Below, piece after piece: positions 1 through 64,000 of a stretch of 64,000 nt of DNA. A program made the translations under genes and the position numbers. Position 1 is the stretch's first letter; every line of letters starts with the position of its first letter. This DNA comes from Alkaliphilus pronyensis (GTDB taxonomy: Bacteria > Bacillota > Clostridia > Peptostreptococcales > Natronincolaceae), in NCBI RefSeq assembly GCF_009017275.1, contig NZ_WBZC01000004.1, positions 1 through 64,000 of the forward strand. Direction: 5' to 3'. The notes beneath the pieces were generated by a model, which had not been told where the DNA came from, did no database searches, and saw only the letters and a program-made list of their open reading frames with translations.

Positions 1-60
1 TTAACTTTTGACTCTTAACTTTTAATTATTAATTTTTCCATTTTCCATTTTTTATTTTCA
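1..60. repeat. Low-complexity TTAACTTTT/TTTTCCATTTT tract
   Basis: AT-only degenerate repeats (TTAACTTTTGACTC, then TTTTCCATTTTCCA) at the 3' side of gpsA. The same word family recurs near 17.8-18.1 kb, 33.0-33.35 kb and 63.73-63.85 kb. No gene is visible. The tract probably continues beyond the window edge. Confidence 0.6.
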
Positions 61-68
61 TTTCCCTT

Positions 69-1100
69 CTACCAATCTATGTTTGCATCTTCAACCATTT
101 CTTCCATTTCATGGGTACGATCTCTAGTCATAAGATTTGTCACAGCATCTCTAGCATTGCTTCCCTCATACAAAACCTTATATATCTCCTCTGTAATAGG
201 CATTTCAATACCATGCTTTAAGGATAACTGGTATGCAGCTTTTGTTGTGGTTACTCCTTCAACAACCATACCAATTTTTTTGAGGGTTTCTTCTAAAGTT
301 TTTCCTTCACCAATCAGTATTCCTGCTCTTCTATTACGACTATGCATGCTTGTACAGGTTACAATTAAATCGCCTATTCCCGTAAGTCCTGCGAAGGTAG
401 CTAGATTGGCCCCCATTTTTTTGCCCAATCTTGCAATTTCTCTAATACCCCGGGTCATTAAAGCAGCTTTTGCATTGTCGCCGAAGCCCAAGCCATCGGA
501 GACACCAGCGCCAAAGGCAATAACGTTTTTTAGTGCTCCACCTAGCTCAACACCAATTAAATCTGGATTAGTATATACTCTAAAGCTCTTAGTAATAAAA
601 ACATCTTGAACCAGCTCTGCAATTTCTTTTTTTTCTGAAGCAACCGCTAAGGTGGTAGGCATATTTTTACATACCTCCTCTGCGTGTGAAGGTCCAGATA
701 GAGCAGCAAATGGGTTACTAGGTAGTTCTTCCTTTATCACCTCAGATATTCTCATTAATGTATTCTGCTCTAAGCCTTTAGAAGCATTTATGATAATTTG
801 ATTTGGTCTAATGTAGTTTTTTGCAGATTTTATTACTTCTCTAATTACCTGTGAAGGTACTGTAAGCAAAACCAATTCTGTGTCGGTAACTGCTTTTTCT
901 ATATCTGTAAAAAGCTTTAAGCTATTTGGAATAAAAACCCCTGGTAAATACTTGGAGTTTTCATTAGTTGCTATTATTTTTTTTAACTGGGCCTCTTCCT
1001 TCATCCATAAATTAACCTGGTGCCCTTTTTTGTGTAATAAAAGACTCAAGGCTGTTCCCCAGCTTCCAGCCCCCAAAACAGTTATTTTACTGTTATTCAA
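69..1100 (-). CDS. gpsA: NAD(P)H-dependent glycerol-3-phosphate dehydrogenase
   Basis: Cytosolic enzyme that reduces dihydroxyacetone phosphate to sn-glycerol 3-phosphate, the backbone for phospholipid synthesis. The 343-residue length is usual for GpsA. The N-terminal Rossmann motif GAGSWGTALS is at residues 10-19, the SGPSHAEEV substrate segment is near residue 135, and GLGFGDNAKAALMTRG with the catalytic-lysine region KNVIAFGAG lies around 190-215. Translation starts at TTG behind a strong AAAGGAGGG site, immediately after the plsY stop, so the two are an operon. It supplies the glycerol phosphate that PlsY acylates. Identification is secure. Confidence 0.97.
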   Translation of the reverse strand: MNNSKITVLGAGSWGTALSLLLHKKGHQVNLWMKEEAQLKKIIATNENSKYLPGVFIPNSLKLFTDIEKAVTDTELVLLTVPSQVIREVIKSAKNYIRPNQIIINASKGLEQNTLMRISEVIKEELPSNPFAALSGPSHAEEVCKNMPTTLAVASEKKEIAELVQDVFITKSFRVYTNPDLIGVELGGALKNVIAFGAGVSDGLGFGDNAKAALMTRGIREIARLGKKMGANLATFAGLTGIGDLIVTCTSMHSRNRRAGILIGEGKTLEETLKKIGMVVEGVTTTKAAYQLSLKHGIEMPITEEIYKVLYEGSNARDAVTNLMTRDRTHEMEEMVEDANIDW

Positions 1101-1700
1101 TTATAACCCTCCTTTTGTTTTAGAACCTGCTGATATTTTTCTTTCTGTACCATTAAGTAGTCTTTGTATATTACCACGATGTCTATATACAGCCATAATT
1201 GCTAAGGCTAAGCCAAATAAAAAGTATTGGGTTCCATGTATGATGAATACAAATGGTAATAAGCTAATGGCAGTTATCGATGCCAATGAAACATACTTAA
1301 ATCGAAATAGGATTATAACACCTATAATAATACAAATTAGTGCTGATAGTGGCTGAACAAATAAGCCTACCCCTATGGAAGTAGCAATACCCTTTCCTCC
1401 TTTAAACCTTAAAACAAAGGGCCAATTATGACCTATAATAACTGCTATACCACATAACAGCATTAGGGTTACACCCCCATAGTATTTACCTAAAAATACT
1501 GCTATAACACCTTTAAGGCTATCCCCTAAAAATGCCCAGGCTCCTGCCTTCAAACCCAATGTTCGTAGTACATTAGTTGAGCCTGCGTTACCGCTACCAT
1601 AATTACGAATATCTATATTGGCTGCTATTTTACCAACAAAATATGATGTAGAGAAATTACCCAGCAGATATGCAACCAGAATCCAAATCAAATAATTCAC
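1101..1700 (-). CDS. plsY: Glycerol-3-phosphate acyltransferase PlsY
   Basis: Integral membrane enzyme transferring the acyl group of acyl-phosphate to position 1 of glycerol 3-phosphate. It has 199 residues with several hydrophobic segments. Family loops are visible: NYGSGNAGSTNVLR (about 33-46), GDSLKG (about 60), and GHNWPFVLRFKGGKGIATS (about 90-108). Start is GTG behind AAGGAGGG. It abuts gpsA downstream and der upstream, a common Firmicutes order (der-plsY-gpsA). Confidence 0.97.
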   Translation of the reverse strand: MNYLIWILVAYLLGNFSTSYFVGKIAANIDIRNYGSGNAGSTNVLRTLGLKAGAWAFLGDSLKGVIAVFLGKYYGGVTLMLLCGIAVIIGHNWPFVLRFKGGKGIATSIGVGLFVQPLSALICIIIGVIILFRFKYVSLASITAISLLPFVFIIHGTQYFLFGLALAIMAVYRHRGNIQRLLNGTERKISAGSKTKGGL

Positions 1701-3026
1701 TTATTTCCCTCCTTTTTCTCGTTCTCTGAGTATAAATCGGATTGGGGTTCCCTCAAACCCATAGCTTTGTCGAATTTGGTTCTCTATATATCTTAGGTAA
1801 GAAAAATGCATTAATTCCTTGTCATTAACAAAAAGTATAAAGGTGGGTGGTTTAACAGCTGCCTGTGTAGCATAGAATATTTTTAATCTCTTGCCCTTGT
1901 CAGAAGGAGGCTGGTTTAGTAATACAGCTTCTCCTATTATCTCATTTAAGCCTCCAGTCGGTATTCTTAGTGCATTTTGATTAGCAACAAATTTTACTGT
2001 ATCTAAAATTTTCTCCATTCTTTGACCAGACAAGGCAGAAACAAATAAAATTGGTGCATAATCTAAATATGCCAGTTCATTACGAACTGTTTTAGTAAAC
2101 TCCTTCATTGTATTTGTTTCTTTTTGAATTATATCCCACTTGTTAATAACAATAACCATACCTTTGCCGTTTTCATGGCTATAGCCTGCTATTTTTTTAT
2201 CCTGTTCAGTAACACCTTCAGTAGCATCAATTACCAAAAGACATACATCTGCTCTATCTACTGCTGTAAAGGACCTTATTACGCTGTATCTTTCAATATT
2301 TTCTTTAATTTTACTTTTTCTTCTCACTCCTGCTGTATCAATAAGCAGATATTTATCTTCTCCATCAGTAAAGGGAGTATCAATCGCATCTCTTGTGGTA
2401 CCTGCAATATCACTTACTATTACCCTGTCTTCCCCTAATATATAGTTAATAATAGAGGATTTTCCTACGTTTGGTTTTCCTATAATAGCCACCTTAATCA
2501 TTTCATCCTCTTCTTTATTTCCCTTATCATCTGGAAAATGTGCCACTACAGCATCTAATAGATCGCCTATATTTAAGGCTGAGGATGAAGATATTTCAAT
2601 AGGCTCATTCATTCCCAGTTCAAAGAAGTCATAGTAATAGGGAGAATGCTCTAATGTATCAACCTTATTTATGGTTAGAATAACTGGCTTTTTGGCTTTT
2701 CTCAACATAGAGGCCACCTCTCTATCTGTTCCAGTTAATCCTTCTCTTCCATCTACTAAAAAAATTATTACATCTGCCGTTTCTATTGCAATTTCTGCCT
2801 GTCTTCGCATTTGGGCTAGAATAGTCTCTTTTGATTCAGGCTCTATTCCACCTGTATCAATAAGGGTAAATACATTATTCAACCACTCTGCCTCAGTATA
2901 TATACGGTCTCTTGTTACTCCTGGATAATCTTCTACAATAGATATACGCTTTCCCGCAACTCTATTAAACAATGTTGATTTTCCAACATTGGGTCTTCCT
3001 ACAATCGCAACTACTGGTTTTGCCAT
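1701..3026 (-). CDS. der: Ribosome biogenesis GTPase Der (EngA)
   Basis: Double-GTPase needed for assembly of the 50S ribosomal subunit. The 441 residues contain two complete G domains in tandem. The first has P-loop GRPNVGKST (10-18), DTGG (about 57) and NKVD (about 119); the second has GKPNVGKSS (about 183), DTAG (about 230) and NKWD (about 295). A KH-like domain ends the protein. It is the first gene of the der-plsY-gpsA run and is separated by about 30 bp from the DUF512 gene. Confidence 0.98.
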   Translation of the reverse strand: MAKPVVAIVGRPNVGKSTLFNRVAGKRISIVEDYPGVTRDRIYTEAEWLNNVFTLIDTGGIEPESKETILAQMRRQAEIAIETADVIIFLVDGREGLTGTDREVASMLRKAKKPVILTINKVDTLEHSPYYYDFFELGMNEPIEISSSSALNIGDLLDAVVAHFPDDKGNKEEDEMIKVAIIGKPNVGKSSIINYILGEDRVIVSDIAGTTRDAIDTPFTDGEDKYLLIDTAGVRRKSKIKENIERYSVIRSFTAVDRADVCLLVIDATEGVTEQDKKIAGYSHENGKGMVIVINKWDIIQKETNTMKEFTKTVRNELAYLDYAPILFVSALSGQRMEKILDTVKFVANQNALRIPTGGLNEIIGEAVLLNQPPSDKGKRLKIFYATQAAVKPPTFILFVNDKELMHFSYLRYIENQIRQSYGFEGTPIRFILREREKGGK

Positions 3027-3056
3027 ATAAACCCACTCCCAAAAAATAAATTCTTA

Positions 3057-4373
3057 CTAGCTTAGTATTGCTTTTACAAATCCATTTCCATTAATAGGCG
3101 ATATTTTAACTGGACAACCTAAAAAGCTTCCTAGCTCTTTTACTGTTATATCATCAAGAAAAATCTCTTCGCCTGACTTTAGCATGTTTTCACCTATTAT
3201 AATCATATCTCCTAGTTCTATACCCTTTAATGCTTCAAAAATGTCTTTACCTGTCAAAAGTCCACTTACCGACACTTCTCCTCCAAAAAATTCATTTTTT
3301 ACACACACCACATTTATTGTAATACTATTAACCTCTTCAGTTATTTCTTTACAGATGTTCCTCATAAACCTACATGCTAATTCTCCTGAAACCACTGTTA
3401 TTTTTTTACCTCTAGCTGTTACATTATTACCCTTAATGGATGTTCTTATTTCCTCTTGAAATTTCACAGCCATTCCTACTCCATTTTCAAGCTGTGGAAA
3501 ACCATCATAGCTGGCATAGTTAGGAAAATCAACCTCAGCCAATATATAAAACTCATCTGATAAATACACAAAATTTCTTTTAAGCCTTTTATAAAAATGT
3601 TTTTGCCAATCTTCAACCTGCTTAATTGTATCTAAAGCCATTTCTTTATTGAAGGGCTTAATCTCATACAGGGTATCTCTATACCTTGTAAGTCCTACGG
3701 GAACCACTGCAACGCTACCTATAGCATCCCCTAGTTCACCTAAATCCATAAGAGTTCTATCTAATTCGTTTTTGTCGTTAACTCCTGGGCAAAGAACAAT
3801 TTGACAGTTCATTCTAATTTCATTATCTGCAAGCTTTTGTAATAGTTCTAGTATATTGTCGGCATATGGATTATTAAGGATTTTTTTTCTTAGATCACCC
3901 TTTGTTGTATGTACAGAGACATTTATTGGACTTATACGATATTTAATAATTCTATCAATATCTCTTTTCTTCATGTTAGTTAAGGTAATATAATTACCGT
4001 GTAAAAATGAGAGCCTTGAGTCATCGTCCTTAAAATATAGACTTTGTCTCATATTTGGTGGTAGCTGGTCTATAAAACAAAATATACACTTGTTTTGACA
4101 GCTTTTCATATGGGCTAAAATAGGATTGTCAAAATCTATACCCAAGTCCTCATCAAAATCCTTTTCTATTTCCAATATCCACTGTTGCCCATCGGGTTTT
4201 TCTATCTCAATTTCTAAATATTCATCTGCAATAAGATACTTATACTCTATTATATCTTCAATAGCCTGTCCATTTATACTAATAAGTAAATCTCCCTTTT
4301 CGACCCCTAGCTCCTCAGCTATACTAGCCTTTTCAACATAATTTATAAGGTTTTTAATATGAGCTTCCTTCAA
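3057..4373 (-). CDS. DUF512 family protein (PDZ plus radical-SAM-like)
   Basis: A 438-residue protein of the DUF512 family, conserved in clostridia next to der. The N-terminus (about 10-60) looks like a PDZ fold (EELGVEKGDLLISINGQ). A cysteine cluster CQNKCIFCFIDQLPP follows near residue 93, giving a radical-SAM-type CxxxCxxC pattern. The central part resembles a TIM-barrel (NVSVHTTKGDLR, CQIVLCPGVNDKNEL) and the C-terminal half is DUF512. The biochemical role is not established. The start is TTG with a weak AGGTG site, preceded by a gap of about 105 bp after the DUF3189 gene, so it may have its own promoter. Confidence 0.9.
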   Translation of the reverse strand: MKEAHIKNLINYVEKASIAEELGVEKGDLLISINGQAIEDIIEYKYLIADEYLEIEIEKPDGQQWILEIEKDFDEDLGIDFDNPILAHMKSCQNKCIFCFIDQLPPNMRQSLYFKDDDSRLSFLHGNYITLTNMKKRDIDRIIKYRISPINVSVHTTKGDLRKKILNNPYADNILELLQKLADNEIRMNCQIVLCPGVNDKNELDRTLMDLGELGDAIGSVAVVPVGLTRYRDTLYEIKPFNKEMALDTIKQVEDWQKHFYKRLKRNFVYLSDEFYILAEVDFPNYASYDGFPQLENGVGMAVKFQEEIRTSIKGNNVTARGKKITVVSGELACRFMRNICKEITEEVNSITINVVCVKNEFFGGEVSVSGLLTGKDIFEALKGIELGDMIIIGENMLKSGEEIFLDDITVKELGSFLGCPVKISPINGNGFVKAILS

Positions 4374-4478
4374 AAAAACACCTACTTTAAATAATTATAA
4401 TAAAATTATTTTATCACACCTTTGAGTATATTACATCAAGTAATAATATCATTTTAGCTTAGATATAGTCAATAAAAG

Positions 4479-4940
4479 TTAAGCCTGTAATGTATCCTTT
4501 ACATTTTGCACCAACTCTGCATATAACCTGTAGTCTTTTCGTATACCATATGCAGTAATAGGTTTTCCAATGTACATAAGCTTTAGTTTTTTTGACATAA
4601 ATCCTCCTACTCTTACTGGTAGATTTATTAAAGCAATTGAGTTAACTACATGTAGATGTTTTTTACTATGTATATTGCAATAAAGAGCATAATTATATAT
4701 TAATTCTGTTAATTGTGTCCTACACGCTCCCATTCCCAAGACATAAATATCATTACTTTGATTATCTCTACCCATGTATAAGGGGATTCCAATACTACTA
4801 TTAGTTATATAGTCATAATAGGGTATAGACATTATTTCCTTTATAAATGGTACTCTATCGGTGGGTAAAAGATTTAAATGTATGCTTGCGGCTACTATAG
4901 AGGTATGGGCACCACCATAGCAGCTATATATTATCTTCAT
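4479..4940 (-). CDS. DUF3189 family protein (copy 1)
   Basis: A 153-residue cytosolic protein starting MKIIYSCYGGAHTS, the typical DUF3189 opening; function unknown. I chose the ATG at 4940 over an in-frame GTG three codons upstream because ATG overlaps the stop of the preceding gene as ATGA and has GGAG about 8 nt upstream. It is the last gene of the DUF1614-spoIIP-YIEGIA operon. A GMGACRTQLTEL segment lies around residue 86. Context suggests a sporulation-associated role (inference only). Confidence 0.85.
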   Translation of the reverse strand: MKIIYSCYGGAHTSIVAASIHLNLLPTDRVPFIKEIMSIPYYDYITNSSIGIPLYMGRDNQSNDIYVLGMGACRTQLTELIYNYALYCNIHSKKHLHVVNSIALINLPVRVGGFMSKKLKLMYIGKPITAYGIRKDYRLYAELVQNVKDTLQA

Positions 4941-5272
4941 AGTCTCCACTCCAGCATTCTCTTATTGATTGACCTATTAAGCTCTTTTTTGTTTATTCGA
5001 TAAAAAAAGCTGTCGTATTTGCTTAAATTTATAATAATTATACTATGGTTAAATATAGTAGCTAACCCATTTAAAATATTTATTAATATTTTTATTTTGC
5101 AGGAGGATTTTATAATATAGACCTCGTTTAGCTTATGATCGATTCCCATAAAAAATAGCTTCATTGGCTCTATTGCCTTTGTTTTAATATGTTTATAATC
5201 CATCTTTAAATGAATATATGCAGCTAAAAGAGCTGCATAATCATTTTTCTTAAATACGTATATATACTTCAT
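4937..5272 (-). CDS. DUF3189-like protein (short, divergent copy 2)
   Basis: A 111-residue protein starting MKYIYVFKKNDYAALLAAYIHL. The layout resembles the N-terminal part of the downstream DUF3189 protein (compare GAHTSIVAASIHLNLLPTDR with NDYAALLAAYIHLKMDYKH). It is shorter, lacks the CYGG motif and the GMGACRTQ segment, and so looks like a diverged tandem duplicate. It overlaps the next gene by 4 nt (ATGA), indicating translational coupling. Function unknown. Confidence 0.7.
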   Translation of the reverse strand: MKYIYVFKKNDYAALLAAYIHLKMDYKHIKTKAIEPMKLFFMGIDHKLNEVYIIKSSCKIKILINILNGLATIFNHSIIIINLSKYDSFFYRINKKELNRSINKRMLEWRL

Positions 5273-5280
5273 TCTGTCAC

Positions 5281-5475
5281 CTAATGCCTAACAATGATGT
5301 ATGCACCTATTTCAAGGTCATGCACCATACCTCTTGTTGTTTTAGCTATTAACAGTGCCACCCGCTCCCTTTGCTCTTCATTTGCTGCATAAAAAATTGG
5401 TGCCGATGAGCTACTAACAACATTTTTATCAATAGTTACTACTGCAATTACATTTCCCGTAATACCTATATCCAT
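5281..5475 (-). CDS. Capping complex subunit for YIEGIA
   Basis: A 64-residue protein starting MDIGITGNVIAVVTID, matching the small protein that accompanies YIEGIA membrane proteins in spore-formers. It sits 4 bp after the YIEGIA gene and is clearly coupled to it. The name comes from recent family annotation; its biochemical function is not known to me. Hydrophobic beta-rich segments are seen, with no signal peptide. Confidence 0.8.
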   Translation of the reverse strand: MDIGITGNVIAVVTIDKNVVSSSSAPIFYAANEEQRERVALLIAKTTRGMVHDLEIGAYIIVRH

Positions 5476-5479
5476 TATA

Positions 5480-6394
5480 CTACCCCCTATTCCTTGTTAC
5501 AAAGGCATCAACTGGCTTCCTTTTAGCCGATTCAAGAACAGGCGATCGTTTCACTACCTCAACTAATGAATCTGTATCAGATTTCATAGTAATTAATGCC
5601 ATTACTACATTACCATTCTCAGGATTTCTTCTTGCAATAGGTGTAAAATCTGGCTCGTCTAAGTCCTTACGAATACCCAATTGTGTAGCAGCATTATGTT
5701 GTATAGACTGTCTTTGTCCTATATTAGCCAATATTGTTACTGCATATGGGTTTTTAGGTATAATTTCCACAGCTATTCCTGATTCTAAAAAGATTTTTCT
5801 TGAATCCTTAAGTCCTATATTCATAACTGGTACACCTGCTACAGTTAGTAAAGGTCCATCAAAGGTTATTTTTGCTGCCTTCACATGGGCAATATCTTCT
5901 ATTGCCCTACCCTTTAGCATATTAGATAAAGCTAAGTATAATGCAGTTCCAAATATTACACCAAGCAAAATCTGTGTAATCCAATGGAATTTAAAATGTA
6001 CTCCAAAATAAACTCCTATAGAACTAATTAAGGATGTTAGGATAGCAATATAGTTTCTTGCTTCAAAGGCTTTAGCTATATCTTCAATATAAGCTGTTCC
6101 TCTTGGAACTAGCTCAGTTACCTCAATGTTATCAAGGCTTTGTCTTTCCATATTTCTCACATCTCTAAACTGCTGTGCTGCTAAAGCTAAAAAGGTTACA
6201 GCTACAAATTCTTTTTCTATTATTGAAGGTAATGCCACAGCTCCAAGGGCCGAGGCAATAATACCAAGGGTAAAGTGGGATAAATAGGCTTGTGGATAAG
6301 TGGGATATTGCCTGTAATCCACCTTCATCATTAAAACTCTTGCCAATGTTCCCATAATTAATGAAGTTACAATTAATGTTAGATACTTATCCAT
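5480..6394 (-). CDS. YIEGIA family membrane protein
   Basis: A 304-residue protein with hydrophobic segments near residues 4-22, 42-58, 62-75, 115-132 and 138-160, then a soluble C-terminal domain. The eponymous motif appears as YIEDIA at residues 102-107, with D in place of the usual G. It is encoded between spoIIP and its small partner in an apparent operon. Family presence tracks with sporulation, but a molecular role is not established. Identification rests on motif, topology and neighbours. Confidence 0.87.
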   Translation of the reverse strand: MDKYLTLIVTSLIMGTLARVLMMKVDYRQYPTYPQAYLSHFTLGIIASALGAVALPSIIEKEFVAVTFLALAAQQFRDVRNMERQSLDNIEVTELVPRGTAYIEDIAKAFEARNYIAILTSLISSIGVYFGVHFKFHWITQILLGVIFGTALYLALSNMLKGRAIEDIAHVKAAKITFDGPLLTVAGVPVMNIGLKDSRKIFLESGIAVEIIPKNPYAVTILANIGQRQSIQHNAATQLGIRKDLDEPDFTPIARRNPENGNVVMALITMKSDTDSLVEVVKRSPVLESAKRKPVDAFVTRNRG

Positions 6395-6413
6395 TTAGAC
6401 TATCTCCACCTTG

Positions 6414-7556
6414 CTATTTCTTTCTTCTTCCTAAAAAGCTTTTAAACTCATCTTTGAAATTAGATATTTTGGACTTCCACTCCTTACCACCACTGCTTAG
6501 AAACAGGAACAGTATACCACCACCACCTATTACAGCCAGTAATGCAGCTATGCCTGTACCAGAGCCAGCATTGCTTTCCTGCTGTGGCTTTGCTTGTTCT
6601 GTATCACCCTCTTGGTTGTCCTTAAAGGTACCACCAAATAAAGCAGTGGCTATGGCTTCAGATATATACTGGCTGGATTTTTCTGCTCTTTCTCTAGTAT
6701 GCTCATAGGTACCCATTTCTAACAGCATTGCTTTGGGTGTTAGGTCTTGGTTATACCCCCCTCCTGCATAGAAGATGTCCTTAATCAATCCTGGATACAT
6801 TTTATCTGCCACCGACTTTACCTTCCATGCCATTTCTTCATTTGCTTTAAAATTCTGATTTCTTCTACCCACAACTAGTCTTACCTTAGAAGCTGGTTCG
6901 CCATTTATATCAGCAAGATATGCCTCAGCTGGTACTGCATCCCTGTGTACATCAACTAAGGTATTAAGTCCATTATCCCTCATTAGCTGTACAGCTGTTC
7001 TTCTTGATCTTTTATAAGCACCTGCATCATGAGGTACATGGTTTGTGTTATCAAAAATTGCTTTTACACCATTATTCTGAAAACCTTTTTGTAGGCTTTC
7101 AGCAACCTTTAGAATTCCTCCTCCTCCTTCTTCACTTTCTGTTCCATCAGTTGGAACATAAGACTCTGCACTATGGCTACAATATATTCCTACCTTTCTA
7201 TCCTCTTCATTAGCAACTAAGTTTTCTAATCCTATATTGTTTCTTAATGCAAAAACAATTTCTTCGTAGGCTACTTCATTTATCTCAGGTAATGTAACAT
7301 CTTCAATGAACTCTGCATAAGCAGTTTTACTTGTTTCATTAACCCTTACCACCTTATACATTTTATTATCTTCACTTAGGTACTGATCTCCTTTAGTTAC
7401 CTCTCTTGCTGTATCAAACAATTTATCTCCGTTTTTTACATTAAAAACCTTATAATAATCGCCGTAATCATGGTACCAATCGTCTCCATAGGACAGCTGA
7501 AGAGACATTGCTATAAGTATCATAGACAGTAGGCAAATAATTTTTTTATTTTTCAT
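6414..7556 (-). CDS. spoIIP: Stage II sporulation protein P (SpoIIP)
   Basis: Membrane-anchored cell-wall hydrolase which, with SpoIID and SpoIIM, drives engulfment by removing stem peptides and cutting glycan strands. It has 380 residues from the chosen ATG, which has GGAG 9 nt upstream; another ATG lies three codons earlier inside the end of the DUF1614 gene. A signal peptide covers about residues 5-24. The amidase-like domain shows zinc-ligand regions CSHSAESY (about 125), NHVPHDAGAY, DVHRDAVP and LLEMGT. Unusually for the textbook topology, a second hydrophobic stretch sits near the C-terminus (about 340-355) before a basic tail. Confidence 0.95.
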   Translation of the reverse strand: MKNKKIICLLSMILIAMSLQLSYGDDWYHDYGDYYKVFNVKNGDKLFDTAREVTKGDQYLSEDNKMYKVVRVNETSKTAYAEFIEDVTLPEINEVAYEEIVFALRNNIGLENLVANEEDRKVGIYCSHSAESYVPTDGTESEEGGGGILKVAESLQKGFQNNGVKAIFDNTNHVPHDAGAYKRSRRTAVQLMRDNGLNTLVDVHRDAVPAEAYLADINGEPASKVRLVVGRRNQNFKANEEMAWKVKSVADKMYPGLIKDIFYAGGGYNQDLTPKAMLLEMGTYEHTRERAEKSSQYISEAIATALFGGTFKDNQEGDTEQAKPQQESNAGSGTGIAALLAVIGGGGILFLFLSSGGKEWKSKISNFKDEFKSFLGRRKK

Positions 7557-8280
7557 CTCTATCATCTCCTATTTTTTTGCTTTTATTATCTTCACTATTT
7601 TTGTTAGATTGGTCCTTTTCACCTAACCCACTAACAAAATGTCCTTTATCAAAGTGTAATCTTTTCTTTTCAGTTCCTCCTTGTAGTCTTTCACGGGTTT
7701 CTCCAACAATTTCTGCAATTAATACTGCCACTACTCCTGCTATTATAGTTGTGTCTGCACCACCTGCGCCACCGAATCTTGTAGGAGCAGGAACATTGTT
7801 TATGGTATTAATAATTAACTGTATTACATCACTTAAAATTACTCCACCGATGCCTGCAATAAATGCTGCCCTTCTAGATCTACCTATTATATAAGCAGTT
7901 AAACCAGCTAAAGCTGGATAAACATAGTTAGGATCAATCATTTGTGCCTCTGGATCTGCTGGTAAAACATATCTTTGAACCCCATATATAATGCCACCTG
8001 CTATTACAGCAGCAATAACAGCCCTAGTTTTTTCTTTGGTGGTTTCTGCCTTAACAAATAGATAAATAATTAACCCTAGGGGTATTATAAAGCCTGCAAC
8101 ATTTACAGATACGTTTTCTGTTATATTAATGTCTGGGATAAATATTGTAGATAATACTATGGCGAGAATAATTACTATAGCTGCTTTATCATTTAGACGA
8201 AGACGGTCTAATACTCTTTCTGCTAAACCCATAAATATTAGCACTGCAACTCCAATCAACAAAATCATTCCTATGGACAT
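7546..8280 (-). CDS. DUF1614 domain membrane protein
   Basis: A 244-residue polytopic membrane protein with about seven hydrophobic segments in residues 1-195 and a charged C-terminal tail. A GGAGGADTTIIAGVVAVLIAE segment near residue 170 is characteristic of DUF1614. It is the first gene of the operon and overlaps the spoIIP start region by about 10-20 bp, so translation of the two is coupled. Function unknown; pairing with spoIIP suggests a role in sporulation (inference). Confidence 0.85.
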   Translation of the reverse strand: MSIGMILLIGVAVLIFMGLAERVLDRLRLNDKAAIVIILAIVLSTIFIPDINITENVSVNVAGFIIPLGLIIYLFVKAETTKEKTRAVIAAVIAGGIIYGVQRYVLPADPEAQMIDPNYVYPALAGLTAYIIGRSRRAAFIAGIGGVILSDVIQLIINTINNVPAPTRFGGAGGADTTIIAGVVAVLIAEIVGETRERLQGGTEKKRLHFDKGHFVSGLGEKDQSNKNSEDNKSKKIGDDRDEK

Positions 8281-8316
8281 TGTTTACTCCTCCTTATTTA
8301 AAACTTAGGTTAACTC

Positions 8317-8346
8317 TAGGTTTCCCTTTGGTAGTTTAAAGTATAC
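8317..8346 (-). promoter_or_regulatory. Possible forespore (sigma-F/G type) promoter before DUF1614-spoIIP
   Basis: On the minus strand GTATA (8342-8346), a 15-nt spacer and GGGAAACCTA (8317-8326) resemble the sigma-F/G consensus (GYWTA then GGNRANAnT) with one clear mismatch. It lies about 40 bp upstream of the DUF1614 start. Weak evidence; no better vegetative promoter was evident. Confidence 0.3.
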
Positions 8347-8568
8347 GGGAGGAAAAAATGAACAAAAAAAATCAAATTATTATTCTTGCTATAGAATACT
8401 AATTTGTTCTGTATTGCTGTATACCTATTATGTTTTTCTTATTTATTTTTATGTACCAACTAAAAATATTGTATAAAATAGCCAATCAAAAATACAAATG
8501 GGTTTAATATAAAATCATCTAACCCCTCCATTCTGATTATTGATTTCTCATTAAATACAACTGTAAAT

Positions 8569-9438
8569 CTATGTTAATGGATTGTCAACCCTTTCTAAGC
8601 TTAGTTCAAAATAGTCTAACATGTTTTCAAACATTTCCTTTCTACCTTCATTCACAAAGCCTAGCTTTTTTAGCACATTTACCGATCGTTGATTTTGGGG
8701 ATAAGCTAAAGCAATTAACTTTTTATAATCATAGTTGTTTTTAAAATACTCCAAATATCCTCTACCTATTTCTGTGGCATATCCTTTATTCCACTCTTTA
8801 CTGTTGAGAGCATATAAATACTCGATACTATCAAGGCTTTTTATATAGTTTGCTCCTGCATGTCCAATAAGTTTTCCTGTCTCCTTACATATAACACCTA
8901 AAACACCGTAGCCTCTTTCCTTAAGATGATTTATAAAATAATCCATAAGCTTTTCAACTTCCTCGGGAGTTCTTCTCTTTCTATTACCTAACCAAATATA
9001 AACTTTATCATCACATAGCATATCACAGTAGTCATTAAAATCAAGAGGCTTAATTGGTCTTAAAATCAGTCTCTCAGTTTCTATCATTTGAGTTTTTTTC
9101 TCAATATGATTTAGGGGTGCCCATGCTTTTATTTTGGGTTCTCCCTCTTTATAGCACCAAATCCATCCATTTAGCTCTTTTTCCATTACTAGAACTTCTC
9201 CAACTTCAAGATTGAACTCTATTGCACAATAATCCTCTAAAATTGATCCCTTTTCCCCTTGCCTTTTGATTATTTGATGAGGTATCCAGCCTTCATTGTC
9301 TTCGGTTTTACATAATACCCAACCTCCCCAGTCACCATCATCAGATTCTTCTATACAAGCCACTTTTTGGTTTTTATTGACTGTAATAGGATTAGTAAAT
9401 TCATTTCTTCTGTTCTTAACTACTCTATACTTAATCAT
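8569..9438 (-). CDS. GNAT acetyltransferase with N-terminal SH3-like domains
   Basis: A 289-residue two-part protein. Residues 1-112 look like two SH3-type repeats (VACIEESDDGDWGGWVLC then VLVMEKELNGWIWCY, each followed by a WxP-type end). Residues 118-280 form a RimJ/RimL-like GNAT fold (ETERLILRPIKPLDFNDYCDML, GVLGVICKETGKLIGHAG, NKGYATEIGRGYLEYF, NQRSVNVLKKLGFVNEG). Such enzymes move an acetyl group from acetyl-CoA to an amine; the substrate is unknown. It has its own RBS and no clear operon partners. Confidence 0.85.
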   Translation of the reverse strand: MIKYRVVKNRRNEFTNPITVNKNQKVACIEESDDGDWGGWVLCKTEDNEGWIPHQIIKRQGEKGSILEDYCAIEFNLEVGEVLVMEKELNGWIWCYKEGEPKIKAWAPLNHIEKKTQMIETERLILRPIKPLDFNDYCDMLCDDKVYIWLGNRKRRTPEEVEKLMDYFINHLKERGYGVLGVICKETGKLIGHAGANYIKSLDSIEYLYALNSKEWNKGYATEIGRGYLEYFKNNYDYKKLIALAYPQNQRSVNVLKKLGFVNEGRKEMFENMLDYFELSLERVDNPLT

Positions 9439-9496
9439 AAGCTAAAACCACCTTCTTTTGTATATGTTCACCCTTTACTTTTCCAATAATTTAAAC

Positions 9497-10123
9497 TTAT
9501 CTCTGTTTCTCAACCATATTATTAACACCTAAACTAATTATTTGCATCTTCATCTTAAAGCTATTTATTGAATCATCAATTTTGCTTTCATCATCAATGG
9601 CTACCAGTATACAGTCCTTTAAAGAGGCAAATAATAGTTCAAAAACGCTTTTTCTAAGCTCTTTAGAATCTACTTTTAAAAGCAAATTATTCCAGCATTT
9701 CTCCAACATTGGGTGATGAAGAATTGAAATTATCATGGAGTTGTAAAATATTGATGTTGCCTTAGCACTCTTTATAATTTGCTTAAGTAATAATACTCTA
9801 TTTGATTCCTCCTTATTTTTTAGTTTATTAATCTCACTGATAAACAGGGCTTCAATAAGATCATAAATGTTCAGTTGTGAACTGCTTACAATGGACTCCA
9901 GCTCGAAACGCCTTTGCTTTTGAGTTTCAGATATTAAAAAAGCTAGGGCTTCTTCTTTGTCTATAAAGTAATGATAAAAGCTACCCCTTGGTATGTCTGC
10001 TGAAGTGGCAATATTCTTAACAGATACTTCTTCAAGGGGTACACGTGAATACTCATCAAAAACAGCCTTATATACTCTCTTTTGCTTCTCTTTACTTAAA
10101 TTAAAATAAGTTTCTGTTGGCAT
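9497..10123 (-). CDS. TetR/AcrR family transcriptional repressor
   Basis: A 208-residue regulator. The N-terminal helix-turn-helix is typical (VSVKNIATSADIPRGSFYHYFIDKEEAL, residues about 34-60) and is followed by an all-helical ligand domain. It is encoded 18 bp downstream of the Fe-S protein gene. Two 16-bp AATGAC-type palindromes lie in the promoter of that operon, so this repressor is likely autoregulated together with the Fe-S gene. The inducer is unknown. Confidence 0.93.
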   Translation of the reverse strand: MPTETYFNLSKEKQKRVYKAVFDEYSRVPLEEVSVKNIATSADIPRGSFYHYFIDKEEALAFLISETQKQRRFELESIVSSSQLNIYDLIEALFISEINKLKNKEESNRVLLLKQIIKSAKATSIFYNSMIISILHHPMLEKCWNNLLLKVDSKELRKSVFELLFASLKDCILVAIDDESKIDDSINSFKMKMQIISLGVNNMVEKQR

Positions 10124-10141
10124 TTTTATCTATCCTTTTAT

Positions 10142-11182
10142 TTACCTATATTTAGTCTTTATTTTATCATATAATTTGGGATTACGGGAAAAAGGACAAA
10201 CACTAATACACACAGCGCATCCCATAGTGGCAGTAAAAGATACAAAGCACTTCTCTCTATTGTAGCATTCATATCTATCCTTTGTGTTTTCAGAATGGCT
10301 TGCTTGTGCAAACTCTGGCTTTTCATAGATTGCTTCAGCAGGACATGAACTAACACATTTACCACAACCCTTACAAAACTCTCCAATCCAATCGTGTTCA
10401 GTTGTATCTGTCTCCTCAAATATTTTTTCATCAATGAAAATCGGAGATATGCGGCATCGTGGTCCAAATTCTTTTGTTATAACCATTGCATGTCGACCTA
10501 TTAGGCCTAAGCCTGCTTTTTCTGCAAGTGGCACATAATCAACTAAACCTCCTAATGGATGGTTAGCCATACCAATTATATTATATTTGTCTTTCAGCCA
10601 CATTACAATATCATTTGTTGCAATTCCTAAAGAGTTGTAGGTTTTTTGAACTTCCATTCCAGCATCTATTTTAGGTGCCTTTTCGATGGGTTCCTTTTTC
10701 ATTTCTTGAGCAAAAACTAGGGCGTACTTAAAGGGAATAGCTTTTCCTTCAAAAATATACTCCTTCGATACCTTTGTAAATCCAACAATTACCTTGTGTT
10801 TACTCCATGAGTATTGTAGCAAGTCATTCCAAATATCCTTATTAGGAAAGTTTTTAATCACATTTTCACTTGTGTGTGGAATCTCTTTACTATTTTCCAG
10901 TGAATATAAATAATCCTCCATATAGCTATAGTTCTTTTTAATATTAATCATCATACTAGGCATTATTTTTGCCATGTGGGTTACCAAGCGAATAGTACCT
11001 TTTATTCCTTTATTAGCAAACATTCTTTTCCCTCTATTTTTAACAGCACCAGGCTTTTTCTTGTATTCACTGGTTGTAAAATACTCAAAGCCCTCCATTA
11101 CAGCATTATTGCTCCCAATCAGTATTTTTTCTGGGAATTTTTTTAGTCTTGCCAAAAACTTTATTTCTTCTTTGCTTGTCAT
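10142..11182 (-). CDS. Ferredoxin-domain oxidoreductase, reductive-dehalogenase/QueG-like
   Basis: A 346-residue protein. The C-terminal third carries two [4Fe-4S] motifs: CKGCGKCVSSCP (about 271-282) and CAVCISVCPF near 325-335. The preceding region (ANHPLGGLVDYVPLAEKAGLGLIGRHAMVITKEFGPRCRIS) matches the fold shared by epoxyqueuosine reductase and reductive dehalogenases. The N-terminus (SMMINIKKNYSYMEDYLYSL) is not recognised. No Tat signal is seen, so it is likely cytosolic. True QueG is about the same size, but I do not see enough to assign queuosine function. Under TetR control, which argues for a stress or xenobiotic role. Confidence 0.8.
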   Translation of the reverse strand: MTSKEEIKFLARLKKFPEKILIGSNNAVMEGFEYFTTSEYKKKPGAVKNRGKRMFANKGIKGTIRLVTHMAKIMPSMMINIKKNYSYMEDYLYSLENSKEIPHTSENVIKNFPNKDIWNDLLQYSWSKHKVIVGFTKVSKEYIFEGKAIPFKYALVFAQEMKKEPIEKAPKIDAGMEVQKTYNSLGIATNDIVMWLKDKYNIIGMANHPLGGLVDYVPLAEKAGLGLIGRHAMVITKEFGPRCRISPIFIDEKIFEETDTTEHDWIGEFCKGCGKCVSSCPAEAIYEKPEFAQASHSENTKDRYECYNREKCFVSFTATMGCAVCISVCPFSRNPKLYDKIKTKYR

Positions 11183-11199
11183 GTTAAATCCCCCTGTCT

Positions 11200-11256
11200 A
11201 ATGACACGTGTCATTGTTGTAGGAGTATTATATAATGACATGCGTCATTTTGTCAA
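11200..11256 (-). promoter_or_regulatory. TetR-controlled promoter with two palindromic operators
   Basis: On the minus strand -35 TTGACA (11251-11256), an 18-bp gap and -10 TATAAT (11227-11232). One operator, AATGACGCATGTCATT (11234-11249), fills the spacer; the second, the perfect palindrome AATGACACGTGTCATT (11200-11215), lies just downstream of the -10. This is standard TetR-family architecture for the Fe-S/tetR operon starting at 11182. Confidence 0.85.
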
Positions 11257-11271
11257 TTCATTTTTTATCAA

Positions 11272-11335
11272 ACTCGGAGGCACTTATCTCCCGCTTAAGA
11301 AGTGGGAGTGTTAGTAACGCCGCTGAGATAAAGCT
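11272..11335 (+). repeat. 62-bp hairpin repeat, copy 1 (IS200/IS605-end-like)
   Basis: Contains CTCCCGCTTAAGAAGTGGGAG hairpin arms plus outer arms TTATCTC/GAGATAA. A second copy occurs in the opposite orientation at 55724-55786 with about eight differences. No transposase is nearby. The form (a hairpin and a lone end) resembles ends of IS200/IS605-family elements or small palindromic derivatives; that assignment is inference. Confidence 0.6.
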
Positions 11336-11356
11336 GGGTATGTTTTTGTTAAATAA

Positions 11357-11632
11357 TTAAAGCAAGTAATTATTTTCCTCATTGGCTTGTTCTATAGTTC
11401 TAATTTCATATGATTTATATCCCAGTGCAATGAATGGGTCAGCCTCTGCAATTTCTATAGCTTCAATTTTATCTTCTGCTAGAAAAATAACCATACCACC
11501 TGGATAATCCGTAAAGGGTCCACAAAGCACAAGCTTATCCTGGGAATCTAAATCCTTTAAATACTCTACGTGACTATTTATAACTTCATTGTTTAATAGC
11601 TTTAGATTCTTCATTAAGTATACAAATGTCAT
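11357..11632 (-). CDS. YciI family protein
   Basis: A 91-residue small ferredoxin-like alpha/beta protein. Family hallmarks are H21 in NSHVEYLKDLDSQDKL, the GPFTDYPGGMVIF segment (about 39-51), and AEADPFIALGYKSYEIR (about 64-80), in which the conserved D faces the presumed active site. Catalytic functions in this family vary. It stands alone, with the hairpin repeat just downstream. Confidence 0.88.
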   Translation of the reverse strand: MTFVYLMKNLKLLNNEVINSHVEYLKDLDSQDKLVLCGPFTDYPGGMVIFLAEDKIEAIEIAEADPFIALGYKSYEIRTIEQANEENNYLL

Positions 11633-11700
11633 TTATTATCCCTCCATTTAGTTTGCCTAATGCAAAATGAGTAAAAACAGCTTATTCTTCTTAACCCACA

Positions 11701-12666
11701 TTAAATATCCTTATTATGTAAATTAGATACAAGAATTAGCATCCTAACAGTGGAATCTATCTTTCTATTCATAGCTTTTCTCCACGAGTTAGACAGTGGA
11801 AAACACATATTATCTTTAACTTTTTGCTCCATATCCCAAAATCCATCTTCTAATAAGTTTTTATAAATCCATTCAATTAAAAACTTGCATTTAGTTGAAA
11901 TTAAACTATATTTACTTAATAACTCAAATGCACTTATATATCTGCTTGCTTGTTTTGAACAATAATTATCTGGTAGGCTTTTTAAGCTTTTATCATAAAT
12001 ATAATAGATGCCTTTTTCTGAATTAATAACATAATCTAGGTACTTAGACTCAGTGTCGCTAGATAAAAACTTCGATAATAGGGCTACAACGTAAAAGTTT
12101 TGAAATCCCCACATATGCTTTTCTTTTGGTGATTTATGCACTTCATAATAAGCTTCTTTATAATACTCCTTGTTGAATTTTTCTTTTGAAAATGCATAGG
12201 TTATTATACTTGCCCAATCTTTAGCTGTTTCTATTGCTAAGGCATTTGATGGGTCAATTATCAATACCCACGTTGAAACAAACAATCTAGTTAATAAATC
12301 CCAATCATGTTTTTTTTCCTTGTAATCCCTTAAATCCAGTTCTCCAAGTAAATATTTTTCCATGTAATTTAAGGCTTTTTTAATTGGCTCATCTTCTTTG
12401 TCTAAGCCCAATATAAGTAATCTTCTCATGGCCTGTTCTGTAGTTATGATTGACGTTGAAAACTGACTCATACTATGAAATTGGCCCCAAGAACCATCCT
12501 CCCACTGAAGACTTGTTATATTCTTTACCCATTTAGTTTCCATAATTTTGTTTTTAACTCTTATAAGTTCTTCATTATCTGTATCTAATTTCATTACATC
12601 ACGCATTAGAAGATATTTGGGTATAGGGTCTATATTGGTTATTAGCAGTTCTTCTACTGTAACCAC
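11701..12666 (-). CDS. Prenyltransferase/terpene-cyclase-like toroid protein, function unknown
   Basis: A 321-residue cytosolic protein. The N-terminal half has the SLQWEDGSWGQF segment (residues about 52-63), a QW-type motif as in squalene-hopene cyclases and related alpha/alpha toroids, and later LLEDGFWD (about 271) as a second partial QW unit. It lacks the DxDD catalytic acid of class II cyclases and is half their length, so it is probably not a cyclase itself. GTG start behind GGAGTG. Orphan gene; no neighbour explains it. Confidence 0.6.
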   Translation of the reverse strand: MVTVEELLITNIDPIPKYLLMRDVMKLDTDNEELIRVKNKIMETKWVKNITSLQWEDGSWGQFHSMSQFSTSIITTEQAMRRLLILGLDKEDEPIKKALNYMEKYLLGELDLRDYKEKKHDWDLLTRLFVSTWVLIIDPSNALAIETAKDWASIITYAFSKEKFNKEYYKEAYYEVHKSPKEKHMWGFQNFYVVALLSKFLSSDTESKYLDYVINSEKGIYYIYDKSLKSLPDNYCSKQASRYISAFELLSKYSLISTKCKFLIEWIYKNLLEDGFWDMEQKVKDNMCFPLSNSWRKAMNRKIDSTVRMLILVSNLHNKDI

Positions 12667-12711
12667 GTAGCTTCACTCCATTTACATTTAAGTTTCAGAA
12701 ATACTCTGTTC

Positions 12712-13287
12712 CTATCCTTTTATTGTCTTTAAAAAATCTGTTTTTTCTTTTTCATTATTAAATAATGAAAACCATTCACAAACCTCTACTGCAAAATCAA
12801 TAAAAGCTACCCCTTGTGCTGTTATAATATTCCTATCTGTTAAAGCTCTTTTGTTTTCAAAATTATTTCTTGGAAAAGGATCATCTTCATTAAACTGTGC
12901 TTTATGTTCATCTGTCCATTCAATAATTGATGTCGTATATTTTTTATCCTTCAAAACTCCCGCTTTAGCCAAAAATCTTGGGCCTGCACAGATGGCAGCT
13001 AAAAGCTTATTTCTATCGTTTAACTCTTTTATCAAATCCATTAGCTCAACTCTTATTTCTCCATTCCATCCACCAGTTATTATCAGACCTTCTATCTCAT
13101 CATTTACTAATATGTCTTTAACTAGCATTAATGGCTTGTACAACATCCCACACCTGCTTTTAATTATCTTATCTTCAAAAGCTACAGGTATTATTTCTTT
13201 CTCGGTATTTGTACCCAATAAATGTGTTAAAAAGGTAATTTCAAAGTCTGCCATATCATCATAAATAAATACCAGTATTTTTTTCAC
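12712..13287 (-). CDS. DJ-1/PfpI (type 1 glutamine amidotransferase-like) protein
   Basis: A 191-residue single-domain protein. The nucleophile elbow AAICAGPRFLA (C near residue 99) and the LIITGGWNGEIR segment (about 68-79) fit the DJ-1/PfpI superfamily; an acidic residue for the triad is expected around E17. Close relatives act as proteases, chaperones or deglycases, and which applies here cannot be told. Transcribed alone, with about a 45-bp gap to the toroid gene downstream. Confidence 0.88.
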   Translation of the reverse strand: MKKILVFIYDDMADFEITFLTHLLGTNTEKEIIPVAFEDKIIKSRCGMLYKPLMLVKDILVNDEIEGLIITGGWNGEIRVELMDLIKELNDRNKLLAAICAGPRFLAKAGVLKDKKYTTSIIEWTDEHKAQFNEDDPFPRNNFENKRALTDRNIITAQGVAFIDFAVEVCEWFSLFNNEKEKTDFLKTIKG

Positions 13288-13358
13288 AATTATCCCCTCA
13301 TTTCAATATATTTTTCAAATAACTTAGCAACAACCCTTTATTAAAAATTCTTGGTGTT

Positions 13359-14207
13359 TTACAGCCTATCGGGCTTTTTCTTAGTTTCCAGTAATACTAG
13401 AGCATCATTAAGCTTAGTGCTATCAGTCACTCTTAACCAAATCCATTTCCCATCATGATATTGCCTTGTATTGTTTACTAATTCTAATGTCTTCTTACTT
13501 ATTTTGTTTTTTACTAAATTGAAGCCTTCTAACTCTTTCCTACCAAAAGTAAATAGAATAGTAAAAGCCCTTCTTTCAGGATGAATTGATATAATTGTTC
13601 GTCTACCTTTTTTATACTGTAGCTCCCAACCATAATTCTTACCACCATATTTAATATATTTTTCCAGATTGTAACTGCTTTCGATATTACCAATTAGCTT
13701 ATCCCACAGCTCTATAACTTGACTCAGTTCAATGAACTTTCTCATAATATCTTCTGTTGGCTTAATTCTTTCATTAAGCATTCGAGAGTATTGACCTTGT
13801 AGCTTTATCTGTTCATTTAATCTTTTTATGTTTTCATAGGGCTTTATACAGCCATGATACTCATTTCTTTTAATTTTTTCTTGGGCCTCTTCTTGAATGC
13901 TTTCTAACCTTACTGCTCTTTCTTCAAGTTTCTCACAAATAAAATCATCACACTGGGAACAGTTTTCATATCCACGTTTTATTACACAGGGTCTAACCGG
14001 ACAACCATCGTCAATTAGATTAGCGGTTAAGCAATCTGAACTAATGCATCCCTCGCAATAAATATCATCTGGTTCTATTCTAAAACCAAAAAACTTAAAC
14101 CAACCATCACTCAACAATTGTCTTTTATCTTCTTTTTCAATATTTTCTTTATAGGCTAGACATAAGTCGCACCTATAGCCGCACCTAGTTAATATCTCTT
14201 TTCCCAT
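13359..14207 (-). CDS. DUF3795-DUF3788 fusion protein
   Basis: A 282-residue protein. The N-terminal part (about 1-85) is a cysteine-rich DUF3795-type zinc module (TRCGYRCDLCLAY, CEGCISSDC, CSQCDDFICEKL). The C-terminal part (about 140-280) matches DUF3788 (KYGGKNYGWELQYKKGRRT, FGRKELEGFN, HDGKWIWLRV). Both domains are uncharacterised. The join suggests binding of something small through the zinc module coupled to the YdhG/DUF3788 fold (inference). Confidence 0.75.
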   Translation of the reverse strand: MGKEILTRCGYRCDLCLAYKENIEKEDKRQLLSDGWFKFFGFRIEPDDIYCEGCISSDCLTANLIDDGCPVRPCVIKRGYENCSQCDDFICEKLEERAVRLESIQEEAQEKIKRNEYHGCIKPYENIKRLNEQIKLQGQYSRMLNERIKPTEDIMRKFIELSQVIELWDKLIGNIESSYNLEKYIKYGGKNYGWELQYKKGRRTIISIHPERRAFTILFTFGRKELEGFNLVKNKISKKTLELVNNTRQYHDGKWIWLRVTDSTKLNDALVLLETKKKPDRL

Positions 14208-14524
14208 TCTCTAAAGCTCCCCCCCCTTTAATACATTAAGACTAATAAATAATGTTTGCTACAACGTTATGAATATCACTTAATTAAATATTGGTTTCTA
14301 CAATAAAGCGTTAAACCCTTGCGATTGCAGCGTATAAGTTAGAAGTTAGAAGTTGGAAGTTAGAAGCTTGAGATAATATAAAAACTCTCACCTCTAGCCT
14401 CTTGCATCCTGCCTCTAAGTTGCGTAAAAGTGCTAGGATTTTGAAGTAACAAAGAAAATTGGGCTTTTTCATCAGTCTAAACCCAACGTTTGAGTTGGGC
14501 TTATTATTTAGTATGTGTCTTTAT
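14208..14524. repeat. Intergenic region with GAAGTTA-type repeats
   Basis: A 317-bp gap without a gene. At about 14336-14366 a heptamer-like AGTTAGA unit is repeated four times with small changes, followed by a CCTCT-rich stretch. The terminator of the two-component operon lies at 14482-14499. I see no promoter or RNA gene. Confidence 0.55.
14479..14502 (-). terminator. Terminator of the phoP-phoR-like operon
   Basis: CCCAAC/GTTGGG hairpin with a 6-nt loop, followed on the minus strand by TTTAG. It lies about 25 bp downstream of the histidine kinase stop. The T-run is short, so strength is uncertain. Confidence 0.55.
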
Positions 14525-16282
14525 CTATTTAATTGGAATTATTACTGTAAATTCTGTTCCTTTACCTACTTCGCTATTAACCTTTATCCTTCCGTTAAAT
14601 GCTATAACAATATGCTTTACAATTGCTAAGCCCAGCCCTGTACCACCTAGCTTTTTGCTTCTAGCCTTATCTACCCTGTAGAAGCGTTCAAACAATCTAG
14701 GAAGTTCATTTTTGGGTATACCTAAGCCTGTATCTCTTACTACTATAACTACATTTTTATATTTTTTATATGCATTTATGTAAACTTTTCCACCCTGGGG
14801 AGTATATTTAATGGCATTGTCTAATAAATTAATTAACATTTGCTTAAACCAATCTCTATTTCCATATATCTGTGGTAAGCTACCTTCTATCTCTGTGTTG
14901 ATTACAATTTCTTTGTCATTTGCTATAGGTTTTATAATTTCAATTACTTCATTTATTGCCTCTGTAGTATAAATTTCTTGTCTAATATTATTTGTTGTGC
15001 TTTCAATTTCTGATAGGCTTAAGATATCATCTATAAGTCTTGATAATCTCTCTGTTTCTATATCAATTATATCAAGAAAACGCATTTTAGTTTCTTCATC
15101 ATCTATGGCATCTGACTTAAGGGTTTCTACAAAGCCACTTATTGAGGTTAAGGGTGTTTTTAGCTCGTGGGAAACATTAGCAACAAAATCCGAACGCATT
15201 TTTTCTAGTTTTCTTATCTCTGTTACATCCTCTAATAAAGTAACTATACCTATCACTCTAGTAGGATCATCTTCTAGCCTAATTAAGTTGGTGTATATTT
15301 TTAATATTCTTTCCTTTGGTTCATATATTGCAATTTCCAATTGTGTGTTTTGATGATTCTCAAACAAATCCTTTATTCTTTCCTCTAAAGCATTATTTCT
15401 AATTACTTCTAATATGTGTTTTCCAATTGCCTCCTCTGCCTTTACTTCAAACAATCTTTCAGCAGCAGGATTTATTAGAATAATGCGATGCGTATTATCT
15501 ACAGCTATAATAGGGTTTATAATACTGATTAACAGTGCTTTAAACTTAGTATTATTATCAGATAGTTTATCAATAGTTGTTTTTAATATATCAGCCATAT
15601 TGTTAAAATTATTTGCCAATAACCCTATTTCATCATCAGAGGTTACGTCAACTCTTCGATTAAAGTCACCTTCAGCAATTTTCCTCGACACATCAGTCAT
15701 TTCATAAATAGGCTTCATCAAACGTTTAATAAACCTATATGCTAATATAAGGGACGCAAATAAACCAAATAAAACTGATATACCAATATAGTAATAAAGC
15801 TTACTGTTAATAACGTTTATTTGCTGTAGGGTAATAGCAAGCCTTATAACCTTAATTTGAAAGATATCAATATTAACTGGTAGTGCTATGTATAGCATCT
15901 CTTCATTAATGGTAGTGCTATATCTTACAGACTTCCCAATTTCTCCTTGGTAAACAGCTAACACTTCTGGTCTATTATAATGATTTTCTATTGTCCTCAT
16001 GTCAGCTACTGAATCTGCCAACACTTCTCCTTTTTCATCTATAATGGTTATTCTAGCGTTAATTCTTTTACCATAGTCTATAATCATTTTCTGAAGATCG
16101 TTAATTGTTAGGGAATCTCCCTTATCCATAATTACTTTTTCTAGTAATAGACCGTTGGAGATCAGCCTATTCTCCAGCTCATCCACGTAATTTGTTCGAA
16201 TTAAAGTAAGATTTAAAAAACCAGATAAAAGTATCCCTAATAGAATTATTATAAAGAATGCAGCAAGTATTTTTTTTTGCAT
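14525..16282 (-). CDS. phoR: PhoR/PnpS-type membrane sensor histidine kinase
   Basis: A 585-residue sensor. TM1 (about 5-25), an extracytoplasmic domain of about 130 residues, TM2 (about 160-180), HAMP (about 181-235), a PAS domain (about 240-345) and HisKA with the H-box FVANVSHELKTPLTS (His near residue 368) are seen, followed by HATPase_c with N box (LINLLDNAIKYT), G1 (VRDTGLGIP) and G2 (GGTGLGLAI). The architecture matches PhoR/WalK-like kinases. It follows its regulator gene with an 8-bp gap. Phosphate as signal is inferred from family resemblance only; no pst/phoU genes are in the window. Confidence 0.88.
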   Translation of the reverse strand: MQKKILAAFFIIILLGILLSGFLNLTLIRTNYVDELENRLISNGLLLEKVIMDKGDSLTINDLQKMIIDYGKRINARITIIDEKGEVLADSVADMRTIENHYNRPEVLAVYQGEIGKSVRYSTTINEEMLYIALPVNIDIFQIKVIRLAITLQQINVINSKLYYYIGISVLFGLFASLILAYRFIKRLMKPIYEMTDVSRKIAEGDFNRRVDVTSDDEIGLLANNFNNMADILKTTIDKLSDNNTKFKALLISIINPIIAVDNTHRIILINPAAERLFEVKAEEAIGKHILEVIRNNALEERIKDLFENHQNTQLEIAIYEPKERILKIYTNLIRLEDDPTRVIGIVTLLEDVTEIRKLEKMRSDFVANVSHELKTPLTSISGFVETLKSDAIDDEETKMRFLDIIDIETERLSRLIDDILSLSEIESTTNNIRQEIYTTEAINEVIEIIKPIANDKEIVINTEIEGSLPQIYGNRDWFKQMLINLLDNAIKYTPQGGKVYINAYKKYKNVVIVVRDTGLGIPKNELPRLFERFYRVDKARSKKLGGTGLGLAIVKHIVIAFNGRIKVNSEVGKGTEFTVIIPIK

Positions 16283-16290
16283 AGTAGCAC

Positions 16291-16983
16291 CTACTTTATT
16301 TTGTATCCTACACCTCTAATGGTTTCAATATATTCTCCTGATTCATCATCTCCAATTTTCTTTCTTAGATGTCTAATATGTACATCTACTGTTCTTGTTT
16401 CTCCAAAATATTCGTATCCCCAAACCTCATCAAGTAAAAGATTTCTTGACAATACCTTTCCTCTATTTTCGATTAGTATTTTCAATAACTCAAACTCCTT
16501 TAGAGTTAGGTCTACAACCTTTCCTTTTATCATAACCACATGCTTTTCTGTATCCATTTCTAAGTCCTTGACCCTTAGTACTTTACTATTTTTTATTCTA
16601 GGTGTATCTTCTATTCGTCTTAGAACTGCCTTTATTCTAGCCAACAACTCCCTTACACTGAAGGGCTTAGTTAAATAATCATCAGCTCCAAGCTCTAGTC
16701 CTAGAATACGATCTGTCTCTTCGCCTCTAGCAGTCAGCATAATTATTGGAAGCTTATCTAATCCATCTATCCTACGGATTTTCTTGCAAACCTCTAGTCC
16801 GTCCATTCCAGGAAGCATTAAATCTAAAACAACTAAATCTACTTCTTGGCTACTAAGAAATTCAATACATTTTTCCCCATCGTCACTGGTGTATACCTCG
16901 AAACCGTTTTTTTCTAAATTAAACTTAATTAATTCAAGTATATGCTCTTCATCATCAACCACTAAAATTTTTCGTTGACCCAT
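16291..16983 (-). CDS. phoP: OmpR/PhoB-family response regulator
   Basis: A 230-residue regulator with a receiver domain (VVDDEEHILELIKFNLE; phospho-acceptor D in VVLDLMLPG near residue 54; K in TKPFSVRELLARI near 105) and a C-terminal winged-helix DNA-binding domain (DEVWGYEYFGETRTVDVHIRHLR). It lies upstream of, and overlaps in expression with, the PhoR-like kinase, forming a two-component pair. Target genes are not evident in the window. Confidence 0.92.
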   Translation of the reverse strand: MGQRKILVVDDEEHILELIKFNLEKNGFEVYTSDDGEKCIEFLSSQEVDLVVLDLMLPGMDGLEVCKKIRRIDGLDKLPIIMLTARGEETDRILGLELGADDYLTKPFSVRELLARIKAVLRRIEDTPRIKNSKVLRVKDLEMDTEKHVVMIKGKVVDLTLKEFELLKILIENRGKVLSRNLLLDEVWGYEYFGETRTVDVHIRHLRKKIGDDESGEYIETIRGVGYKIK

Positions 16984-16999
16984 GTGATAACCTCCCTAC

Positions 17000-17812
17000 C
17001 TAAACTAGCTCAATAATAGATGCCATTCGGCCTGTATATTTACCTTCCTTTCTATGGGAATAAAACAGCTGTAAATTACAGCCTGTGCAAATATTACTCG
17101 TTATTATATTTCTATTCAATACTCCAATTTCCTTTAATGCTAATCTATTTGCCATCCATAAATCTAGCATATACTTACCTTTATCCTTTGATACAACAAA
17201 GTTTGAAGTGTCTGTAAAGTTTATGTTAAATCTTTCAATTACCTCATGACTAACTTCATAGCAGCACTTACCTATTGAAGGTCCAATTATTACTATTACA
17301 TTTTCTGGTTTAGTATTATATGTTTCAATCATTTTAGCTATAGTTTTCTTTCCAATTTTTAATACTGTTCCCCTCCAGCCTGCATGGGCAAGTCCTACAA
17401 CCTTTTCCTTTGTATCTACAAAAAAAAGTGGTACACAATCTGCATAAAAGCTCATAAGTGGTATACCAGCTTGTTTTGTTATTAACCCATCAATTTTTTT
17501 AATGTCACTAATTAAACTAAATCTATCTTTTATGTCTGCATCTGTTACTATCCTTATGCTATCTTCATGTACTTGATCTGTCGTTACAACTCTATTAATA
17601 TTTATACCTGTTGCTTCACAAAATCTCTTGGTATTTTCAATTACATTCAGTGGATCATCAGCAGTTTTTCGCCCTAGGTTCATGGAGTGATATGTCTCTG
17701 TACTAACTCCACCAACTCTCGTGCTAAAACCATGCTTAATAAAGCCTAGCTTTTCAAAGGCATCAAAAGAGAGATATTTTACATTGTTTTTTTCTATAAT
17801 TCTATAGGTCAA
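17000..17812 (-). CDS. pgeF: Purine nucleoside phosphorylase/peptidoglycan editing factor PgeF (YlmD)
   Basis: Multicopper-oxidase-like laccase-domain protein of 270 residues. The zinc/copper-ligand signature is seen as HGFSTR (about 27), CVPLFF with DC upstream (about 124), and HAGWRGT (about 143), with CCYEVSHEV (about 192) and YSHRKEG near the end. Homologues phosphorolyse and deaminate purine nucleosides and prevent L-Ala substitution errors in peptidoglycan. It starts at TTG behind GGAGG. Confidence 0.94.
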   Translation of the reverse strand: MTYRIIEKNNVKYLSFDAFEKLGFIKHGFSTRVGGVSTETYHSMNLGRKTADDPLNVIENTKRFCEATGININRVVTTDQVHEDSIRIVTDADIKDRFSLISDIKKIDGLITKQAGIPLMSFYADCVPLFFVDTKEKVVGLAHAGWRGTVLKIGKKTIAKMIETYNTKPENVIVIIGPSIGKCCYEVSHEVIERFNINFTDTSNFVVSKDKGKYMLDLWMANRLALKEIGVLNRNIITSNICTGCNLQLFYSHRKEGKYTGRMASIIELV

Positions 17813-17830
17813 TTTATAGCCTCCATTCTT

Positions 17831-18118
17831 AGAAGGTTTTTTAGTTTTGATTTTTCATTTTCAATTTTTAGTTTTTCTTTATCTTTAGTTTTTGTCTTTA
17901 GTCTTCATTTTCAATTTTCCATTTTCAATTTTCCATTTAATCTTTTATCTCTTAATCTTTTAACTTTTCACTCTTAATTCTTAACTCTTAACTCTTAATT
18001 CTTAACTTTTCACTTTTAATTTATGTTGCCTATTACTTATTCCTTACTCCCTATTACTTATTACTTATTCCTTATTACTTGCTTTTATGGTTTTCCATTT
18101 TCAATTTTTAATTTTCCT
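17831..18118. repeat. Low-complexity heptamer/decamer repeat region
   Basis: Fills the 308-bp gap between nrdR and pgeF. From high to low order there are TTTTCAATTTTCCATTTTCAA words, TTAACTC heptamers (about 17955-18015), and TTATTAC/TTATTCC heptamers (about 18030-18080). The same three word families occur inside the murA element (33.0-33.35 kb) and at 63.73-63.85 kb. No ORF or RNA gene is supported. Confidence 0.7.
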
Positions 18119-18120
18119 TA

Positions 18121-18579
18121 TCATGGTTTTTCCTTTAGCAGCTTTCTTAATTCATCCATAAAGGTATTTATGTCTTTAAATTCACGATAAACAGAGGCAA
18201 ATCTAACATATGCCACTTCATCTAATTCCTTTAATTTATCCATAACCAATTGACCTATTAACTCTGTAGTTACTTCTTTTTCCATTGAGTTGTGAAGCTG
18301 TTTTTCTATTTCTTCTACAACACTGTCTATTTGGTTTATAGAAATTGGCCTTTTTTCGCAGGCTCTAATTATTCCATTTAATATTTTGTTTCTGTTAAAG
18401 GCCTCTCTATTACCACCTTTTTTTACTATTATTAATGGAATCTCCTCCACTTTTTCATAGGTGGTAAATCTCTTGCCACAGGAAATGCACTCTCTTCTTC
18501 TTCGTATGGCCTGTCCCTCTTCTGTCGGGCGAGAATCAACAACCTTTGAATCATGAAAAGCACAAAATGGACAATTCAT
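18121..18579 (-). CDS. nrdR: Transcriptional repressor NrdR
   Basis: Regulator of ribonucleotide reductase genes, responding to dATP/ATP. The 152 residues begin with a zinc ribbon ([15 protein letters not shown] ... [12 protein letters not shown], four cysteines at about 3, 6, 31 and 34), followed by an ATP-cone domain ([29 protein letters not shown]). The start is supported by the canonical MNCPFC opening. Located between the sporulation sigma-factor genes and pgeF. Confidence 0.97.
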
Positions 18580-18672
18580 TCTATCCCTCCATTTATTCTT
18601 ATGTCATTATTTGCTTCCATTATAATATACACAATAGGTCTTGTCTAACTCTTTTTAACCTAGACCCTTATG

Positions 18673-18999
18673 CTATAGAGCTTCTTCCTTATTACTTCTC
18701 TGAATAAACTCAGGCTCAAGTACTGCTTTTTTCCCATCCTCTTGACTTTTATAGGGTTCAATGCTGTTTTTAAGTTCAATAAGAATAACGTCATCGCCAA
18801 TTTTTTTTATTTGATTCCAGCTTATCTCGTAATCCTGTTCTTTTCCGAATAATCCCATAAATTTCCCCTCACCAGGTATAATTATTGCATTTATTTTTCC
18901 CTTTAATAGGTCTATTTCTAAATCTACTATCATCCCAATTCTCTTACCATCGGATATATTTATTACTTCTTTTTGTGTTAATTCTGATGCCCTAAGCAT
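18673..18999 (-). CDS. ylmC: YlmC/YmxH-family PRC-barrel sporulation protein
   Basis: A 108-residue protein with a PRC-barrel domain (residues about 2-80; ELTQKEVINISDGKRIGMIVDLEIDL opens the barrel, followed by GEGKFMGLFGKEQDYEISW). Genes of this family commonly follow sigG in spore-formers, as here. Molecular function unknown. The C-terminal 25 residues are charged and not conserved in an obvious way. Confidence 0.88.
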   Translation of the reverse strand: MLRASELTQKEVINISDGKRIGMIVDLEIDLLKGKINAIIIPGEGKFMGLFGKEQDYEISWNQIKKIGDDVILIELKNSIEPYKSQEDGKKAVLEPEFIQRSNKEEAL

Positions 19000-19115
19000 T
19001 TTTATCCCTCCTATTTTGTTAACTATACTCCTTTGATATATATTATAAACTTGTCTCTTCTATACATATTTATCGCTTTTGTATGGTTTTTATTCCAAAA
19101 ATACAACTCCTAATT

Positions 19116-19145
19116 AAAAAAGGAATTTGACTATGCCAAATTCCT
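19116..19145 (-). terminator. Terminator downstream of sigG
   Basis: On the minus strand AGGAATTTG and CAAATTCCT form a perfect 9-bp stem around a 7-nt loop, followed by TTTTTTAATT. Confidence 0.85.
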
Positions 19146-19158
19146 GAAAATTATTGAT

Positions 19159-19932
19159 CTATATATATTTCTTCATATGCTTTAAGGCTGTTTTTTCTAA
19201 CCTTGACACCTGTGCTTGAGAGATACCTATTTCATCTGCTACCTCCATTTGAGTTCTGCCTTCAAAAAACCTCAAGGATAAAATTAGCTTTTCTCTGTCA
19301 TTAAGTCTTCTCATTGCTTCGCTTAAGGCAATACCGTCTATCCACGTTTCATCTTCACTTTTTTCATCACTAACCTGATCCATAACAAATATTGCATCTC
19401 CACTATCATGATATATTGGCTCAAATAAAGAAACGGGGTCTTGTATTGCATCTAAGGCAAAAACTATATCCTCCCTTGCAACATTCAGTTGTTCGGCTAT
19501 CTCTGTAATTGTAGGCTCTTTACCATTTTTATTAACCAACTGATCTCTAATTTGAAGTGCTTTATAGGCAGTGTCCCTTAATGATCTACTTACCCTAATT
19601 GAGTTATTATCCCGTAAATATCTTCTTATCTCTCCAATTATCATTGGTACAGCATAAGTAGAAAACCTTACATTTTGTGTAAGATCAAAATTATCTATAG
19701 CCTTTATTAAGCCTATGCAACCTACCTGAAACAAATCATCAACATGCTCTCCTCTATTATTGAAGCGCTGGATAACACTTAAAACCAGTCTTAGGTTTCC
19801 TTGTATGAATTCTTCCCTGGCACTGTTATCCCCATTATTGATTCTATCAAATAGTTTTCGCATCTGAACATTTGTCAATACTGGTAATTCTGATGTGTTA
19901 ACTCCGCAAATTTCTACTTTGTTTATATGCAT
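19159..19932 (-). CDS. sigG: RNA polymerase sporulation sigma factor SigG
   Basis: Forespore late sigma factor. It has 257 residues with region 1.2/2 (NLRLVLSVIQRFNNRGEHVDDLFQVGCIGLIKAIDNFD), region 3 (RYLRDNNSIRVSRSLRDTAYKALQ) and region 4 (LNDREKLILSLRFFEGRTQMEVADEIGISQAQVSRLEK). The N-terminus (MHINKVEICGVNTSELPVLT) is typical of SigG rather than SigF. Directly downstream of spoIIGA-sigE, as in most spore-formers. A GTATA sequence followed by GTCAATAAT lies upstream on the minus strand with a 14-nt gap and could be a sigma-F promoter, but the spacing is not ideal. Confidence 0.97.
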   Translation of the reverse strand: MHINKVEICGVNTSELPVLTNVQMRKLFDRINNGDNSAREEFIQGNLRLVLSVIQRFNNRGEHVDDLFQVGCIGLIKAIDNFDLTQNVRFSTYAVPMIIGEIRRYLRDNNSIRVSRSLRDTAYKALQIRDQLVNKNGKEPTITEIAEQLNVAREDIVFALDAIQDPVSLFEPIYHDSGDAIFVMDQVSDEKSEDETWIDGIALSEAMRRLNDREKLILSLRFFEGRTQMEVADEIGISQAQVSRLEKTALKHMKKYI

Positions 19933-20031
19933 TGTTCATATTCAGTCCTTTCAACTTGAATTACCCCTTTCATATTAAATTATTGACTGAAGAAAAAATT
20001 TTATACGATTTCTAAAAAGAACTATCAAAAA

Positions 20032-20067
20032 AACAAAAAAGCATCTATATAATAGATGACTTTTTTA
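20032..20067 (-). terminator. Terminator at the end of sigE
   Basis: AAAAAAG-CATCTAT-loop-ATAGATG-CTTTTTT inverted repeat overlapping the last codons of sigE. On the minus strand the stem is followed by TTTTTTGTTTTTTT. It separates sigE from sigG. Confidence 0.8.
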
Positions 20068-20799
20068 AACTAATCTGTTTATTTCTTTTTTTAGTCTAAC
20101 TATAATTCTCTTCTCAAGTCTTGATATATATGATTGAGATATTCCTAAAATATCAGCAACCTCTTTTTGGGTTCTTTCTTTACCTGTAAATAATCCAAAG
20201 CGTAATTCCATTATTTTCTTTTCTCTCTTTGTTAATCTGTCTAAAGCTATTTTAAGTAACTCTTTATCTACCTCTTCCTCTAAGAACTTATATATAATAT
20301 CATTATCTGTGCCTAATATATCTGATAATAAAAGCTCATTACCATCCCAGTCAATATTTAAGGGCTCATCAAATGAAACCTCCATTCTTATTTTGTTATT
20401 TCTTCTTAAATACATAAGTATTTCATTTTCTATACATCTAGAGGCATAGGTTGCAAGTTTAATATTTTTATCTGGATTAAAGGTATTAACTGCTTTAATT
20501 AATCCTATGGTACCAATAGATATGAGGTCTTCTACTCCAACCCCTGTATTTTCAAATTTTCTAGCAATATACACCACAAGCCTTAAGTTTCGTTCAATTA
20601 GAATTGTACGTACAGTGCTTTCATCATCCTTAAGCTTAGAAATCAAAAAGCTTTCTTCATCATTAGATAAAGGAGGAGGTAGGGCCTCACTACCACCAAT
20701 ATAGTAAATACCTTCTTCGGTATATATTCTAAATTTTTTTATTATTTTAATATAATAAAAGCGTAAAATTAGTCTAGTTTTTATCAATAGATTTTTCAA
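20065..20799 (-). CDS. sigE: RNA polymerase sporulation sigma factor SigE (pro-form)
   Basis: Mother-cell early sigma factor made as an inactive precursor. The 244 residues begin with a hydrophobic/basic prosequence of about 25-30 residues ([20 protein letters not shown]...), followed by the [10 protein letters not shown] segment and regions 2 ([37 protein letters not shown]), 3 and 4 ([15 protein letters not shown]). Starts at TTG behind AGGAGG. It follows spoIIGA, whose product is the pro-sigma-E protease. Confidence 0.97.
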
Positions 20800-20831
20800 T
20801 TCCTTGACCTCCTATGTCATTTTGATATTTT

Positions 20832-21722
20832 TTAAATCAAGTCTGGATGCAATAATGCCCTGTAGTTTCCTGTCTTAGATAGTTTTTTACTATATATAGC
20901 TATAATAATATCATTAATATTTTTTATTTCACTTTCATGTTCTATGACAACACCATCTGGTTTAAAGCCAACTAGCATTCCATTTTCTGTACCTAAGGCC
21001 TCATAGGGAATTACTCTTAATCTTGTCACCCAAGCCGTATTATTTATAGAAGTTGCTATATCATTAAAGTTTGGAAATTTTGATGTCATAAATATCTTAT
21101 GGGTATCTAAAGGCAAAAGATTGAGTATTGCATCAAATTCAACAATCATTACTGGATGATTAGAAATAGGATCTATTAATGAGTTTCCCGTATCTACCAT
21201 GCCTACTAACTCAACAGCCTCGCCATTCATTTTGATTTTTACCTTCATAAATATTTTATCCTTTGACAGCTGTTTTTGAATGTATCCCCAACAAAAATTG
21301 ATTAATATATAACCTATTCCACAGGATATAATTATGTTTTTGATTGAAATATTTGTTATATAGAATATACCATTACTAATAACTCCATTAAAGTTTGTAA
21401 AATAAAAAAGTGCAAAGCCTGCCCCACCAAAAACCATAGTGATAAAATAAAAAATGCCTAATAATCTAAAAAAGTCTTTAAACCGATAGGGTGTAAAGGC
21501 TATAACTATAATTAACATAGAGCAAGCAAACTTCATTACAAATGAAAACAAAAAGTGTAAAGATGGAAAGAAAATTATAAAGGCATACAATGCACCTACT
21601 GATGATGCTATAACCAGCTTTATTTTTTGGGGTATAGCCTTTCCAAATTTTGATGTTAATGAAAGAATTAAATAGTTCATAATAAAATTCTCTAGAAATA
21701 CATATTCAGCATATACAATCAA
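20832..21722 (-). CDS. spoIIGA: Pro-sigma-E processing peptidase SpoIIGA
   Basis: Membrane aspartic protease that cleaves pro-sigma-E in the mother cell when activated by SpoIIR. The 296-residue protein has five hydrophobic segments in about residues 1-150, then a cytoplasmic protease domain with the active-site motif VDTGNSLIDP (Asp near residue 176). Next to sigE as expected. Starts at TTG with GGAGGAG upstream; a Spo0A-type promoter precedes it. Confidence 0.96.
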   Translation of the reverse strand: MIVYAEYVFLENFIMNYLILSLTSKFGKAIPQKIKLVIASSVGALYAFIIFFPSLHFLFSFVMKFACSMLIIVIAFTPYRFKDFFRLLGIFYFITMVFGGAGFALFYFTNFNGVISNGIFYITNISIKNIIISCGIGYILINFCWGYIQKQLSKDKIFMKVKIKMNGEAVELVGMVDTGNSLIDPISNHPVMIVEFDAILNLLPLDTHKIFMTSKFPNFNDIATSINNTAWVTRLRVIPYEALGTENGMLVGFKPDGVVIEHESEIKNINDIIIAIYSKKLSKTGNYRALLHPDLI

Positions 21723-21795
21723 TTATATCTCCTCCCAAAGATAGGGAAATATTGCTTTATTATAGAAGTATTCATGTGATTATTTCTTTATGTCT

Positions 21796-21844
21796 ATTAT
21801 ATAGGATGATAATTTATTTTTTTGTCAATTTATAGGGTCGAAAT
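21796..21844 (-). promoter_or_regulatory. Candidate Spo0A-dependent sigma-A promoter of spoIIGA-sigE
   Basis: On the minus strand -35 TTGACA (21823-21828) and -10 TATAAT (21796-21801) are 21 bp apart, too wide for ordinary sigma-A use but close to the 22-bp gap known for the B. subtilis spoIIG promoter. The -35 is inside ATTGACAAA, matching the Spo0A box TTYGACAAA at 8 of 9 positions. TTTCGACCC, a weaker box, lies about 10 bp upstream. Confidence 0.75.
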
Positions 21845-21857
21845 ATTTCTTTGTAAA

Positions 21858-21892
21858 TAAAAAAACCTGTTATGTTAAATAAACAGGTTTTA
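21858..21892 (-). terminator. Terminator of ftsZ
   Basis: AAACCTGTT/AACAGGTTT inverted repeat with a run of T on the minus strand (GGTTTTTTTATTT). It lies between ftsZ and the spoIIGA promoter. Confidence 0.88.
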
Positions 21893-21973
21893 TCACTTAT
21901 AATATTATGTATTTTTGTTGCTTTAATAAAACTTAACCCTTACTTTATTATGGGGAAGAGTTAGTATTTAATA

Positions 21974-23059
21974 TTATTTTTTTCTTCTTAGAAAAATTGG
22001 TATATCTAGGTCATCATTTTTTGAATTCTCTTCACTTCCTGCTGCAATCTCTCTTGAAGACACATTCAATATAGATTTTCCTTTTTTATCTATCATTTTC
22101 ATAAGGTCTTTTTCAAAGCCTGTAGCAATTACTGTTATTCTTATTTCATCCTTTAACTCTTCATTAATTACTGCACCAAAGATAATATTTGCATCCTGGT
22201 CTGCTGCTTGAGTAACTAGCTCAGCAGCTTCATTAACCTCAAAGAGACCAAGTCCAGATCCACCAGTAATATTAAGTAGTACACCCTTAGCACCTTCTAT
22301 AGACGTTTCTAGCAATGGACTTTGTATGGCTTGTTTTGCTGCCTCAACAGCTCTATTTTCACCACTGGCTCGTCCAATACCCATGTGGGCTAAGCCTTGC
22401 TCCAGCATAATTGTTTTAACATCTGCAAAGTCCAGGTTAACTAGACCTGGAACAGCAATTAAATCGGATATACCTTGTACACCCTGCTTTAATACATCAT
22501 CTGCTATTTGAAAAGCTTCAAGCATTGTAGTTTTCTTCTCTATTACCTGTAAAAGTCTATCGTTTGGTATTGTTACCAATGTATCTACACGACTTTTAAG
22601 CTCTTCTATTCCTTGTTCAGCGTGGGTTAATCTACGCTTACCTTCAAAGGTAAATGGTTTAGTAACAACACCTACTGTAAGTATACCCATCTCTTTAGCT
22701 ATTTCTGCAACTATAGGGGCAGCACCTGTTCCTGTTCCACCACCCATACCAGCTGTAACAAAAACCATATCTGCTCCTTGTAGTAATTTATATACATCCT
22801 CTCTACTTTCTTCGGCAGCCTTTCTTCCTACTTCTGGATTAGCACCTGCACCTAATCCCTTAGTAAGCTTTTCTCCTATTTGAATTTTATGCTCTGCCTT
22901 AGAGGTGAATAAAGCTTGTTTATCTGTATTAACTGCAATAAATTCTACACCCTTTAATCCTGACTCTATCATTCTATTAACGGCATTGTTTCCACCACCG
23001 CCTACACCAACTACTTTTATTTGTGCAAATTGTTCCATATCTACATCAAATTCTAACAC
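21974..23059 (-). CDS. ftsZ: Cell division protein FtsZ
   Basis: Tubulin-like GTPase that forms the Z ring. It has 361 residues: the N-terminal GTPase domain with [16 protein letters not shown] (about 14-29) and the tubulin signature [12 protein letters not shown] (about 109-120), then the T7 loop ([12 protein letters not shown] near 205-216) and a short C-terminal tail ending [10 protein letters not shown], the conserved partner-binding peptide. Starts GTG. Upstream dcw genes and downstream sporulation genes are in the usual order. FtsA is not in this cluster. Confidence 0.98.
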
Positions 23060-23386
23060 AGTAACTACCCCCTCGTTATGTATATAATTAGAACAAATTA
23101 TCTGTAATTCTAGCTGTATAATCTAGAGAAACTTGTCCATTCTTCAGTAATTGCTTAGATACTTACACATATCTTTCTAACACTTTAACATATTGCAGTA
23201 AATTTATCTAGGGACTTATGTACTAAAATATGACAAATTTAGATGCTAGTGTTTTTTATGTATAAATTATAATGATTATTTAATTCAACATAAATTATTG
23301 ATTTCCTTTTTTTCTAGCTGAATAAAATATTATTTTTCCAGACTAAATCCAGAAAAATAAAACCATTAACGGTATGATTTACCACA
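23060..23386. other. Intergenic gap upstream of ftsZ
   Basis: A 327-bp AT-rich gap between sbp and ftsZ on the minus strand. It holds the ftsZ GTG-proximal ribosome site (GAGGGGG) and a weak TTATTTTTC/GAAAAATAA inverted repeat near 23330-23360. No convincing -35/-10 pair was found, although ftsZ presumably has its own promoter here. No RNA gene seen. Confidence 0.5.
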
Positions 23387-23734
23387 TTAACCTCTTTTGG
23401 TATTTAAAAGGTATCGTCTTATTATTGCAAAATTATGAAACAAGCGATTTCCAAATGCAAATATTGCTGCATAATATAAGGGTACACCAATTCTATCACC
23501 AATATAGGCTAATAGACCAGCTAAAATAGCATTACCAAAAAAGCCTGAAACAAAAATTTGAGTATTAAATTTATCCTCCATATTTGACCTCAATGCACCA
23601 AATACAGAGTCTAATGCAGCTAATATAGCTACTGAAATATATAAAGAATATGCTGCAGGATAAGTTATTGGCAGATAAAGGCCAAGAATAATTCCTATAG
23701 CAAGACCAATTAAAGCAATTATCAAACTATTCAC
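23387..23734 (-). CDS. sbp: Small basic protein (DUF1290, Sbp)
   Basis: A 115-residue membrane protein with about four hydrophobic segments. It starts MNSLIIALIGLAIGIILGLYLP and matches Sbp/DUF1290, found in dcw clusters of spore-formers next to ftsQ and the DUF881 genes. It overlaps the preceding DUF881 gene by 8 nt. Function unknown. GTG start inside the upstream coding region. Confidence 0.85.
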   Translation of the reverse strand: MNSLIIALIGLAIGIILGLYLPITYPAAYSLYISVAILAALDSVFGALRSNMEDKFNTQIFVSGFFGNAILAGLLAYIGDRIGVPLYYAAIFAFGNRLFHNFAIIRRYLLNTKRG

Positions 23735-24449
23735 CTTCCCTTACTTTAGAATATTTCATTGTTAGTTCACCATTATATTTTGAAATTCTAACCCTTGGAC
23801 TAGTCTGTGATTCAACTCCTATGTTATAAAAATCCTTTAATAATGCTCCATGGGAATCTGGGGCCTTAATTGCAGCATCTAAGGTGATGGGATCACCAAT
23901 AGCTACAATGATAAATGGTTGACCATAGGTATGATTATTAATGGTGATTGTTGGTCCAGTACATTTTATCTCGGAGGTATGGATTATTCTTTGACCATTA
24001 ACTGCTATGGCTTCTGCACCAGCTACCTTTAACTCATTTATAATCATTAAAACATCCCGCTGATGAATTAATAAATCATTAGGATCTTCTCCCTCATAAA
24101 GCTCTCTTGTACTATCACTAAGCTTTACAATTATACCAGGTCCTTGTAGGTCGGTAACACCAGCCAACATCTTTACTTGATCTAATTCAGTCTTTAGAAC
24201 ATCTTTTATACTTCCTTCTTCAAAAATAGCTTTTTGGTACTCATTTAAACGCTTTTCTCTTTCAATCAATAGGTCTTTTAAATTACTAATTTCATTTAAC
24301 TCTTTATCAATTTCATTTTGAATGTCGCTCATTGTTTTAAGACTAACAAAGCTATAGTCTTCTTTGACATTTTTTATTTGAAAGGTCATAAAGAAACCAA
24401 ATAAAACAAAGATAATAAGTATTTTTAGTCTTATAATATTATTATTCAT
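23727..24449 (-). CDS. DUF881 family protein (copy 2)
   Basis: A 240-residue protein with an N-terminal membrane anchor (about 7-27), a coiled-coil-like segment (about 38-75) and the DUF881 domain (LQGPGIIVKLSDS, LVINELKVAGAEAIAVNGQRI, IGDP). It is paralogous to the next gene. These genes are conserved between ftsQ and ftsZ in spore-formers; a role in cell division or the envelope is inferred from position. Small overlap with sbp. Confidence 0.88.
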   Translation of the reverse strand: MNNNIIRLKILIIFVLFGFFMTFQIKNVKEDYSFVSLKTMSDIQNEIDKELNEISNLKDLLIEREKRLNEYQKAIFEEGSIKDVLKTELDQVKMLAGVTDLQGPGIIVKLSDSTRELYEGEDPNDLLIHQRDVLMIINELKVAGAEAIAVNGQRIIHTSEIKCTGPTITINNHTYGQPFIIVAIGDPITLDAAIKAPDSHGALLKDFYNIGVESQTSPRVRISKYNGELTMKYSKVREGE

Positions 24450-24468
24450 TCAATAAGCCCCCATGCTT

Positions 24469-25185
24469 CTATTGACTTTCCTCTATTGGCTTTGCATACT
24501 TAAAATGTTGTGGTTTGTCATATTTAAGTATTGCTATATGATCTTCTTTATTGACCTTTATGTTAATTCTATCCTCCTGCCTCAGCCTCCAAACCAAGTC
24601 AAACCTCATATTTAAAGCTGCTTCTAAGGTTTCTGGGTTGCCTATTGCTTTTATTGTAAAGGGAGGTGACATTGGCTGGGAGTTTATATGGATTTGATTA
24701 GAATTTAAAAATATCTCTGTTGTTGAAACATATCTTTGATCATTTATTGATATAGCTTCAGCCCCTGCTGCATTTAGCTTGTGAATTAGCTCCAGTAAAA
24801 TATCATAATTATACATAATATATCTACTTACTATACCTTCACTTATATGCTGATCTTCAATTGTAATGGTAACCCCTGGTCCTTCAACAGAATGGTCTCC
24901 CGCTAGTATCTTATACTTTTCTAAATCCTTTTCCAGGTTTTTTATTATAAAATTTTCGTCCTCCTTAAATATTTCATACTCTCGAAGTCTTTTTTGCAGC
25001 TCTGACAGCTCATTATTTAATCTTTCATTTTCTGATTTTAGTTGTCTTACTTGATAGGCTCTTATGGAGGTAAAATCTCCTCCCTCGTCTGTATGGGAAA
25101 CCATTACTTTGAACTGCATAGACAAAGCAATACCAGATAATATGCATAGGATAATAACAACTAGCTTGCCCTTTTTATCCATCAT
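24469..25185 (-). CDS. DUF881 family protein (copy 1)
   Basis: A 238-residue protein of the same layout as the downstream copy: TM anchor (about 8-25), coiled coil (about 45-85) and DUF881 (VEGPGVTITIEDQ, LNAAGAEAISINDQRYVSTTEI, IGNPETLEAAL). It overlaps the end of ftsQ by 11 nt, so translation is coupled. Function not established. Confidence 0.88.
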   Translation of the reverse strand: MMDKKGKLVVIILCILSGIALSMQFKVMVSHTDEGGDFTSIRAYQVRQLKSENERLNNELSELQKRLREYEIFKEDENFIIKNLEKDLEKYKILAGDHSVEGPGVTITIEDQHISEGIVSRYIMYNYDILLELIHKLNAAGAEAISINDQRYVSTTEIFLNSNQIHINSQPMSPPFTIKAIGNPETLEAALNMRFDLVWRLRQEDRINIKVNKEDHIAILKYDKPQHFKYAKPIEESQ

Positions 25186-25963
25186 TGCTCTCCTCCTGAA
25201 TTTCCCTGTCCTTTACTGTAATATGTTCATAGCGCATATCTATTATCACATCTCGCTTTTCCATAGAATATAGCTTTACTAACACTTCCTTTAACGAAAG
25301 CATTTGATATACAGGATCTTTACTTAAGCCTAGCATTACTTCAATCCCGTCGGTTGTAATTAGACGCAAATTATCTGCTTCCTTTATGTTTATTTCTGAT
25401 ATAGCATCAAGCATATCCCCCAGCTTAGCTGCTTCTACTAGCCTAAGTCCATTAACTAAGCCAGTATCTTCAGTTGCTATTATTCTTTTACCAAGCTCAA
25501 GGCTTTCGATTTTCAAGCCTGTTATTAGGGGTAGCTCATTTGATAAATAGCTGTCACTTATTTTAAGTACAACGCCTTCCATATCTACATAAAGAAAAGA
25601 ACCCATATATGATATTATAGCATATTCTTTTCTCTCCTTCACATTGATAATTAATGTATTAGGTAATTTCCTATTTACAGTTGCCACTTTTATATATGGA
25701 TGGGATTCTACTTTTGCTTTTATATCCTTTAAATCATATTTAAAAATATTTCTATTAAATATCATTTGGGAGACATTAATTACTTCCTCTTCTGAGCAAA
25801 TAGAGTTCCCACTGACTTCTAAAACCTTTACATTCATAAGGTCTGATTGTAAAAGTCCATATATTCCCCAAAGCAAAAACACTATTAATATAAGAATTAA
25901 TGAAAAGGTGCCCCTTATTCTTCTTCGAATTCTTTTTTTACTTTCCCTTTGCTGACTTCCCAT
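25175..25963 (-). CDS. ftsQ: Cell division protein FtsQ/DivIB
   Basis: A 262-residue bitopic division protein. A basic cytosolic tail (QQRESKKRIRRRIRG) precedes a TM segment (about 22-40) and a POTRA domain (DLMNVKVLEVSGNSICSEEEVIN and SHPYIKVATVNRKLPNTLIINVKERKE). The ATG at 25963 was chosen because AGGAATG lies upstream; ten more in-frame codons upstream have no ribosome site. It normally follows murA in transcription, but here the element splits murA, which bears on its expression. Confidence 0.92.
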   Translation of the reverse strand: MGSQQRESKKRIRRRIRGTFSLILILIVFLLWGIYGLLQSDLMNVKVLEVSGNSICSEEEVINVSQMIFNRNIFKYDLKDIKAKVESHPYIKVATVNRKLPNTLIINVKERKEYAIISYMGSFLYVDMEGVVLKISDSYLSNELPLITGLKIESLELGKRIIATEDTGLVNGLRLVEAAKLGDMLDAISEINIKEADNLRLITTDGIEVMLGLSKDPVYQMLSLKEVLVKLYSMEKRDVIIDMRYEHITVKDREIQEESNDG

Positions 25964-26062
25964 AATATCATTCCTCACTAATAACATGTCCAAATAATTG
26001 CCAACTCAAAAGCAGTACTAGACTGCTTTGGATTGTATATTATATTCCTATTATATCAGAAA

Positions 26063-27007
26063 TTAGTCTTGAATAGGTGTATCACGTTTTATAATTTTAC
26101 CACCAAGACCTTCTATAATTCCATGAATATTATCATATCCTCTATCTATATGCTTAATATTCTCAATTATGGTTTCTCCCTCTGCTGCAAGGGCAGCTAA
26201 TATTAAAGCAGCTCCACCTCTGAGGTCTTTTGCAGTAACCTTAGCACCAGTTAACCTCTTTACCCCTTTAATAAGTGCTATACGTCCATTAACCTTTATA
26301 TTAGCCCCCATTCTTGTAAGCTCTTCAGCATGCTTAAATCTGTTTTCAAAAATTGTTTCAACAAATATACTTATTCCATCTGCAACACTCATCAATGCCA
26401 TCATTTGAGACTGCATATCTGTTGGAAAGCCTGGATAAGGTAAGGTTTTAAGGGAATCTATAGAAATTAGCTTATCTGGTGCCTCTAAAGAAATAGCTCT
26501 GTTTTTAACATCAACTCTACAGCCGCTTTCCCTGAGCTTATATATAACAGATTGCAGATGCTCAGGTATTACATTGGTTAATTCTATTTTACCCCCTGTG
26601 ATGGCGGCAGCAACTAAGTATGTACCTGCCACTATCCTGTCTGGAATAATTCCATGCTCAACATCATGTAGTTTTTCTACACCTTCGATTGTAACTGTTG
26701 CAGTACCTGCTCCCTTTACCTTACCACCCATTCTGTTGATAAATCGCTCTAAATCAATTATTTCAGGCTCTTTTGCAGCATTTCTAATTATTGTTGTTCC
26801 CTTTGCAAATACAGCAGATAATATAATGTTTTCAGTTGCTCCAACGCTAGGAAAATCCAATTGTATTTCTGCACCCTTTAGCTCTTTTGCTTCACATATT
26901 AAAAATCCATGCTTCTCCTCTATATTGGCACCTAATTCTCTTAAGGACCTAAGATGTAAATCTATTGGTCTCGGTCCAATCTCACATCCACCTGGTTGTG
27001 ATAACAT
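26063..27007 (-). pseudogene. murA: murA 3' part (split by element)
   Basis: Encodes UDP-N-acetylglucosamine 1-carboxyvinyltransferase from the catalytic cysteine onward. The 314-codon frame reads MLSQPGGCEIGPRPIDLHLRSL and then tracks the rest of MurA (GRIALIKGVKRL, YPGFPTDMQSQ, ENIKHIDRGYD). The first seven codons come from the element; native murA begins at about 26995. An internal ATG (27007) has a weak AAAGG site, so a C-terminal fragment could be made, but it lacks the first 115 residues and cannot be a normal enzyme. With the 5' part it rebuilds a 422-residue MurA (family about 419). Confidence 0.93.
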
Positions 27008-28560
27008 ATTGAACCTTTAAATGACCAGTGAACTGTAGCTTCAATGTATGAATCTGTTGCGAAGGTCTGTTTTATCATTATTCTATCTATTAACGCTTCT
27101 ATATCATCTCTACATATTTCCAAGCTATTGATTTTGTTCTCCAAAAACATAGGATCCTTCATTTCATCTTCTATTTGCTGTCTGTTATTCTTTTTTTCAT
27201 GTAAGCTCTCTAGTGTTGCCTCCATTATATTAATGTCATTATAGCCTTCCCTTACAAGTTCCTGGTAGATATCATGTTTTAGCTGATTCCTAGCCCATAG
27301 CTTTATATAGTTTTTTATTTCAATTTTTTTACTATCTATATTAAAACAAAGTTTATTGATTCTTTCCTCCAAGTTAGAGGTTGCTTTTTTTAAGCTAATT
27401 ATTTTGCTAATGATGTTCTGTTGATTAATATTTCCACCTAAAAGTAGGCTTTTAATCTCTTTATTTAATGCCTCTTTCAAATTATCCTGAAGGATAAAAT
27501 GTGTAGTACATGCTTTTTTTCCATATTTGTGGTACTGTCCACAATAATATGCAATAGAATTATTTTTTCTTTTTCTTGCAATCATATAGCTACCACATTC
27601 ATTACAGTATAAAAAGCCTGAAAAAAGATTTATACCTGAATTACCACCTCTTATAAGTCTCTTGTTTCTTCTATAATTAACTTCCATAGCCAGTTTAAAC
27701 TCATTTTTTGATATTATTGAAGGATGATGATTTTCATGAACTATTTGTTTTTCTTCCTCCACCCTATAGGATGCACCTTTTATGGTTTTCTTCATTGTTT
27801 TACCACATCTTAATACACCTATATAAATATCGTTATTAATAATTCTTTGAACATGTACATTACTCCATTTCCCAGAGGTTTTGAACTTCCCCCCTTTTTT
27901 CTTTTTTAAATATTGGGAGGGTGTTGGAATTTCCAATGTGTTTAATTTTTCGGCGATTTTCCTATACCCTAAGCCATTTATGTATAGCTTAAATATTTTT
28001 TTTACAATCTCTGCCGCCTCATCATCAATAATCAACCTATGCTTATTGTTGGGGTCTTTAATGTAGCCATATTGACTTTTAACAACTAAGCCTTCATTTT
28101 TTTGCTTGCTTCTTATGTTTTCTGTTATTTTTCTACTTATATCTTTGATGTACATTTCATTATACCAGGTACGAATACCAAGTATATCATCACTATCTCG
28201 GTAACTATCATAGCCTTCTGTAGCTAAAATCAATCTGATATTTCTTTCCTTTAATAGCTCAAAAAAAAGCAGTGTTTTCGCATTATGCCTCCCTACTCTT
28301 GAACTATCCTTTGTAATTAGTACGTCAACCTCACCCTGCTGTATTTTTTCAGTTAACCTATTTAATGCTGGTCTTTCAAAGATATAACCTGATACATTAT
28401 CATCTTCATATATGGCAAGTACACTATAGCCTAGCTCCTTAGCTCTTTCCATTATTATATTTTTCTGTTGTAGTATTGAACTATAGTTTTCTTTATCCTC
28501 ATCTCTGGATAATCTAACATAGCCATATACCCTCAACCTTATCACCCACCATAGGGACAT
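26962..28560 (-). CDS. Large serine recombinase of the murA element
   Basis: A 532-residue site-specific integrase. N-terminal resolvase domain with the nucleophile in YVRLSRDED (Ser18) and DVLITKDSSRVGRH; a recombinase domain (GYGYIKDPNN..., YRKIAEKLNTLEIPTPSQYL); a zinc ribbon around residue 318-355 (CNECG, YYCGQ, CTTHF); and a coiled coil at about 390-450. Starts ATG behind AAAGGAGG. The reading frame crosses the attachment repeat: its last nine residues (DVRLDRDQ region) are encoded by murA DNA. In a circular form the frame would instead end GSITY-stop. It resembles the SpoIVCA/skin family and phage integrases in layout. Confidence 0.93.
   Translation of the reverse strand: MSLWWVIRLRVYGYVRLSRDEDKENYSSILQQKNIIMERAKELGYSVLAIYEDDNVSGYIFERPALNRLTEKIQQGEVDVLITKDSSRVGRHNAKTLLFFELLKERNIRLILATEGYDSYRDSDDILGIRTWYNEMYIKDISRKITENIRSKQKNEGLVVKSQYGYIKDPNNKHRLIIDDEAAEIVKKIFKLYINGLGYRKIAEKLNTLEIPTPSQYLKKKKGGKFKTSGKWSNVHVQRIINNDIYIGVLRCGKTMKKTIKGASYRVEEEKQIVHENHHPSIISKNEFKLAMEVNYRRNKRLIRGGNSGINLFSGFLYCNECGSYMIARKRKNNSIAYYCGQYHKYGKKACTTHFILQDNLKEALNKEIKSLLLGGNINQQNIISKIISLKKATSNLEERINKLCFNIDSKKIEIKNYIKLWARNQLKHDIYQELVREGYNDINIMEATLESLHEKKNNRQQIEDEMKDPMFLENKINSLEICRDDIEALIDRIMIKQTFATDSYIEATVHWSFKGSICYHNQVDVRLDRDQ
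26988..26995. repeat. Left attachment repeat CCACCTGG
   Basis: Shared with 33388-33395. In the murA sense it is CCAGGTGG, the codons for part of PGG. The outer, restored site would be ATCCA-GG-TGGAT, a perfect inverted repeat around GG, which is the form expected of a serine-integrase attB with a central GG crossover dinucleotide (inference). Confidence 0.88.
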
Positions 28561-28570
28561 TAAGCCTCCT

Positions 28571-28699
28571 TTACTCCTTTAATAGCTTCTTTATCAGCAA
28601 TTCCTCCAATAGCTTTTGCATATCTTTTTTACCTGAGTAATCATGCTTAATTATGAGCTTATTTTTATTGCTTTTCCCATAAGCTTTTTCACTTTTCAA
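28571..28699 (-). CDS. 42-residue basic peptide just upstream of the recombinase
   Basis: Begins TTG at 28699 behind AGGAGGTG and reads MKSEKAYGKSNKNKLIIKHD, then ends LLIKKLLKE. Its stop is about 10 bp before the recombinase ATG and they share the AAAGGAGG site region, so it is likely co-translated. It has eleven lysines and no recognised domain. Small proteins beside serine integrases are sometimes recombination-directionality factors; that is only a hypothesis here. Confidence 0.65.
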   Translation of the reverse strand: MKSEKAYGKSNKNKLIIKHDYSGKKDMQKLLEELLIKKLLKE

Positions 28700-28785
28700 A
28701 TCTACACCTCCTATTCTAGCTTCTATAATTAAGCATATGCTTTATTGCCATTGTCCTATTAACATTATAATTCTATATGTAGTTG

Positions 28786-28816
28786 AAAAAAGAGAATTTG
28801 ATAATATCAAATTCTC
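28786..28816 (-). terminator. Terminator of the ABC exporter operon
   Basis: GAGAATTTGAT/ATCAAATTCTC 11-bp perfect stem with a 3-nt loop and TTTTTT on the minus strand. It follows the ABC-2 stop (28832) by about 15 bp and separates the exporter from the recombinase unit. Confidence 0.9.
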
Positions 28817-28831
28817 CACTAAACTAAATCT

Positions 28832-30658
28832 TTATATCTCCAGCAGTCTTTTACCTTCTTCCTCAATGAACTGATTTGTATAAAGCCTATAATAATATCC
28901 TCTCATTTTAATTAATTGCTGATGGTTACCAGATTCAATGATTTCTCCTTTTTTAATAACCAATATCCTATCGGCTGAGCGAATAGTCGATAGTCTATGG
29001 GCAATAATGAAGCTGGTTCTTCCTTTTAGTATTTTACTAATTGCTTTTTGTATCATCTGCTCTGTTTCTGTGTCAATTGAAGATGTGGCTTCATCTAGTA
29101 CAAAAATCTTAGGATTAGCTAATACTGCCCTTGCAAAGGATATTAATTGCTTTTCGCCAGATGATAGCAAGCCACCGCCTTCGCCTACCTGGGAGTCATA
29201 GCCCTTTTCTAGCTTCATAATAAAATCATGGGCATTTACTAGCTTTGCTGCTCTAATTATCTCCATTTCACTTGCATCTAACCTTCCATATCTAATGTTT
29301 TCCTTAATAGTTCCACTAAATAGATGGGGGCTTTGTAAAACATACCCTAAGTTAGATTGTAGCCATAATTGAGATCTTTCCCTATAGTCTACCTTATCAA
29401 CAAATATTTTTCCCTTTGTTGGCTCATAAAATCGACATGCAAGATTTACTATTGTGCTCTTGCCAGAGCCTGTTTCTCCTACAAGAGCGATAGTTTCTCC
29501 TGCCTTAACCTCTAAATTAAAATTCTCTAAAATTGGTTCTTCTGGGTTATAGCTAAAGGATACATTCTCAAAGACTATATCGCCCTTTATAGTATCCCAA
29601 TTTTCTTTTACAGGTGTAAATGAATCACCGTATTGCTTTATAACTAAAGCTGAATCTTTTATTTCTGGCTCAGTATTAATCATAGACATTACCCGTTCTG
29701 CCGATGCATGGGCCGACTGAATTTCTGCAAATACCCTTGCAAGCTCTCTAATGGGTTCAAAAAACTGTATTGTATAGGAAATAAATGCAACAAGAGTTCC
29801 ATAGGTTATACCCATCCTTGCTACCTCAATTCCTCCAAACCAAAGAGCCAAGGCTGTTCCAATGCTTCCAAAGGTTAATACTATAGGCAAAAATAAAGAG
29901 GAAAATATAGCAGCCCTTATAGATGCAGCCCTCATGCCTTTTGTAATATCAGTGAACTCCTCTAGGTTTTTTTCTTCCCTTACTAGAACTTTTGTAGTTT
30001 TAGCACCTGTTATTCCTTCATTAAAGGCACCGGTTATTCTGGAGTTGATTTTTCTGACACTTCTATACTCCTTCAATATCTTTTTTTGGAAATACAGGCT
30101 AGTAAATATTAGTATTGGTATTACTGATAGAGATATTAATGCAAGCTTCCAATCTAAAAACAGCATAACCACAATTATAGCAGCCATTTTAGTAAAGCCC
30201 CAAAAAATATCAACCATACCCCATGAAATTATTTCACCAAGCCTAGTTATGTCAGATGTCATTCTAGCCATTAACCAGCCGACTGCCTTATTATCATAAT
30301 ATGATAAGGAAAGCTCCTGTAATCTCTTAAAGCCTTTTTTTCTTATATCATATGTTAGGTTAGTTTCAATTTTTCCTGCTATAGAGATAAAAAACCAAAT
30401 ATTACTTGATAGCATAACCACCATAGCTGCATATAGGAGAATAAACTTTGGAACCTCTGATATTTTCCCCTTATAAATGAACTCATCTATGGCATATAAA
30501 GTCATTAGTGGAAAAGCTGCTTCTATTACTGCCACCAACACCATTGATATAATTAACAAAGCTACCGATTTTTTCATTGGATAGGTGAACTTAAATATTT
30601 CCCACCATAGCTTAAAGTCAAACCTTTCGTTATAATCCTGCTCCTGCAATTTCATCAT
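28832..30658 (-). CDS. ABC multidrug exporter half 2 (canonical NBD, BmrD-like)
   Basis: A 608-residue fused TMD-NBD half-transporter (six TM segments in about 1-320). The NBD has Walker A GETGSGKST (about 389), Q-loop YVLQSPHLF, signature LSSGEKQL (about 498), Walker B VLDEATSSID with the catalytic Glu (about 518), and the H-loop IAHRLSTIRS. The complete catalytic site complements its degenerate partner. It is 38 bp downstream of half 1. This pairing is the rule in heterodimeric exporters such as BmrCD/LmrCD. Confidence 0.9.
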   Translation of the reverse strand: MMKLQEQDYNERFDFKLWWEIFKFTYPMKKSVALLIISMVLVAVIEAAFPLMTLYAIDEFIYKGKISEVPKFILLYAAMVVMLSSNIWFFISIAGKIETNLTYDIRKKGFKRLQELSLSYYDNKAVGWLMARMTSDITRLGEIISWGMVDIFWGFTKMAAIIVVMLFLDWKLALISLSVIPILIFTSLYFQKKILKEYRSVRKINSRITGAFNEGITGAKTTKVLVREEKNLEEFTDITKGMRAASIRAAIFSSLFLPIVLTFGSIGTALALWFGGIEVARMGITYGTLVAFISYTIQFFEPIRELARVFAEIQSAHASAERVMSMINTEPEIKDSALVIKQYGDSFTPVKENWDTIKGDIVFENVSFSYNPEEPILENFNLEVKAGETIALVGETGSGKSTIVNLACRFYEPTKGKIFVDKVDYRERSQLWLQSNLGYVLQSPHLFSGTIKENIRYGRLDASEMEIIRAAKLVNAHDFIMKLEKGYDSQVGEGGGLLSSGEKQLISFARAVLANPKIFVLDEATSSIDTETEQMIQKAISKILKGRTSFIIAHRLSTIRSADRILVIKKGEIIESGNHQQLIKMRGYYYRLYTNQFIEEEGKRLLEI

Positions 30659-30696
30659 TTTTTATCATCCTGCCTTTACAAGTAAGAGTCTTACTG

Positions 30697-32496
30697 CTAG
30701 CTTGATTTTTCTAAAATATTACTCTCTAAATTTTGTAGCTTCCAAATTCTATTATATAAGCCATTATTACTTATAAGCTCATTGTGATTGCCTATTTCAA
30801 CGATTCTACCCTTTTCAAGCACCAAAATAATATCCGCCTCAGAAATAGTAGCTATTCTATGGGAAATAATAAAGGTTGTAGCTTTATTTCTCCTTTTTTT
30901 TAAGGCACTTCGTATTGCTGCATCAGTTTCGGTATCAACTGCACTTAAGGAGTCGTCGAACACTATAATAGGACAATTGATAATCAATGATCTAGAGATG
31001 GCAAGCCTTTGTTTTTGTCCTCCTGAAAGGGATACCCCCCTCTCTCCTACCAATGTTTCATAACCCTTGTCAAAGTCTAATACTACATCATGTATTGCTG
31101 CCACCTTTGCTACATTAAATACCTCTTCATCCTCAGCTTCCACCCTACCTAATTTAATGTTATCCTTTATTGTTCTTGCAAATAGAAAGGGTTCTTGTAG
31201 TATCAGTCCTACATTTTTTCTAATCCATTTTTTATCTATTTCCTTTAGCTCTATTCCATCTATTTTAATTGAACCTTTTTGATAGTCAAAAAGTCTTGCT
31301 AATAAATGAACTAAGGTGGTTTTACCTGCCCCAGTTGGACCAAGTATTGCTACTGTTTTACCTTCCTTTACATCAAAGCTAATATCATTTAAAACTGGTT
31401 TTCCCTTCTCATATTCAAAGGTTACATTTTTAAAGGATATATTACCTTTAATCTTCGGATTTTCTCCCTTCTCCTCCATTTTTTCCTTTTTCTCTGCTAG
31501 TATTTCTCCTATTCTGTCTAGTGAAACCATTGCCTTACCTAAGTCTGTAATAACTCTTCCCAATTGCCTTATTGGCCATAGCAGCATTCCAACATAGGTA
31601 TTAAAAACAACCATTGTGCCTAGAGTTATTCTACCTGTATATGTCCAATACACACTGGTGGTTAGCACTATACCCATTTGAATCATGCTTAGTAGGTCTG
31701 ATACAGACCAGTACCAAGCAAACAAACGTATTAATTTGTAGGTTAAATCTCTATTAACAATATTTTTTTCATCAAATTTATCTACTTCATAGGCCTGTCG
31801 TCCAAAAGCTCTAACAACCCTTAAGCCAGTTAAGTTTTCTTGAAGTGTTGATGACATTTTACCCTCTGCCTCTTCCATTAGCTTAAATGCCTCCTTAACC
31901 TTAACAAAGAAAACAACTGTGAAGACAAAAATAACAGGTATTAATGACATTGATATTATTGTTAAGGTAGCATCCATAGGCACCATAATGTATATAGTAA
32001 ATAACAGCATAAATAATGCGCTTCCTATTTCAATGGACTGAGTTGCTAAAAACCTTCTTATAATTTCTACGTCTGAAGTACACCGTTGAATTAAATCACC
32101 TGTTTCTGCCTTTACATGATAATCATAGGAAAGGTACTGAAGATGATCATATACCTGATCTCTGATGGTTTTCGCAACAGCCTCTGCTGCTTCTGCAGAC
32201 CATTTTCCCTTAAAGTATAAAAAAATTCCTCTAATAATCGCAAAGGCAACTATTATTATTGCTGGTATCCACAACTTATCCTTTAGAGCTTCTACTCCCC
32301 CTATGCTAACAATAACATCTTGTATCACCTTAGGTGCTTGAAGTTCTTTATCTCCAATTACAGAGTCTATTGTTGTTTTGATAATTAATGGTGCTGCCAA
32401 GCTAAACAATGTGGCTAAGCCAATACTAATCAATGCACCAAAGTAACGACTTCTATTACCCTTTAAATAATTCCATAACTGTTTTATATTCTTCAA
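30697..32496 (-). CDS. ABC multidrug exporter half 1 (degenerate Walker B, BmrC-like)
   Basis: A 599-residue TMD-NBD half-transporter with TMD residues about 1-320. The NBD has Walker A GPTGAGKTT (about 384), signature LSGGQKQR (about 487) and Walker B IVFDDSLSAVD (about 510), in which the catalytic Glu is replaced by Asp. The H-loop ISHRIATISEAD is present. This asymmetry, together with the intact downstream partner, indicates a heterodimeric exporter with one non-hydrolysing site. It is preceded by a leader peptide and two hairpins. Confidence 0.9.
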   Translation of the reverse strand: MKNIKQLWNYLKGNRSRYFGALISIGLATLFSLAAPLIIKTTIDSVIGDKELQAPKVIQDVIVSIGGVEALKDKLWIPAIIIVAFAIIRGIFLYFKGKWSAEAAEAVAKTIRDQVYDHLQYLSYDYHVKAETGDLIQRCTSDVEIIRRFLATQSIEIGSALFMLLFTIYIMVPMDATLTIISMSLIPVIFVFTVVFFVKVKEAFKLMEEAEGKMSSTLQENLTGLRVVRAFGRQAYEVDKFDEKNIVNRDLTYKLIRLFAWYWSVSDLLSMIQMGIVLTTSVYWTYTGRITLGTMVVFNTYVGMLLWPIRQLGRVITDLGKAMVSLDRIGEILAEKKEKMEEKGENPKIKGNISFKNVTFEYEKGKPVLNDISFDVKEGKTVAILGPTGAGKTTLVHLLARLFDYQKGSIKIDGIELKEIDKKWIRKNVGLILQEPFLFARTIKDNIKLGRVEAEDEEVFNVAKVAAIHDVVLDFDKGYETLVGERGVSLSGGQKQRLAISRSLIINCPIIVFDDSLSAVDTETDAAIRSALKKRRNKATTFIISHRIATISEADIILVLEKGRIVEIGNHNELISNNGLYNRIWKLQNLESNILEKSS

Positions 32497-32556
32497 TTTA
32501 GACCCCCCTTGCCATTAAGCAAATTAGTTTTGTAGTAGATTTTCTTCTTTGTGCAG

Positions 32557-32591
32557 AAAAAAAGCCTAGAAAGCAAAGCTGCTTCCTAAGC
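32557..32591 (-). terminator. Attenuator terminator 2 before the ABC exporter
   Basis: On the minus strand GCTTAGGAAGCA (32580-32591) pairs, with two G-T wobbles, with TGCTTTCTAGGC (32564-32575) over a 4-nt loop, followed by seven T. A classic intrinsic terminator about 60 bp upstream of the ABC half 1 start. The 5' arm resembles the 5' arm of hairpin 1, so the 3' arm of hairpin 1 could pair with it as an antiterminator. Confidence 0.85.
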
Positions 32592-32630
32592 GTATTATAT
32601 TAGACTTTAAACGATAATAAAGTCAGCAAA

Positions 32631-32666
32631 TATAAAAGCCTAGGTAAGCATCCCCTTACCTAGGCT
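32631..32666 (-). terminator. Attenuator hairpin 1 after the leader peptide
   Basis: AGCCTAGGTAAG (32637-32648) and CTTACCTAGGCT (32655-32666) form a perfect 12-bp stem with a 6-nt loop, followed on the minus strand by TTTTATATTT. It begins 23 nt after the leader stop codon. Confidence 0.82.
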
Positions 32667-32689
32667 GAATTATCAAATTAATCAGTCTA

Positions 32690-32830
32690 TTAGTAAAGAT
32701 GATTTCTTTCCTTAATTAACAGGTTATTTAATTTTGGACATACTTCACCCTTGTTAAAGCCAAAAATTGGAGAAATTACTGGTAAAACTATTCTTCTATT
32801 GTCACTGTTAACTAAAGTATTGATAATCAT
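32690..32830 (-). CDS. 46-residue leader peptide of the ABC exporter operon
   Basis: Begins ATG at 32830 with an excellent AGGAGGTG ribosome site 5-6 nt upstream and about 35 nt after a predicted transcription start. The peptide opens MIINTLVNSDNRRIVLPVIS and contains FGFNKGEVCP. It has no known domain and no TM segment. Two terminator hairpins follow before the ABC genes, as in bmrB-bmrCD of B. subtilis, where translation of a leader peptide controls termination. Similarity to BmrB in sequence is not claimed. Confidence 0.75.
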   Translation of the reverse strand: MIINTLVNSDNRRIVLPVISPIFGFNKGEVCPKLNNLLIKERNHLY

Positions 32831-32869
32831 CTATTCACCTCCTAATAATTTCTATTCTGTCACAGTAAA

Positions 32870-32898
32870 ATTATACCATAGTATTATTTATCATACAA
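32870..32898 (-). promoter_or_regulatory. Promoter of the leader-ABC operon
   Basis: On the minus strand -35 TTGTAT (32893-32898), a 17-bp spacer and -10 TATAAT (32870-32875). Transcription would start near 32863, about 33 nt before the leader ATG. Confidence 0.85.
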
Positions 32899-32961
32899 AC
32901 TTTTTTTTATGGAATTTTTTTATTTTTTTTAATTTTTTTATTACTTTTACATTTTCTATTT

Positions 32962-33143
32962 GATTTTGTGTTTTTAATTTTTCACTTTTAACTTTTAATT
33001 TTTAATTATATCTTCTTGTTTTCAATTTTAAATTTTCAATTATTATTTTTTGTTTGCATTTTTAACTTTTAACTTGGTTTTGTGTTTTCAATTTTTCACT
33101 TTTAACTTTTAATTTTTAATTATATCTTCTTGTTTTCAATTTT
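32962..33143. repeat. Direct repeat pair of about 68 bp inside the element
   Basis: A 68-bp AT-rich unit starting TTTTGTGTTTT occurs at 32962-33029 and again, nearly identical, at 33076-33143. A third partial start is at about 33172. Noncoding. Confidence 0.75.
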
Positions 33144-33199
33144 CCATTTTCCATTTTCCATTTTCAACTTGGTTTTGTGTTTTTAATTTTTATTATTTA

Positions 33200-33355
33200 T
33201 GGTTTTTCACTTATTACCTATTCCTTATTACTTATTCCCTATTCCTTATTCCTTATTCCTTATTCCCTATTCCTTATTACTTATTACTTATTACTTATTA
33301 CTTATTCCCTATTCCTTATTCCCTATTCCTTATTACTTATTACTTATTCCTTGCC
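33200..33355. repeat. TTATTCC/TTATTAC heptamer repeats
   Basis: About twenty 7-bp units (TTATTCC, CTATTCC, TTATTAC) in tandem. A frame of 82 codons across them is an artefact of the 21-bp double period and is not annotated. The same units occur near 18.03-18.08 kb outside the element. Confidence 0.7.
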
Positions 33356-33383
33356 TTTAAGGTTCAACATTCAATATGTAATA

Positions 33384-33731
33384 CTACCCACCTGGATAGC
33401 TAATTTTAACTTTTCCATATCTTGATAGCATTGCTCCTAGGAAAATAATAGATGAACGCATCTCTCTTACAAGGCCTTCTGGAACCTCATAGTTGTTCAA
33501 TCCCTTTGAATCAACCACCAGCGCATTGTTTTCCCTTCTTACTTTACATCCTACTGACCTTAATATTTTTGTCATAGTGATTACATCAGATAATCTTGGA
33601 ATATCATGAACTACATTCATTCCACCATTTAGTATTGTTGCTGCTAAAATAGGAAGTACAGAATTTTTTGCTCCGCTCACCTTTACTTCCCCAACTAATT
33701 TATTTCCTCCAAGGATTTCGTACCTACTCAC
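33384..33731 (-). pseudogene. murA: murA 5' part (split by element)
   Basis: Residues 1-115 of MurA: a GTG start behind GGAGGTGACC, then SRYEILGGNKLVGEVKVSGA, and the conserved GAKNSVLPILAA substrate segment (about 20-31). It ends PGG and then reads straight into a stop codon provided by the element. The catalytic cysteine and all of the remaining enzyme lie 6.4 kb away. In the intact gene this would follow murG in the dcw operon. A second murA elsewhere in the genome is plausible, since many Firmicutes have two, but cannot be seen here. Confidence 0.93.
33388..33395. repeat. Right attachment repeat CCACCTGG
   Basis: Second copy of the 8-bp repeat; the flanking outer sequence encodes KISY of MurA. 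The two copies are 6,400 bp apart. Confidence 0.88.
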
Positions 33732-33842
33732 CAGTTGGTCACCTCCAAAGTTTCATTATTTATGTATTATAATTGGCTCTACCATAATAAAAATACCAAA
33801 TATATAAACATATTATGCAGAAAGCTTGAAGGTGTTACTTTT

Positions 33843-34934
33843 CTATTTTATTAGCTTAAGAATTTCCTTATAAATTAAGTCTATAGCTTCTACGGTTGAA
33901 GCGTTAGAGCTTGCTTTCTTCATAGAATCATAGAGCTTTTTATCGGTTATAAGCATATTAATATTTTGAAGTAGTATGTCACTTGACAACTGTTTTTCCT
34001 TAATCATAACTGCCGCTCCTACCTTTTCTAATGCCTCAGCATTATACTCCTGATGATTTTCAGCTGTGTGGGCTTTAGGTATTAAAATAGCAGGCTTTGC
34101 AGCAGCAGTAACCTCTGCTATCGTAATTGCTCCTGCGCTACAAATTATTACATCACATGCTTTCATTGCATAGGGCATATTATTTATGTAGGGCACTACC
34201 TGATGATTTTTATCTAATTTGATCGTCTTTAGTTCCTCTAAAACCATATTATAATGCCTTTTGCCAGTTGCCCATAAAAGCTGAAAGCTTAAATTATTAC
34301 CACTTGATTCCAGCATAGCTAAAACCGCATTATTTATTTTAGAAGAGCCACCACTTCCACCTACTATTAAAATCAATGGCTTGTGGCTTTTGTATTTTAA
34401 CTTGGCCTCCTCCTCAGTAACAGTCATAAAGTCTGTTCTAATTGGATTCCCTGTAACTACAACTCTTTCTTTGTTTTTAAAAAATTTTTCTGCTTCACTA
34501 AAGCTTAGTAGAACCTTATCCACGTGTTTTGATAAAATACGATTTGTAAGCCCTGGAAAAACGTTTTGCTCGTGAATTAGTGTTTTAAAGCCCATTTTGT
34601 TGGCTATGTAAAGAACTGGTCCACACACAAAGCCTCCAGTTCCAATCACTATATCAGGCTTAAAGCTTTTTAATATTCTTCGTGTCTGCCACATACCCTT
34701 GATTAGCTTAATACCAGTTTTAACATTATGCAGTGATATTTTTCTTTTTATATAGCTTATTGTAATATACTCCATTTTAAATCCTGCTTTTGGAACTATT
34801 TCATTTTCTAAGCCTTCCCTTGTACCTATAAATAAAATCTCTGCGCTAGAGTTTGATTCCTTTATTTTATTAGCAATTGCAATGGCTGGGTAAATATGTC
34901 CCCCTGTTCCTCCACCACTTATAACAACCTTCAT
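33843..34934 (-). CDS. murG: UDP-GlcNAc:lipid I N-acetylglucosaminyltransferase MurG
   Basis: Peripheral membrane GT-B glycosyltransferase that converts lipid I to lipid II. The 363 residues contain the G-loops SGGGTGGHIYPAIAI (6-20) and VGGSGGSSKINNAV (about 190), the HEQN segment (about 125) and the GAITIAEVTAAAKPAILIPKAHTAENHQEYNA donor-binding region (about 265-296). Preceded by ftsW/spoVE and followed by murA. Confidence 0.98.
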   Translation of the reverse strand: MKVVISGGGTGGHIYPAIAIANKIKESNSSAEILFIGTREGLENEIVPKAGFKMEYITISYIKRKISLHNVKTGIKLIKGMWQTRRILKSFKPDIVIGTGGFVCGPVLYIANKMGFKTLIHEQNVFPGLTNRILSKHVDKVLLSFSEAEKFFKNKERVVVTGNPIRTDFMTVTEEEAKLKYKSHKPLILIVGGSGGSSKINNAVLAMLESSGNNLSFQLLWATGKRHYNMVLEELKTIKLDKNHQVVPYINNMPYAMKACDVIICSAGAITIAEVTAAAKPAILIPKAHTAENHQEYNAEALEKVGAAVMIKEKQLSSDILLQNINMLITDKKLYDSMKKASSNASTVEAIDLIYKEILKLIK

Positions 34935-34939
34935 CTAAC

Positions 34940-36058
34940 TCATCTCCTAACGGGATTAATATATCTTGAAACATTCAATAGAATACCTGCTATAGCCATG
35001 AAAATAACAAGGGTATTTCCACCATAGCTAATAAAAGGCAGTGGCATTCCCGTAACAGGCATTGAAGAGGTGGCAACTGCTATATTGATTAATACTTGAA
35101 CTGTAATCATACATATAATCCCTGTTGCCATTAAGCAGCTTAGCATATCAGGTGCATTTATAGCTATTCTTATACCCCTCCATATAAGAATTAAAAACAA
35201 TAAAAGTATGGTGACACTGCCTATAAAGCCTAACTCTTCTCCTATAATTGCAAATATAAAATCATTTTGTGGCTCTGGTAGATAAAAATGTTTTTGTACA
35301 CTTCTCCCTAAGCCTCTGCCAAACAAGCCCCCAGACCCCAAAGCTAATAATGATTGAATCACTTGAAAGCCTGTATCGGTTGGATCTGCCCAGGGATCTA
35401 GGAAGGCAATTATACGTTGAGCCTTATAGGTTTTTCCAGTTACAAAGAAATAGGTAATCATAGATGCAATTGCACCAATTCCTGCAAGGGATAATCCAAT
35501 AAAATGCCATAGCTTCATGCCACCAACAAACACCATAGACATTATTATTACTGCCACCACAAAGGCAGTGCTGAAATCTGGTTGTAAATATATTAAAATA
35601 AAATATAAGCCAATTATTAATAGATAAGGCAAAACCCCGTGGGTAAAGCTCTTAATTTTTTCTTTTTTCCGCGTAATGCTGGTTGATATATATACTATAG
35701 CAGCAAACTTAGCAATTTCAGATGGCATAATACTAATTGGTCCAATATAAATCCATCTTTGAGCATGATTAAGCTCTGTTCCTAAGGGGGTTAATACAGC
35801 TATTAACAAGCCAATACTTGCAAAAAATAGTGGATTTGCATACCGTTCCCACTTCCAATAGGGAAACCTAGCACAAAAACCCATTGCAGCTGTCCCAACC
35901 AAAGCCCACATCAGCATTCGCTTTAAAAAGTGATAGCCGTCGTTTCTATTAACTAAAGCATGGGAGAAGCTTGAGCTAAACACCATAATAATTCCAATGG
36001 ACACAAGTCCAGCTACCGTTAAAATAATCATGGAATCGTAGGGAGCCTTCTTTTTCAT
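34940..36058 (-). CDS. ftsW: SEDS-family glycosyltransferase FtsW/SpoVE
   Basis: A 372-residue SEDS protein with about ten TM segments, polymerising lipid II together with a class B PBP. Conserved loops include GVLPYLLIIGLYFILIYLQPDFSTAFVV, FLPEPQNDFIFAIIGEELGF and GMPLPFISYGGN near the C-terminus. Between murD and murG it is the dcw-encoded paralogue, so it could be FtsW or the sporulation-specific SpoVE; sequence alone does not separate them, and the spoVD neighbourhood leaves both open. Confidence 0.93.
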   Translation of the reverse strand: MKKKAPYDSMIILTVAGLVSIGIIMVFSSSFSHALVNRNDGYHFLKRMLMWALVGTAAMGFCARFPYWKWERYANPLFFASIGLLIAVLTPLGTELNHAQRWIYIGPISIMPSEIAKFAAIVYISTSITRKKEKIKSFTHGVLPYLLIIGLYFILIYLQPDFSTAFVVAVIIMSMVFVGGMKLWHFIGLSLAGIGAIASMITYFFVTGKTYKAQRIIAFLDPWADPTDTGFQVIQSLLALGSGGLFGRGLGRSVQKHFYLPEPQNDFIFAIIGEELGFIGSVTILLLFLILIWRGIRIAINAPDMLSCLMATGIICMITVQVLINIAVATSSMPVTGMPLPFISYGGNTLVIFMAIAGILLNVSRYINPVRR

Positions 36059-36059
36059 A

Positions 36060-37427
36060 CTAGGACCTCCTCAAATTTGAAACAATTTTTTTAAAGTGTT
36101 TTCCTCTCTCCTCGAAATTTGGATACATATCCCAGCTGGCACAGGCTGGAGACAATAATACAGTATCTCCCTCCACTGCAATTTCGTAAGCAGCATTTAC
36201 AGCTTCATCCAAATCCCTTACTCTTGTGCAGTTGTGAAATCCATTATTCCTAGCTGTATTTTGAAACTTTTCTGCGGTTTCTCCATATACTATCAATTCC
36301 TTAACCTTACCCTTAAAGGAGCTTATAAATTCTGTAAAGTCGCTGCCTTTATCCATACCACCAGCTAATAAAATTATTGGTGCATTAATGGCCTCTATAG
36401 CTTTAATTGAAGCATCTGGATTAGTTCCCTTAGAGTCATTAACAAAATTTATTCCATTGATTGTGTCGAAAAGCTCGGTTCTATGCTCTACTCCTTTAAA
36501 CTCCCTGAGGGTTTTAGCTATAATTTCTGTATCAACCCCCATTAAATAGGCCATAGCTGTTGCAGCTAAAGCGTTTTCTAGGTTATGGCTACCTGGTATT
36601 TTTATCTCATTTATAGAAATAACATTAGTTTTTTTGTTATTAAATGATATTACAATGTTAGAATCTTCTACATAGATACCCTCCTTCAGCTGTTGTTTTC
36701 TACTGAAGTAAACCTTCTGGGCTGTTAAGCTATCACTATGGAGCCTACATATTTCATCATCATAGTTGATGATAGCGTAGTCTTCTGGGGTTTGGTTTTT
36801 GAAAATATTGAACTTCGCTTCTCTATAGTTTTCCATAGTCTTGTGTCTGTTTAAGTGATCGGGGGTTAAATTCAATATTGCAGCTACCTTTGGATGAAAA
36901 TCTACAATGCTTTCAAGCTGAAAGCTGCTAACCTCCATAACCATTGGTTCTCCTAACTTAGTTTCTAATGCCTTAGATATTGCAGGTACTCCAATATTTC
37001 CCACCACATAAGTTTTTGATCCTGTATTCTCAAAAATGGCTCCAGTTAATGCTGTAGTTGTAGTTTTACCATTTGTTCCTGTAATTGCAATAATATTTGC
37101 CTTAGAAAGACGATAGGATAACTCAATTTCTCCAATAACTTCTATGTGTTGATTTTTTAGTTGCTGAATAAAAGGAATATCTAGCGGTACTCCTGGTGAT
37201 ACAACAGCCAAATCTATCTGTTTAAGATCACTTAAATCATCGGGGTGTCTTTCTAATATATATTCTATATTTAAATCCTTAAGCTCTTCAATTGCATCTT
37301 TTAAAGCTTCTCTAGGCTTTAAATCATTTACTATTATTTTACCACCAAGCTGAGATAATACTTTTACCAATGGAATACCTGTTATGGCTAAACCCACAAC
37401 AAGAATGTTTTTATCCTTCAGATTCAT
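36060..37427 (-). CDS. murD: UDP-N-acetylmuramoyl-L-alanine--D-glutamate ligase
   Basis: Adds D-glutamate to UDP-MurNAc-L-Ala. The 455 residues show the ATP loop ITGTNGKTTTTALTG (about 114-128), the catalytic region VMEVSSFQLESI (about 161) and NLTPDHLNRHKT, then NDSKGTNPDASIKA near 310. Between mraY and ftsW with small gaps. Confidence 0.98.
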   Translation of the reverse strand: MNLKDKNILVVGLAITGIPLVKVLSQLGGKIIVNDLKPREALKDAIEELKDLNIEYILERHPDDLSDLKQIDLAVVSPGVPLDIPFIQQLKNQHIEVIGEIELSYRLSKANIIAITGTNGKTTTTALTGAIFENTGSKTYVVGNIGVPAISKALETKLGEPMVMEVSSFQLESIVDFHPKVAAILNLTPDHLNRHKTMENYREAKFNIFKNQTPEDYAIINYDDEICRLHSDSLTAQKVYFSRKQQLKEGIYVEDSNIVISFNNKKTNVISINEIKIPGSHNLENALAATAMAYLMGVDTEIIAKTLREFKGVEHRTELFDTINGINFVNDSKGTNPDASIKAIEAINAPIILLAGGMDKGSDFTEFISSFKGKVKELIVYGETAEKFQNTARNNGFHNCTRVRDLDEAVNAAYEIAVEGDTVLLSPACASWDMYPNFEERGKHFKKIVSNLRRS

Positions 37428-37443
37428 ATCTACACCTACTTTC

Positions 37444-38439
37444 TTAGCTCAAGGCTATCATACCTACTAAACATAAAATAACTGTCGTAATCCAGAAAAC
37501 AACCACAACCTTAGTCTCTGCCCAGCCACTTAGCTCATAATGATGATGAAGTGGACTCATTTTAAATATACGTTTACCAGTTAGCTTATATGAAGCTACT
37601 TGTAAAATAACTGATACTGCCTCTGCAAAATAAATACCCCCTATAATCGGTATTAATAAAGATATGTTCATTAATATTGCAACTGATACAACAGCTCCCC
37701 CCAATGCTAAAGAGCCTGTGTCCCCCATAAAAACCTGCGCTGGATGAGAATTAAATTTTAAGAATCCTAGACAGGCACCAGTTACAGCAGCTGAAAACAC
37801 CGCAAGGCTAGTATATCCATAGTCTATGGCAACTAAGCTTAAGAATGCGGTAATAATTAAAGTAACTCCAGCAGCTAAGCCATCCAGTCCGTCGCTTAGA
37901 TTTGCACTATTAACCGTAGACAATACCACAAATATAATAAAAGGAATATATAAAAGGCCAATATCTAAGTACTGTGGTATTACTATATTGCCAATATTAA
38001 AGCTACCCTGTACAAAGGGGACAATGATTTTAGTACCCATAACAGATACGTTTGATTGGTATATTGCTAGCATTATTGCTACTATAGTTTGAAGAATAAT
38101 TTTTTGGTATGCCCTTAAGCCTAAGGATCTTTTTAGTATCACCTTTATAAAGTCATCTATGAATCCTATAATTCCAAAGGCTATGGTGGCACTAAGGGCA
38201 ACTAACATATCTGTATTCATTAAGCCTGAGGTTAAAGATGTTACTATAATTGAAATAATAATTATTAGTCCACCTATTGTTGGAGTCCCACTTTTTTGCC
38301 TATGACTTTTAGGGCCCTCCTCCCTTATCATCTGTCCAACCTTTAGCTTTTTTAAGTAGGGTATAATTAATGGACCTAAAATTAAGGTTATAATGAATCC
38401 AATAATTATAGTGTAAACTACCTGTTTATGCTGAATCAT
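37444..38439 (-). CDS. mraY: Phospho-N-acetylmuramoyl-pentapeptide transferase MraY
   Basis: Polytopic membrane enzyme making lipid I from UDP-MurNAc-pentapeptide and undecaprenyl phosphate. The 331 residues include IDDFIK (Mg-binding aspartates, near 95), NLSDGLDGLAAG (about 179) and FMGDTGSLALGG (about 236), with the MSPLHHHYELSGW motif close to the C-terminus. Confidence 0.98.
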   Translation of the reverse strand: MIQHKQVVYTIIIGFIITLILGPLIIPYLKKLKVGQMIREEGPKSHRQKSGTPTIGGLIIIISIIVTSLTSGLMNTDMLVALSATIAFGIIGFIDDFIKVILKRSLGLRAYQKIILQTIVAIMLAIYQSNVSVMGTKIIVPFVQGSFNIGNIVIPQYLDIGLLYIPFIIFVVLSTVNSANLSDGLDGLAAGVTLIITAFLSLVAIDYGYTSLAVFSAAVTGACLGFLKFNSHPAQVFMGDTGSLALGGAVVSVAILMNISLLIPIIGGIYFAEAVSVILQVASYKLTGKRIFKMSPLHHHYELSGWAETKVVVVFWITTVILCLVGMIALS

Positions 38440-38445
38440 AAAAAA

Positions 38446-39828
38446 CTAGCTCCTCTCTTGTAAAAAAGTAATAATTTCCTCCATCTGCATCCCTCTGGAG
38501 CCTTTAATCAGTATAATATCGTCAGCTTGAATTAATGCTGACAGCTTTTCATATGCTTCTTTATTGCTATTTACTATATAGGTATCTATATTACTGTTTC
38601 CCTTAATTACTTCTTTAGCAATCCAAGCAGCATCTTTTCCTACAGTAATTAACATGTTAGCCTTTGATTTAGCTAAATAGCTACCTACTATTCTATGTCC
38701 TTCCTCTGAAAATTTACCCATCTCCAGCATATTACCAAGTACTGCTATTCTTCGCCCGCCCTTTAAATTCGACACAACATCAATGGCCGCCTTCATTGAA
38801 TCTGGATTAGCATTATATGCATCATTAATAATTCTATAATTATTAATTTCTATTATTTCCATTCTCATTTTGGTTGGCGAATAATCATTAAAGGCCTTTT
38901 GTATTTCACTAGGTGAAACACCATAATGCTTGCCAATCCAAATAGCCGCCAACCCATTATACACATTATGTATACCGTATTGAGGTAAGTTAAATATGTA
39001 GTTTTCCCCTTCAAAGGCTATTGTTATATTGTAGCCATTATCCTGATTGACTTCTATTGGATAAAAATCATTATCCTTAGAAAGACCGAAAAAAACCTTC
39101 TCATAGGGGGTATCTATTCCTTTTAAATTTTGTAAATACTCATCATCTCCATTTACAAGTAAATAGTTACCCTCATTCATATATTCTGTTATCTCCATTT
39201 TTGCCTTCATTATATTAGCTTTGCTTCCCAAGTGTTCTATGTGAGACATTCCAATATTAGTTATCACACCTATTTCAGGCTTTACAATCTTTACAAGATT
39301 GGATATTTCCCCTAAAGCTGACATACCCATTTCCAATACTGCAAACTGGTGGTGCTCTTCTAAATTAAAAAGTGTTAATGGTAATCCTATATGATTGTTA
39401 AAGTTTCCTATAGTCTTTAATACTGAAAATTTACTACTTAATACAGAGGCAATCATATCTTTGGTGGAGGTCTTTCCTGTACTGCCGGTTACTCCTATAA
39501 ATGGAATTTTAAACTTGTCTCTAAAATATTTACTGAGGTTACTTAATGCAGTAGGTGTATCTTTTACTTGTATAAGGTAAAAATCTTCATATTCTTTAGT
39601 ATCAATAGCTTTCCCTCCTTCAACAAGGGCACCAGATGCTCCTCTTTTCTGGGCCTCTTTAATAAAGGTATGTCCATCAAATCTTTCTCCCACCAATGGT
39701 ACAAAAAGCATATCTTTTTCAATAGCTCGAGTATCTGTTGATACTCCTTTTGCAGTTTCTGTTTTACCATAGGAAATAATACTTCCATTGCAAGCCTTAC
39801 ATATTTCCTCGTAGGTTAATGTCATCAT
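38446..39828 (-). CDS. murF: UDP-MurNAc-tripeptide--D-Ala-D-Ala ligase MurF
   Basis: Adds D-Ala-D-Ala to complete the pentapeptide precursor. The 460 residues have the N-terminal Mur-ligase domain, ATP-loop GVTGSTGKTSTKDM (about 113-126), VLEMGMSALGEI (about 165), ITNIGMSHIEHLGS, and NDAYNANPDSMKAAI (about 335). Its ATG overlaps the murE stop as ATGA. Confidence 0.98.
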   Translation of the reverse strand: MMTLTYEEICKACNGSIISYGKTETAKGVSTDTRAIEKDMLFVPLVGERFDGHTFIKEAQKRGASGALVEGGKAIDTKEYEDFYLIQVKDTPTALSNLSKYFRDKFKIPFIGVTGSTGKTSTKDMIASVLSSKFSVLKTIGNFNNHIGLPLTLFNLEEHHQFAVLEMGMSALGEISNLVKIVKPEIGVITNIGMSHIEHLGSKANIMKAKMEITEYMNEGNYLLVNGDDEYLQNLKGIDTPYEKVFFGLSKDNDFYPIEVNQDNGYNITIAFEGENYIFNLPQYGIHNVYNGLAAIWIGKHYGVSPSEIQKAFNDYSPTKMRMEIIEINNYRIINDAYNANPDSMKAAIDVVSNLKGGRRIAVLGNMLEMGKFSEEGHRIVGSYLAKSKANMLITVGKDAAWIAKEVIKGNSNIDTYIVNSNKEAYEKLSALIQADDIILIKGSRGMQMEEIITFLQERS

Positions 39829-41291
39829 AGGCGACCTTCCTCTCTTGCCACTTCAATTGCAACAAGTCTATCATCAAAAACTATAACCTTATCCATAATC
39901 ACCTGAGTTATTTCATGTCCTTTACCAGCGATTAAAACTATATCTCCTTTGTTTGCCTCTTTTATTGCGTATCTAATGGCCTCTTTTCTATCCTCTATTA
40001 TTATATAATTCCCTTTTGTCGATTTTATTCCTTCTTCAATCATAGATAATATAATATTTGGATCTTCAGAACGTGGATTGTCTGAGGTTAATATGGTAAA
40101 ATCACTGTATTCTCCTGAAATTTCACCCATTATGGGTCTTTTAGATTGATCTCTATCTCCACCACAGCCAAATACAGTTATTATTCTATTGGCGGTAAAT
40201 TCTCTTGTGGATTTAAGAAGATTTTCTAGTGCATCTGGTGTGTGGGCATAATCAACAATTACTGAAAACTGTTGGATTTCAGGTACAACCTCGAATCGCC
40301 CTGGTACTCCTGAAAACTCATTTAATCCCCTTTTAATTACCTCTGCTGGTATTTGCAAGCAGTAACAGCAGGTTATAGCTGCCAAAGCATTATACACTGC
40401 AAACATAGCAGGGATAGGAAGCTTAATATCAATGTCAAAATCCATAGGCCCCACTACTTTAAAGGATACCTCTTTGCTGGTAAATTTAATACTACTTGCA
40501 GTAAAATCTGATTTTTGTGTTGTACCATATGTGAAAATACAAGTCTTTAAATCCTTTAAATCTTCAACTATTTCTTTTCCTACCTTATCATCAATATTTA
40601 TAACGTTGCATAATGAGGTTTTATAAAACAGCTTTTTCTTTGCATTTTTATAATTCTCTAGGTTATCATGGAAGTCTAAATGATCCGGTGTTAAATTTGT
40701 GAAAATCCCCACTTTAAAGTTTACACCTTCTACTCTTCCTAGCTCTAGGGAGTGGGAGGATACCTCCATAACACAGCTATCAATTTTTTCTTCAACCATT
40801 CTATTTAATAAGTATTGAAGATCAAAGGCTTCTGGAGTTGTTCTAACTGCATCAATTTTAACTTTATCAATCCATGTTGCTATAGTTCCTACTAACCCAG
40901 CTTTTTTGCCAGCCTCTTCTAGTATCTTTTTTATCATATATGTAACGGAGGTTTTTCCATTGGTACCTGTAACACCAATTAAATCTAAATATAGGCTTGG
41001 TTTATTAAAGAATTTATTGGCAATGAATGCCATTGCATTTCTAGTATCCTCCACCTGTACAACCGTAGCACCTTCTATATTAACATCTTGTGAAGCTAAA
41101 ATTGCTACAGCACCCTTTTTTAATGCTTCTTGTATGTATAGGTGCCCATCGGTTTTAAATCCCTTTATACATACGAATAATCCTCCAGGTTGAATTTGTC
41201 TTGAATCGTAATGAAGGTTATTAATTTCTATATCTGTATTACCCTCCAGTTTTTTAACTTCAAGCTGTTCTATAAGTTTATTCAACCTCAT
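39825..41291 (-). CDS. murE: UDP-MurNAc-L-Ala-D-Glu--diamino acid ligase MurE
   Basis: Adds the third amino acid, probably meso-diaminopimelate, to the stem peptide. The 488 residues include the ATP-loop GVTGTNGKTSVTYM (about 109-122), MEVSSHSLELGRV (about 173), NLTPDHLDFH and the specificity motif region TSDNPRSEDPN, of which DNPR is typical of DAP-adding MurE. Long gap (about 135 bp) to spoVD with a terminator. Confidence 0.97.
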   Translation of the reverse strand: MRLNKLIEQLEVKKLEGNTDIEINNLHYDSRQIQPGGLFVCIKGFKTDGHLYIQEALKKGAVAILASQDVNIEGATVVQVEDTRNAMAFIANKFFNKPSLYLDLIGVTGTNGKTSVTYMIKKILEEAGKKAGLVGTIATWIDKVKIDAVRTTPEAFDLQYLLNRMVEEKIDSCVMEVSSHSLELGRVEGVNFKVGIFTNLTPDHLDFHDNLENYKNAKKKLFYKTSLCNVINIDDKVGKEIVEDLKDLKTCIFTYGTTQKSDFTASSIKFTSKEVSFKVVGPMDFDIDIKLPIPAMFAVYNALAAITCCYCLQIPAEVIKRGLNEFSGVPGRFEVVPEIQQFSVIVDYAHTPDALENLLKSTREFTANRIITVFGCGGDRDQSKRPIMGEISGEYSDFTILTSDNPRSEDPNIILSMIEEGIKSTKGNYIIIEDRKEAIRYAIKEANKGDIVLIAGKGHEITQVIMDKVIVFDDRLVAIEVAREEGRL

Positions 41292-41337
41292 AGGTTATAC
41301 CCCCTTCTACTTCTATTATTAACTATTGGTAAACTTT

Positions 41338-41382
41338 TTAAAAGGCAACTTAAAATTAATGATAGCCATTAATTTTAGTTGC
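41338..41382 (-). terminator. Terminator after spoVD
   Basis: GGCAAC-TAAAATTAATG and CATTAATTTTA-GTTGCC form a long stem (one bulged base) with TTTTAAAAAG on the minus strand. It lies between spoVD and murE, so transcription of murE onward may have partial read-through or its own start. Confidence 0.8.
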
Positions 41383-41428
41383 CCATTTTATTATAAAACT
41401 ATTATACAGTTATTTCTAGTATTAAATT

Positions 41429-43594
41429 TTAATTGGGCTTAAATTCAACACTAATAATTGTTCCCTGTTGTACCTCCTCATTAGCTTCTGGATATTGACT
41501 TGTGACTACTCCACTACCACTTATTTTTAACCTTAAGCCTAATGCGTTAGCTATTCTATTAACTTCACCAATGGTTTTACCTGATAAGTTAGGCATAAAT
41601 ACAACAGCATCACCTATATCATCCTTTGTATATAGTAGAACTGTGGAGTTTTCTTGAACTTTAGCCCCAGGCTTAGGAAACATATCAACTATAACAGCTG
41701 TATCTTCATTTTGAAACTCTGTTTCAAAATTATACTTTAGTTTACTTTCTGTCAATAGCTTTTTTGCTTCCTTTACTGTTAGTTGTCTTATCTCTGGCAC
41801 AATAACATCTGCTTTAATAAGCTCCTCTGCTTCTTCATCCGTATACTTAGGTCTTATTTCTAAATACCGCAGACTTTCTTCCAATATCTCTCCCGCAATT
41901 GGAGCAGCAGTAATACTTCCAAAATGACTTAATCCGTTGGGTTCATCTACAATTACTAAAACTGCAAGTCTTGGATCATCAGTAGGTGCCACCCCAATAA
42001 AGGATGCAACATAGTAGCCGGGTGCATATTTACCATCAATAACCTTTTGAGCTGTTCCCGTTTTCCCACCTACAGAATATCCAGGTATGTAAGCCGCCTT
42101 TCCTGAGCCCTCTGAAACTACAGATTCCATTATATCAAGCATTTCCCTAGATGTTTTTTGTGATATAACCTGCCTTACTATTGTTTCCTCAAATCTATGA
42201 ACAATATTCCCTTCATGATCTACAAGCTCTTTAACTATTCTTGGCTTCATTAAGGTACCGTTATTGGCAATTGCCGATACTGCAGTTATCAACTGGATTG
42301 GTGTAACTGAAATACTCTGACCAAATGACATTGTTGCCAATTCAACTGGACCAACCTGTGGCAGCTGGTACATAATGGATTTTCTTTCACCAGGCAAATC
42401 CACTCCAGTTATATCTTTAAAGCCAAAGGCATCTATATAGGAATAAAAGGTTTTAGACCCTAGCTTTTCTCCTAGTTGAACAAATACTGTGTTACATGAA
42501 TTTTGAACTGCTTCTTCAAGGGTTTGGTCTCCATGGGGATTATAATGTCTCCAGCATTTAAGTATTCTACCAGCTACATTGATGGTTCCAGAAGAATAGA
42601 AATGACTTTCTGGGGTTGCAATTCCTTCCTCCAACACAGCAGCAGTGGTAATAAGCTTAAAGGTAGAGCCTGGTTCATAGGTATCATTTGTCATGGGATT
42701 TCTCCACATACTATACCATATTTCCAGCTTTTCATTATCTGGTAGCTCCTCTAAATGAAGTCTTAATTCTTCATCAAGGGGCTCTCTAGACTTGTTGGGA
42801 TCATAGTCTGGCTTTGCAGCCATTGCTAGTATATCACCTGTTTTAACATCCATTACTATTGTAGTAACTCGTTTAGCTTTATTTATTTCCAACGCATTTT
42901 GAATAGCCTTTTCTGTAAAGTGTTGAATTACTTCGTCAATTGTTAAAACCACACTTAGTCCATCCTCTGGTGGATAATACCTTTCAACACTAAAGGCCAA
43001 TTGTCTACCTTCTCCATCAGTGCTTTTTATCCACCTTCCAGGTATGCCGCTTAGATACTTGTCATATTCCATTTCTATACCTGCTATACCTCTATTATCT
43101 ACATTTGTATGCCCCAAAACATAAGAAGCGAAATTTCCATAGGGATAATGTCGCATATTATCTTCTCCTATGTAAACTCCCTTCAATTTTTCTTGTCTAA
43201 TTTTATCTACTAAATCATCATCTATCCAATATGCTATTTTTACTGTACTATATTTTTTATCTATTTTTTTTATAAGGTCATTGGTGTCTAGCTCCAAAAT
43301 ATTGGCTAGTTTTGAGGCTGTAGCTTCAACATCCTCAACCTCTCTAGGTCTTACGTATATGGTGCTGGTGCTGGCACTAATAACTAGCTCTTTTCCGTTT
43401 CTATCGTAAATAACCCCTCTTTTAGCAGGTATAGGTATATCTCTTGTCTGCTGTCTATTTGCTAATTCCTTGTACTTCTCTCCATTTACTATTTGAATCC
43501 ACCCTAGCCTAATTATTAAACCAAATATAGCTAGAGAGGTAATAGCAAACATGAACATTAGCCTTCTTTTGCTGGATATTGATGGTTGAGACAA
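41429..43594 (-). CDS. spoVD: Class B penicillin-binding protein SpoVD/FtsI
   Basis: A 721-residue transpeptidase with a short N-terminal cytosolic part, TM (about 10-30), a dimerisation domain (KRGVIYDRNGKELV), then the penicillin-binding domain with SxxK in EPGSTFKL (about 308), SCN (NSCNTV, about 365) and KTGTAQ (about 510). Two PASTA domains end the protein (about 590-655 and 660-720), which marks the SpoVD form more than vegetative FtsI. TTG start. It works with the SEDS partner. Confidence 0.94.
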   Translation of the reverse strand: MSQPSISSKRRLMFMFAITSLAIFGLIIRLGWIQIVNGEKYKELANRQQTRDIPIPAKRGVIYDRNGKELVISASTSTIYVRPREVEDVEATASKLANILELDTNDLIKKIDKKYSTVKIAYWIDDDLVDKIRQEKLKGVYIGEDNMRHYPYGNFASYVLGHTNVDNRGIAGIEMEYDKYLSGIPGRWIKSTDGEGRQLAFSVERYYPPEDGLSVVLTIDEVIQHFTEKAIQNALEINKAKRVTTIVMDVKTGDILAMAAKPDYDPNKSREPLDEELRLHLEELPDNEKLEIWYSMWRNPMTNDTYEPGSTFKLITTAAVLEEGIATPESHFYSSGTINVAGRILKCWRHYNPHGDQTLEEAVQNSCNTVFVQLGEKLGSKTFYSYIDAFGFKDITGVDLPGERKSIMYQLPQVGPVELATMSFGQSISVTPIQLITAVSAIANNGTLMKPRIVKELVDHEGNIVHRFEETIVRQVISQKTSREMLDIMESVVSEGSGKAAYIPGYSVGGKTGTAQKVIDGKYAPGYYVASFIGVAPTDDPRLAVLVIVDEPNGLSHFGSITAAPIAGEILEESLRYLEIRPKYTDEEAEELIKADVIVPEIRQLTVKEAKKLLTESKLKYNFETEFQNEDTAVIVDMFPKPGAKVQENSTVLLYTKDDIGDAVVFMPNLSGKTIGEVNRIANALGLRLKISGSGVVTSQYPEANEEVQQGTIISVEFKPN

Positions 43595-43608
43595 GATAGC
43601 TACCTCCT

Positions 43609-44103
43609 TTAAATATTTAAAAGTGCAACAAATTTACTTATAGTTCTTGATAGAAATCCATCCTTATCTGGGCCTGTTGATTCTTTATCATTCATGTTAT
43701 TATTTAACTCATTAGTTAATAATGAAACCTTAGTAGAGTTAACCGAAAAATAGTAGGTGTTTTCAGGGAGGGGATATACCATTCCTAATCTACCCTCAGC
43801 CTCTGCTTCTATCCATCTGGATTTAGATAGCTTCTCCAGCTCTACTTTAAGCTTATCTCTATTTGCTTCTACTTCCTCCAATTGCTTATTTAAGCTTAGA
43901 ATTTCATGCTTTAACTCTGTAGTTGAGGCATAGCCGACAACAACCACAAGTCCCAGCATTAAAAGGCATGAGATACTACAGGCCGTTGCAACCTTAAGAA
44001 GCCTAAATTTGTTCTTCTTTTGCTTTTTAGGTCTTTTAATTTGGTGATTATGTTGTTTTTCTTCAGTTACATGGGGAAGATAATCTTTTCTTACTACTTC
44101 CAA
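43609..44103 (-). CDS. ftsL: Septum formation initiator FtsL-like protein
   Basis: A 164-residue bitopic protein: basic N-terminal tail, TM (about 36-55) and a coiled coil (about 58-95) with WIEAEAEGRLGMVYPLPENTYYF after it, the usual FtsL ending. Between rsmH and spoVD, where ftsL always lies. TTG start. Confidence 0.9.
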   Translation of the reverse strand: MEVVRKDYLPHVTEEKQHNHQIKRPKKQKKNKFRLLKVATACSISCLLMLGLVVVVGYASTTELKHEILSLNKQLEEVEANRDKLKVELEKLSKSRWIEAEAEGRLGMVYPLPENTYYFSVNSTKVSLLTNELNNNMNDKESTGPDKDGFLSRTISKFVALLNI

Positions 44104-44134
44104 ATTTATTCACCCCTTCTACTTTTTAGACCTA

Positions 44135-45070
44135 CTATACCTTAGATGCTACTCTCAATTTAGCACTCCTTGCCCTCGGGTTTATTTCTATTTCTTCATC
44201 TGTTGGAAGAATTGGTTTTCTTGTCACAATATTTAATACCTTGACTTTACTACATCTACATATGGGAAATTGAGGGGGACATACACAGGATTGATTAAGC
44301 TCTTTAAAGGTGTTTTTTACTATTCTATCCTCCAGCGAGTGGAAGGTAATTACACAAATTCTTCCCCCTACCTCTAATAATTCAGCTGCCCCTCTAATAG
44401 TTTCTTCTATTATCTCTAGTTCACGATTCACTTCAATTCTTATTGCTTGAAATGTTCGTTTTGCTGGATGTGGACCTTCCCTTCTTGCACCAGCTGGAAT
44501 AGCCATTTTTATGATTTCCACCAGCTCTCCTGTTGTGGTAATATCCCTTTCCTCTCTATGTTTAACTATAAAGCTAGCAATTCTTTTAGCCCATTTTTCT
44601 TCACCATAATCCTTAATGATTCTTTCTAGGTCTTCCTCTTTATAGGTGTTTACAATTATTTCAGCATTTAGAGGATTCCTATTATCCATTCTCATATCTA
44701 AAGGAGCGTCCTTCATATAGGAGAAGCCACGGTCCACCTCATCTAATTGATGGGATGAGACTCCTAAATCTAATAAAATACCATTTATTTTAGCTATGCC
44801 TAAATCCCTTAGTATTTCTTTAATATTTGAAAAGTTGTCTCTTACCAGCCTAACTCTGTCTTTATAGGCTGTTAATCTCTCTCTAGCTGCTATATGTGCA
44901 TTTTCATCTTGATCTATACCAATAAATAGACCTTCTTCATTCAGTTTTTTTACTATTTCAATAGAATGACCAGCTCCACCCATGGTTCCATCAACATATA
45001 TACCATCTGGCTTGATACTTAAATTCTCTATTGATTCATTAAGCAGTACAGATAAATGTTCAAAACTCAT
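44135..45070 (-). CDS. rsmH: 16S rRNA C1402 N4-methyltransferase RsmH (MraW)
   Basis: S-adenosylmethionine-dependent enzyme methylating cytidine 1402. The 311 residues contain [13 protein letters not shown] (about 27-39), GIDQDENA (about 51), [20 protein letters not shown] (about 99-118), and [17 protein letters not shown] (about 202). Second gene of the dcw operon after mraZ. Confidence 0.98.
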
Positions 45071-45086
45071 ATTATCACCTTCATAG

Positions 45087-45524
45087 TTATATTCCTAGCT
45101 CCGCCATTTTTGATGCGATTTCATCGTAGCTTAAGTTTGCATCGCTATTATATTGCTGCCATTGTTCTTGACTCCATATTTCAATTCTTGTACCTACTCC
45201 AATTAAAACTGTTTCTTTTTCAAGCTTGGCATGCTCCCTTATATTATTAGGAATTCTTATTCTTCCCTGATTATCCAGTTCACATTCAGATGCACCCGAT
45301 AGAAAAAATCTTACAAAGGCTCTAGCATCTTTATTTGTTAGTGGTAATTGCTTTAGCTTATTTTCTAATATCCTCCACTCCTCCATAGGATAAATAAATA
45401 AGCAGTTGTCTAACCCTTTTGTGACAATAAAATGCTCCCCCAATTCTTCTCTGAATTTGGAGGGAATGCTTATTCTACCTTTAACATCTATTGTGTGATT
45501 ATATTCACCTATAAACATTTTCAT
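45087..45524 (-). CDS. mraZ: Transcriptional regulator MraZ
   Basis: A 145-residue protein with two AbrB-like MraZ repeats ([23 protein letters not shown] near 5 and [25 protein letters not shown] near 77). It is the first dcw gene and represses its own operon. Direct repeats matching MraZ boxes lie just upstream of the start. Confidence 0.98.
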
Positions 45525-45540
45525 CCCACCTTAGGGGTTT

Positions 45541-45570
45541 TCATACCACTTCATACCACTTTTCACCACT
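45541..45570 (-). promoter_or_regulatory. MraZ operator boxes upstream of mraZ
   Basis: Three consecutive 10-bp units on the minus strand, AAAGTGGTGA, AAGTGGTATG-like and AAGTGGTATG-like. The repeat unit and its position 17-45 bp before the mraZ start agree with direct-repeat GTGG binding by MraZ in other bacteria. The core promoter itself was not clear. Confidence 0.8.
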
Positions 45571-45662
45571 TTTTTAGTATTTCTATCTCTAATCTAAAAT
45601 TCCTGCTTAATTTTGAAAGAAATTTACATTTTTATTTTTTTAGTACTAAAGTGCTATAGTCT

Positions 45663-45697
45663 GCATTATAAAAACCGCCTGTGTTAAACAGACGGTT
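45663..45697 (-). terminator. Terminator of lgt
   Basis: AAACCGCCTGT and ACAGACGGTTT form an 11-bp stem with one mismatch, followed on the minus strand by TTTTTATAAT. Between lgt and mraZ. Confidence 0.85.
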
Positions 45698-45749
45698 TAC
45701 AAAAAAATGATATATTATTATAATAGTACTTAAATTTTAATATCTCCTA

Positions 45750-46478
45750 TTAGTAATCTCTTTTCTTTAGCTGACTTGCTAAAAATAATGCTCCAGTTAT
45801 TAATACTAGACTTATTACTTGGGCTGTCCTTAAAGGTCCTATCATTAAGCTGTCTATCCTTAAGCCTTCTATAAAAAATCGTGCTATTGAATATAATATT
45901 ATGTATAGTATAAATATTTGCCCTGTATATTTTTTCTTTTTCGTATAATAAAGTAGAAAAAGAAATACTCCAAAATTCCATAAGGACTCATACAAAAATG
46001 TGGGATGTACCATATCACCGTTTACTTCAATGGCCCAGGGTAAATCTGTAGGTCTACCATAGGCCTCTTGATTTATATAGTTTCCCCATCTACCAATAGC
46101 CTGCCCCAATATAATGCTTGGTGCACAAATATCGGCTAATCTCCAAAAGCCATAGCCTTTATACCGACAATATAAATAACCTACCAATACTCCAGCAATT
46201 ACACCACCATGTATAGCTAGGCCTCCTTGCCTAAAATTCAATATATATTGTGGATATTGAGAATAAAAGTCCCACTTGAAAATAACATAATATAGACGGG
46301 CTCCAATTAAAGCTGCTGGTACAGCCAATAAAGCTATATCTATAATAACATCCTCATGTAGTCCTTCTTTTTTTGCCCTTATAGTTGCAACAATAACTCC
46401 CAATAGCATTCCAGTCGCAATTATTATTCCATACCATCCAATCTCAAGTCCAAAAACTTCAAAGGCTATGGGGTCCAT
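45750..46478 (-). CDS. lgt: Prolipoprotein diacylglyceryl transferase
   Basis: Polytopic membrane enzyme attaching diacylglycerol to prelipoproteins such as the OppA and YhcN-type lipoproteins nearby. 242 residues with several TM segments, GGLAIHGGVIAGVLVGYLYCR (about 84-104), and the signature GQAIGRWGNYINQEAYG (about 125-141). Confidence 0.97.
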   Translation of the reverse strand: MDPIAFEVFGLEIGWYGIIIATGMLLGVIVATIRAKKEGLHEDVIIDIALLAVPAALIGARLYYVIFKWDFYSQYPQYILNFRQGGLAIHGGVIAGVLVGYLYCRYKGYGFWRLADICAPSIILGQAIGRWGNYINQEAYGRPTDLPWAIEVNGDMVHPTFLYESLWNFGVFLFLLYYTKKKKYTGQIFILYIILYSIARFFIEGLRIDSLMIGPLRTAQVISLVLITGALFLASQLKKRDY

Positions 46479-46504
46479 AATAATACCTCTCTTCTAATAA
46501 ACTT

Positions 46505-46526
46505 CAGTTGCTGTTTCCAGCAACTG
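46505..46526 (-). terminator. Hairpin between yfmH and lgt
   Basis: A perfect 9-bp CAGTTGCTG/CAGCAACTG stem with a 4-nt loop. On the minus strand the tail is only TTTATT, so it may be a weak terminator of the yfmF-yfmH pair; on the plus strand the tail is TTTTTTATT. Confidence 0.55.
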
Positions 46527-46553
46527 ATATTTTTTATTATATGTAATGAAGCT

Positions 46554-47873
46554 TTAGTTGTCAATGTTACTAGACCTATCCAACGGTTTAATAATTGATA
46601 GCACCTGTCGTTCCTCATTAAAATGATTTTTCAGCTGCTGTTGTACTTCTTCAAACCTTACGGCTTTAAGTATATTTATATAATCTAAAAAGTTTAAATT
46701 TTTGAAGTGATAGCTAGCAAATGTATTGCCAACATACTCTATAGAGTTATAATGGCTTATGTTTTCTCCAATTTGCTTCCTCTTTACTCTAATAAAATCC
46801 TCTTCCTTTAGACCATTCTTTTTCAAGCTTAATATCCATTTGTTAATTGTTTCTTTAACCCTTTGAGGATCCTTTGACTCTCCACTGATAATACTATGTC
46901 CATAATCAGGTTCACAAACATAGTCTGCATAAAAGCTTTGGTCAATTAATCCCTCATTGTATAGACCTTGATATAGATCCGTAGCCTTATGGAAAATCAT
47001 ATCCAATAATATTTTTAACATGGCCTCTTCCTTAAGTAGACTAATTTGATTTTCTTCTGCTGCCTTTGGTATTCTCTTGTAGCCTAAATAAAACATAGGA
47101 GTAGAAACATATAGGTTATCTTCAATATATTGATTTTTAACATGACTAGGCTCGTCAGGATAGTATCTAACTAGCTTTGCTGGTTCCATTGGTTTTTCAT
47201 CATCAAAGAATTCTTCTACTCTGCTAAAAACCTCTTCCTTTTTTAAATCACCAGACACTAATAATATCATATTAGATGGATGATAGAAGGTGTTAAAGCA
47301 TTTATATAAGTCCTCCTTAGTTGTTTTACCTATACTTTCCACAGTTCCTGCTATATCCTTTCTTACAGGGTGTTGATGATACATAGCCTTTAAAAAGTTA
47401 AAGATGACCCTCCATTGAGGATTATCTTGATACATTTTTATTTCCTGTGTTATTATTCCTTTTTCCTTCTCTACATTTTCATCTGTGAAATAGGGCTGTT
47501 GAACAAACTCAATTAGATTCTTTAGGTTTTCATAAAAATTGTCTGTAGAGGTAAAGTAGTATGCAGTTATATTAAAATTGGTGTATGCGTTAACATTGGC
47601 ACCTAATGGAGCAAATCTGTCAAAGGCATTACCATTTGGCTCTTCAAAAAGCTTATGCTCTAAAAAGTGAGCTATACCTTCTGGAACCTCGATTACTTCT
47701 TTATCGTGTAGCTTTTTAAACTTTAAATCATTTGAGCCAAATTTAGTTGCAAAAATTGCATATTGCTTGCTATAACCCTTCTTTGGCATAAAGAAAACCT
47801 CTAATCCATTATTAAGCCTTTTGTTATATATTGATTCATTTACAGCCTCTCCTCTAATTTCCGTATAATCCAT
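46554..47873 (-). CDS. yfmH: M16 zinc peptidase (YfmH, EF-P-modification associated)
   Basis: A 439-residue M16-type metallopeptidase. The HxxEH zinc motif is present (EGIAHFLEHKLFE, about residue 68-80), with a downstream E for the third ligand. In B. subtilis this gene pair is needed for 5-aminopentanol modification of elongation factor P, possibly by processing an intermediate. Its stop overlaps the start of yfmF by 1 nt. Confidence 0.88.
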   Translation of the reverse strand: MDYTEIRGEAVNESIYNKRLNNGLEVFFMPKKGYSKQYAIFATKFGSNDLKFKKLHDKEVIEVPEGIAHFLEHKLFEEPNGNAFDRFAPLGANVNAYTNFNITAYYFTSTDNFYENLKNLIEFVQQPYFTDENVEKEKGIITQEIKMYQDNPQWRVIFNFLKAMYHQHPVRKDIAGTVESIGKTTKEDLYKCFNTFYHPSNMILLVSGDLKKEEVFSRVEEFFDDEKPMEPAKLVRYYPDEPSHVKNQYIEDNLYVSTPMFYLGYKRIPKAAEENQISLLKEEAMLKILLDMIFHKATDLYQGLYNEGLIDQSFYADYVCEPDYGHSIISGESKDPQRVKETINKWILSLKKNGLKEEDFIRVKRKQIGENISHYNSIEYVGNTFASYHFKNLNFLDYINILKAVRFEEVQQQLKNHFNEERQVLSIIKPLDRSSNIDN

Positions 47874-49156
47874 TAGCTATTACCTCCTTTACCAGAGCCC
47901 TTTAAAAAATATATAGTATCTAATTGTATTTTTTCTGAAACTGCTACAACTTCATCTATATCTGTGGCATTTATTTTTTTGATTAACTCATCAGGGGTTA
48001 TAATGTGATTTCCAACTATTTGACTATAGGTGTATTCTGCCATTGCAGCTGGGCTATCACCTAAAGCTTGTATTGCAGTAATTAAGGCTTTTTTACCATT
48101 AATCAACTCATTTTCTGTTATGTTTCCCTTTTTTATTTCCTCTAGTTGTTGTTGAATAACCTGCTTAGTTTCATCGGCCTTATCTACCTCTATACCACTA
48201 CTTATTAGCATTAGGGATTTAAATTTTTCTATTTTGGAGTAAACATAATAGCAAAGACTTCTTTCTTCTCTAACCTTTGTAAACAGCTTAGAATGGGGTC
48301 CTCCACCCAGAATGCTTGAATATAGCATTAAGGCTGGATATAGAGTATCCTTATAGGATATATTCGTTCTATATCCTAATGAGAGCTTCCCTTGGTTTAT
48401 TTCCATTTCCTCATTAACCTCATATACGGAGCCTTGTCTACTTATTAATTTGTCATCTTCAATAGCAATAACATTGCTCTGCTGAAGCTTAAGGCTATCA
48501 ATCATATATTTTTTTACATGTTCATGGGGTATGCTGCCTACAACTACAATATCTATGGGACTGGTGAGAATCGCATTTTTATAGTGGTTAAAAAGATTTT
48601 TTTCGTTTATTGCTTCAATATCCTTTAACAATCCATGCTCATATAATCTAAAATTTTCATTGCGGCACATCTCCTCAATACATCTCTCATATGAGTATCT
48701 ATTTTTATCATTTAATCTACCTTTAATTTTGTTCTCAAGGTTTACCTTTTCCTGTTTAACATATTCAGCCTTAAAGCCACTTTCTTCAACTAAGGGTTCA
48801 AAGAGTAGCTCATTAAGAAGCTCCATAGATTCCTTCAAAAGGTCTCCATCATCAATATATTTTAATCCAACAGTGTTTAAGGAATATAAGGTAATGTGCC
48901 TTTCCCCCTTTTTACCAACATCTGCGCCTAAGCTAGAGCCATATAAATAATCTAGCTTCTTAGCTATTTTTTGAGAGGTGTCATAATTTTTCGATCCCCT
49001 TTGTAGTACCTTTGGTAGCAAGGCATTAAAGGTCACCTCCTGTGGTAATAGTGGCCGCTTAAAATATATATTTATTAAATTAGTCTTGAATTTGTCGGTG
49101 TTAATAGTATGTATATTTAAGCCATTATTCATTTTATCACTGACGATATCCAACAT
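47873..49156 (-). CDS. yfmF: M16-family YfmF, catalytically inactive partner
   Basis: A 427-residue M16-like protein. The region equivalent to HxxEH is not conserved (VTFNALLPKVLQRGSKN), so it is probably the non-catalytic half of an M16 pair with YfmH. Substrate-binding segment FTKVREERSLCYYVYSKI near 285. The start was moved to the ATG at 49156 because GAGGGAGG sits just upstream; earlier in-frame codons (49234) have no such site. Confidence 0.83.
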   Translation of the reverse strand: MLDIVSDKMNNGLNIHTINTDKFKTNLINIYFKRPLLPQEVTFNALLPKVLQRGSKNYDTSQKIAKKLDYLYGSSLGADVGKKGERHITLYSLNTVGLKYIDDGDLLKESMELLNELLFEPLVEESGFKAEYVKQEKVNLENKIKGRLNDKNRYSYERCIEEMCRNENFRLYEHGLLKDIEAINEKNLFNHYKNAILTSPIDIVVVGSIPHEHVKKYMIDSLKLQQSNVIAIEDDKLISRQGSVYEVNEEMEINQGKLSLGYRTNISYKDTLYPALMLYSSILGGGPHSKLFTKVREERSLCYYVYSKIEKFKSLMLISSGIEVDKADETKQVIQQQLEEIKKGNITENELINGKKALITAIQALGDSPAAMAEYTYSQIVGNHIITPDELIKKINATDIDEVVAVSEKIQLDTIYFLKGSGKGGNS

Positions 49157-49239
49157 ATAGTAGCCTCCCTCTTGATTTTTTAGTATGATAAAACATTTTG
49201 TTATATTATTCCCAACTGTCAATAATAATAACAATTAGT

Positions 49240-50391
49240 TTATATTTGCATATCAAGAAGCTTAATTCTTTTAAATAGCTCATTGTATATTCCATTTTGA
49301 TACTGCCACCCTGTAATATAATGGATATCAACCTCTTTGGGTGTTTCAATATCCTTTAAAATACCTTCAATCTTCCTTTTATAGTTGATGTCTTCGTATA
49401 AGGAAGCAGCTTGAAATACGTATATTTCCTTAACAGCGTGTGCCATAAGGGCTTCCATTTCATTTATAATCAGTCCCCTATGTAAATAGCAATCCTTTAT
49501 ATGCCTACTGTTATATCCCTCTTGAACTAATAAGTCCTTTATCTTCTCTCTAAATAATATACCCTGCTTCACATAGTTATTGCTTTCCTTACCCTCTTCA
49601 TATTCCTCTCCTATTATTAATATACCAGCTTTACTTCGCTGGGACTTTTCAATAAATCCATTTAGCCAGCTAATGCATTCAGTTGCTAGCTCATCACTGT
49701 CCCATAAAGCATTGGTACTCTTTACAGCTATCTTATATTGCATTGGATTTATTTTTTGTACATGATCATTTATTTCTTTGAGATTATGGGCTTCTGTTAG
49801 AATTATTGGACACACCAGTATCTCACCATTTCCATCAGACATTGCTTTTATTAAGACCTCATTAAAGTATGGTTTTTGGTTTAGGAAGCTATTGTAAAAG
49901 GTAAATCTATTATAGAAAGAATTGCTTAAGGAATGCTTTAGCTCCGTATAAAAGCTGTTGTTACTACTGCTACTATACCCTTCATAGTTAAGCTTAGCTA
50001 CAAATAGCTTAAAGGGGAGAGTTAGGATTTTAATCCCCTTTGAAGCCTCCAGCTGATTCCTTAGTACAACTGGTAGCTGATAGGTAGCTGGTTCTCCCTC
50101 ATGTACCAAGATTACAGCTTTATTTGTGTTTCCAATATGATTTTTAGCTATATATCTGTTAACTTCACTTTTGTACTGGAAAAAATAAAGAATACAAATG
50201 AATAAAAGGTATCCTGATATTACTCCTATAGCAATTCTCTTTATTTTTAACCTATATCCAGATCTATTATCCTTTAAAAAAATAAATGCTAAAGCAGAAG
50301 TAAGTACCCATATTATTCTTTCCAAAATTCCATTTGTTACTAAACCTATACAGAATCCCATAGTAATAAGTAAAGCCAATAATAAAACCAT
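49240..50391 (-). CDS. Membrane-anchored ferrochelatase-like protein
   Basis: A 383-residue protein with N-terminal TM segments (about 5-25, 50-68) followed by a globular domain resembling the chelatase superfamily (LVHEGEPATYQLPVVLRNQLEASKG opening, and the later region ILVCPIILTEAHNLKE). Histidine-glutamate placement resembles CbiX/HemH-type proteins, but the metal-binding residues are not securely aligned, so function is unknown. It is encoded next to the yfm pair; this combination is not familiar to me. Confidence 0.55.
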   Translation of the reverse strand: MVLLLALLITMGFCIGLVTNGILERIIWVLTSALAFIFLKDNRSGYRLKIKRIAIGVISGYLLFICILYFFQYKSEVNRYIAKNHIGNTNKAVILVHEGEPATYQLPVVLRNQLEASKGIKILTLPFKLFVAKLNYEGYSSSSNNSFYTELKHSLSNSFYNRFTFYNSFLNQKPYFNEVLIKAMSDGNGEILVCPIILTEAHNLKEINDHVQKINPMQYKIAVKSTNALWDSDELATECISWLNGFIEKSQRSKAGILIIGEEYEEGKESNNYVKQGILFREKIKDLLVQEGYNSRHIKDCYLHRGLIINEMEALMAHAVKEIYVFQAASLYEDINYKRKIEGILKDIETPKEVDIHYITGWQYQNGIYNELFKRIKLLDMQI

Positions 50392-50455
50392 TTTATTCCC
50401 TCCAGGCTTAACCTCTTAATTTCCTTAATAAATATGATAAAAAACTCAATAAAAT

Positions 50456-50491
50456 GAATAAAAGATGGACACAAATCCATCTTTATTCATT
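50456..50491 (-). terminator. Terminator of the YhcN lipoprotein gene
   Basis: GAATAAAAGATGGA/TCCATCTTTATTC arms with a 6-nt loop; T-rich on both sides, lying about 15 bp after the stop. Confidence 0.82.
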
Positions 50492-50504
50492 TTTAGTTAT
50501 CTAT

Positions 50505-51014
50505 TTAATTAGGCTCTGGAGTCATTCTTCTAACTAATTCTTCTATTTCTCTTCCAAATCCACTTAAAGGACGTCCTCTTGCAGTCTCAGAGGCTATGTT
50601 TTCTATTCTTTCAATAATGTCTGGGTCTGCAGAAACTGATACTTCATCAATTTCTCTATCGGTTCTTTTCACAACATCCTCAATCTTTTTTTTCATTTCT
50701 GAGTTCATTTCACCCATCGTTTCCTCTGTTAGGTTTACACCTACAAGGGCTGTATTTTCTGTGATAACAACTGTAGCACTTCTTACCTCTTCGAGCTTTA
50801 CTACCTCATTAACAATTCTATCTGCTCTAATATTTAAGTCCTGCATTTCCTCTCCTGGCTGCATATTCATTGGTGAGTTTCTGTCGTTCATTTCTTGATT
50901 GGGTTCAACTCTTCTTGTCTCAGGAGCTGGTCTTTCAGCGGGACTACACCCAGCCAAGGCAATTGCTATTACCATAATTATGGTTGCTAAAAATATAAAT
51001 CTGTTTTTCTTCAT
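50505..51014 (-). CDS. YhcN/YlaJ-family sporulation lipoprotein
   Basis: A 169-residue protein with a lipoprotein signal peptide (lipobox LAGC near residue 23), a low-complexity linker, then the YhcN/YlaJ domain (INIRADRIVNEVVKLEEVRSATVVITENTALVGV). Homologues are found on the forespore/coat membrane of spore-formers. It ends before ychF on the opposite strand. Confidence 0.87.
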   Translation of the reverse strand: MKKNRFIFLATIIMVIAIALAGCSPAERPAPETRRVEPNQEMNDRNSPMNMQPGEEMQDLNIRADRIVNEVVKLEEVRSATVVITENTALVGVNLTEETMGEMNSEMKKKIEDVVKRTDREIDEVSVSADPDIIERIENIASETARGRPLSGFGREIEELVRRMTPEPN

Positions 51015-51177
51015 TTTATCACCTCCTGTACTTATTTTATCTCCTACTGTAATTTTTATTTAAATAAGTTTTTACCAAAAAAAACTATGATTAGCATATG
51101 CTAAAGTCAAATATTTTTTTCTTTAATGATAAAAATAAGGATAATATGTTAAGTTACTATAAATGAATGTGTATTTA

Positions 51178-51206
51178 TTGCCAACAACCATTGAATAGGA
51201 TATAAT
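51178..51206 (+). promoter_or_regulatory. Promoter of ychF
   Basis: TTGCCA (51178-51183), 17 bp, TATAAT (51201-51206). The ATG used follows about 47 bp further. Confidence 0.85.
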
Positions 51207-51252
51207 TTTACTTGTGTGTATTTAATCCATGTACTTAGAAAGGACGAGTTTA

Positions 51253-52347
51253 ATGAAATTAGGTATTGTTGGTTTGCCAAATGTAGGTAAAAGCACATTG
51301 TTTAACGCTATTACTGAAGCAGGTGCAGAATCTGCTAATTATCCATTTTGTACTATAGAACCAAATATTGGTGTTGTAGCTGTTCCTGACAATCGTTTAT
51401 CTGTGTTGGATGAAATGTATAAATCAGAAAAGGTTATACCTGCAAATATTGAGTTTTACGATATAGCAGGTCTTGTTAGGGGTGCAAGCAAGGGAGAAGG
51501 CTTAGGTAACAAGTTTCTTTCACATATACGTGAGGTGGAGGCTATTTTACATGTTGTAAGATGCTTTGAAGACTCTGATATTACCCATGTTGATGGAGAT
51601 GTAAATCCTTTAAGGGACATAGAGACTATTGACCTTGAGCTAATTTTTTCCGACCTTGAAATTATTGAAAAAAGAATTTTAAAAACTGAAAAGCTTATTA
51701 AATCAGATAAGTCATTAATTGGGGAGCTAGAACTATTAAAAACCATAAAAAAAACCTTAGAAGAAGGAAAAACAATTAGAACCCTTAGTTTAACTGATGA
51801 GGAAGTAAAAATGGTTAAGGGTTTTAATCTGTTATCTTCAAAACCAACTATATATGTAGGAAATGTTTCAGAAGAGGATGTTAAGGATTATGGTGAAAAT
51901 AATATATATGTTAAAGAACTAAAGGAACATGCTTTAAAGGAAAATGCAGAGGTTGTTGTTATATGTGCAAAAATTGAGGCTGAGATCGCTGAGCTAGAGG
52001 AGGAGGAAAAGGAATTATTCTTAACTGAGCTTGGATTAAATGAATCTGGCTTAGACCGCCTTATTAAAGCATCCTATTCTTTATTAGGCTTAATTAGCTA
52101 TTTAACTGCTGGCCCAAAGGAGGTACGAGCCTGGACAATAAAAAATGGCTTAAAGGCTCCACAGGCGGCTGGAAAAATACATTCAGATTTTGAAAGAGGC
52201 TTTATTAGAGCTGAGGTTATTGCATTTAATGACCTTGTAGCCTGCGGAAGCCATTCTGCTGCTAAGGAAAAAGGTTTAGTTCGTTTAGAGGGAAAGGATT
52301 ATATAGTCAAAGATGGAGATGTTATTTTGTTTAGATTTAATGTGTAA
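51253..52347 (+). CDS. ychF: Obg-like GTPase YchF/OLA1
   Basis: Ribosome-associated GTPase/ATPase of the TRAFAC class. From MKLGIVGLPNVGKSTLF the protein is 364 residues, the family norm; an upstream in-frame start would add 8 residues but has no site. It has the P-loop, TEAGAESANYPFCTIEPN, DIAGLVRGASKGEGLG (about 66-81), a coiled-coil insertion, and a TGS domain (YLTAGPKEVRAWTI) that replaces guanine-specific NKxD by a less specific motif. The only plus-strand gene. Confidence 0.97.
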   Translation: MKLGIVGLPNVGKSTLFNAITEAGAESANYPFCTIEPNIGVVAVPDNRLSVLDEMYKSEKVIPANIEFYDIAGLVRGASKGEGLGNKFLSHIREVEAILHVVRCFEDSDITHVDGDVNPLRDIETIDLELIFSDLEIIEKRILKTEKLIKSDKSLIGELELLKTIKKTLEEGKTIRTLSLTDEEVKMVKGFNLLSSKPTIYVGNVSEEDVKDYGENNIYVKELKEHALKENAEVVVICAKIEAEIAELEEEEKELFLTELGLNESGLDRLIKASYSLLGLISYLTAGPKEVRAWTIKNGLKAPQAAGKIHSDFERGFIRAEVIAFNDLVACGSHSAAKEKGLVRLEGKDYIVKDGDVILFRFNV

Positions 52348-52386
52348 AAAAAGGCAATGGTCAATAAAAGACCATTGCTTTTTTTT
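52348..52386 (+). terminator. Bidirectional terminator after ychF
   Basis: GGCAATGGTC/GACCATTGC hairpin with A-run before and T-run after; also ends the minus-strand gene at 52385. Confidence 0.9.
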
Positions 52387-52771
52387 AATAAACAGATGCG
52401 TACAGTTCTAATGAATCAGCCGTTACAATTACATACTCACCCACTGGTAATCCTTTACCCTGAACCTCTAGCTGTATAATGCTATCACCAAATCGAAGGT
52501 CTGAGATTCCATCCTTATACTCCTTTTCAAGAATACCAATAATATAGGTAATATCGTTGTCTTGGAATATTCTAAAATCCTTTTCTTTACATGTTTTTAT
52601 CGTTGTCCCCCATTTTAATATTTCTGTAATATCATATTCAATATTATATTTATTACCTTTTACAGGATCATTATTTCCATTCCAAACTCCTTTGCCGCAG
52701 CCATACTGGGTATTAAATTCTATTACTGTGTCCATACTATTGAAATTAACATCATTAATTAAAACTTCCAC
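52385..52771 (-). CDS. Hypothetical protein
   Basis: A 128-residue soluble protein, GTG start behind AGGAGGAGG. No domain recognised. It shows YGCGKGVWNGNNDPVKG near 24-40 and ends in a beta-rich segment with DSIIQLEVQGKGLPVGEYVIVTADSLELYA. No signal peptide or membrane segment. Codon use is like the neighbours. Confidence 0.65.
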   Translation of the reverse strand: MEVLINDVNFNSMDTVIEFNTQYGCGKGVWNGNNDPVKGNKYNIEYDITEILKWGTTIKTCKEKDFRIFQDNDITYIIGILEKEYKDGISDLRFGDSIIQLEVQGKGLPVGEYVIVTADSLELYASVY

Positions 52772-52835
52772 TTTAACACCTCCTCCTTTTATATTTTCTA
52801 AATAATATTTAATTGTAAATTACAGTTGTTGAATT

Positions 52836-52880
52836 AAAAACCCAGCTTATAACGTAATCAATACGTTTTTTTGCTGGGTG
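52836..52880 (-). terminator. Terminator of pduL-deoC
   Basis: ACCCAGC/GCTGGGT arms with an inner ACGTAT/ATACGT pairing, and TTTTTAATTC on the minus strand. Confidence 0.85.
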
Positions 52881-52912
52881 TTTTATTGCCAAATATTATT
52901 ATTTATGAAATC

Positions 52913-53581
52913 TTAATAACCACCATCTACATGATCAATACCCTTAACTATATTAACAGAAGCGCTACAGCCTAATCTTGATGCCCCAGCTTTAATCATA
53001 GAAATAGCAGTCTTATAGTCACGTATTCCACCAGAAGCCTTTACCTCCATTTCTGCCCCCACTGTATCCTTCATTAATCTGACATCTTCTACAGTTGCTC
53101 CACCTGTACTGAATCCAGTTGAGGTTTTAACAAAATCTGCACCAGCTTTTTTTGCTAATTGGCAAGCTATTATTTTTTCTTCATCTGTTAATAAAGCTGT
53201 TTCAATTATTACCTTCACTATAGCTGAACCATTGGCAGCATTTACAACTGCCTCAATATCCCTTTGTACATAGCCATAGTCTTTATCCTTTAACGCTCCA
53301 ATGTTTATAACCATGTCTATTTCATTGGCCCCATTAGAAATCGCTTCCTTTGTTTCATATGCTTTTACCTCCGAGGTTGTAGCTCCTAAGGGAAAGCCTA
53401 CAACAGCAGTAACCTTTATATCAGAACTCCTTAAATTATCTGCTACTATTCCTACATTTGCTGCATTTACGCAAACAGAAAAGAATCCATAGGCTTTCGC
53501 ATCATTACAATACTGTAATATTTCCTCTTTCTTAACATCAGGTTTTAAAACTGTATGATCAATATATTTTCCAATATTCAT
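52913..53581 (-). CDS. deoC: Deoxyribose-phosphate aldolase
   Basis: Cleaves 2-deoxyribose 5-phosphate to glyceraldehyde 3-phosphate and acetaldehyde. The 222 residues begin [21 protein letters not shown], contain [14 protein letters not shown], and [32 protein letters not shown] (Schiff-base lysine near residue 150) and [12 protein letters not shown] (about 180). Downstream of pduL, with a small gap. Confidence 0.97.
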
Positions 53582-53595
53582 ATAATAATTCTCCT

Positions 53596-54174
53596 TTATT
53601 CAAGCATTAATTCAACTAAATCACCATTTCTAACAGCAGCAGCGTTGCCTTCGTCTACATCTACATGCATTTCAAGGGCATATGTAGGATGTATCCTAAC
53701 TAAAACATTTTCAAAAACCACTGCTCTTTCTCCAAATGTTCTAATCTTCACTACCTGCCTATCAGTAACGCCAAAGGCTTCTGCATCGGAGGTATGCATA
53801 TGTATATGTCTTGAGGCGATTATTACCCCTTCCTCTAAATCAACCTCTCCTTTTGGTCCTACAATTTTAACACCTGGGCTATTCTTAAGATTTCCTGAAT
53901 CCCTTACTGGTGGCCTTATACCTAAAATAAAGCTATCACTTAAAGAGATTTCTATTTGTGTATTACTTCTAGCAGGTCCCAACACTCTTACCCCTTTTAT
54001 TGTACCCTTTGGTCCTACTAGGTCTACCTTTTCTACAGCTGCAAATTGACCTGGTTGCGAAAGATATTTAAAGCTCTCAAGCTCATATCCTTCACGAAAT
54101 AAAGTTTCTATATCTTTTTTACTTAAGTGAAGATGTCTGTTGGATAAAGCAATAGGCAACATTTTTTCACTCAT
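53596..54174 (-). CDS. pduL: Phosphate propanoyltransferase-like PduL
   Basis: A 192-residue enzyme of the PduL family, converting acyl-CoA and phosphate to acyl-phosphate. Two repeats with zinc-binding histidines: [12 protein letters not shown] (about 9), [11 protein letters not shown] (about 117) and [13 protein letters not shown]. With deoC it could dispose of acetaldehyde through acetyl-CoA and acetyl phosphate (inference). No microcompartment genes nearby. Confidence 0.93.
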
Positions 54175-54232
54175 ACTATTACCTCCTCATATGTAATCAT
54201 CAATACTATAGCCTCCACTATAGTTCAATAAT

Positions 54233-54277
54233 ATTGTATACAATCTATATTATACTTTTTTTTATACTATAAATCAA
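54233..54277 (-). promoter_or_regulatory. Promoter and GntR-type palindrome before pduL-deoC
   Basis: -35 TTGATT (54272-54277), 17 bp, -10 TATAAT (54249-54254) on the minus strand. Just downstream lies the palindrome ATTGTATACAAT (54233-54244), which fits GntR-family operators. A further ACTATAG repeat pair surrounds GGAGG nearer the start. Confidence 0.75.
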
Positions 54278-54382
54278 ATGTTCCATACAAACAGATACAG
54301 GATAAAGCTATGTTTTTTTATCTGATGCTTGTGGCATTTTTCAGTGACTTAAGGAGGGGTAATGTTTGTGACAATGCTTAGA

Positions 54383-55387
54383 CTATTCATTATAAAGCTG
54401 GTTGAACAAGGAATAATTATCTGTTTCTTTTTCTTTACTGTTTAATACCCTCGATATAACTGTTATTGCTGTTAAGCCCATAGATAAACCTGCTACAGTC
54501 ATATAGTATAGGGAGAAGGGTGTATAGAAAGCCCCTAAAATCAAAAATACACTTAATAGAAAATAGCTTTTCGATTTATTTTTTGCCAAAAGTGCATTTT
54601 TATATTTTCTCCAACCTGCCCTTCTTCTTGATATTGTATTCTCTATTATCTCATCTATTTCTTCATCTGTAGGAAACATATTACTATTTTCAATAAGCTT
54701 AAGTAGCTGTTCTTTTTTTATTAGTAAAACTCTATATTTTTTACTTAACAGGTTTGCAAAGTCCCAAGAATCCTTAGTAAAATCTGAGGTTGTTATTAAA
54801 ACATTTTTCTTTATTTTCATTTTTTTTAGCAAGCTTAAGGTCTCCTTTATTTCCTTCATCTCGACAAAGTCTTCATTTTTGTAGGCATAAAAGGATACTA
54901 ATATAGCTTCATTTTTATATGTTGCTTCATGTATTATTATGTTGTTATTTTTATATATTTCCTTTAAATTCATGAATCCAAGCTTTTTATATAGCTGCTC
55001 TACAAACTCCCTTAGCTCATCTATAGTTTTGTTTAATATATCCTTATAGACCTTTTTGCATGCAATATCAAATCGCTTCTGACCTTTTAAGTATTCTAGC
55101 TTTTTATTTCTAATTGTTAGTGATATATAATGTCCTACAGATATTACTATTACTGTTACAGCAAGTGAAGCTAATAGGCTATATAAATATGTATTAATTA
55201 ATAAAAAGAAAATCATAAAAAAGGCGATTCTTATTAAAGAAAAGTCGATTATTTTAGCACCATCGCTTCTGGTATCTTCCTTTGAGCTCATATAAAATGC
55301 TTTAAATCTTTTACTATTTGATCTACTGCTTTTATAGCCTTTAGCCTTTGTCATAAGCAGCTGTAAATAGTTTGTAATTTTACTCAT
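54383..55387 (-). CDS. Mrr-like (DUF2034) membrane restriction-type endonuclease domain protein
   Basis: A 334-residue protein with two TM segments near 50-95 (ISLIRIAFFMIFFLLINTYL, then SLAVTVIVISVGHYI), a cytosolic middle part resembling the Mrr-cat endonuclease fold (FVEQLYKKLGFMNLKEIYKN...IIHEATYKNEAILVSFYAYK) and further TM segments near the C-terminus. The D-(D/E)xK pattern is not complete in what I see (E-A-T-Y-K-N-E-A). Catalytic activity is uncertain. No methyltransferase is adjacent. Confidence 0.6.
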   Translation of the reverse strand: MSKITNYLQLLMTKAKGYKSSRSNSKRFKAFYMSSKEDTRSDGAKIIDFSLIRIAFFMIFFLLINTYLYSLLASLAVTVIVISVGHYISLTIRNKKLEYLKGQKRFDIACKKVYKDILNKTIDELREFVEQLYKKLGFMNLKEIYKNNNIIIHEATYKNEAILVSFYAYKNEDFVEMKEIKETLSLLKKMKIKKNVLITTSDFTKDSWDFANLLSKKYRVLLIKKEQLLKLIENSNMFPTDEEIDEIIENTISRRRAGWRKYKNALLAKNKSKSYFLLSVFLILGAFYTPFSLYYMTVAGLSMGLTAITVISRVLNSKEKETDNYSLFNQLYNE

Positions 55388-55448
55388 TGCTTATCTCCTC
55401 CATTGAAAAAATAACCCTACATCAAAGGCAAGGTTATAATAATTATTG

Positions 55449-55709
55449 TTAATCCATTTCCTCGATGGCATTAATTAAGTAATCAACACCTATTTCATCG
55501 AGATTTATCATTTTTACATACTTATTATTATCTGTTATTTTTAGTTCTCCCGTCATATTATGGGCTAAATAGTCTTTGTTATTAAAGGAGTAAACTATAG
55601 CATCTATAGGCTTTTCTGAATTATCTACAGAAGTAATGCTATAGCCAGCCTCCCTTAACAGCTTAGCTGCATCATGTAGCCCTTCCTGTATTGCTATAAC
55701 TTTTTTCAT
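55449..55709 (-). CDS. ykuS: YkuS family protein (UPF0180)
   Basis: An 86-residue small protein starting MKKVIAIQEGLHDAAKLLREAGY, matching UPF0180/YkuS. A DAIVYSFNNKDYLAHNMTG segment is at about 50-68. Function unknown. Located between an Mrr-like gene and the hairpin repeat. Confidence 0.85.
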   Translation of the reverse strand: MKKVIAIQEGLHDAAKLLREAGYSITSVDNSEKPIDAIVYSFNNKDYLAHNMTGELKITDNNKYVKMINLDEIGVDYLINAIEEMD

Positions 55710-55723
55710 GTAAACCTACCTCC

Positions 55724-55850
55724 CAGTTTTATCTCAGCGGTGTTACTAATACTCCCGCTTCTTAAGCGGGATATAAGTGCCACCAAGCTTCGAAATAAGC
55801 GGAACTAGAGTACAGGTGGAGTACAAGCTCCATCTGAACTAAGTTTTCTT
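55724..55850 (-). repeat. 62-bp hairpin repeat, copy 2, with adjacent second hairpin
   Basis: Inverted copy of the 11272-11335 repeat (CTCCCGCTT-CTT-AAGCGGGA stem). Directly beside it, a second hairpin (about 55816-55841: CAGGTGGAG/CTCCATCTG) exists only here. Nothing encoding a transposase. The first 62 bp are the shared part. Confidence 0.6.
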
Positions 55851-55875
55851 TATTTTTAGCATTTTATCGAATAAA

Positions 55876-55903
55876 ATACACCCCCATTTTAATGGAGGTG
55901 TAT
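55876..55903 (-). terminator. Terminator of the 56-codon gene
   Basis: TACACC-TCCATT/AATGG-GGGTGTA type stem with wobble pairs and TTTTATT after it on the minus strand, just beyond the small gene's stop. Confidence 0.75.
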
Positions 55904-55906
55904 CTA

Positions 55907-56077
55907 CTATCCCATTGCTCTTTCTAGCTTGTCTAAATGTTGAAGTGGAAAGTGCTTTAATAGCTCCTTAAACTCATCAACTGTTAAGCCTTGAGTTGTT
56001 GTATAAATTTCTATCTTTCCATCTACGTCTGCCTGTATAAACCGTTGCTTAATTTCCTGAAAGTTAGTTGTACTCAT
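55907..56077 (-). CDS. 56-residue small protein (helical, uncharacterised)
   Basis: ATG at 56077 behind a strong CAAGGAGGG, reading MSTTNFQEIKQRFIQADVDG, ending HLDKLERAMG. Codon use is like the flanking genes and a terminator follows the stop, so this is a real small gene. It probably forms helices with GLTVDEFKELLKHFP as a core. No family recognised. Confidence 0.8.
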   Translation of the reverse strand: MSTTNFQEIKQRFIQADVDGKIEIYTTTQGLTVDEFKELLKHFPLQHLDKLERAMG

Positions 56078-56151
56078 TCAATAACCCTCCTTGAATAGTC
56101 TTTAATAATAGTATGGAAAAAAAACATTGTTACTATTCAAGTATTTATTTA

Positions 56152-56691
56152 TTATTGATAAGCTTCTTCTTTTAGAACTGCAATGTATGGAAGGTTTCTA
56201 TACCTTTCTGCATAGTCTATACCGTATCCTACTATAAACTTATCTGGAATATTAAAGCCTATATAATCTAAGCTAATATTACATTTTCTTCTCTCAGGCT
56301 TATCGAGAAGGGCACATATTTTTAAGCTTTCCAGCTTCCTAGACATCAGATTTTCTGTTAAGTACTTTAATGTTAAGCCTGTGTCTACTATATCCTCAAC
56401 GATGATAACATGCTTACCCTCTATATCAGTGTCTAAATCCTTAATTATTCTAACTACACCAGAGCTTTCGGTAGATTGTCCATAGCTTGAAACAGCCATG
56501 AAATCTACATATACAGGGATATTTACTTCTCTTATTAAATCACCTAAAAAAACATTAGCCCCCTTTAAAACCCCTACAACTAAAATTTCGTTTTTATCTT
56601 TATAGTCCTTCGTTATTTGCATTCCAATTTCTTTAACCTTTTTTGCTATTTCATCTTTAGTAAACAGTATTTCTTCTACATCCTTTTTCAT
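56152..56691 (-). CDS. hpt: Hypoxanthine phosphoribosyltransferase
   Basis: Purine salvage enzyme making IMP/GMP from hypoxanthine/guanine and PRPP. The 179 residues have the PRPP loop VIIVEDIVDTGLTLKYL (about 96-112) and DFMAVSSYGQSTESSG (about 61-76), with the C-terminal YGIDYAERYRNLPYIA. Standalone. Confidence 0.97.
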   Translation of the reverse strand: MKKDVEEILFTKDEIAKKVKEIGMQITKDYKDKNEILVVGVLKGANVFLGDLIREVNIPVYVDFMAVSSYGQSTESSGVVRIIKDLDTDIEGKHVIIVEDIVDTGLTLKYLTENLMSRKLESLKICALLDKPERRKCNISLDYIGFNIPDKFIVGYGIDYAERYRNLPYIAVLKEEAYQ

Positions 56692-56945
56692 AACATCACC
56701 CCTAGTAGTATTTTACAATCTAATTATAGCATATGTAAGTAATATTATGAATATTATTTTACTTATTTAGTATATAATACGTTATAGCATGAACTATTTT
56801 TATTTTACTTTTGGAAATTAACATATTTTAAGTCTGATTCTATGTTGATATATAATTATCAAAAACATTTATTTATATTGATATTATATCATTTATATTT
56901 TGTTACATTTATGATATAATTATATTACTAATATTTAATAAATAA

Positions 56946-56972
56946 AAATAAGGGCTTAATCGCCCTTATTTA
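56946..56972 (-). terminator. Terminator of the oppABCDF operon
   Basis: AAATAAGGGC/GCCCTTATTT stem with a 6-nt loop and TTTTTATTTA on the minus strand. Confidence 0.9.
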
Positions 56973-56979
56973 ATAAAAA

Positions 56980-57951
56980 CTATACTGTTGCTTCCTTTAG
57001 ATTATTAGTAAAATGACAAGCAACAAAACGATCATTTCCAATATCCTCTAGTTCAGGTGTCTTTTCATTGCATATTGGTTGACGGTAACGACATCTTCCA
57101 TAAAAACGACAACCTTCTGGTGGATTTATTGGACTCGGTACATCTCCTTCAAGTATAATACGTTCACGCTTAACTTCTATACTTGGAACAGGAATAGCTG
57201 ATAATAGAGCTTGAGTATATGGATGCTTCGGCTCTTTAAACATTGATTTATAATCTGAAAGCTCAACAATTTTACCGAGGTACATTACAGCTATACGGTC
57301 ACTCACATGCTTAACAACACTTAAGTCATGAGAGATAAACAGATATGTTAAACTAAATTCTTTTTGTAAATCATCCATAAGATTTAATATCTGTGCCTGA
57401 ATCGATACATCTAATGCTGAAACAGGTTCGTCTTGAACAATAAACTTAGGCTTTAATGCTAATGCTCTTGCAATACCTATTCTCTGTCTTCTTCCACCAT
57501 CTAACTCATGGGGATAGGTATTAACCAATCTTTCTGCAAGTCCAACAGTATCCATAAGCTCAGCAACTCTTTTTGACATATCAATTTTATCTTTATATAT
57601 TTTATTAACACGTAATGGCTCTGCAATGATTTCCGAAACGCTCATTCTAGGATTTAAAGAAGCAAATGGGTCCTGAAATACTATTTGCATTTCTTTACGC
57701 ATTTCCCGCATTTCATCCTTACTAAATTGTAATATATCCTTATCCTCAAAGATTATTTCACCACCAGTTGCCTCTAGTAAACGTAGAACAACCCTTCCTG
57801 TGGTTGATTTACCACATCCTGATTCACCCACTAGGCCCAATGTTTCACCTTTATTTATAAAAAAGTTTACATCATCAACTGCGTGTAGTAATCCTTTTTT
57901 TGTACTGAAGTATTTCTTTAGGTTTCTAACCTCCAATAATCTTTCCTGCAT
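56980..57951 (-). CDS. oppF: Oligopeptide/dipeptide ABC transporter ATPase OppF
   Basis: A 323-residue ATPase energising peptide uptake. Walker A GESGCGKST (about 41), signature written ELDGGRRQR (about 152) in place of canonical LSGGQ, a variant I recall as frequent among clostridial DppF/OppF, Walker B IVQDEPVSALD, and the C-terminal CxxRC-type peptide-transporter motif (CRFYGRCRY). Start ATG at 57951 chosen over a TTG 15 bp upstream because GGAGG precedes it. Confidence 0.95.
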   Translation of the reverse strand: MQERLLEVRNLKKYFSTKKGLLHAVDDVNFFINKGETLGLVGESGCGKSTTGRVVLRLLEATGGEIIFEDKDILQFSKDEMREMRKEMQIVFQDPFASLNPRMSVSEIIAEPLRVNKIYKDKIDMSKRVAELMDTVGLAERLVNTYPHELDGGRRQRIGIARALALKPKFIVQDEPVSALDVSIQAQILNLMDDLQKEFSLTYLFISHDLSVVKHVSDRIAVMYLGKIVELSDYKSMFKEPKHPYTQALLSAIPVPSIEVKRERIILEGDVPSPINPPEGCRFYGRCRYRQPICNEKTPELEDIGNDRFVACHFTNNLKEATV

Positions 57952-57971
57952 TAATCTCACCTCCAATAATA

Positions 57972-58955
57972 TTATTTGACATTCTCTTCAAATAACAAGC
58001 ACTTAACGAAATGTCCAGGTTCAATCTCTGTGTTTTTTGGCTTTCTTTCTGAGCATACATCCATTGCTTTAGGACATCTTGGATGGAAGGGACATCCTGA
58101 AGGAATATTTGTAGGATCTGGCATAAGTCCTTTTATTGGGTTTAAGCGTTCTTCATCTTCCTCAGCATTTGGAATAGATCCAAACAATCCAATAGTATAA
58201 GGATGCCTTGGTTCAGTATATAATCTCTTCTTATCTGTATACTCTATAACATTACCTGCATACATAATAGCAACTTTATCGCAAACCTCAGCTACTACCC
58301 CTAAATCATGGGTAATAAGAAGCATAGAGGTATTAAATTCATCCTTTAAATGCTTCATCAAATCTAAAACCTGTGCTTGTATAGTAACATCCAGAGCAGT
58401 TGTAGGTTCATCTGCAATCAATAGTGTAGGGTTACAAGCTAAAGCTATGGCAATTACAACCCTTTGTCTCATACCACCACTAAATTGATGTGGATACTCT
58501 TTATGTCTATCTGCTGGAATACCAACCTTCTCAAGCATTTCCTTTGCCCTTTCAATAGCTTGAGCAGCGTTAACTTTTTGGTGAAGCTTTACTACCTCTG
58601 CAATTTGCTCACCAACAGTCATTACTGGATTTAATGATGTCATAGGATCTTGGAATATCATAGATATTTTATTACCCCTAATCTTTCTTAGCTCTGCAGG
58701 GGATTTAGTAATAAGATTTTCACCTTCAAAATATATTTCACCATTAACAATTTTTCCTGGTGGATTTGGTACCAGCTGCATAATGCCTAATGCTGTAGTG
58801 GTTTTGCCTGCACCTGTCTCACCAACAAGTCCTAGGGTTTCTCCTTTACCTATTTCTAGGTTCATATCTTCAACGGCCCTAACTGTTCCTTCACCTTCAA
58901 CTATATAATGAATTGACAAGTCTTTTATTTCAATAAGATTTTTATTGTTTTCCAT
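57972..58955 (-). CDS. oppD: Oligopeptide/dipeptide ABC transporter ATPase OppD
   Basis: A 327-residue ATPase with Walker A GETGAGKTT (about 45), signature FSGGMRQRV (about 157), Walker B LLIADEPTTALD (about 175) and the C-terminal CPFHPRCPKAMDVC zinc/Fe-S-like motif of OppD/DppD proteins. Partner of OppF in the same operon. Confidence 0.96.
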   Translation of the reverse strand: MENNKNLIEIKDLSIHYIVEGEGTVRAVEDMNLEIGKGETLGLVGETGAGKTTTALGIMQLVPNPPGKIVNGEIYFEGENLITKSPAELRKIRGNKISMIFQDPMTSLNPVMTVGEQIAEVVKLHQKVNAAQAIERAKEMLEKVGIPADRHKEYPHQFSGGMRQRVVIAIALACNPTLLIADEPTTALDVTIQAQVLDLMKHLKDEFNTSMLLITHDLGVVAEVCDKVAIMYAGNVIEYTDKKRLYTEPRHPYTIGLFGSIPNAEEDEERLNPIKGLMPDPTNIPSGCPFHPRCPKAMDVCSERKPKNTEIEPGHFVKCLLFEENVK

Positions 58956-58983
58956 TTAATATCACACTCCTCTCCTACTAGAA

Positions 58984-59892
58984 TTAGCTCTTTAGTCTAG
59001 GATCAAGTGCATCTCTTAATCCGTCACCTAGAAGGTTTAAGCCGAAAATAGTGATCATTATGGCTAAACCAGGGAAAGTTGCTATATGGGGGTAGTCTCT
59101 AAGATAATGTCTAGCATTAGAAAGCATTGCACCCCATTCTGGAGTAGGTGGTTGTATACCTAGTCCAAGAAAGCTTAAGCCTGCAGCCGATAATATTGCA
59201 TTAGCTACTCCAAGGGTTGCTTGGACGATTATTGGAGCCATTGAGTTTGGAATAATATGCTTAGTTATAATTCTAAAATCGTTAGCACCAACTGCTCTAG
59301 CAGCTTCAATAAACTCTTGATCTCTTAAGGATAAGACCGAAGCCCTTACGATACGGGCATAGGAGGGGATTGATCCGATACCAACGGCAATCATAACATT
59401 TCTTAGACCTGGTCCTAGTGTAGCAACAATAGCTATAGCAAGTAATATTCCTGGTATTGCCAGTAGAATATCTATACAACGCATTATTACGTTATCTAGC
59501 TTACCTCCATAATAACCAGCAATAGCCCCTAATGTTCCCCCTAAAATGGCTGCTATACCAACAGCTATAAAACCAACCTGTAATGAAATTCTTGATCCAT
59601 ATATTATTCTACTAAATATATCTCGACCAAAGTTGTCTGTTCCTAATAAGTGTTTACTATTTGGGGTTTGTAATCTATCAACAAGGCTTTGTTCATCATA
59701 ACCATAGGGTGCAATTACATCTGCAAATATAGCTGAGAGAATCAGTATTAATATAATTAACAGACCAACCATAGCGGCCTTATTTTTCTTCATTCTTCTC
59801 CAAACTTCTCTCCAAGGGCCACGCTTCTTTTTAGTACCATTAGAGGCCACCTGTGACTGAGGGTTTTGAGAAGCAGTCTTCACATTAGACAT
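58984..59892 (-). CDS. oppC: Peptide ABC transporter permease OppC
   Basis: A 302-residue inner-membrane permease with six TM segments, the first near 38-58. The coupling helix EAARAVGANDFRIITKHIIPNSM (about 200-222) is the EAA motif. Standard OppC N-terminal extension. Next to oppB. Confidence 0.96.
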   Translation of the reverse strand: MSNVKTASQNPQSQVASNGTKKKRGPWREVWRRMKKNKAAMVGLLIILILILSAIFADVIAPYGYDEQSLVDRLQTPNSKHLLGTDNFGRDIFSRIIYGSRISLQVGFIAVGIAAILGGTLGAIAGYYGGKLDNVIMRCIDILLAIPGILLAIAIVATLGPGLRNVMIAVGIGSIPSYARIVRASVLSLRDQEFIEAARAVGANDFRIITKHIIPNSMAPIIVQATLGVANAILSAAGLSFLGLGIQPPTPEWGAMLSNARHYLRDYPHIATFPGLAIMITIFGLNLLGDGLRDALDPRLKS

Positions 59893-59924
59893 AGCTTTAC
59901 CTCCTTTTCAACATTTTTGATTAA

Positions 59925-60854
59925 TTATTTGTATTGGGATTTAATTCTTGGATCTACGAAGGCATATAAAATATCTACACATAGATTTACAATACTAAAG
60001 GTTACTGCTATAAATAAAACTCCACCCATAACGATAGGTAAATCTCTTCTAAGAACAGCTTCTACCATTAGTCTACCTACTCCTGGAATTGCAAAGATTG
60101 TTTCAGTTAGTATTGCTCCTCCAAGTAAATAACCAAATTGAAGTCCCACAACAGTAATTACTGGTATAAGTGCATTTTTAAGGGCATGCTGATTAATGAT
60201 TTTAGATTCAACCTGTCCCTTTGCTCTAGCAGTACGAATATAGTCTTGACGGATAACCTCAAGCATACTAGAACGCGTCATACGGGTCACAATTGCACAG
60301 GAGGCTGTACCGATTGTAACAGCAGGTAACACCCAATGCATTGGTGTGCTAAACCCCGAGGATGGGAACCATCCTAAATAAACTGAAAATACCAGCATAG
60401 TCATTAATCCTTGCCAGAAGTTTGGCATAGATACACCAATTAGGGCAAGTACCATTGCCACATTATCAAATATTGAGTATTGCTTAGTAGCAGATATTAT
60501 TCCTGTAGGTATACCTATAGCTACAGAAACTAAAACACCAAGTGCTGCTAGCTTTAGTGTAGCAGGGAATCGTGTTGTTATTTCTCCAACAACTGGTCTA
60601 TTCGATGTGTAGGAACGACCTATATCTTGATGAATAACTGCATTTTTAACGTAACGTCCAAACTGAATAAGAAATGGATCATCTAAACCTAGCTCTTCTC
60701 TAAGTCTTATTACATCTGCTTCTGGAGCTGTTTCTCCAAGCATGATTCTTGCTGGATCTCCAGGGGTAAAGTACATCATTGTAAATATTATAAAGGTTAC
60801 CCCCATCATAACAGGAATCAATAGGAGAAGACGTCGAAATATATATCTGTGCAT
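59925..60854 (-). CDS. oppB: Peptide ABC transporter permease OppB
   Basis: A 309-residue permease, starting MHRYIFRRLLLLIPVMMGVT. Six TM segments and an EAA-like motif (YIRTARAKGQVESKIINQHALKNALIPV near 205-232). It is downstream of oppA after a hairpin, an arrangement that allows more substrate-binding protein than permease. Confidence 0.96.
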   Translation of the reverse strand: MHRYIFRRLLLLIPVMMGVTFIIFTMMYFTPGDPARIMLGETAPEADVIRLREELGLDDPFLIQFGRYVKNAVIHQDIGRSYTSNRPVVGEITTRFPATLKLAALGVLVSVAIGIPTGIISATKQYSIFDNVAMVLALIGVSMPNFWQGLMTMLVFSVYLGWFPSSGFSTPMHWVLPAVTIGTASCAIVTRMTRSSMLEVIRQDYIRTARAKGQVESKIINQHALKNALIPVITVVGLQFGYLLGGAILTETIFAIPGVGRLMVEAVLRRDLPIVMGGVLFIAVTFSIVNLCVDILYAFVDPRIKSQYK

Positions 60855-60891
60855 TTAATATCCTCCTTCCTAGTAGTACAATACTTTAATT

Positions 60892-60925
60892 TAATATAGG
60901 GTCATAGTTTTATGACCCTATATTA
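60892..60925 (-). terminator. Hairpin between oppA and oppB
   Basis: AATATAGGGTCATA/TATGACCCTATATT perfect 14-bp stem with a 4-nt loop in the 117-bp gap. The tail is AAATTAAAG on the minus strand, so it may act as a partial terminator or a 3'-end stabiliser of oppA mRNA. Confidence 0.7.
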
Positions 60926-60971
60926 ATTAATAATTGAAAATTTTTATTAAAACTAGATTTACTTATAGATA

Positions 60972-62549
60972 TTATTCGAAGTAAACACCGTGTAATGAGT
61001 GATGACCTGCTGGATGTTGTGTAAAGCCTTTAACATTCTTTTGAACACCAGCTAAGTTTTCACCTATCCATGTAAATACCCATGGAGCTTCGTCACGAAT
61101 GATTTCTTGTGCTTCTAAATAGTATTCTTCTCTCTTTGAAGGATCTGTTTCAACACGAGCTGCATCTAATAGCTCATCTACTCTGTCATTAGACCAGAAT
61201 GTTCTGTTTCCACCAGTTCCGAATTGAGATGAATGGAATAATGCATATAATCCATAATCTGGGTCACCAGTTACTGTTACCCAACCAAGGATAAACATGT
61301 CATGCTCTCCAGCAGCTGTTCCTTCTAGATAAGCACCCCACTCCATAACCTTAACTTCTGTGTTAATGTTGATGGCTTTTAACTGATTTTGAACTATTTC
61401 AGCGATATCCATTCTTTGTTGGTTTTCATTGGTCCAGATAGTAGTATCGAAACCATCAGCATAGCCTGCATCTGCCATTAATTCTTTAGCTTTTTCAACA
61501 TTGAAGCCATATTCTTCTAAACCTTGATGCCCTGCAAATACGTTTGGTCCTAATGGCCCCTTAGCAGGTGCTCCTACACCTTGGTATACAGCTTCAATTA
61601 TAGAAGCCATATCAATAGCATAGTTAATAGCTTGACGTACTCTTACATCGTCATAAGGCTTTTTCTGAGCATTGAAACCAATGTAGCTAGTTGAGAATGA
61701 AGGAGCTCTTTGAAGAACTAAATCACTGTTTTCTTCAACTCTGCTTACGTCTGTTGGAGGAATGTCATAAGCAATATCAATTCCACCAGTTTCAAGTTCA
61801 ATTGTTCTAGTTGTATTTTCAGCTATGTTTCTAAAAGTAACTTTCTTTAGTTTAGCTGGCTCTCCATGATACTCATCAAATTTAACTAATTCGATTGAAT
61901 CTCCAATTACCCAATTGTTAAACTTGAATGGTCCTGTACCAACTGGATTTTGACCATAATCTTCGCCACCCTCTGTAACAGCTTTTTCATTCATGATAGC
62001 CATTGCAGTATGGGCTAAATGAGCTAATAGTGGAGCAAATGGTTCTTTAGTAGAAAGTCTAATTGTGTAATCATCAATAACTTCTATTTTTTCACCATCT
62101 ATTTGTCCAACTATATGACCAATATGGCTAGAGTCTAAAGCTCTTAAGATAGTGAACTTAACATCACTAGCTTTAAGCTCTTCTCCGTTATGGAACTTAA
62201 CGCCTTGCTTTAACTTGAATTCAACGGTTGTATCATCAATAGATTCCCATGATTCAGCTAAGCTTGGTTCAATTTCCATGTTCTCATTTTGAGCAACAAG
62301 TGTTTCATAGATTTGCTTGCTTACTCTTGAAGACGGTTGATCATTTGTTGAGTGTGGGTCTAATGTTACTGCATCAGCACCTTGTCCAACGATTAATTCT
62401 TCTTTTACAGTTACTTCATCTGCTGGTTCATTAGTGTCATCAGTACCTGGAGTAGCTGTGTCGTCAGCAGGTTGACTACAGCCAACAGCAAATAGAGCAA
62501 ACACTAAAACCATGCTCAATAAAACTAATAGCTTTTTGTTCTTGAACAT
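60972..62549 (-). CDS. oppA: Oligopeptide-binding lipoprotein OppA/DppA-type
   Basis: A 525-residue extracellular solute-binding lipoprotein. A signal peptide ends with the lipobox FAVGC (Cys about 24), followed by a D/E-T-rich linker and the SBP family 5 domain (LTLDPHSTNDQPSSRVSKQIYETLV; LKQGVKFHNGEELKASDVKFT). First gene of the operon with a strong promoter. Substrate not assignable from sequence. Confidence 0.96.
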   Translation of the reverse strand: MFKNKKLLVLLSMVLVFALFAVGCSQPADDTATPGTDDTNEPADEVTVKEELIVGQGADAVTLDPHSTNDQPSSRVSKQIYETLVAQNENMEIEPSLAESWESIDDTTVEFKLKQGVKFHNGEELKASDVKFTILRALDSSHIGHIVGQIDGEKIEVIDDYTIRLSTKEPFAPLLAHLAHTAMAIMNEKAVTEGGEDYGQNPVGTGPFKFNNWVIGDSIELVKFDEYHGEPAKLKKVTFRNIAENTTRTIELETGGIDIAYDIPPTDVSRVEENSDLVLQRAPSFSTSYIGFNAQKKPYDDVRVRQAINYAIDMASIIEAVYQGVGAPAKGPLGPNVFAGHQGLEEYGFNVEKAKELMADAGYADGFDTTIWTNENQQRMDIAEIVQNQLKAININTEVKVMEWGAYLEGTAAGEHDMFILGWVTVTGDPDYGLYALFHSSQFGTGGNRTFWSNDRVDELLDAARVETDPSKREEYYLEAQEIIRDEAPWVFTWIGENLAGVQKNVKGFTQHPAGHHSLHGVYFE

Positions 62550-62599
62550 TATTTTTCCCCCTTTTATTTTTATATCTTTGCCTTTTCGGCAAAAATCTT

Positions 62600-62660
62600 T
62601 AAACGATCTGATGTTTATAATGCTTATATAATACTTACATACAAAACGACCTAATCGTTT
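62600..62660 (-). promoter_or_regulatory. Pair of operator-like inverted repeats upstream of oppA
   Basis: AAACGATCTGATGTTT and AAACGACCTAATCGTTT share AAACGA...TTT and bind no factor known to me. They also provide an outer pairing TTTAAACGAT/ATCGTTTAAA spanning about 66 bp. Their position downstream of the -10 suits repression. Confidence 0.5.
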
Positions 62661-62673
62661 AAATTATATGAAT

Positions 62674-62702
62674 ATTATATAATCAGTTATGAATATGTTC
62701 AA
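62674..62702 (-). promoter_or_regulatory. Promoter of the opp operon
   Basis: -35 TTGAAC (62697-62702), 17 bp, -10 TATAAT (62674-62679) on the minus strand. Leader of about 115-120 nt before oppA. Confidence 0.85.
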
Positions 62703-62827
62703 TAGAAATTGTAACATTTTAAATTTATTTAATAATTTAGTCTATTAATAGACTTATTAAATAGCCTAATATCTAGCCAATTATCCAGCAACCAGTCTTT
62801 ATATTTCAACAATTTACAACCTATTCA

Positions 62828-62851
62828 ATAGCAAATTTCTACTTTTGCTAT
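62828..62851 (-). terminator. Weak hairpin downstream of hbd
   Basis: ATAGCAAA/TTTGCTAT stem with an 8-nt loop and no T-run; could end hbd transcription only partially. Confidence 0.3.
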
Positions 62852-62873
62852 ATTGTATACTTTATACATATTT

Positions 62874-63716
62874 CTAATATTCATAAAAGCCCTTTTTAGT
62901 TTTTCTACCAAGATAACCTGCTCTTACATATTTTTTTAGAAGGGGATGTGGACGATATTTTGTATCGGCAAATTCTTCATATAATACCTCCATTATGGCT
63001 AAGCACACATCTAGTCCTATTAGGTCTGCCAAGGCTAAGGGGCCGATTGGGTGATTAGCACCTAGCTTCATCGCTTCATCTATTTCTGCAGCCTTTGCCA
63101 CTCCATCTGCCATTACCCCTACAGCTTCATTTATCATGGGTACAAGAATTCTGTTAACTACAAAGCCTGGAGCCTCTTCTACCTTAACTGGTGATTTTTG
63201 TAGCTTTTTACACAGTTCTATAACAGAGTTAACAGCCTCTTCTTCTGTAGACATTCCTCTAATTACTTCAACTAGCTTCATAACTGGTACTGGATTAAAG
63301 AAATGCATACCTATAACCTTATGGGGACGATGAGTTACACCTGCAAGCTCTGTTATAGATAATGATGAAGTGTTGGTTGCTAAAATTGTCTTTTCATCGC
63401 AAATTCTATCTAACTCCCGAAAAATATTTTTCTTTATCTCTACATTTTCAGATGCTGCTTCAATAATCATATCACAGTCCTTTACATCAACTAACTCAAT
63501 AGTAGTTTCTATATTGCTTAATGCCTGCTGTTTTTCTTCTTCAGACATTTTGTCTTTATCAATTAGTCTCTTAAAACTTTTTTCTATTTGTGCCATACCT
63601 TTATCAAGTGATTCCTGATTAATATCACTTAATACAACATTGAAGCCAACTTGAGCCAGAACCTGAGCAATACCATTTCCCATTGTACCTGCACCTATAA
63701 CACCAATTTTCTTCAT
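62874..63716 (-). CDS. hbd: 3-hydroxybutyryl-CoA dehydrogenase
   Basis: NAD(P)-dependent enzyme reducing acetoacetyl-CoA to 3-hydroxybutyryl-CoA in butyrate/crotonyl pathways. The 280 residues begin with the Rossmann motif GAGTMGNGIAQ (about 8-18), then NTSSLSITELAG (about 115), GMHFFNPVPVMKLVEVI (about 136-152) with the catalytic His, and EEAPGFVVNRILVPMINEA. In clostridia hbd usually sits with crotonase/acyl-CoA dehydrogenase genes; these could continue past the window end. Confidence 0.96.
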   Translation of the reverse strand: MKKIGVIGAGTMGNGIAQVLAQVGFNVVLSDINQESLDKGMAQIEKSFKRLIDKDKMSEEEKQQALSNIETTIELVDVKDCDMIIEAASENVEIKKNIFRELDRICDEKTILATNTSSLSITELAGVTHRPHKVIGMHFFNPVPVMKLVEVIRGMSTEEEAVNSVIELCKKLQKSPVKVEEAPGFVVNRILVPMINEAVGVMADGVAKAAEIDEAMKLGANHPIGPLALADLIGLDVCLAIMEVLYEEFADTKYRPHPLLKKYVRAGYLGRKTKKGFYEY

Positions 63717-63724
63717 ACCAATTC

Positions 63725-63850
63725 CTCCATTTTATATTTTAATTTTTGATTTTTTAATTCTTTATTATGAAATTTTAACTCTTAACTCTTAACTCTTAAT
63801 TCTTAACTCTTAACTCTTAACTCTTAACTCTTAACTCTAGATTTTTAATT
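63725..63850. repeat. TTAACTC heptamer tandem repeats
   Basis: From about 63777 to 63838, nine near-perfect TTAACTC heptamers run in tandem with two TTAATTC variants. They lie upstream of the hbd start. Heptamers of the same series occur at about 17960 and degenerate at 1-30. No gene. Confidence 0.75.
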
Positions 63851-63943
63851 TTACCTAAAAACCCTACATTTCCATTTTAGCAAATATTATCAGATAATTA
63901 TATATTTTTTGAATAAATATAATTTAAAATATATATTTATCAA

Positions 63944-63990
63944 ATAAAAAACTCAGTTAGTCCATAATGCATTAATGAACCTTCTGAGTT
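63944..63990 (-). terminator. Terminator of a gene beyond the window
   Basis: On the minus strand AACTCAG and CTGAGTT enclose a 27-nt, partly self-complementary loop (centre TAATGCATTA) and are followed by TTTTTTATTT. It points toward hbd and would end a minus-strand gene located past position 64000. Confidence 0.65.
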
Positions 63991-64000
63991 AGTTGCAATT

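Follow-up and report, generated by a model that had tools for sequence, protein, structure and literature searches.

Among the closest described systems to the locus reported here are the gene-intervening elements gin in gerE of Bacillus cereus ATCC10987, skin, vfbin, vrin, and SPbeta in spsM. Among these, gin is described as a non-phage serine-recombinase element that is excised during sporulation with the participation of GirC and GirX (PMC5595907). In two further systems, integration acts on the gene that carries attP: in mycobacteriophage BPs, attP is reported to lie in the repressor gene, from which integration removes a C-terminal degradation tag (PMC4557955), and archaeal suicidal integrases are reported to disrupt their own gene on integration (PMC8371274). 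The titles and opening lines of abstracts listed from the open-licence literature contained neither a murA attB nor a serine integrase with an integration-dependent tail; in the portions of text available, the string murA occurred in PMC8637289 only within 'muramidase' and in PMC4191935 only in author names.

The window analyzed here is a stretch of 64,000 nucleotides from Alkaliphilus pronyensis (assembly GCF_009017275.1, 3.06 Mb in 94 contigs). In the division (dcw) cluster of this window, murA is interrupted by a 6.4-kb element within the codons for Pro-Gly-Gly-Cys, immediately 5' of the catalytic Cys codon. We take the gene order on the minus strand to run from mraZ to murE, murF, mraY, murD, ftsW, murG, murA, divIB, two DUF881 genes, sbp, ftsZ, spoIIGA, sigE, and sigG, most of these names being assigned from order and sequence, and the cysteine to be the catalytic residue, Cys115 in E. 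coli numbering. Between the murA halves lie two ABC exporter subunits, a 46-amino-acid (aa) open reading frame (ORF), a 42-aa ORF, and a large serine recombinase. The features are as follows.

26063..26992, minus strand: murA 3' part, beginning at the Gly-Gly-Cys of the catalytic loop (GGCEIGPRPIDLHL...)
26962..28560, minus strand: large serine recombinase of 532 aa when integrated, with Resolvase, Recombinase, and Zn_ribbon_recom domains; the frame crosses the attL core
26988..26995, minus strand: attL core CCAGGTGG, with the predicted crossover GG at 26991-26992
26993..27013, minus strand: attP left arm TTCAATATGTTATCACAACCA, which doubles as the 3' coding end of the recombinase
28571..28699, minus strand: 42-aa ORF with a TTG start, lying immediately upstream of the recombinase gene and a candidate for its companion or directionality factor
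28832..30658, minus strand: ABC exporter subunit (cargo), with orthologues elsewhere on the chromosome in G001, G002, G004, and G006
30697..32496, minus strand: ABC exporter subunit (cargo), from a domain scan
33370..33390, minus strand: attP right arm TGGGTAGTATTACATATTGAA, from the sequence
33384..33731, minus strand: murA 5' part, 115 aa, ending in KISYPGG and a stop (coding to 33387, stop codon reaching 33384)
33388..33395, minus strand: attR core CCAGGTGG, with the predicted crossover GG at 33391-33392

The two parts of murA cover positions 3-116 and 111-415 of the NCBIfam MurA model, and their fusion in silico gave a 422-aa MurA with no stops, the exchange falling in the first Gly codon of Pro-Gly-Gly-Cys. 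At the level of sequence, the split host gene could thus be restored exactly by excision. By analogy, the murA element is similar to skin, gin, and other intervening elements: it is a non-phage or phage-remnant element with a recombinase, a short shared core, and exact rejoining, the last read here from the sequence. It differs from them in its target, murA not being a known sporulation gene, and regulated excision is hypothetical here. Two further MurA-like genes are present in the window genome (contigs C12 and C69; 56% and 53% identity to the C part of the cluster murA), so that an inactive cluster copy should be tolerable.

In order to locate the attachment sites, ten elements with both junctions readable were compared: that of the window genome (G000) and those of G007, G008, G051, G098, G107, G470, G583, G688, and G764. 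In the window, CCAGGTGG occurs at both ends of the element and a third time outside it, at 11496. A count of three in 64 kb is not in itself very unusual (mean, 0.67; three or more in 5 of 100 shuffles); the pair at 26988 and 33388 is real because murA is split exactly there. Modelling of attP, attL, and attR from these positions, a check proposed in the first-pass annotation, gave a consistent answer, GG being the best of 18 dyad centres tried in all ten elements. About this centre, 16 of 21 positions are paired in the window attP and the next best centre pairs 8; the narrowest margin was found in G098, with 13 pairs versus 11. Furthermore, the attL and attR copies of G008, G098, and G764 are identical up to GG and diverge at the next base, which would put the exchange at GG or within the short shared stretch ahead of it. 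The predicted crossover is GG, which would fit a serine integrase with a central dinucleotide, and from the same junctions we infer a circular form of the element.

The recombinase combines a Resolvase N-terminal domain, a Recombinase domain, and a zinc ribbon carrying a long coiled coil with a dyad attP. By its sequence it is an ordinary large serine recombinase, and attP x attB catalysis is predicted. The closest recombinase in a named record is that of Alkaliphilus peptidifermentans DSM 18978 (65%). Sequence profiles place the SPbeta integrase YokA closest among solved relatives, and its chains also lead the fold search. With the SPbeta integrase (YokA/SprA) the window enzyme shares the catalytic, recombinase, zinc-ribbon, and coiled-coil parts, a dyad attP with a central dinucleotide, and a target inside a protein gene; however, it is 17-18% identical to the solved chains, a match of fold, its target is another one, and no phage gene was recognised in the window element. 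Among the tblastn matches listed there were no close phage, plasmid, or viral-contig relatives: phage matches were 28-35% identical (19 of 19 records), plasmid matches 28-35% (best 20 of 31), and one viral contig 37%. Assignment as a CcrA, CcrB, CcrC, or XisF equivalog was rejected, all scores lying below the NCBIfam cut-offs (CcrA, 72/700 bits; CcrB, 109/900; CcrC, 71/900; XisF, 87/375).

The first-pass annotation had held that the recombinase frame crosses its own attachment site, so that the C terminus alters on integration. This is correct: ORF 26962-28560 passes on the minus strand through the attL core and ends in CYHNQVDVRLDRDQ before its stop codon. Translation and in-silico joining also reproduced both of the tails given there, VDVRLDRDQ in the integrated form and VGSITY in the circle, the conceptual C termini being QVDVRLDRDQ and HNQVGSITY, respectively. 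One refinement is that the V (GTG) is still shared sequence and the residues that differ are DVRLDRDQ versus GSITY. Relative to the first G of the crossover dinucleotide, the stop codon starts at +28 nt in the integrated form and at +19 nt in the circle.

In the ten elements, the recombinase stop always lies within -27 to +49 nt of the crossover, and the frame crosses in seven (G008, +49; G000, G007, and G470, +28; G107, +20; G764, +13; G051, +8; G098, -14; G583, -25; G688, -27). Crossing occurs in two recombinase types, 28-29% identical to each other. The enzymes of G098, G583, and G688, at the same murA target, terminate 14-27 nt ahead of the crossover and consequently have no tail switch. 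Past the core, the integrated tails (e.g., VDVRLDRDQ, VDVKLDLDR, GDVKLDQGPLIYTLDP, REAANLVPDL, and RGDVN) track the murA sequence. The circular tails (e.g., VGSITY, VDSNTY, VDGITHGKRVEVKVIGNRE, REGMIT, and RVDMTA) reach from about 5 to about 40 residues past the crossover and are mutually unlike beyond the first few residues, which are set by the attP arm. In G051 and G107 the circular tail exceeds the integrated one by 39 and 27 codons, a larger change than in the window. A conserved tail peptide was rejected, as neither sequence nor length is conserved among the seven crossing elements.

Since the integrated and circular tails do differ, the two forms of the enzyme could differ in stability, partner binding, or direction, and the element might in this way sense its integration state. 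The BPs repressor offers a precedent (PMC4557955), in that attP likewise lies within a reading frame, which here crosses attP as well, and the C terminus is changed by integration. In contrast to the integrase considered here, the BPs protein is a repressor, reported as a proven case in which 33 residues bearing a degradation tag are lost; the window enzyme exchanges a few unconserved residues, and the switch is not kept among its relatives, 3/10 being without it. A second comparison is provided by the archaeal suicidal tyrosine integrases (SSV1, pTN3, and pT26-2), which as described also have attP inside the integrase gene (PMC8371274). There the gene is cut in two, whereas in the window the conserved domains are all upstream of the site: all invariant columns precede the core, which falls in a tail predicted to be disordered. 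Judged by its sequence, the window recombinase would be a mild version of an integration-dependent C terminus.

The predicted structure of the recombinase is of low overall confidence (pTM 0.41) and was used for a local statement on the C terminus alone. The last predicted strand comprises residues 506-512 and ends 20 residues from the C terminus; residues 515-532 have a pLDDT below 50, with a mean of 27-28 over residues 521-532. To examine how often the frame is open, the last 36 nt were compared across frames: the recombinase frame was stop-free through the core in 7/10 elements and the other two frames in 7/20 (one-sided Fisher P value, 0.077; for the first nine elements alone, 6/9 versus 6/18, P value, 0.11), values that are indicative only, the sequences being few and related. 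This amounts to a weak excess of the open recombinase frame over chance. We know of no resemblance of either window tail end to the known small hydrophobic degradation tags. The suggestion of the first-pass annotation that the tail change could alter activity or directionality is thus unsupported and unlikely, the tail being unconserved and predicted to be disordered and three of ten relatives having no switch. Crossing in seven elements and in two recombinase types may nevertheless point to some advantage, and we consider a functional switch improbable.

The reading that we favor, and hold to be quite likely, is that a large serine recombinase element sits in the dcw murA with attP at the 3' end of its recombinase gene and that the tail change is a non-specific by-product. 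According to this reading, attP occupies the extreme 3' end of the gene, and its left arm therefore encodes the end of the recombinase as well. No stop stands ahead of the predicted GG in this lineage, and the frame continues past the crossover, in the integrated form into murA, out of the murA frame, and in the circle into the right attP arm. The 5-8 residues altered would form an unstructured tail, most likely without a specific role, and the simplest account of the ten elements would be a stop codon drifting to either side of an attP that adjoins the recombinase 3' end. The recombinase alone probably integrates the circle at attB in murA; excision, which would give murA back exactly, probably needs a small partner protein, perhaps the 42-aa product encoded upstream. 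Neither Pfam nor PHROG matched this ORF at E<=0.01. Short ORFs lie upstream of the recombinase in 12/12 loci inspected, and also in G764, and their sequences differ; the small upstream protein is accordingly named here as a candidate directionality factor. A compact recombinase-attP layout can thus make the last residues of an integrase depend on its location, which is a small caution when the C termini of integrases are annotated or when integrated copies serve as the source for cloning a serine integrase.

The repeated splitting of the dcw murA at one codon is a larger result than the tail change and is a lead worth following. Serine-recombinase elements interrupt this one codon in 12 genomes, which belong to three clostridial families. 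For the family of the window, open-frame lengths indicated an unbroken cluster murA in 16/20 genomes, with its parts contiguous between murG and divIB when the loci were read, and a split one in G000, in G007, which is placed in the genus of the window, and in G008; no cluster copy was found in G014, which is 83% complete. Recombinase searches led to G098 and then to G470, G519, G583, and G688, all split at this codon. A survey with the murA N part found 4/16 genomes of family f11 to be split (G098, G088, G051, and G107, which are the four g38 genomes searched), 11 to be unbroken, and G111 to be at a contig end. In family f31, 5/22 were split (G470, G519, G583, G688, and G764) and 14 unbroken, G657 was at a contig end, and G765 and G766 gave no match to the N part.

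All ten elements that could be read across both junctions allow the murA halves to be fused in frame and stop-free. Nine of these give a MurA of 416-422 aa, and G764 gives 389 aa from a contig edge at which its N part begins, at about codon 32; G764 was left out of the trees and dN/dS tables. Set aside were G088, where the contig ends inside the element before the C half, G111 and G657, with short open frames at contig ends, and G519, in which attL and about 35 murA codons are lost (L103, approximately 5947-5961; an assembly error is possible). With its recombinase-murA junction deleted, the murA of G519 is not restorable by excision.

Between carriers, the dN/dS of the joined murA was 0.04-0.10, with 0.15 for G000-G098, where dS was finite; dS is near saturation in most pairs and saturated for G470-G583. 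Three pairs of intact genes gave 0.053-0.055. The murA branch lengths of G000, G007, and G008 (0.11-0.23) are within the range of the others. Coding is clearly kept in the carriers, and by these sequence comparisons there may be mild relaxation.

To distinguish one insertion from many, host and recombinase trees were compared. The g1 and g5 carriers G000, G007, and G008 group together with support of 100 in the host tree, which was built from twelve proteins of the neighbourhood, murA excluded, three of the twelve not being seen in G008; their recombinases likewise make up a single clade (support, 99). The ABC pair is inside the element in these three genomes, and an orthologue is elsewhere in G001, G002, G004, and G006. 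Both clades and the common cargo therefore favor one insertion before the g1/g5 split. Against a single insertion, the ABC tree groups G008 with non-carriers, with weak support (65). Outside g1 and g5, the sequences indicate clear turnover of recombinases at the murA site. Within g38, the recombinase of G098 is of the window type and those of G051 and G107 are 32-33% identical to it, with murA N parts 96% identical between G098 and G107. Between G470 and G519 the recombinases are 67% identical and the murA parts 96% and 90%; between G583 and G688, the values are 54%, 83%, and 82%. Vertical descent and repeated insertion probably both operate, part of the recurrence being due to a hot attB that receives elements repeatedly.

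Another reading is that of a programmed element like skin: the insertion would silence murA, and a controlled excision, e.g., in the sporulating mother cell, would reconstitute the gene. Such a programme is a property of the element rather than of the tail and is compatible with the by-product reading. It would account for a single codon being split in 12 genomes of three families, for in-frame rejoining in every readable case, for the low dN/dS of carrier genes (0.04-0.15 where dS is finite), and for the fully supported clade of g1 and g5 carriers. Moreover, the minimal elements of family f31 contain little beyond a regulator, a small ORF, and the recombinase, the murA cluster ends in spoIIGA-sigE-sigG, and skin, SPbeta, and gin are described as precedents (PMC5595907; PMC4191935). 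However, no convincing sporulation promoter precedes the recombinase operon: searches for sporulation sigma promoters there gave pattern matches only, none of them conserved. A motif of the form TTAATAGGACA-N18-YTTAAT/TATAAT is common to G000, G007, and G008 by eye, and a loose version of this motif matches the minus strand of the window at three places, the site before the recombinase operon among them. The deletion in G519 indicates a dispensable gene, and some relaxation in carriers is possible when set against the intact pairs (0.053-0.055). In genus g38 the site is occupied by two or more unrelated recombinases, which fits repeated insertion, and the recombinases of G470 and G519 have diverged (67%) far beyond their murA parts (96% and 90%). 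We regard a programmed element as a real but tentative possibility.

It is a real possibility, though less likely than not, that the Pro-Gly-Gly-Cys codons of the dcw murA are a conserved switch in several clostridial lineages, the gene being off vegetatively and rebuilt at a defined stage, and that different genera have recruited unrelated recombinases to this codon. The attB, which lies within a peptidoglycan gene whose cluster also holds sporulation genes, is in any case used repeatedly, and both halves still code. If excision is regulated, programmed gene reconstitution would extend from sporulation genes to cell-wall precursor synthesis.

A further alternative is that the split murA acts as two separate polypeptides. 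An in-frame start just before the core is present in 4/10 elements (ATG in G000, preceded by AAAGG, and in G051 and G107; GTG in G583). In the other six (G007, G008, G098, G470, G688, and G764), there is no in-frame ATG, GTG, or TTG between the upstream stop and the core, and the cut falls in the catalytic loop, making two working polypeptides highly improbable.

Several further features of these elements were observed. In the window, the 46-aa ORF (32690-32830, minus strand) is conserved in L006 (from approximately 2211) and has no Pfam match; it is followed by the inverted repeat CCTAGGTAAGGGGATGCTTACCTAGG, and the two are possibly a leader peptide and terminator ahead of the ABC operon. Between attR and this operon (33170-33355) lie degenerate short repeats of the type aataagtaataagg, with like runs upstream of the G007 and G008 recombinases. 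The G007 element carries extra cargo (L006, 6559-8561), a PfkB-type kinase and a PF04227 gene, presumably of the pseudouridine-5'-phosphate glycosidase type, neither of which is in the window element; in G008, a PF04227-like gene (L026, 9546-10481) appears similar to that of G007 by eye.

The murA element of G764 in family f31 (L163, 772-4793) is minimal, like those of G470 and G688, consisting of a regulator, a 77-aa ORF, and the recombinase. At the same codon, the elements of G051 (L158, 1452-9882) and G107 (L159, 7368-18955) have recombinases 28-29% identical to that of the window. By eye, DNA-methylase-like and transposase-like genes are present in the G051 element and phage-like genes in those of G107 and G088, the latter with an endolysin by profile match. 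Finally, G004 and G006 (L027, 8382-9977; L028, 7400-8995) contain recombinases 44-45% identical to that of the window, which end near a truncated frame that looks Cu/Zn superoxide dismutase-like by eye and is likely a second target of the same subfamily.
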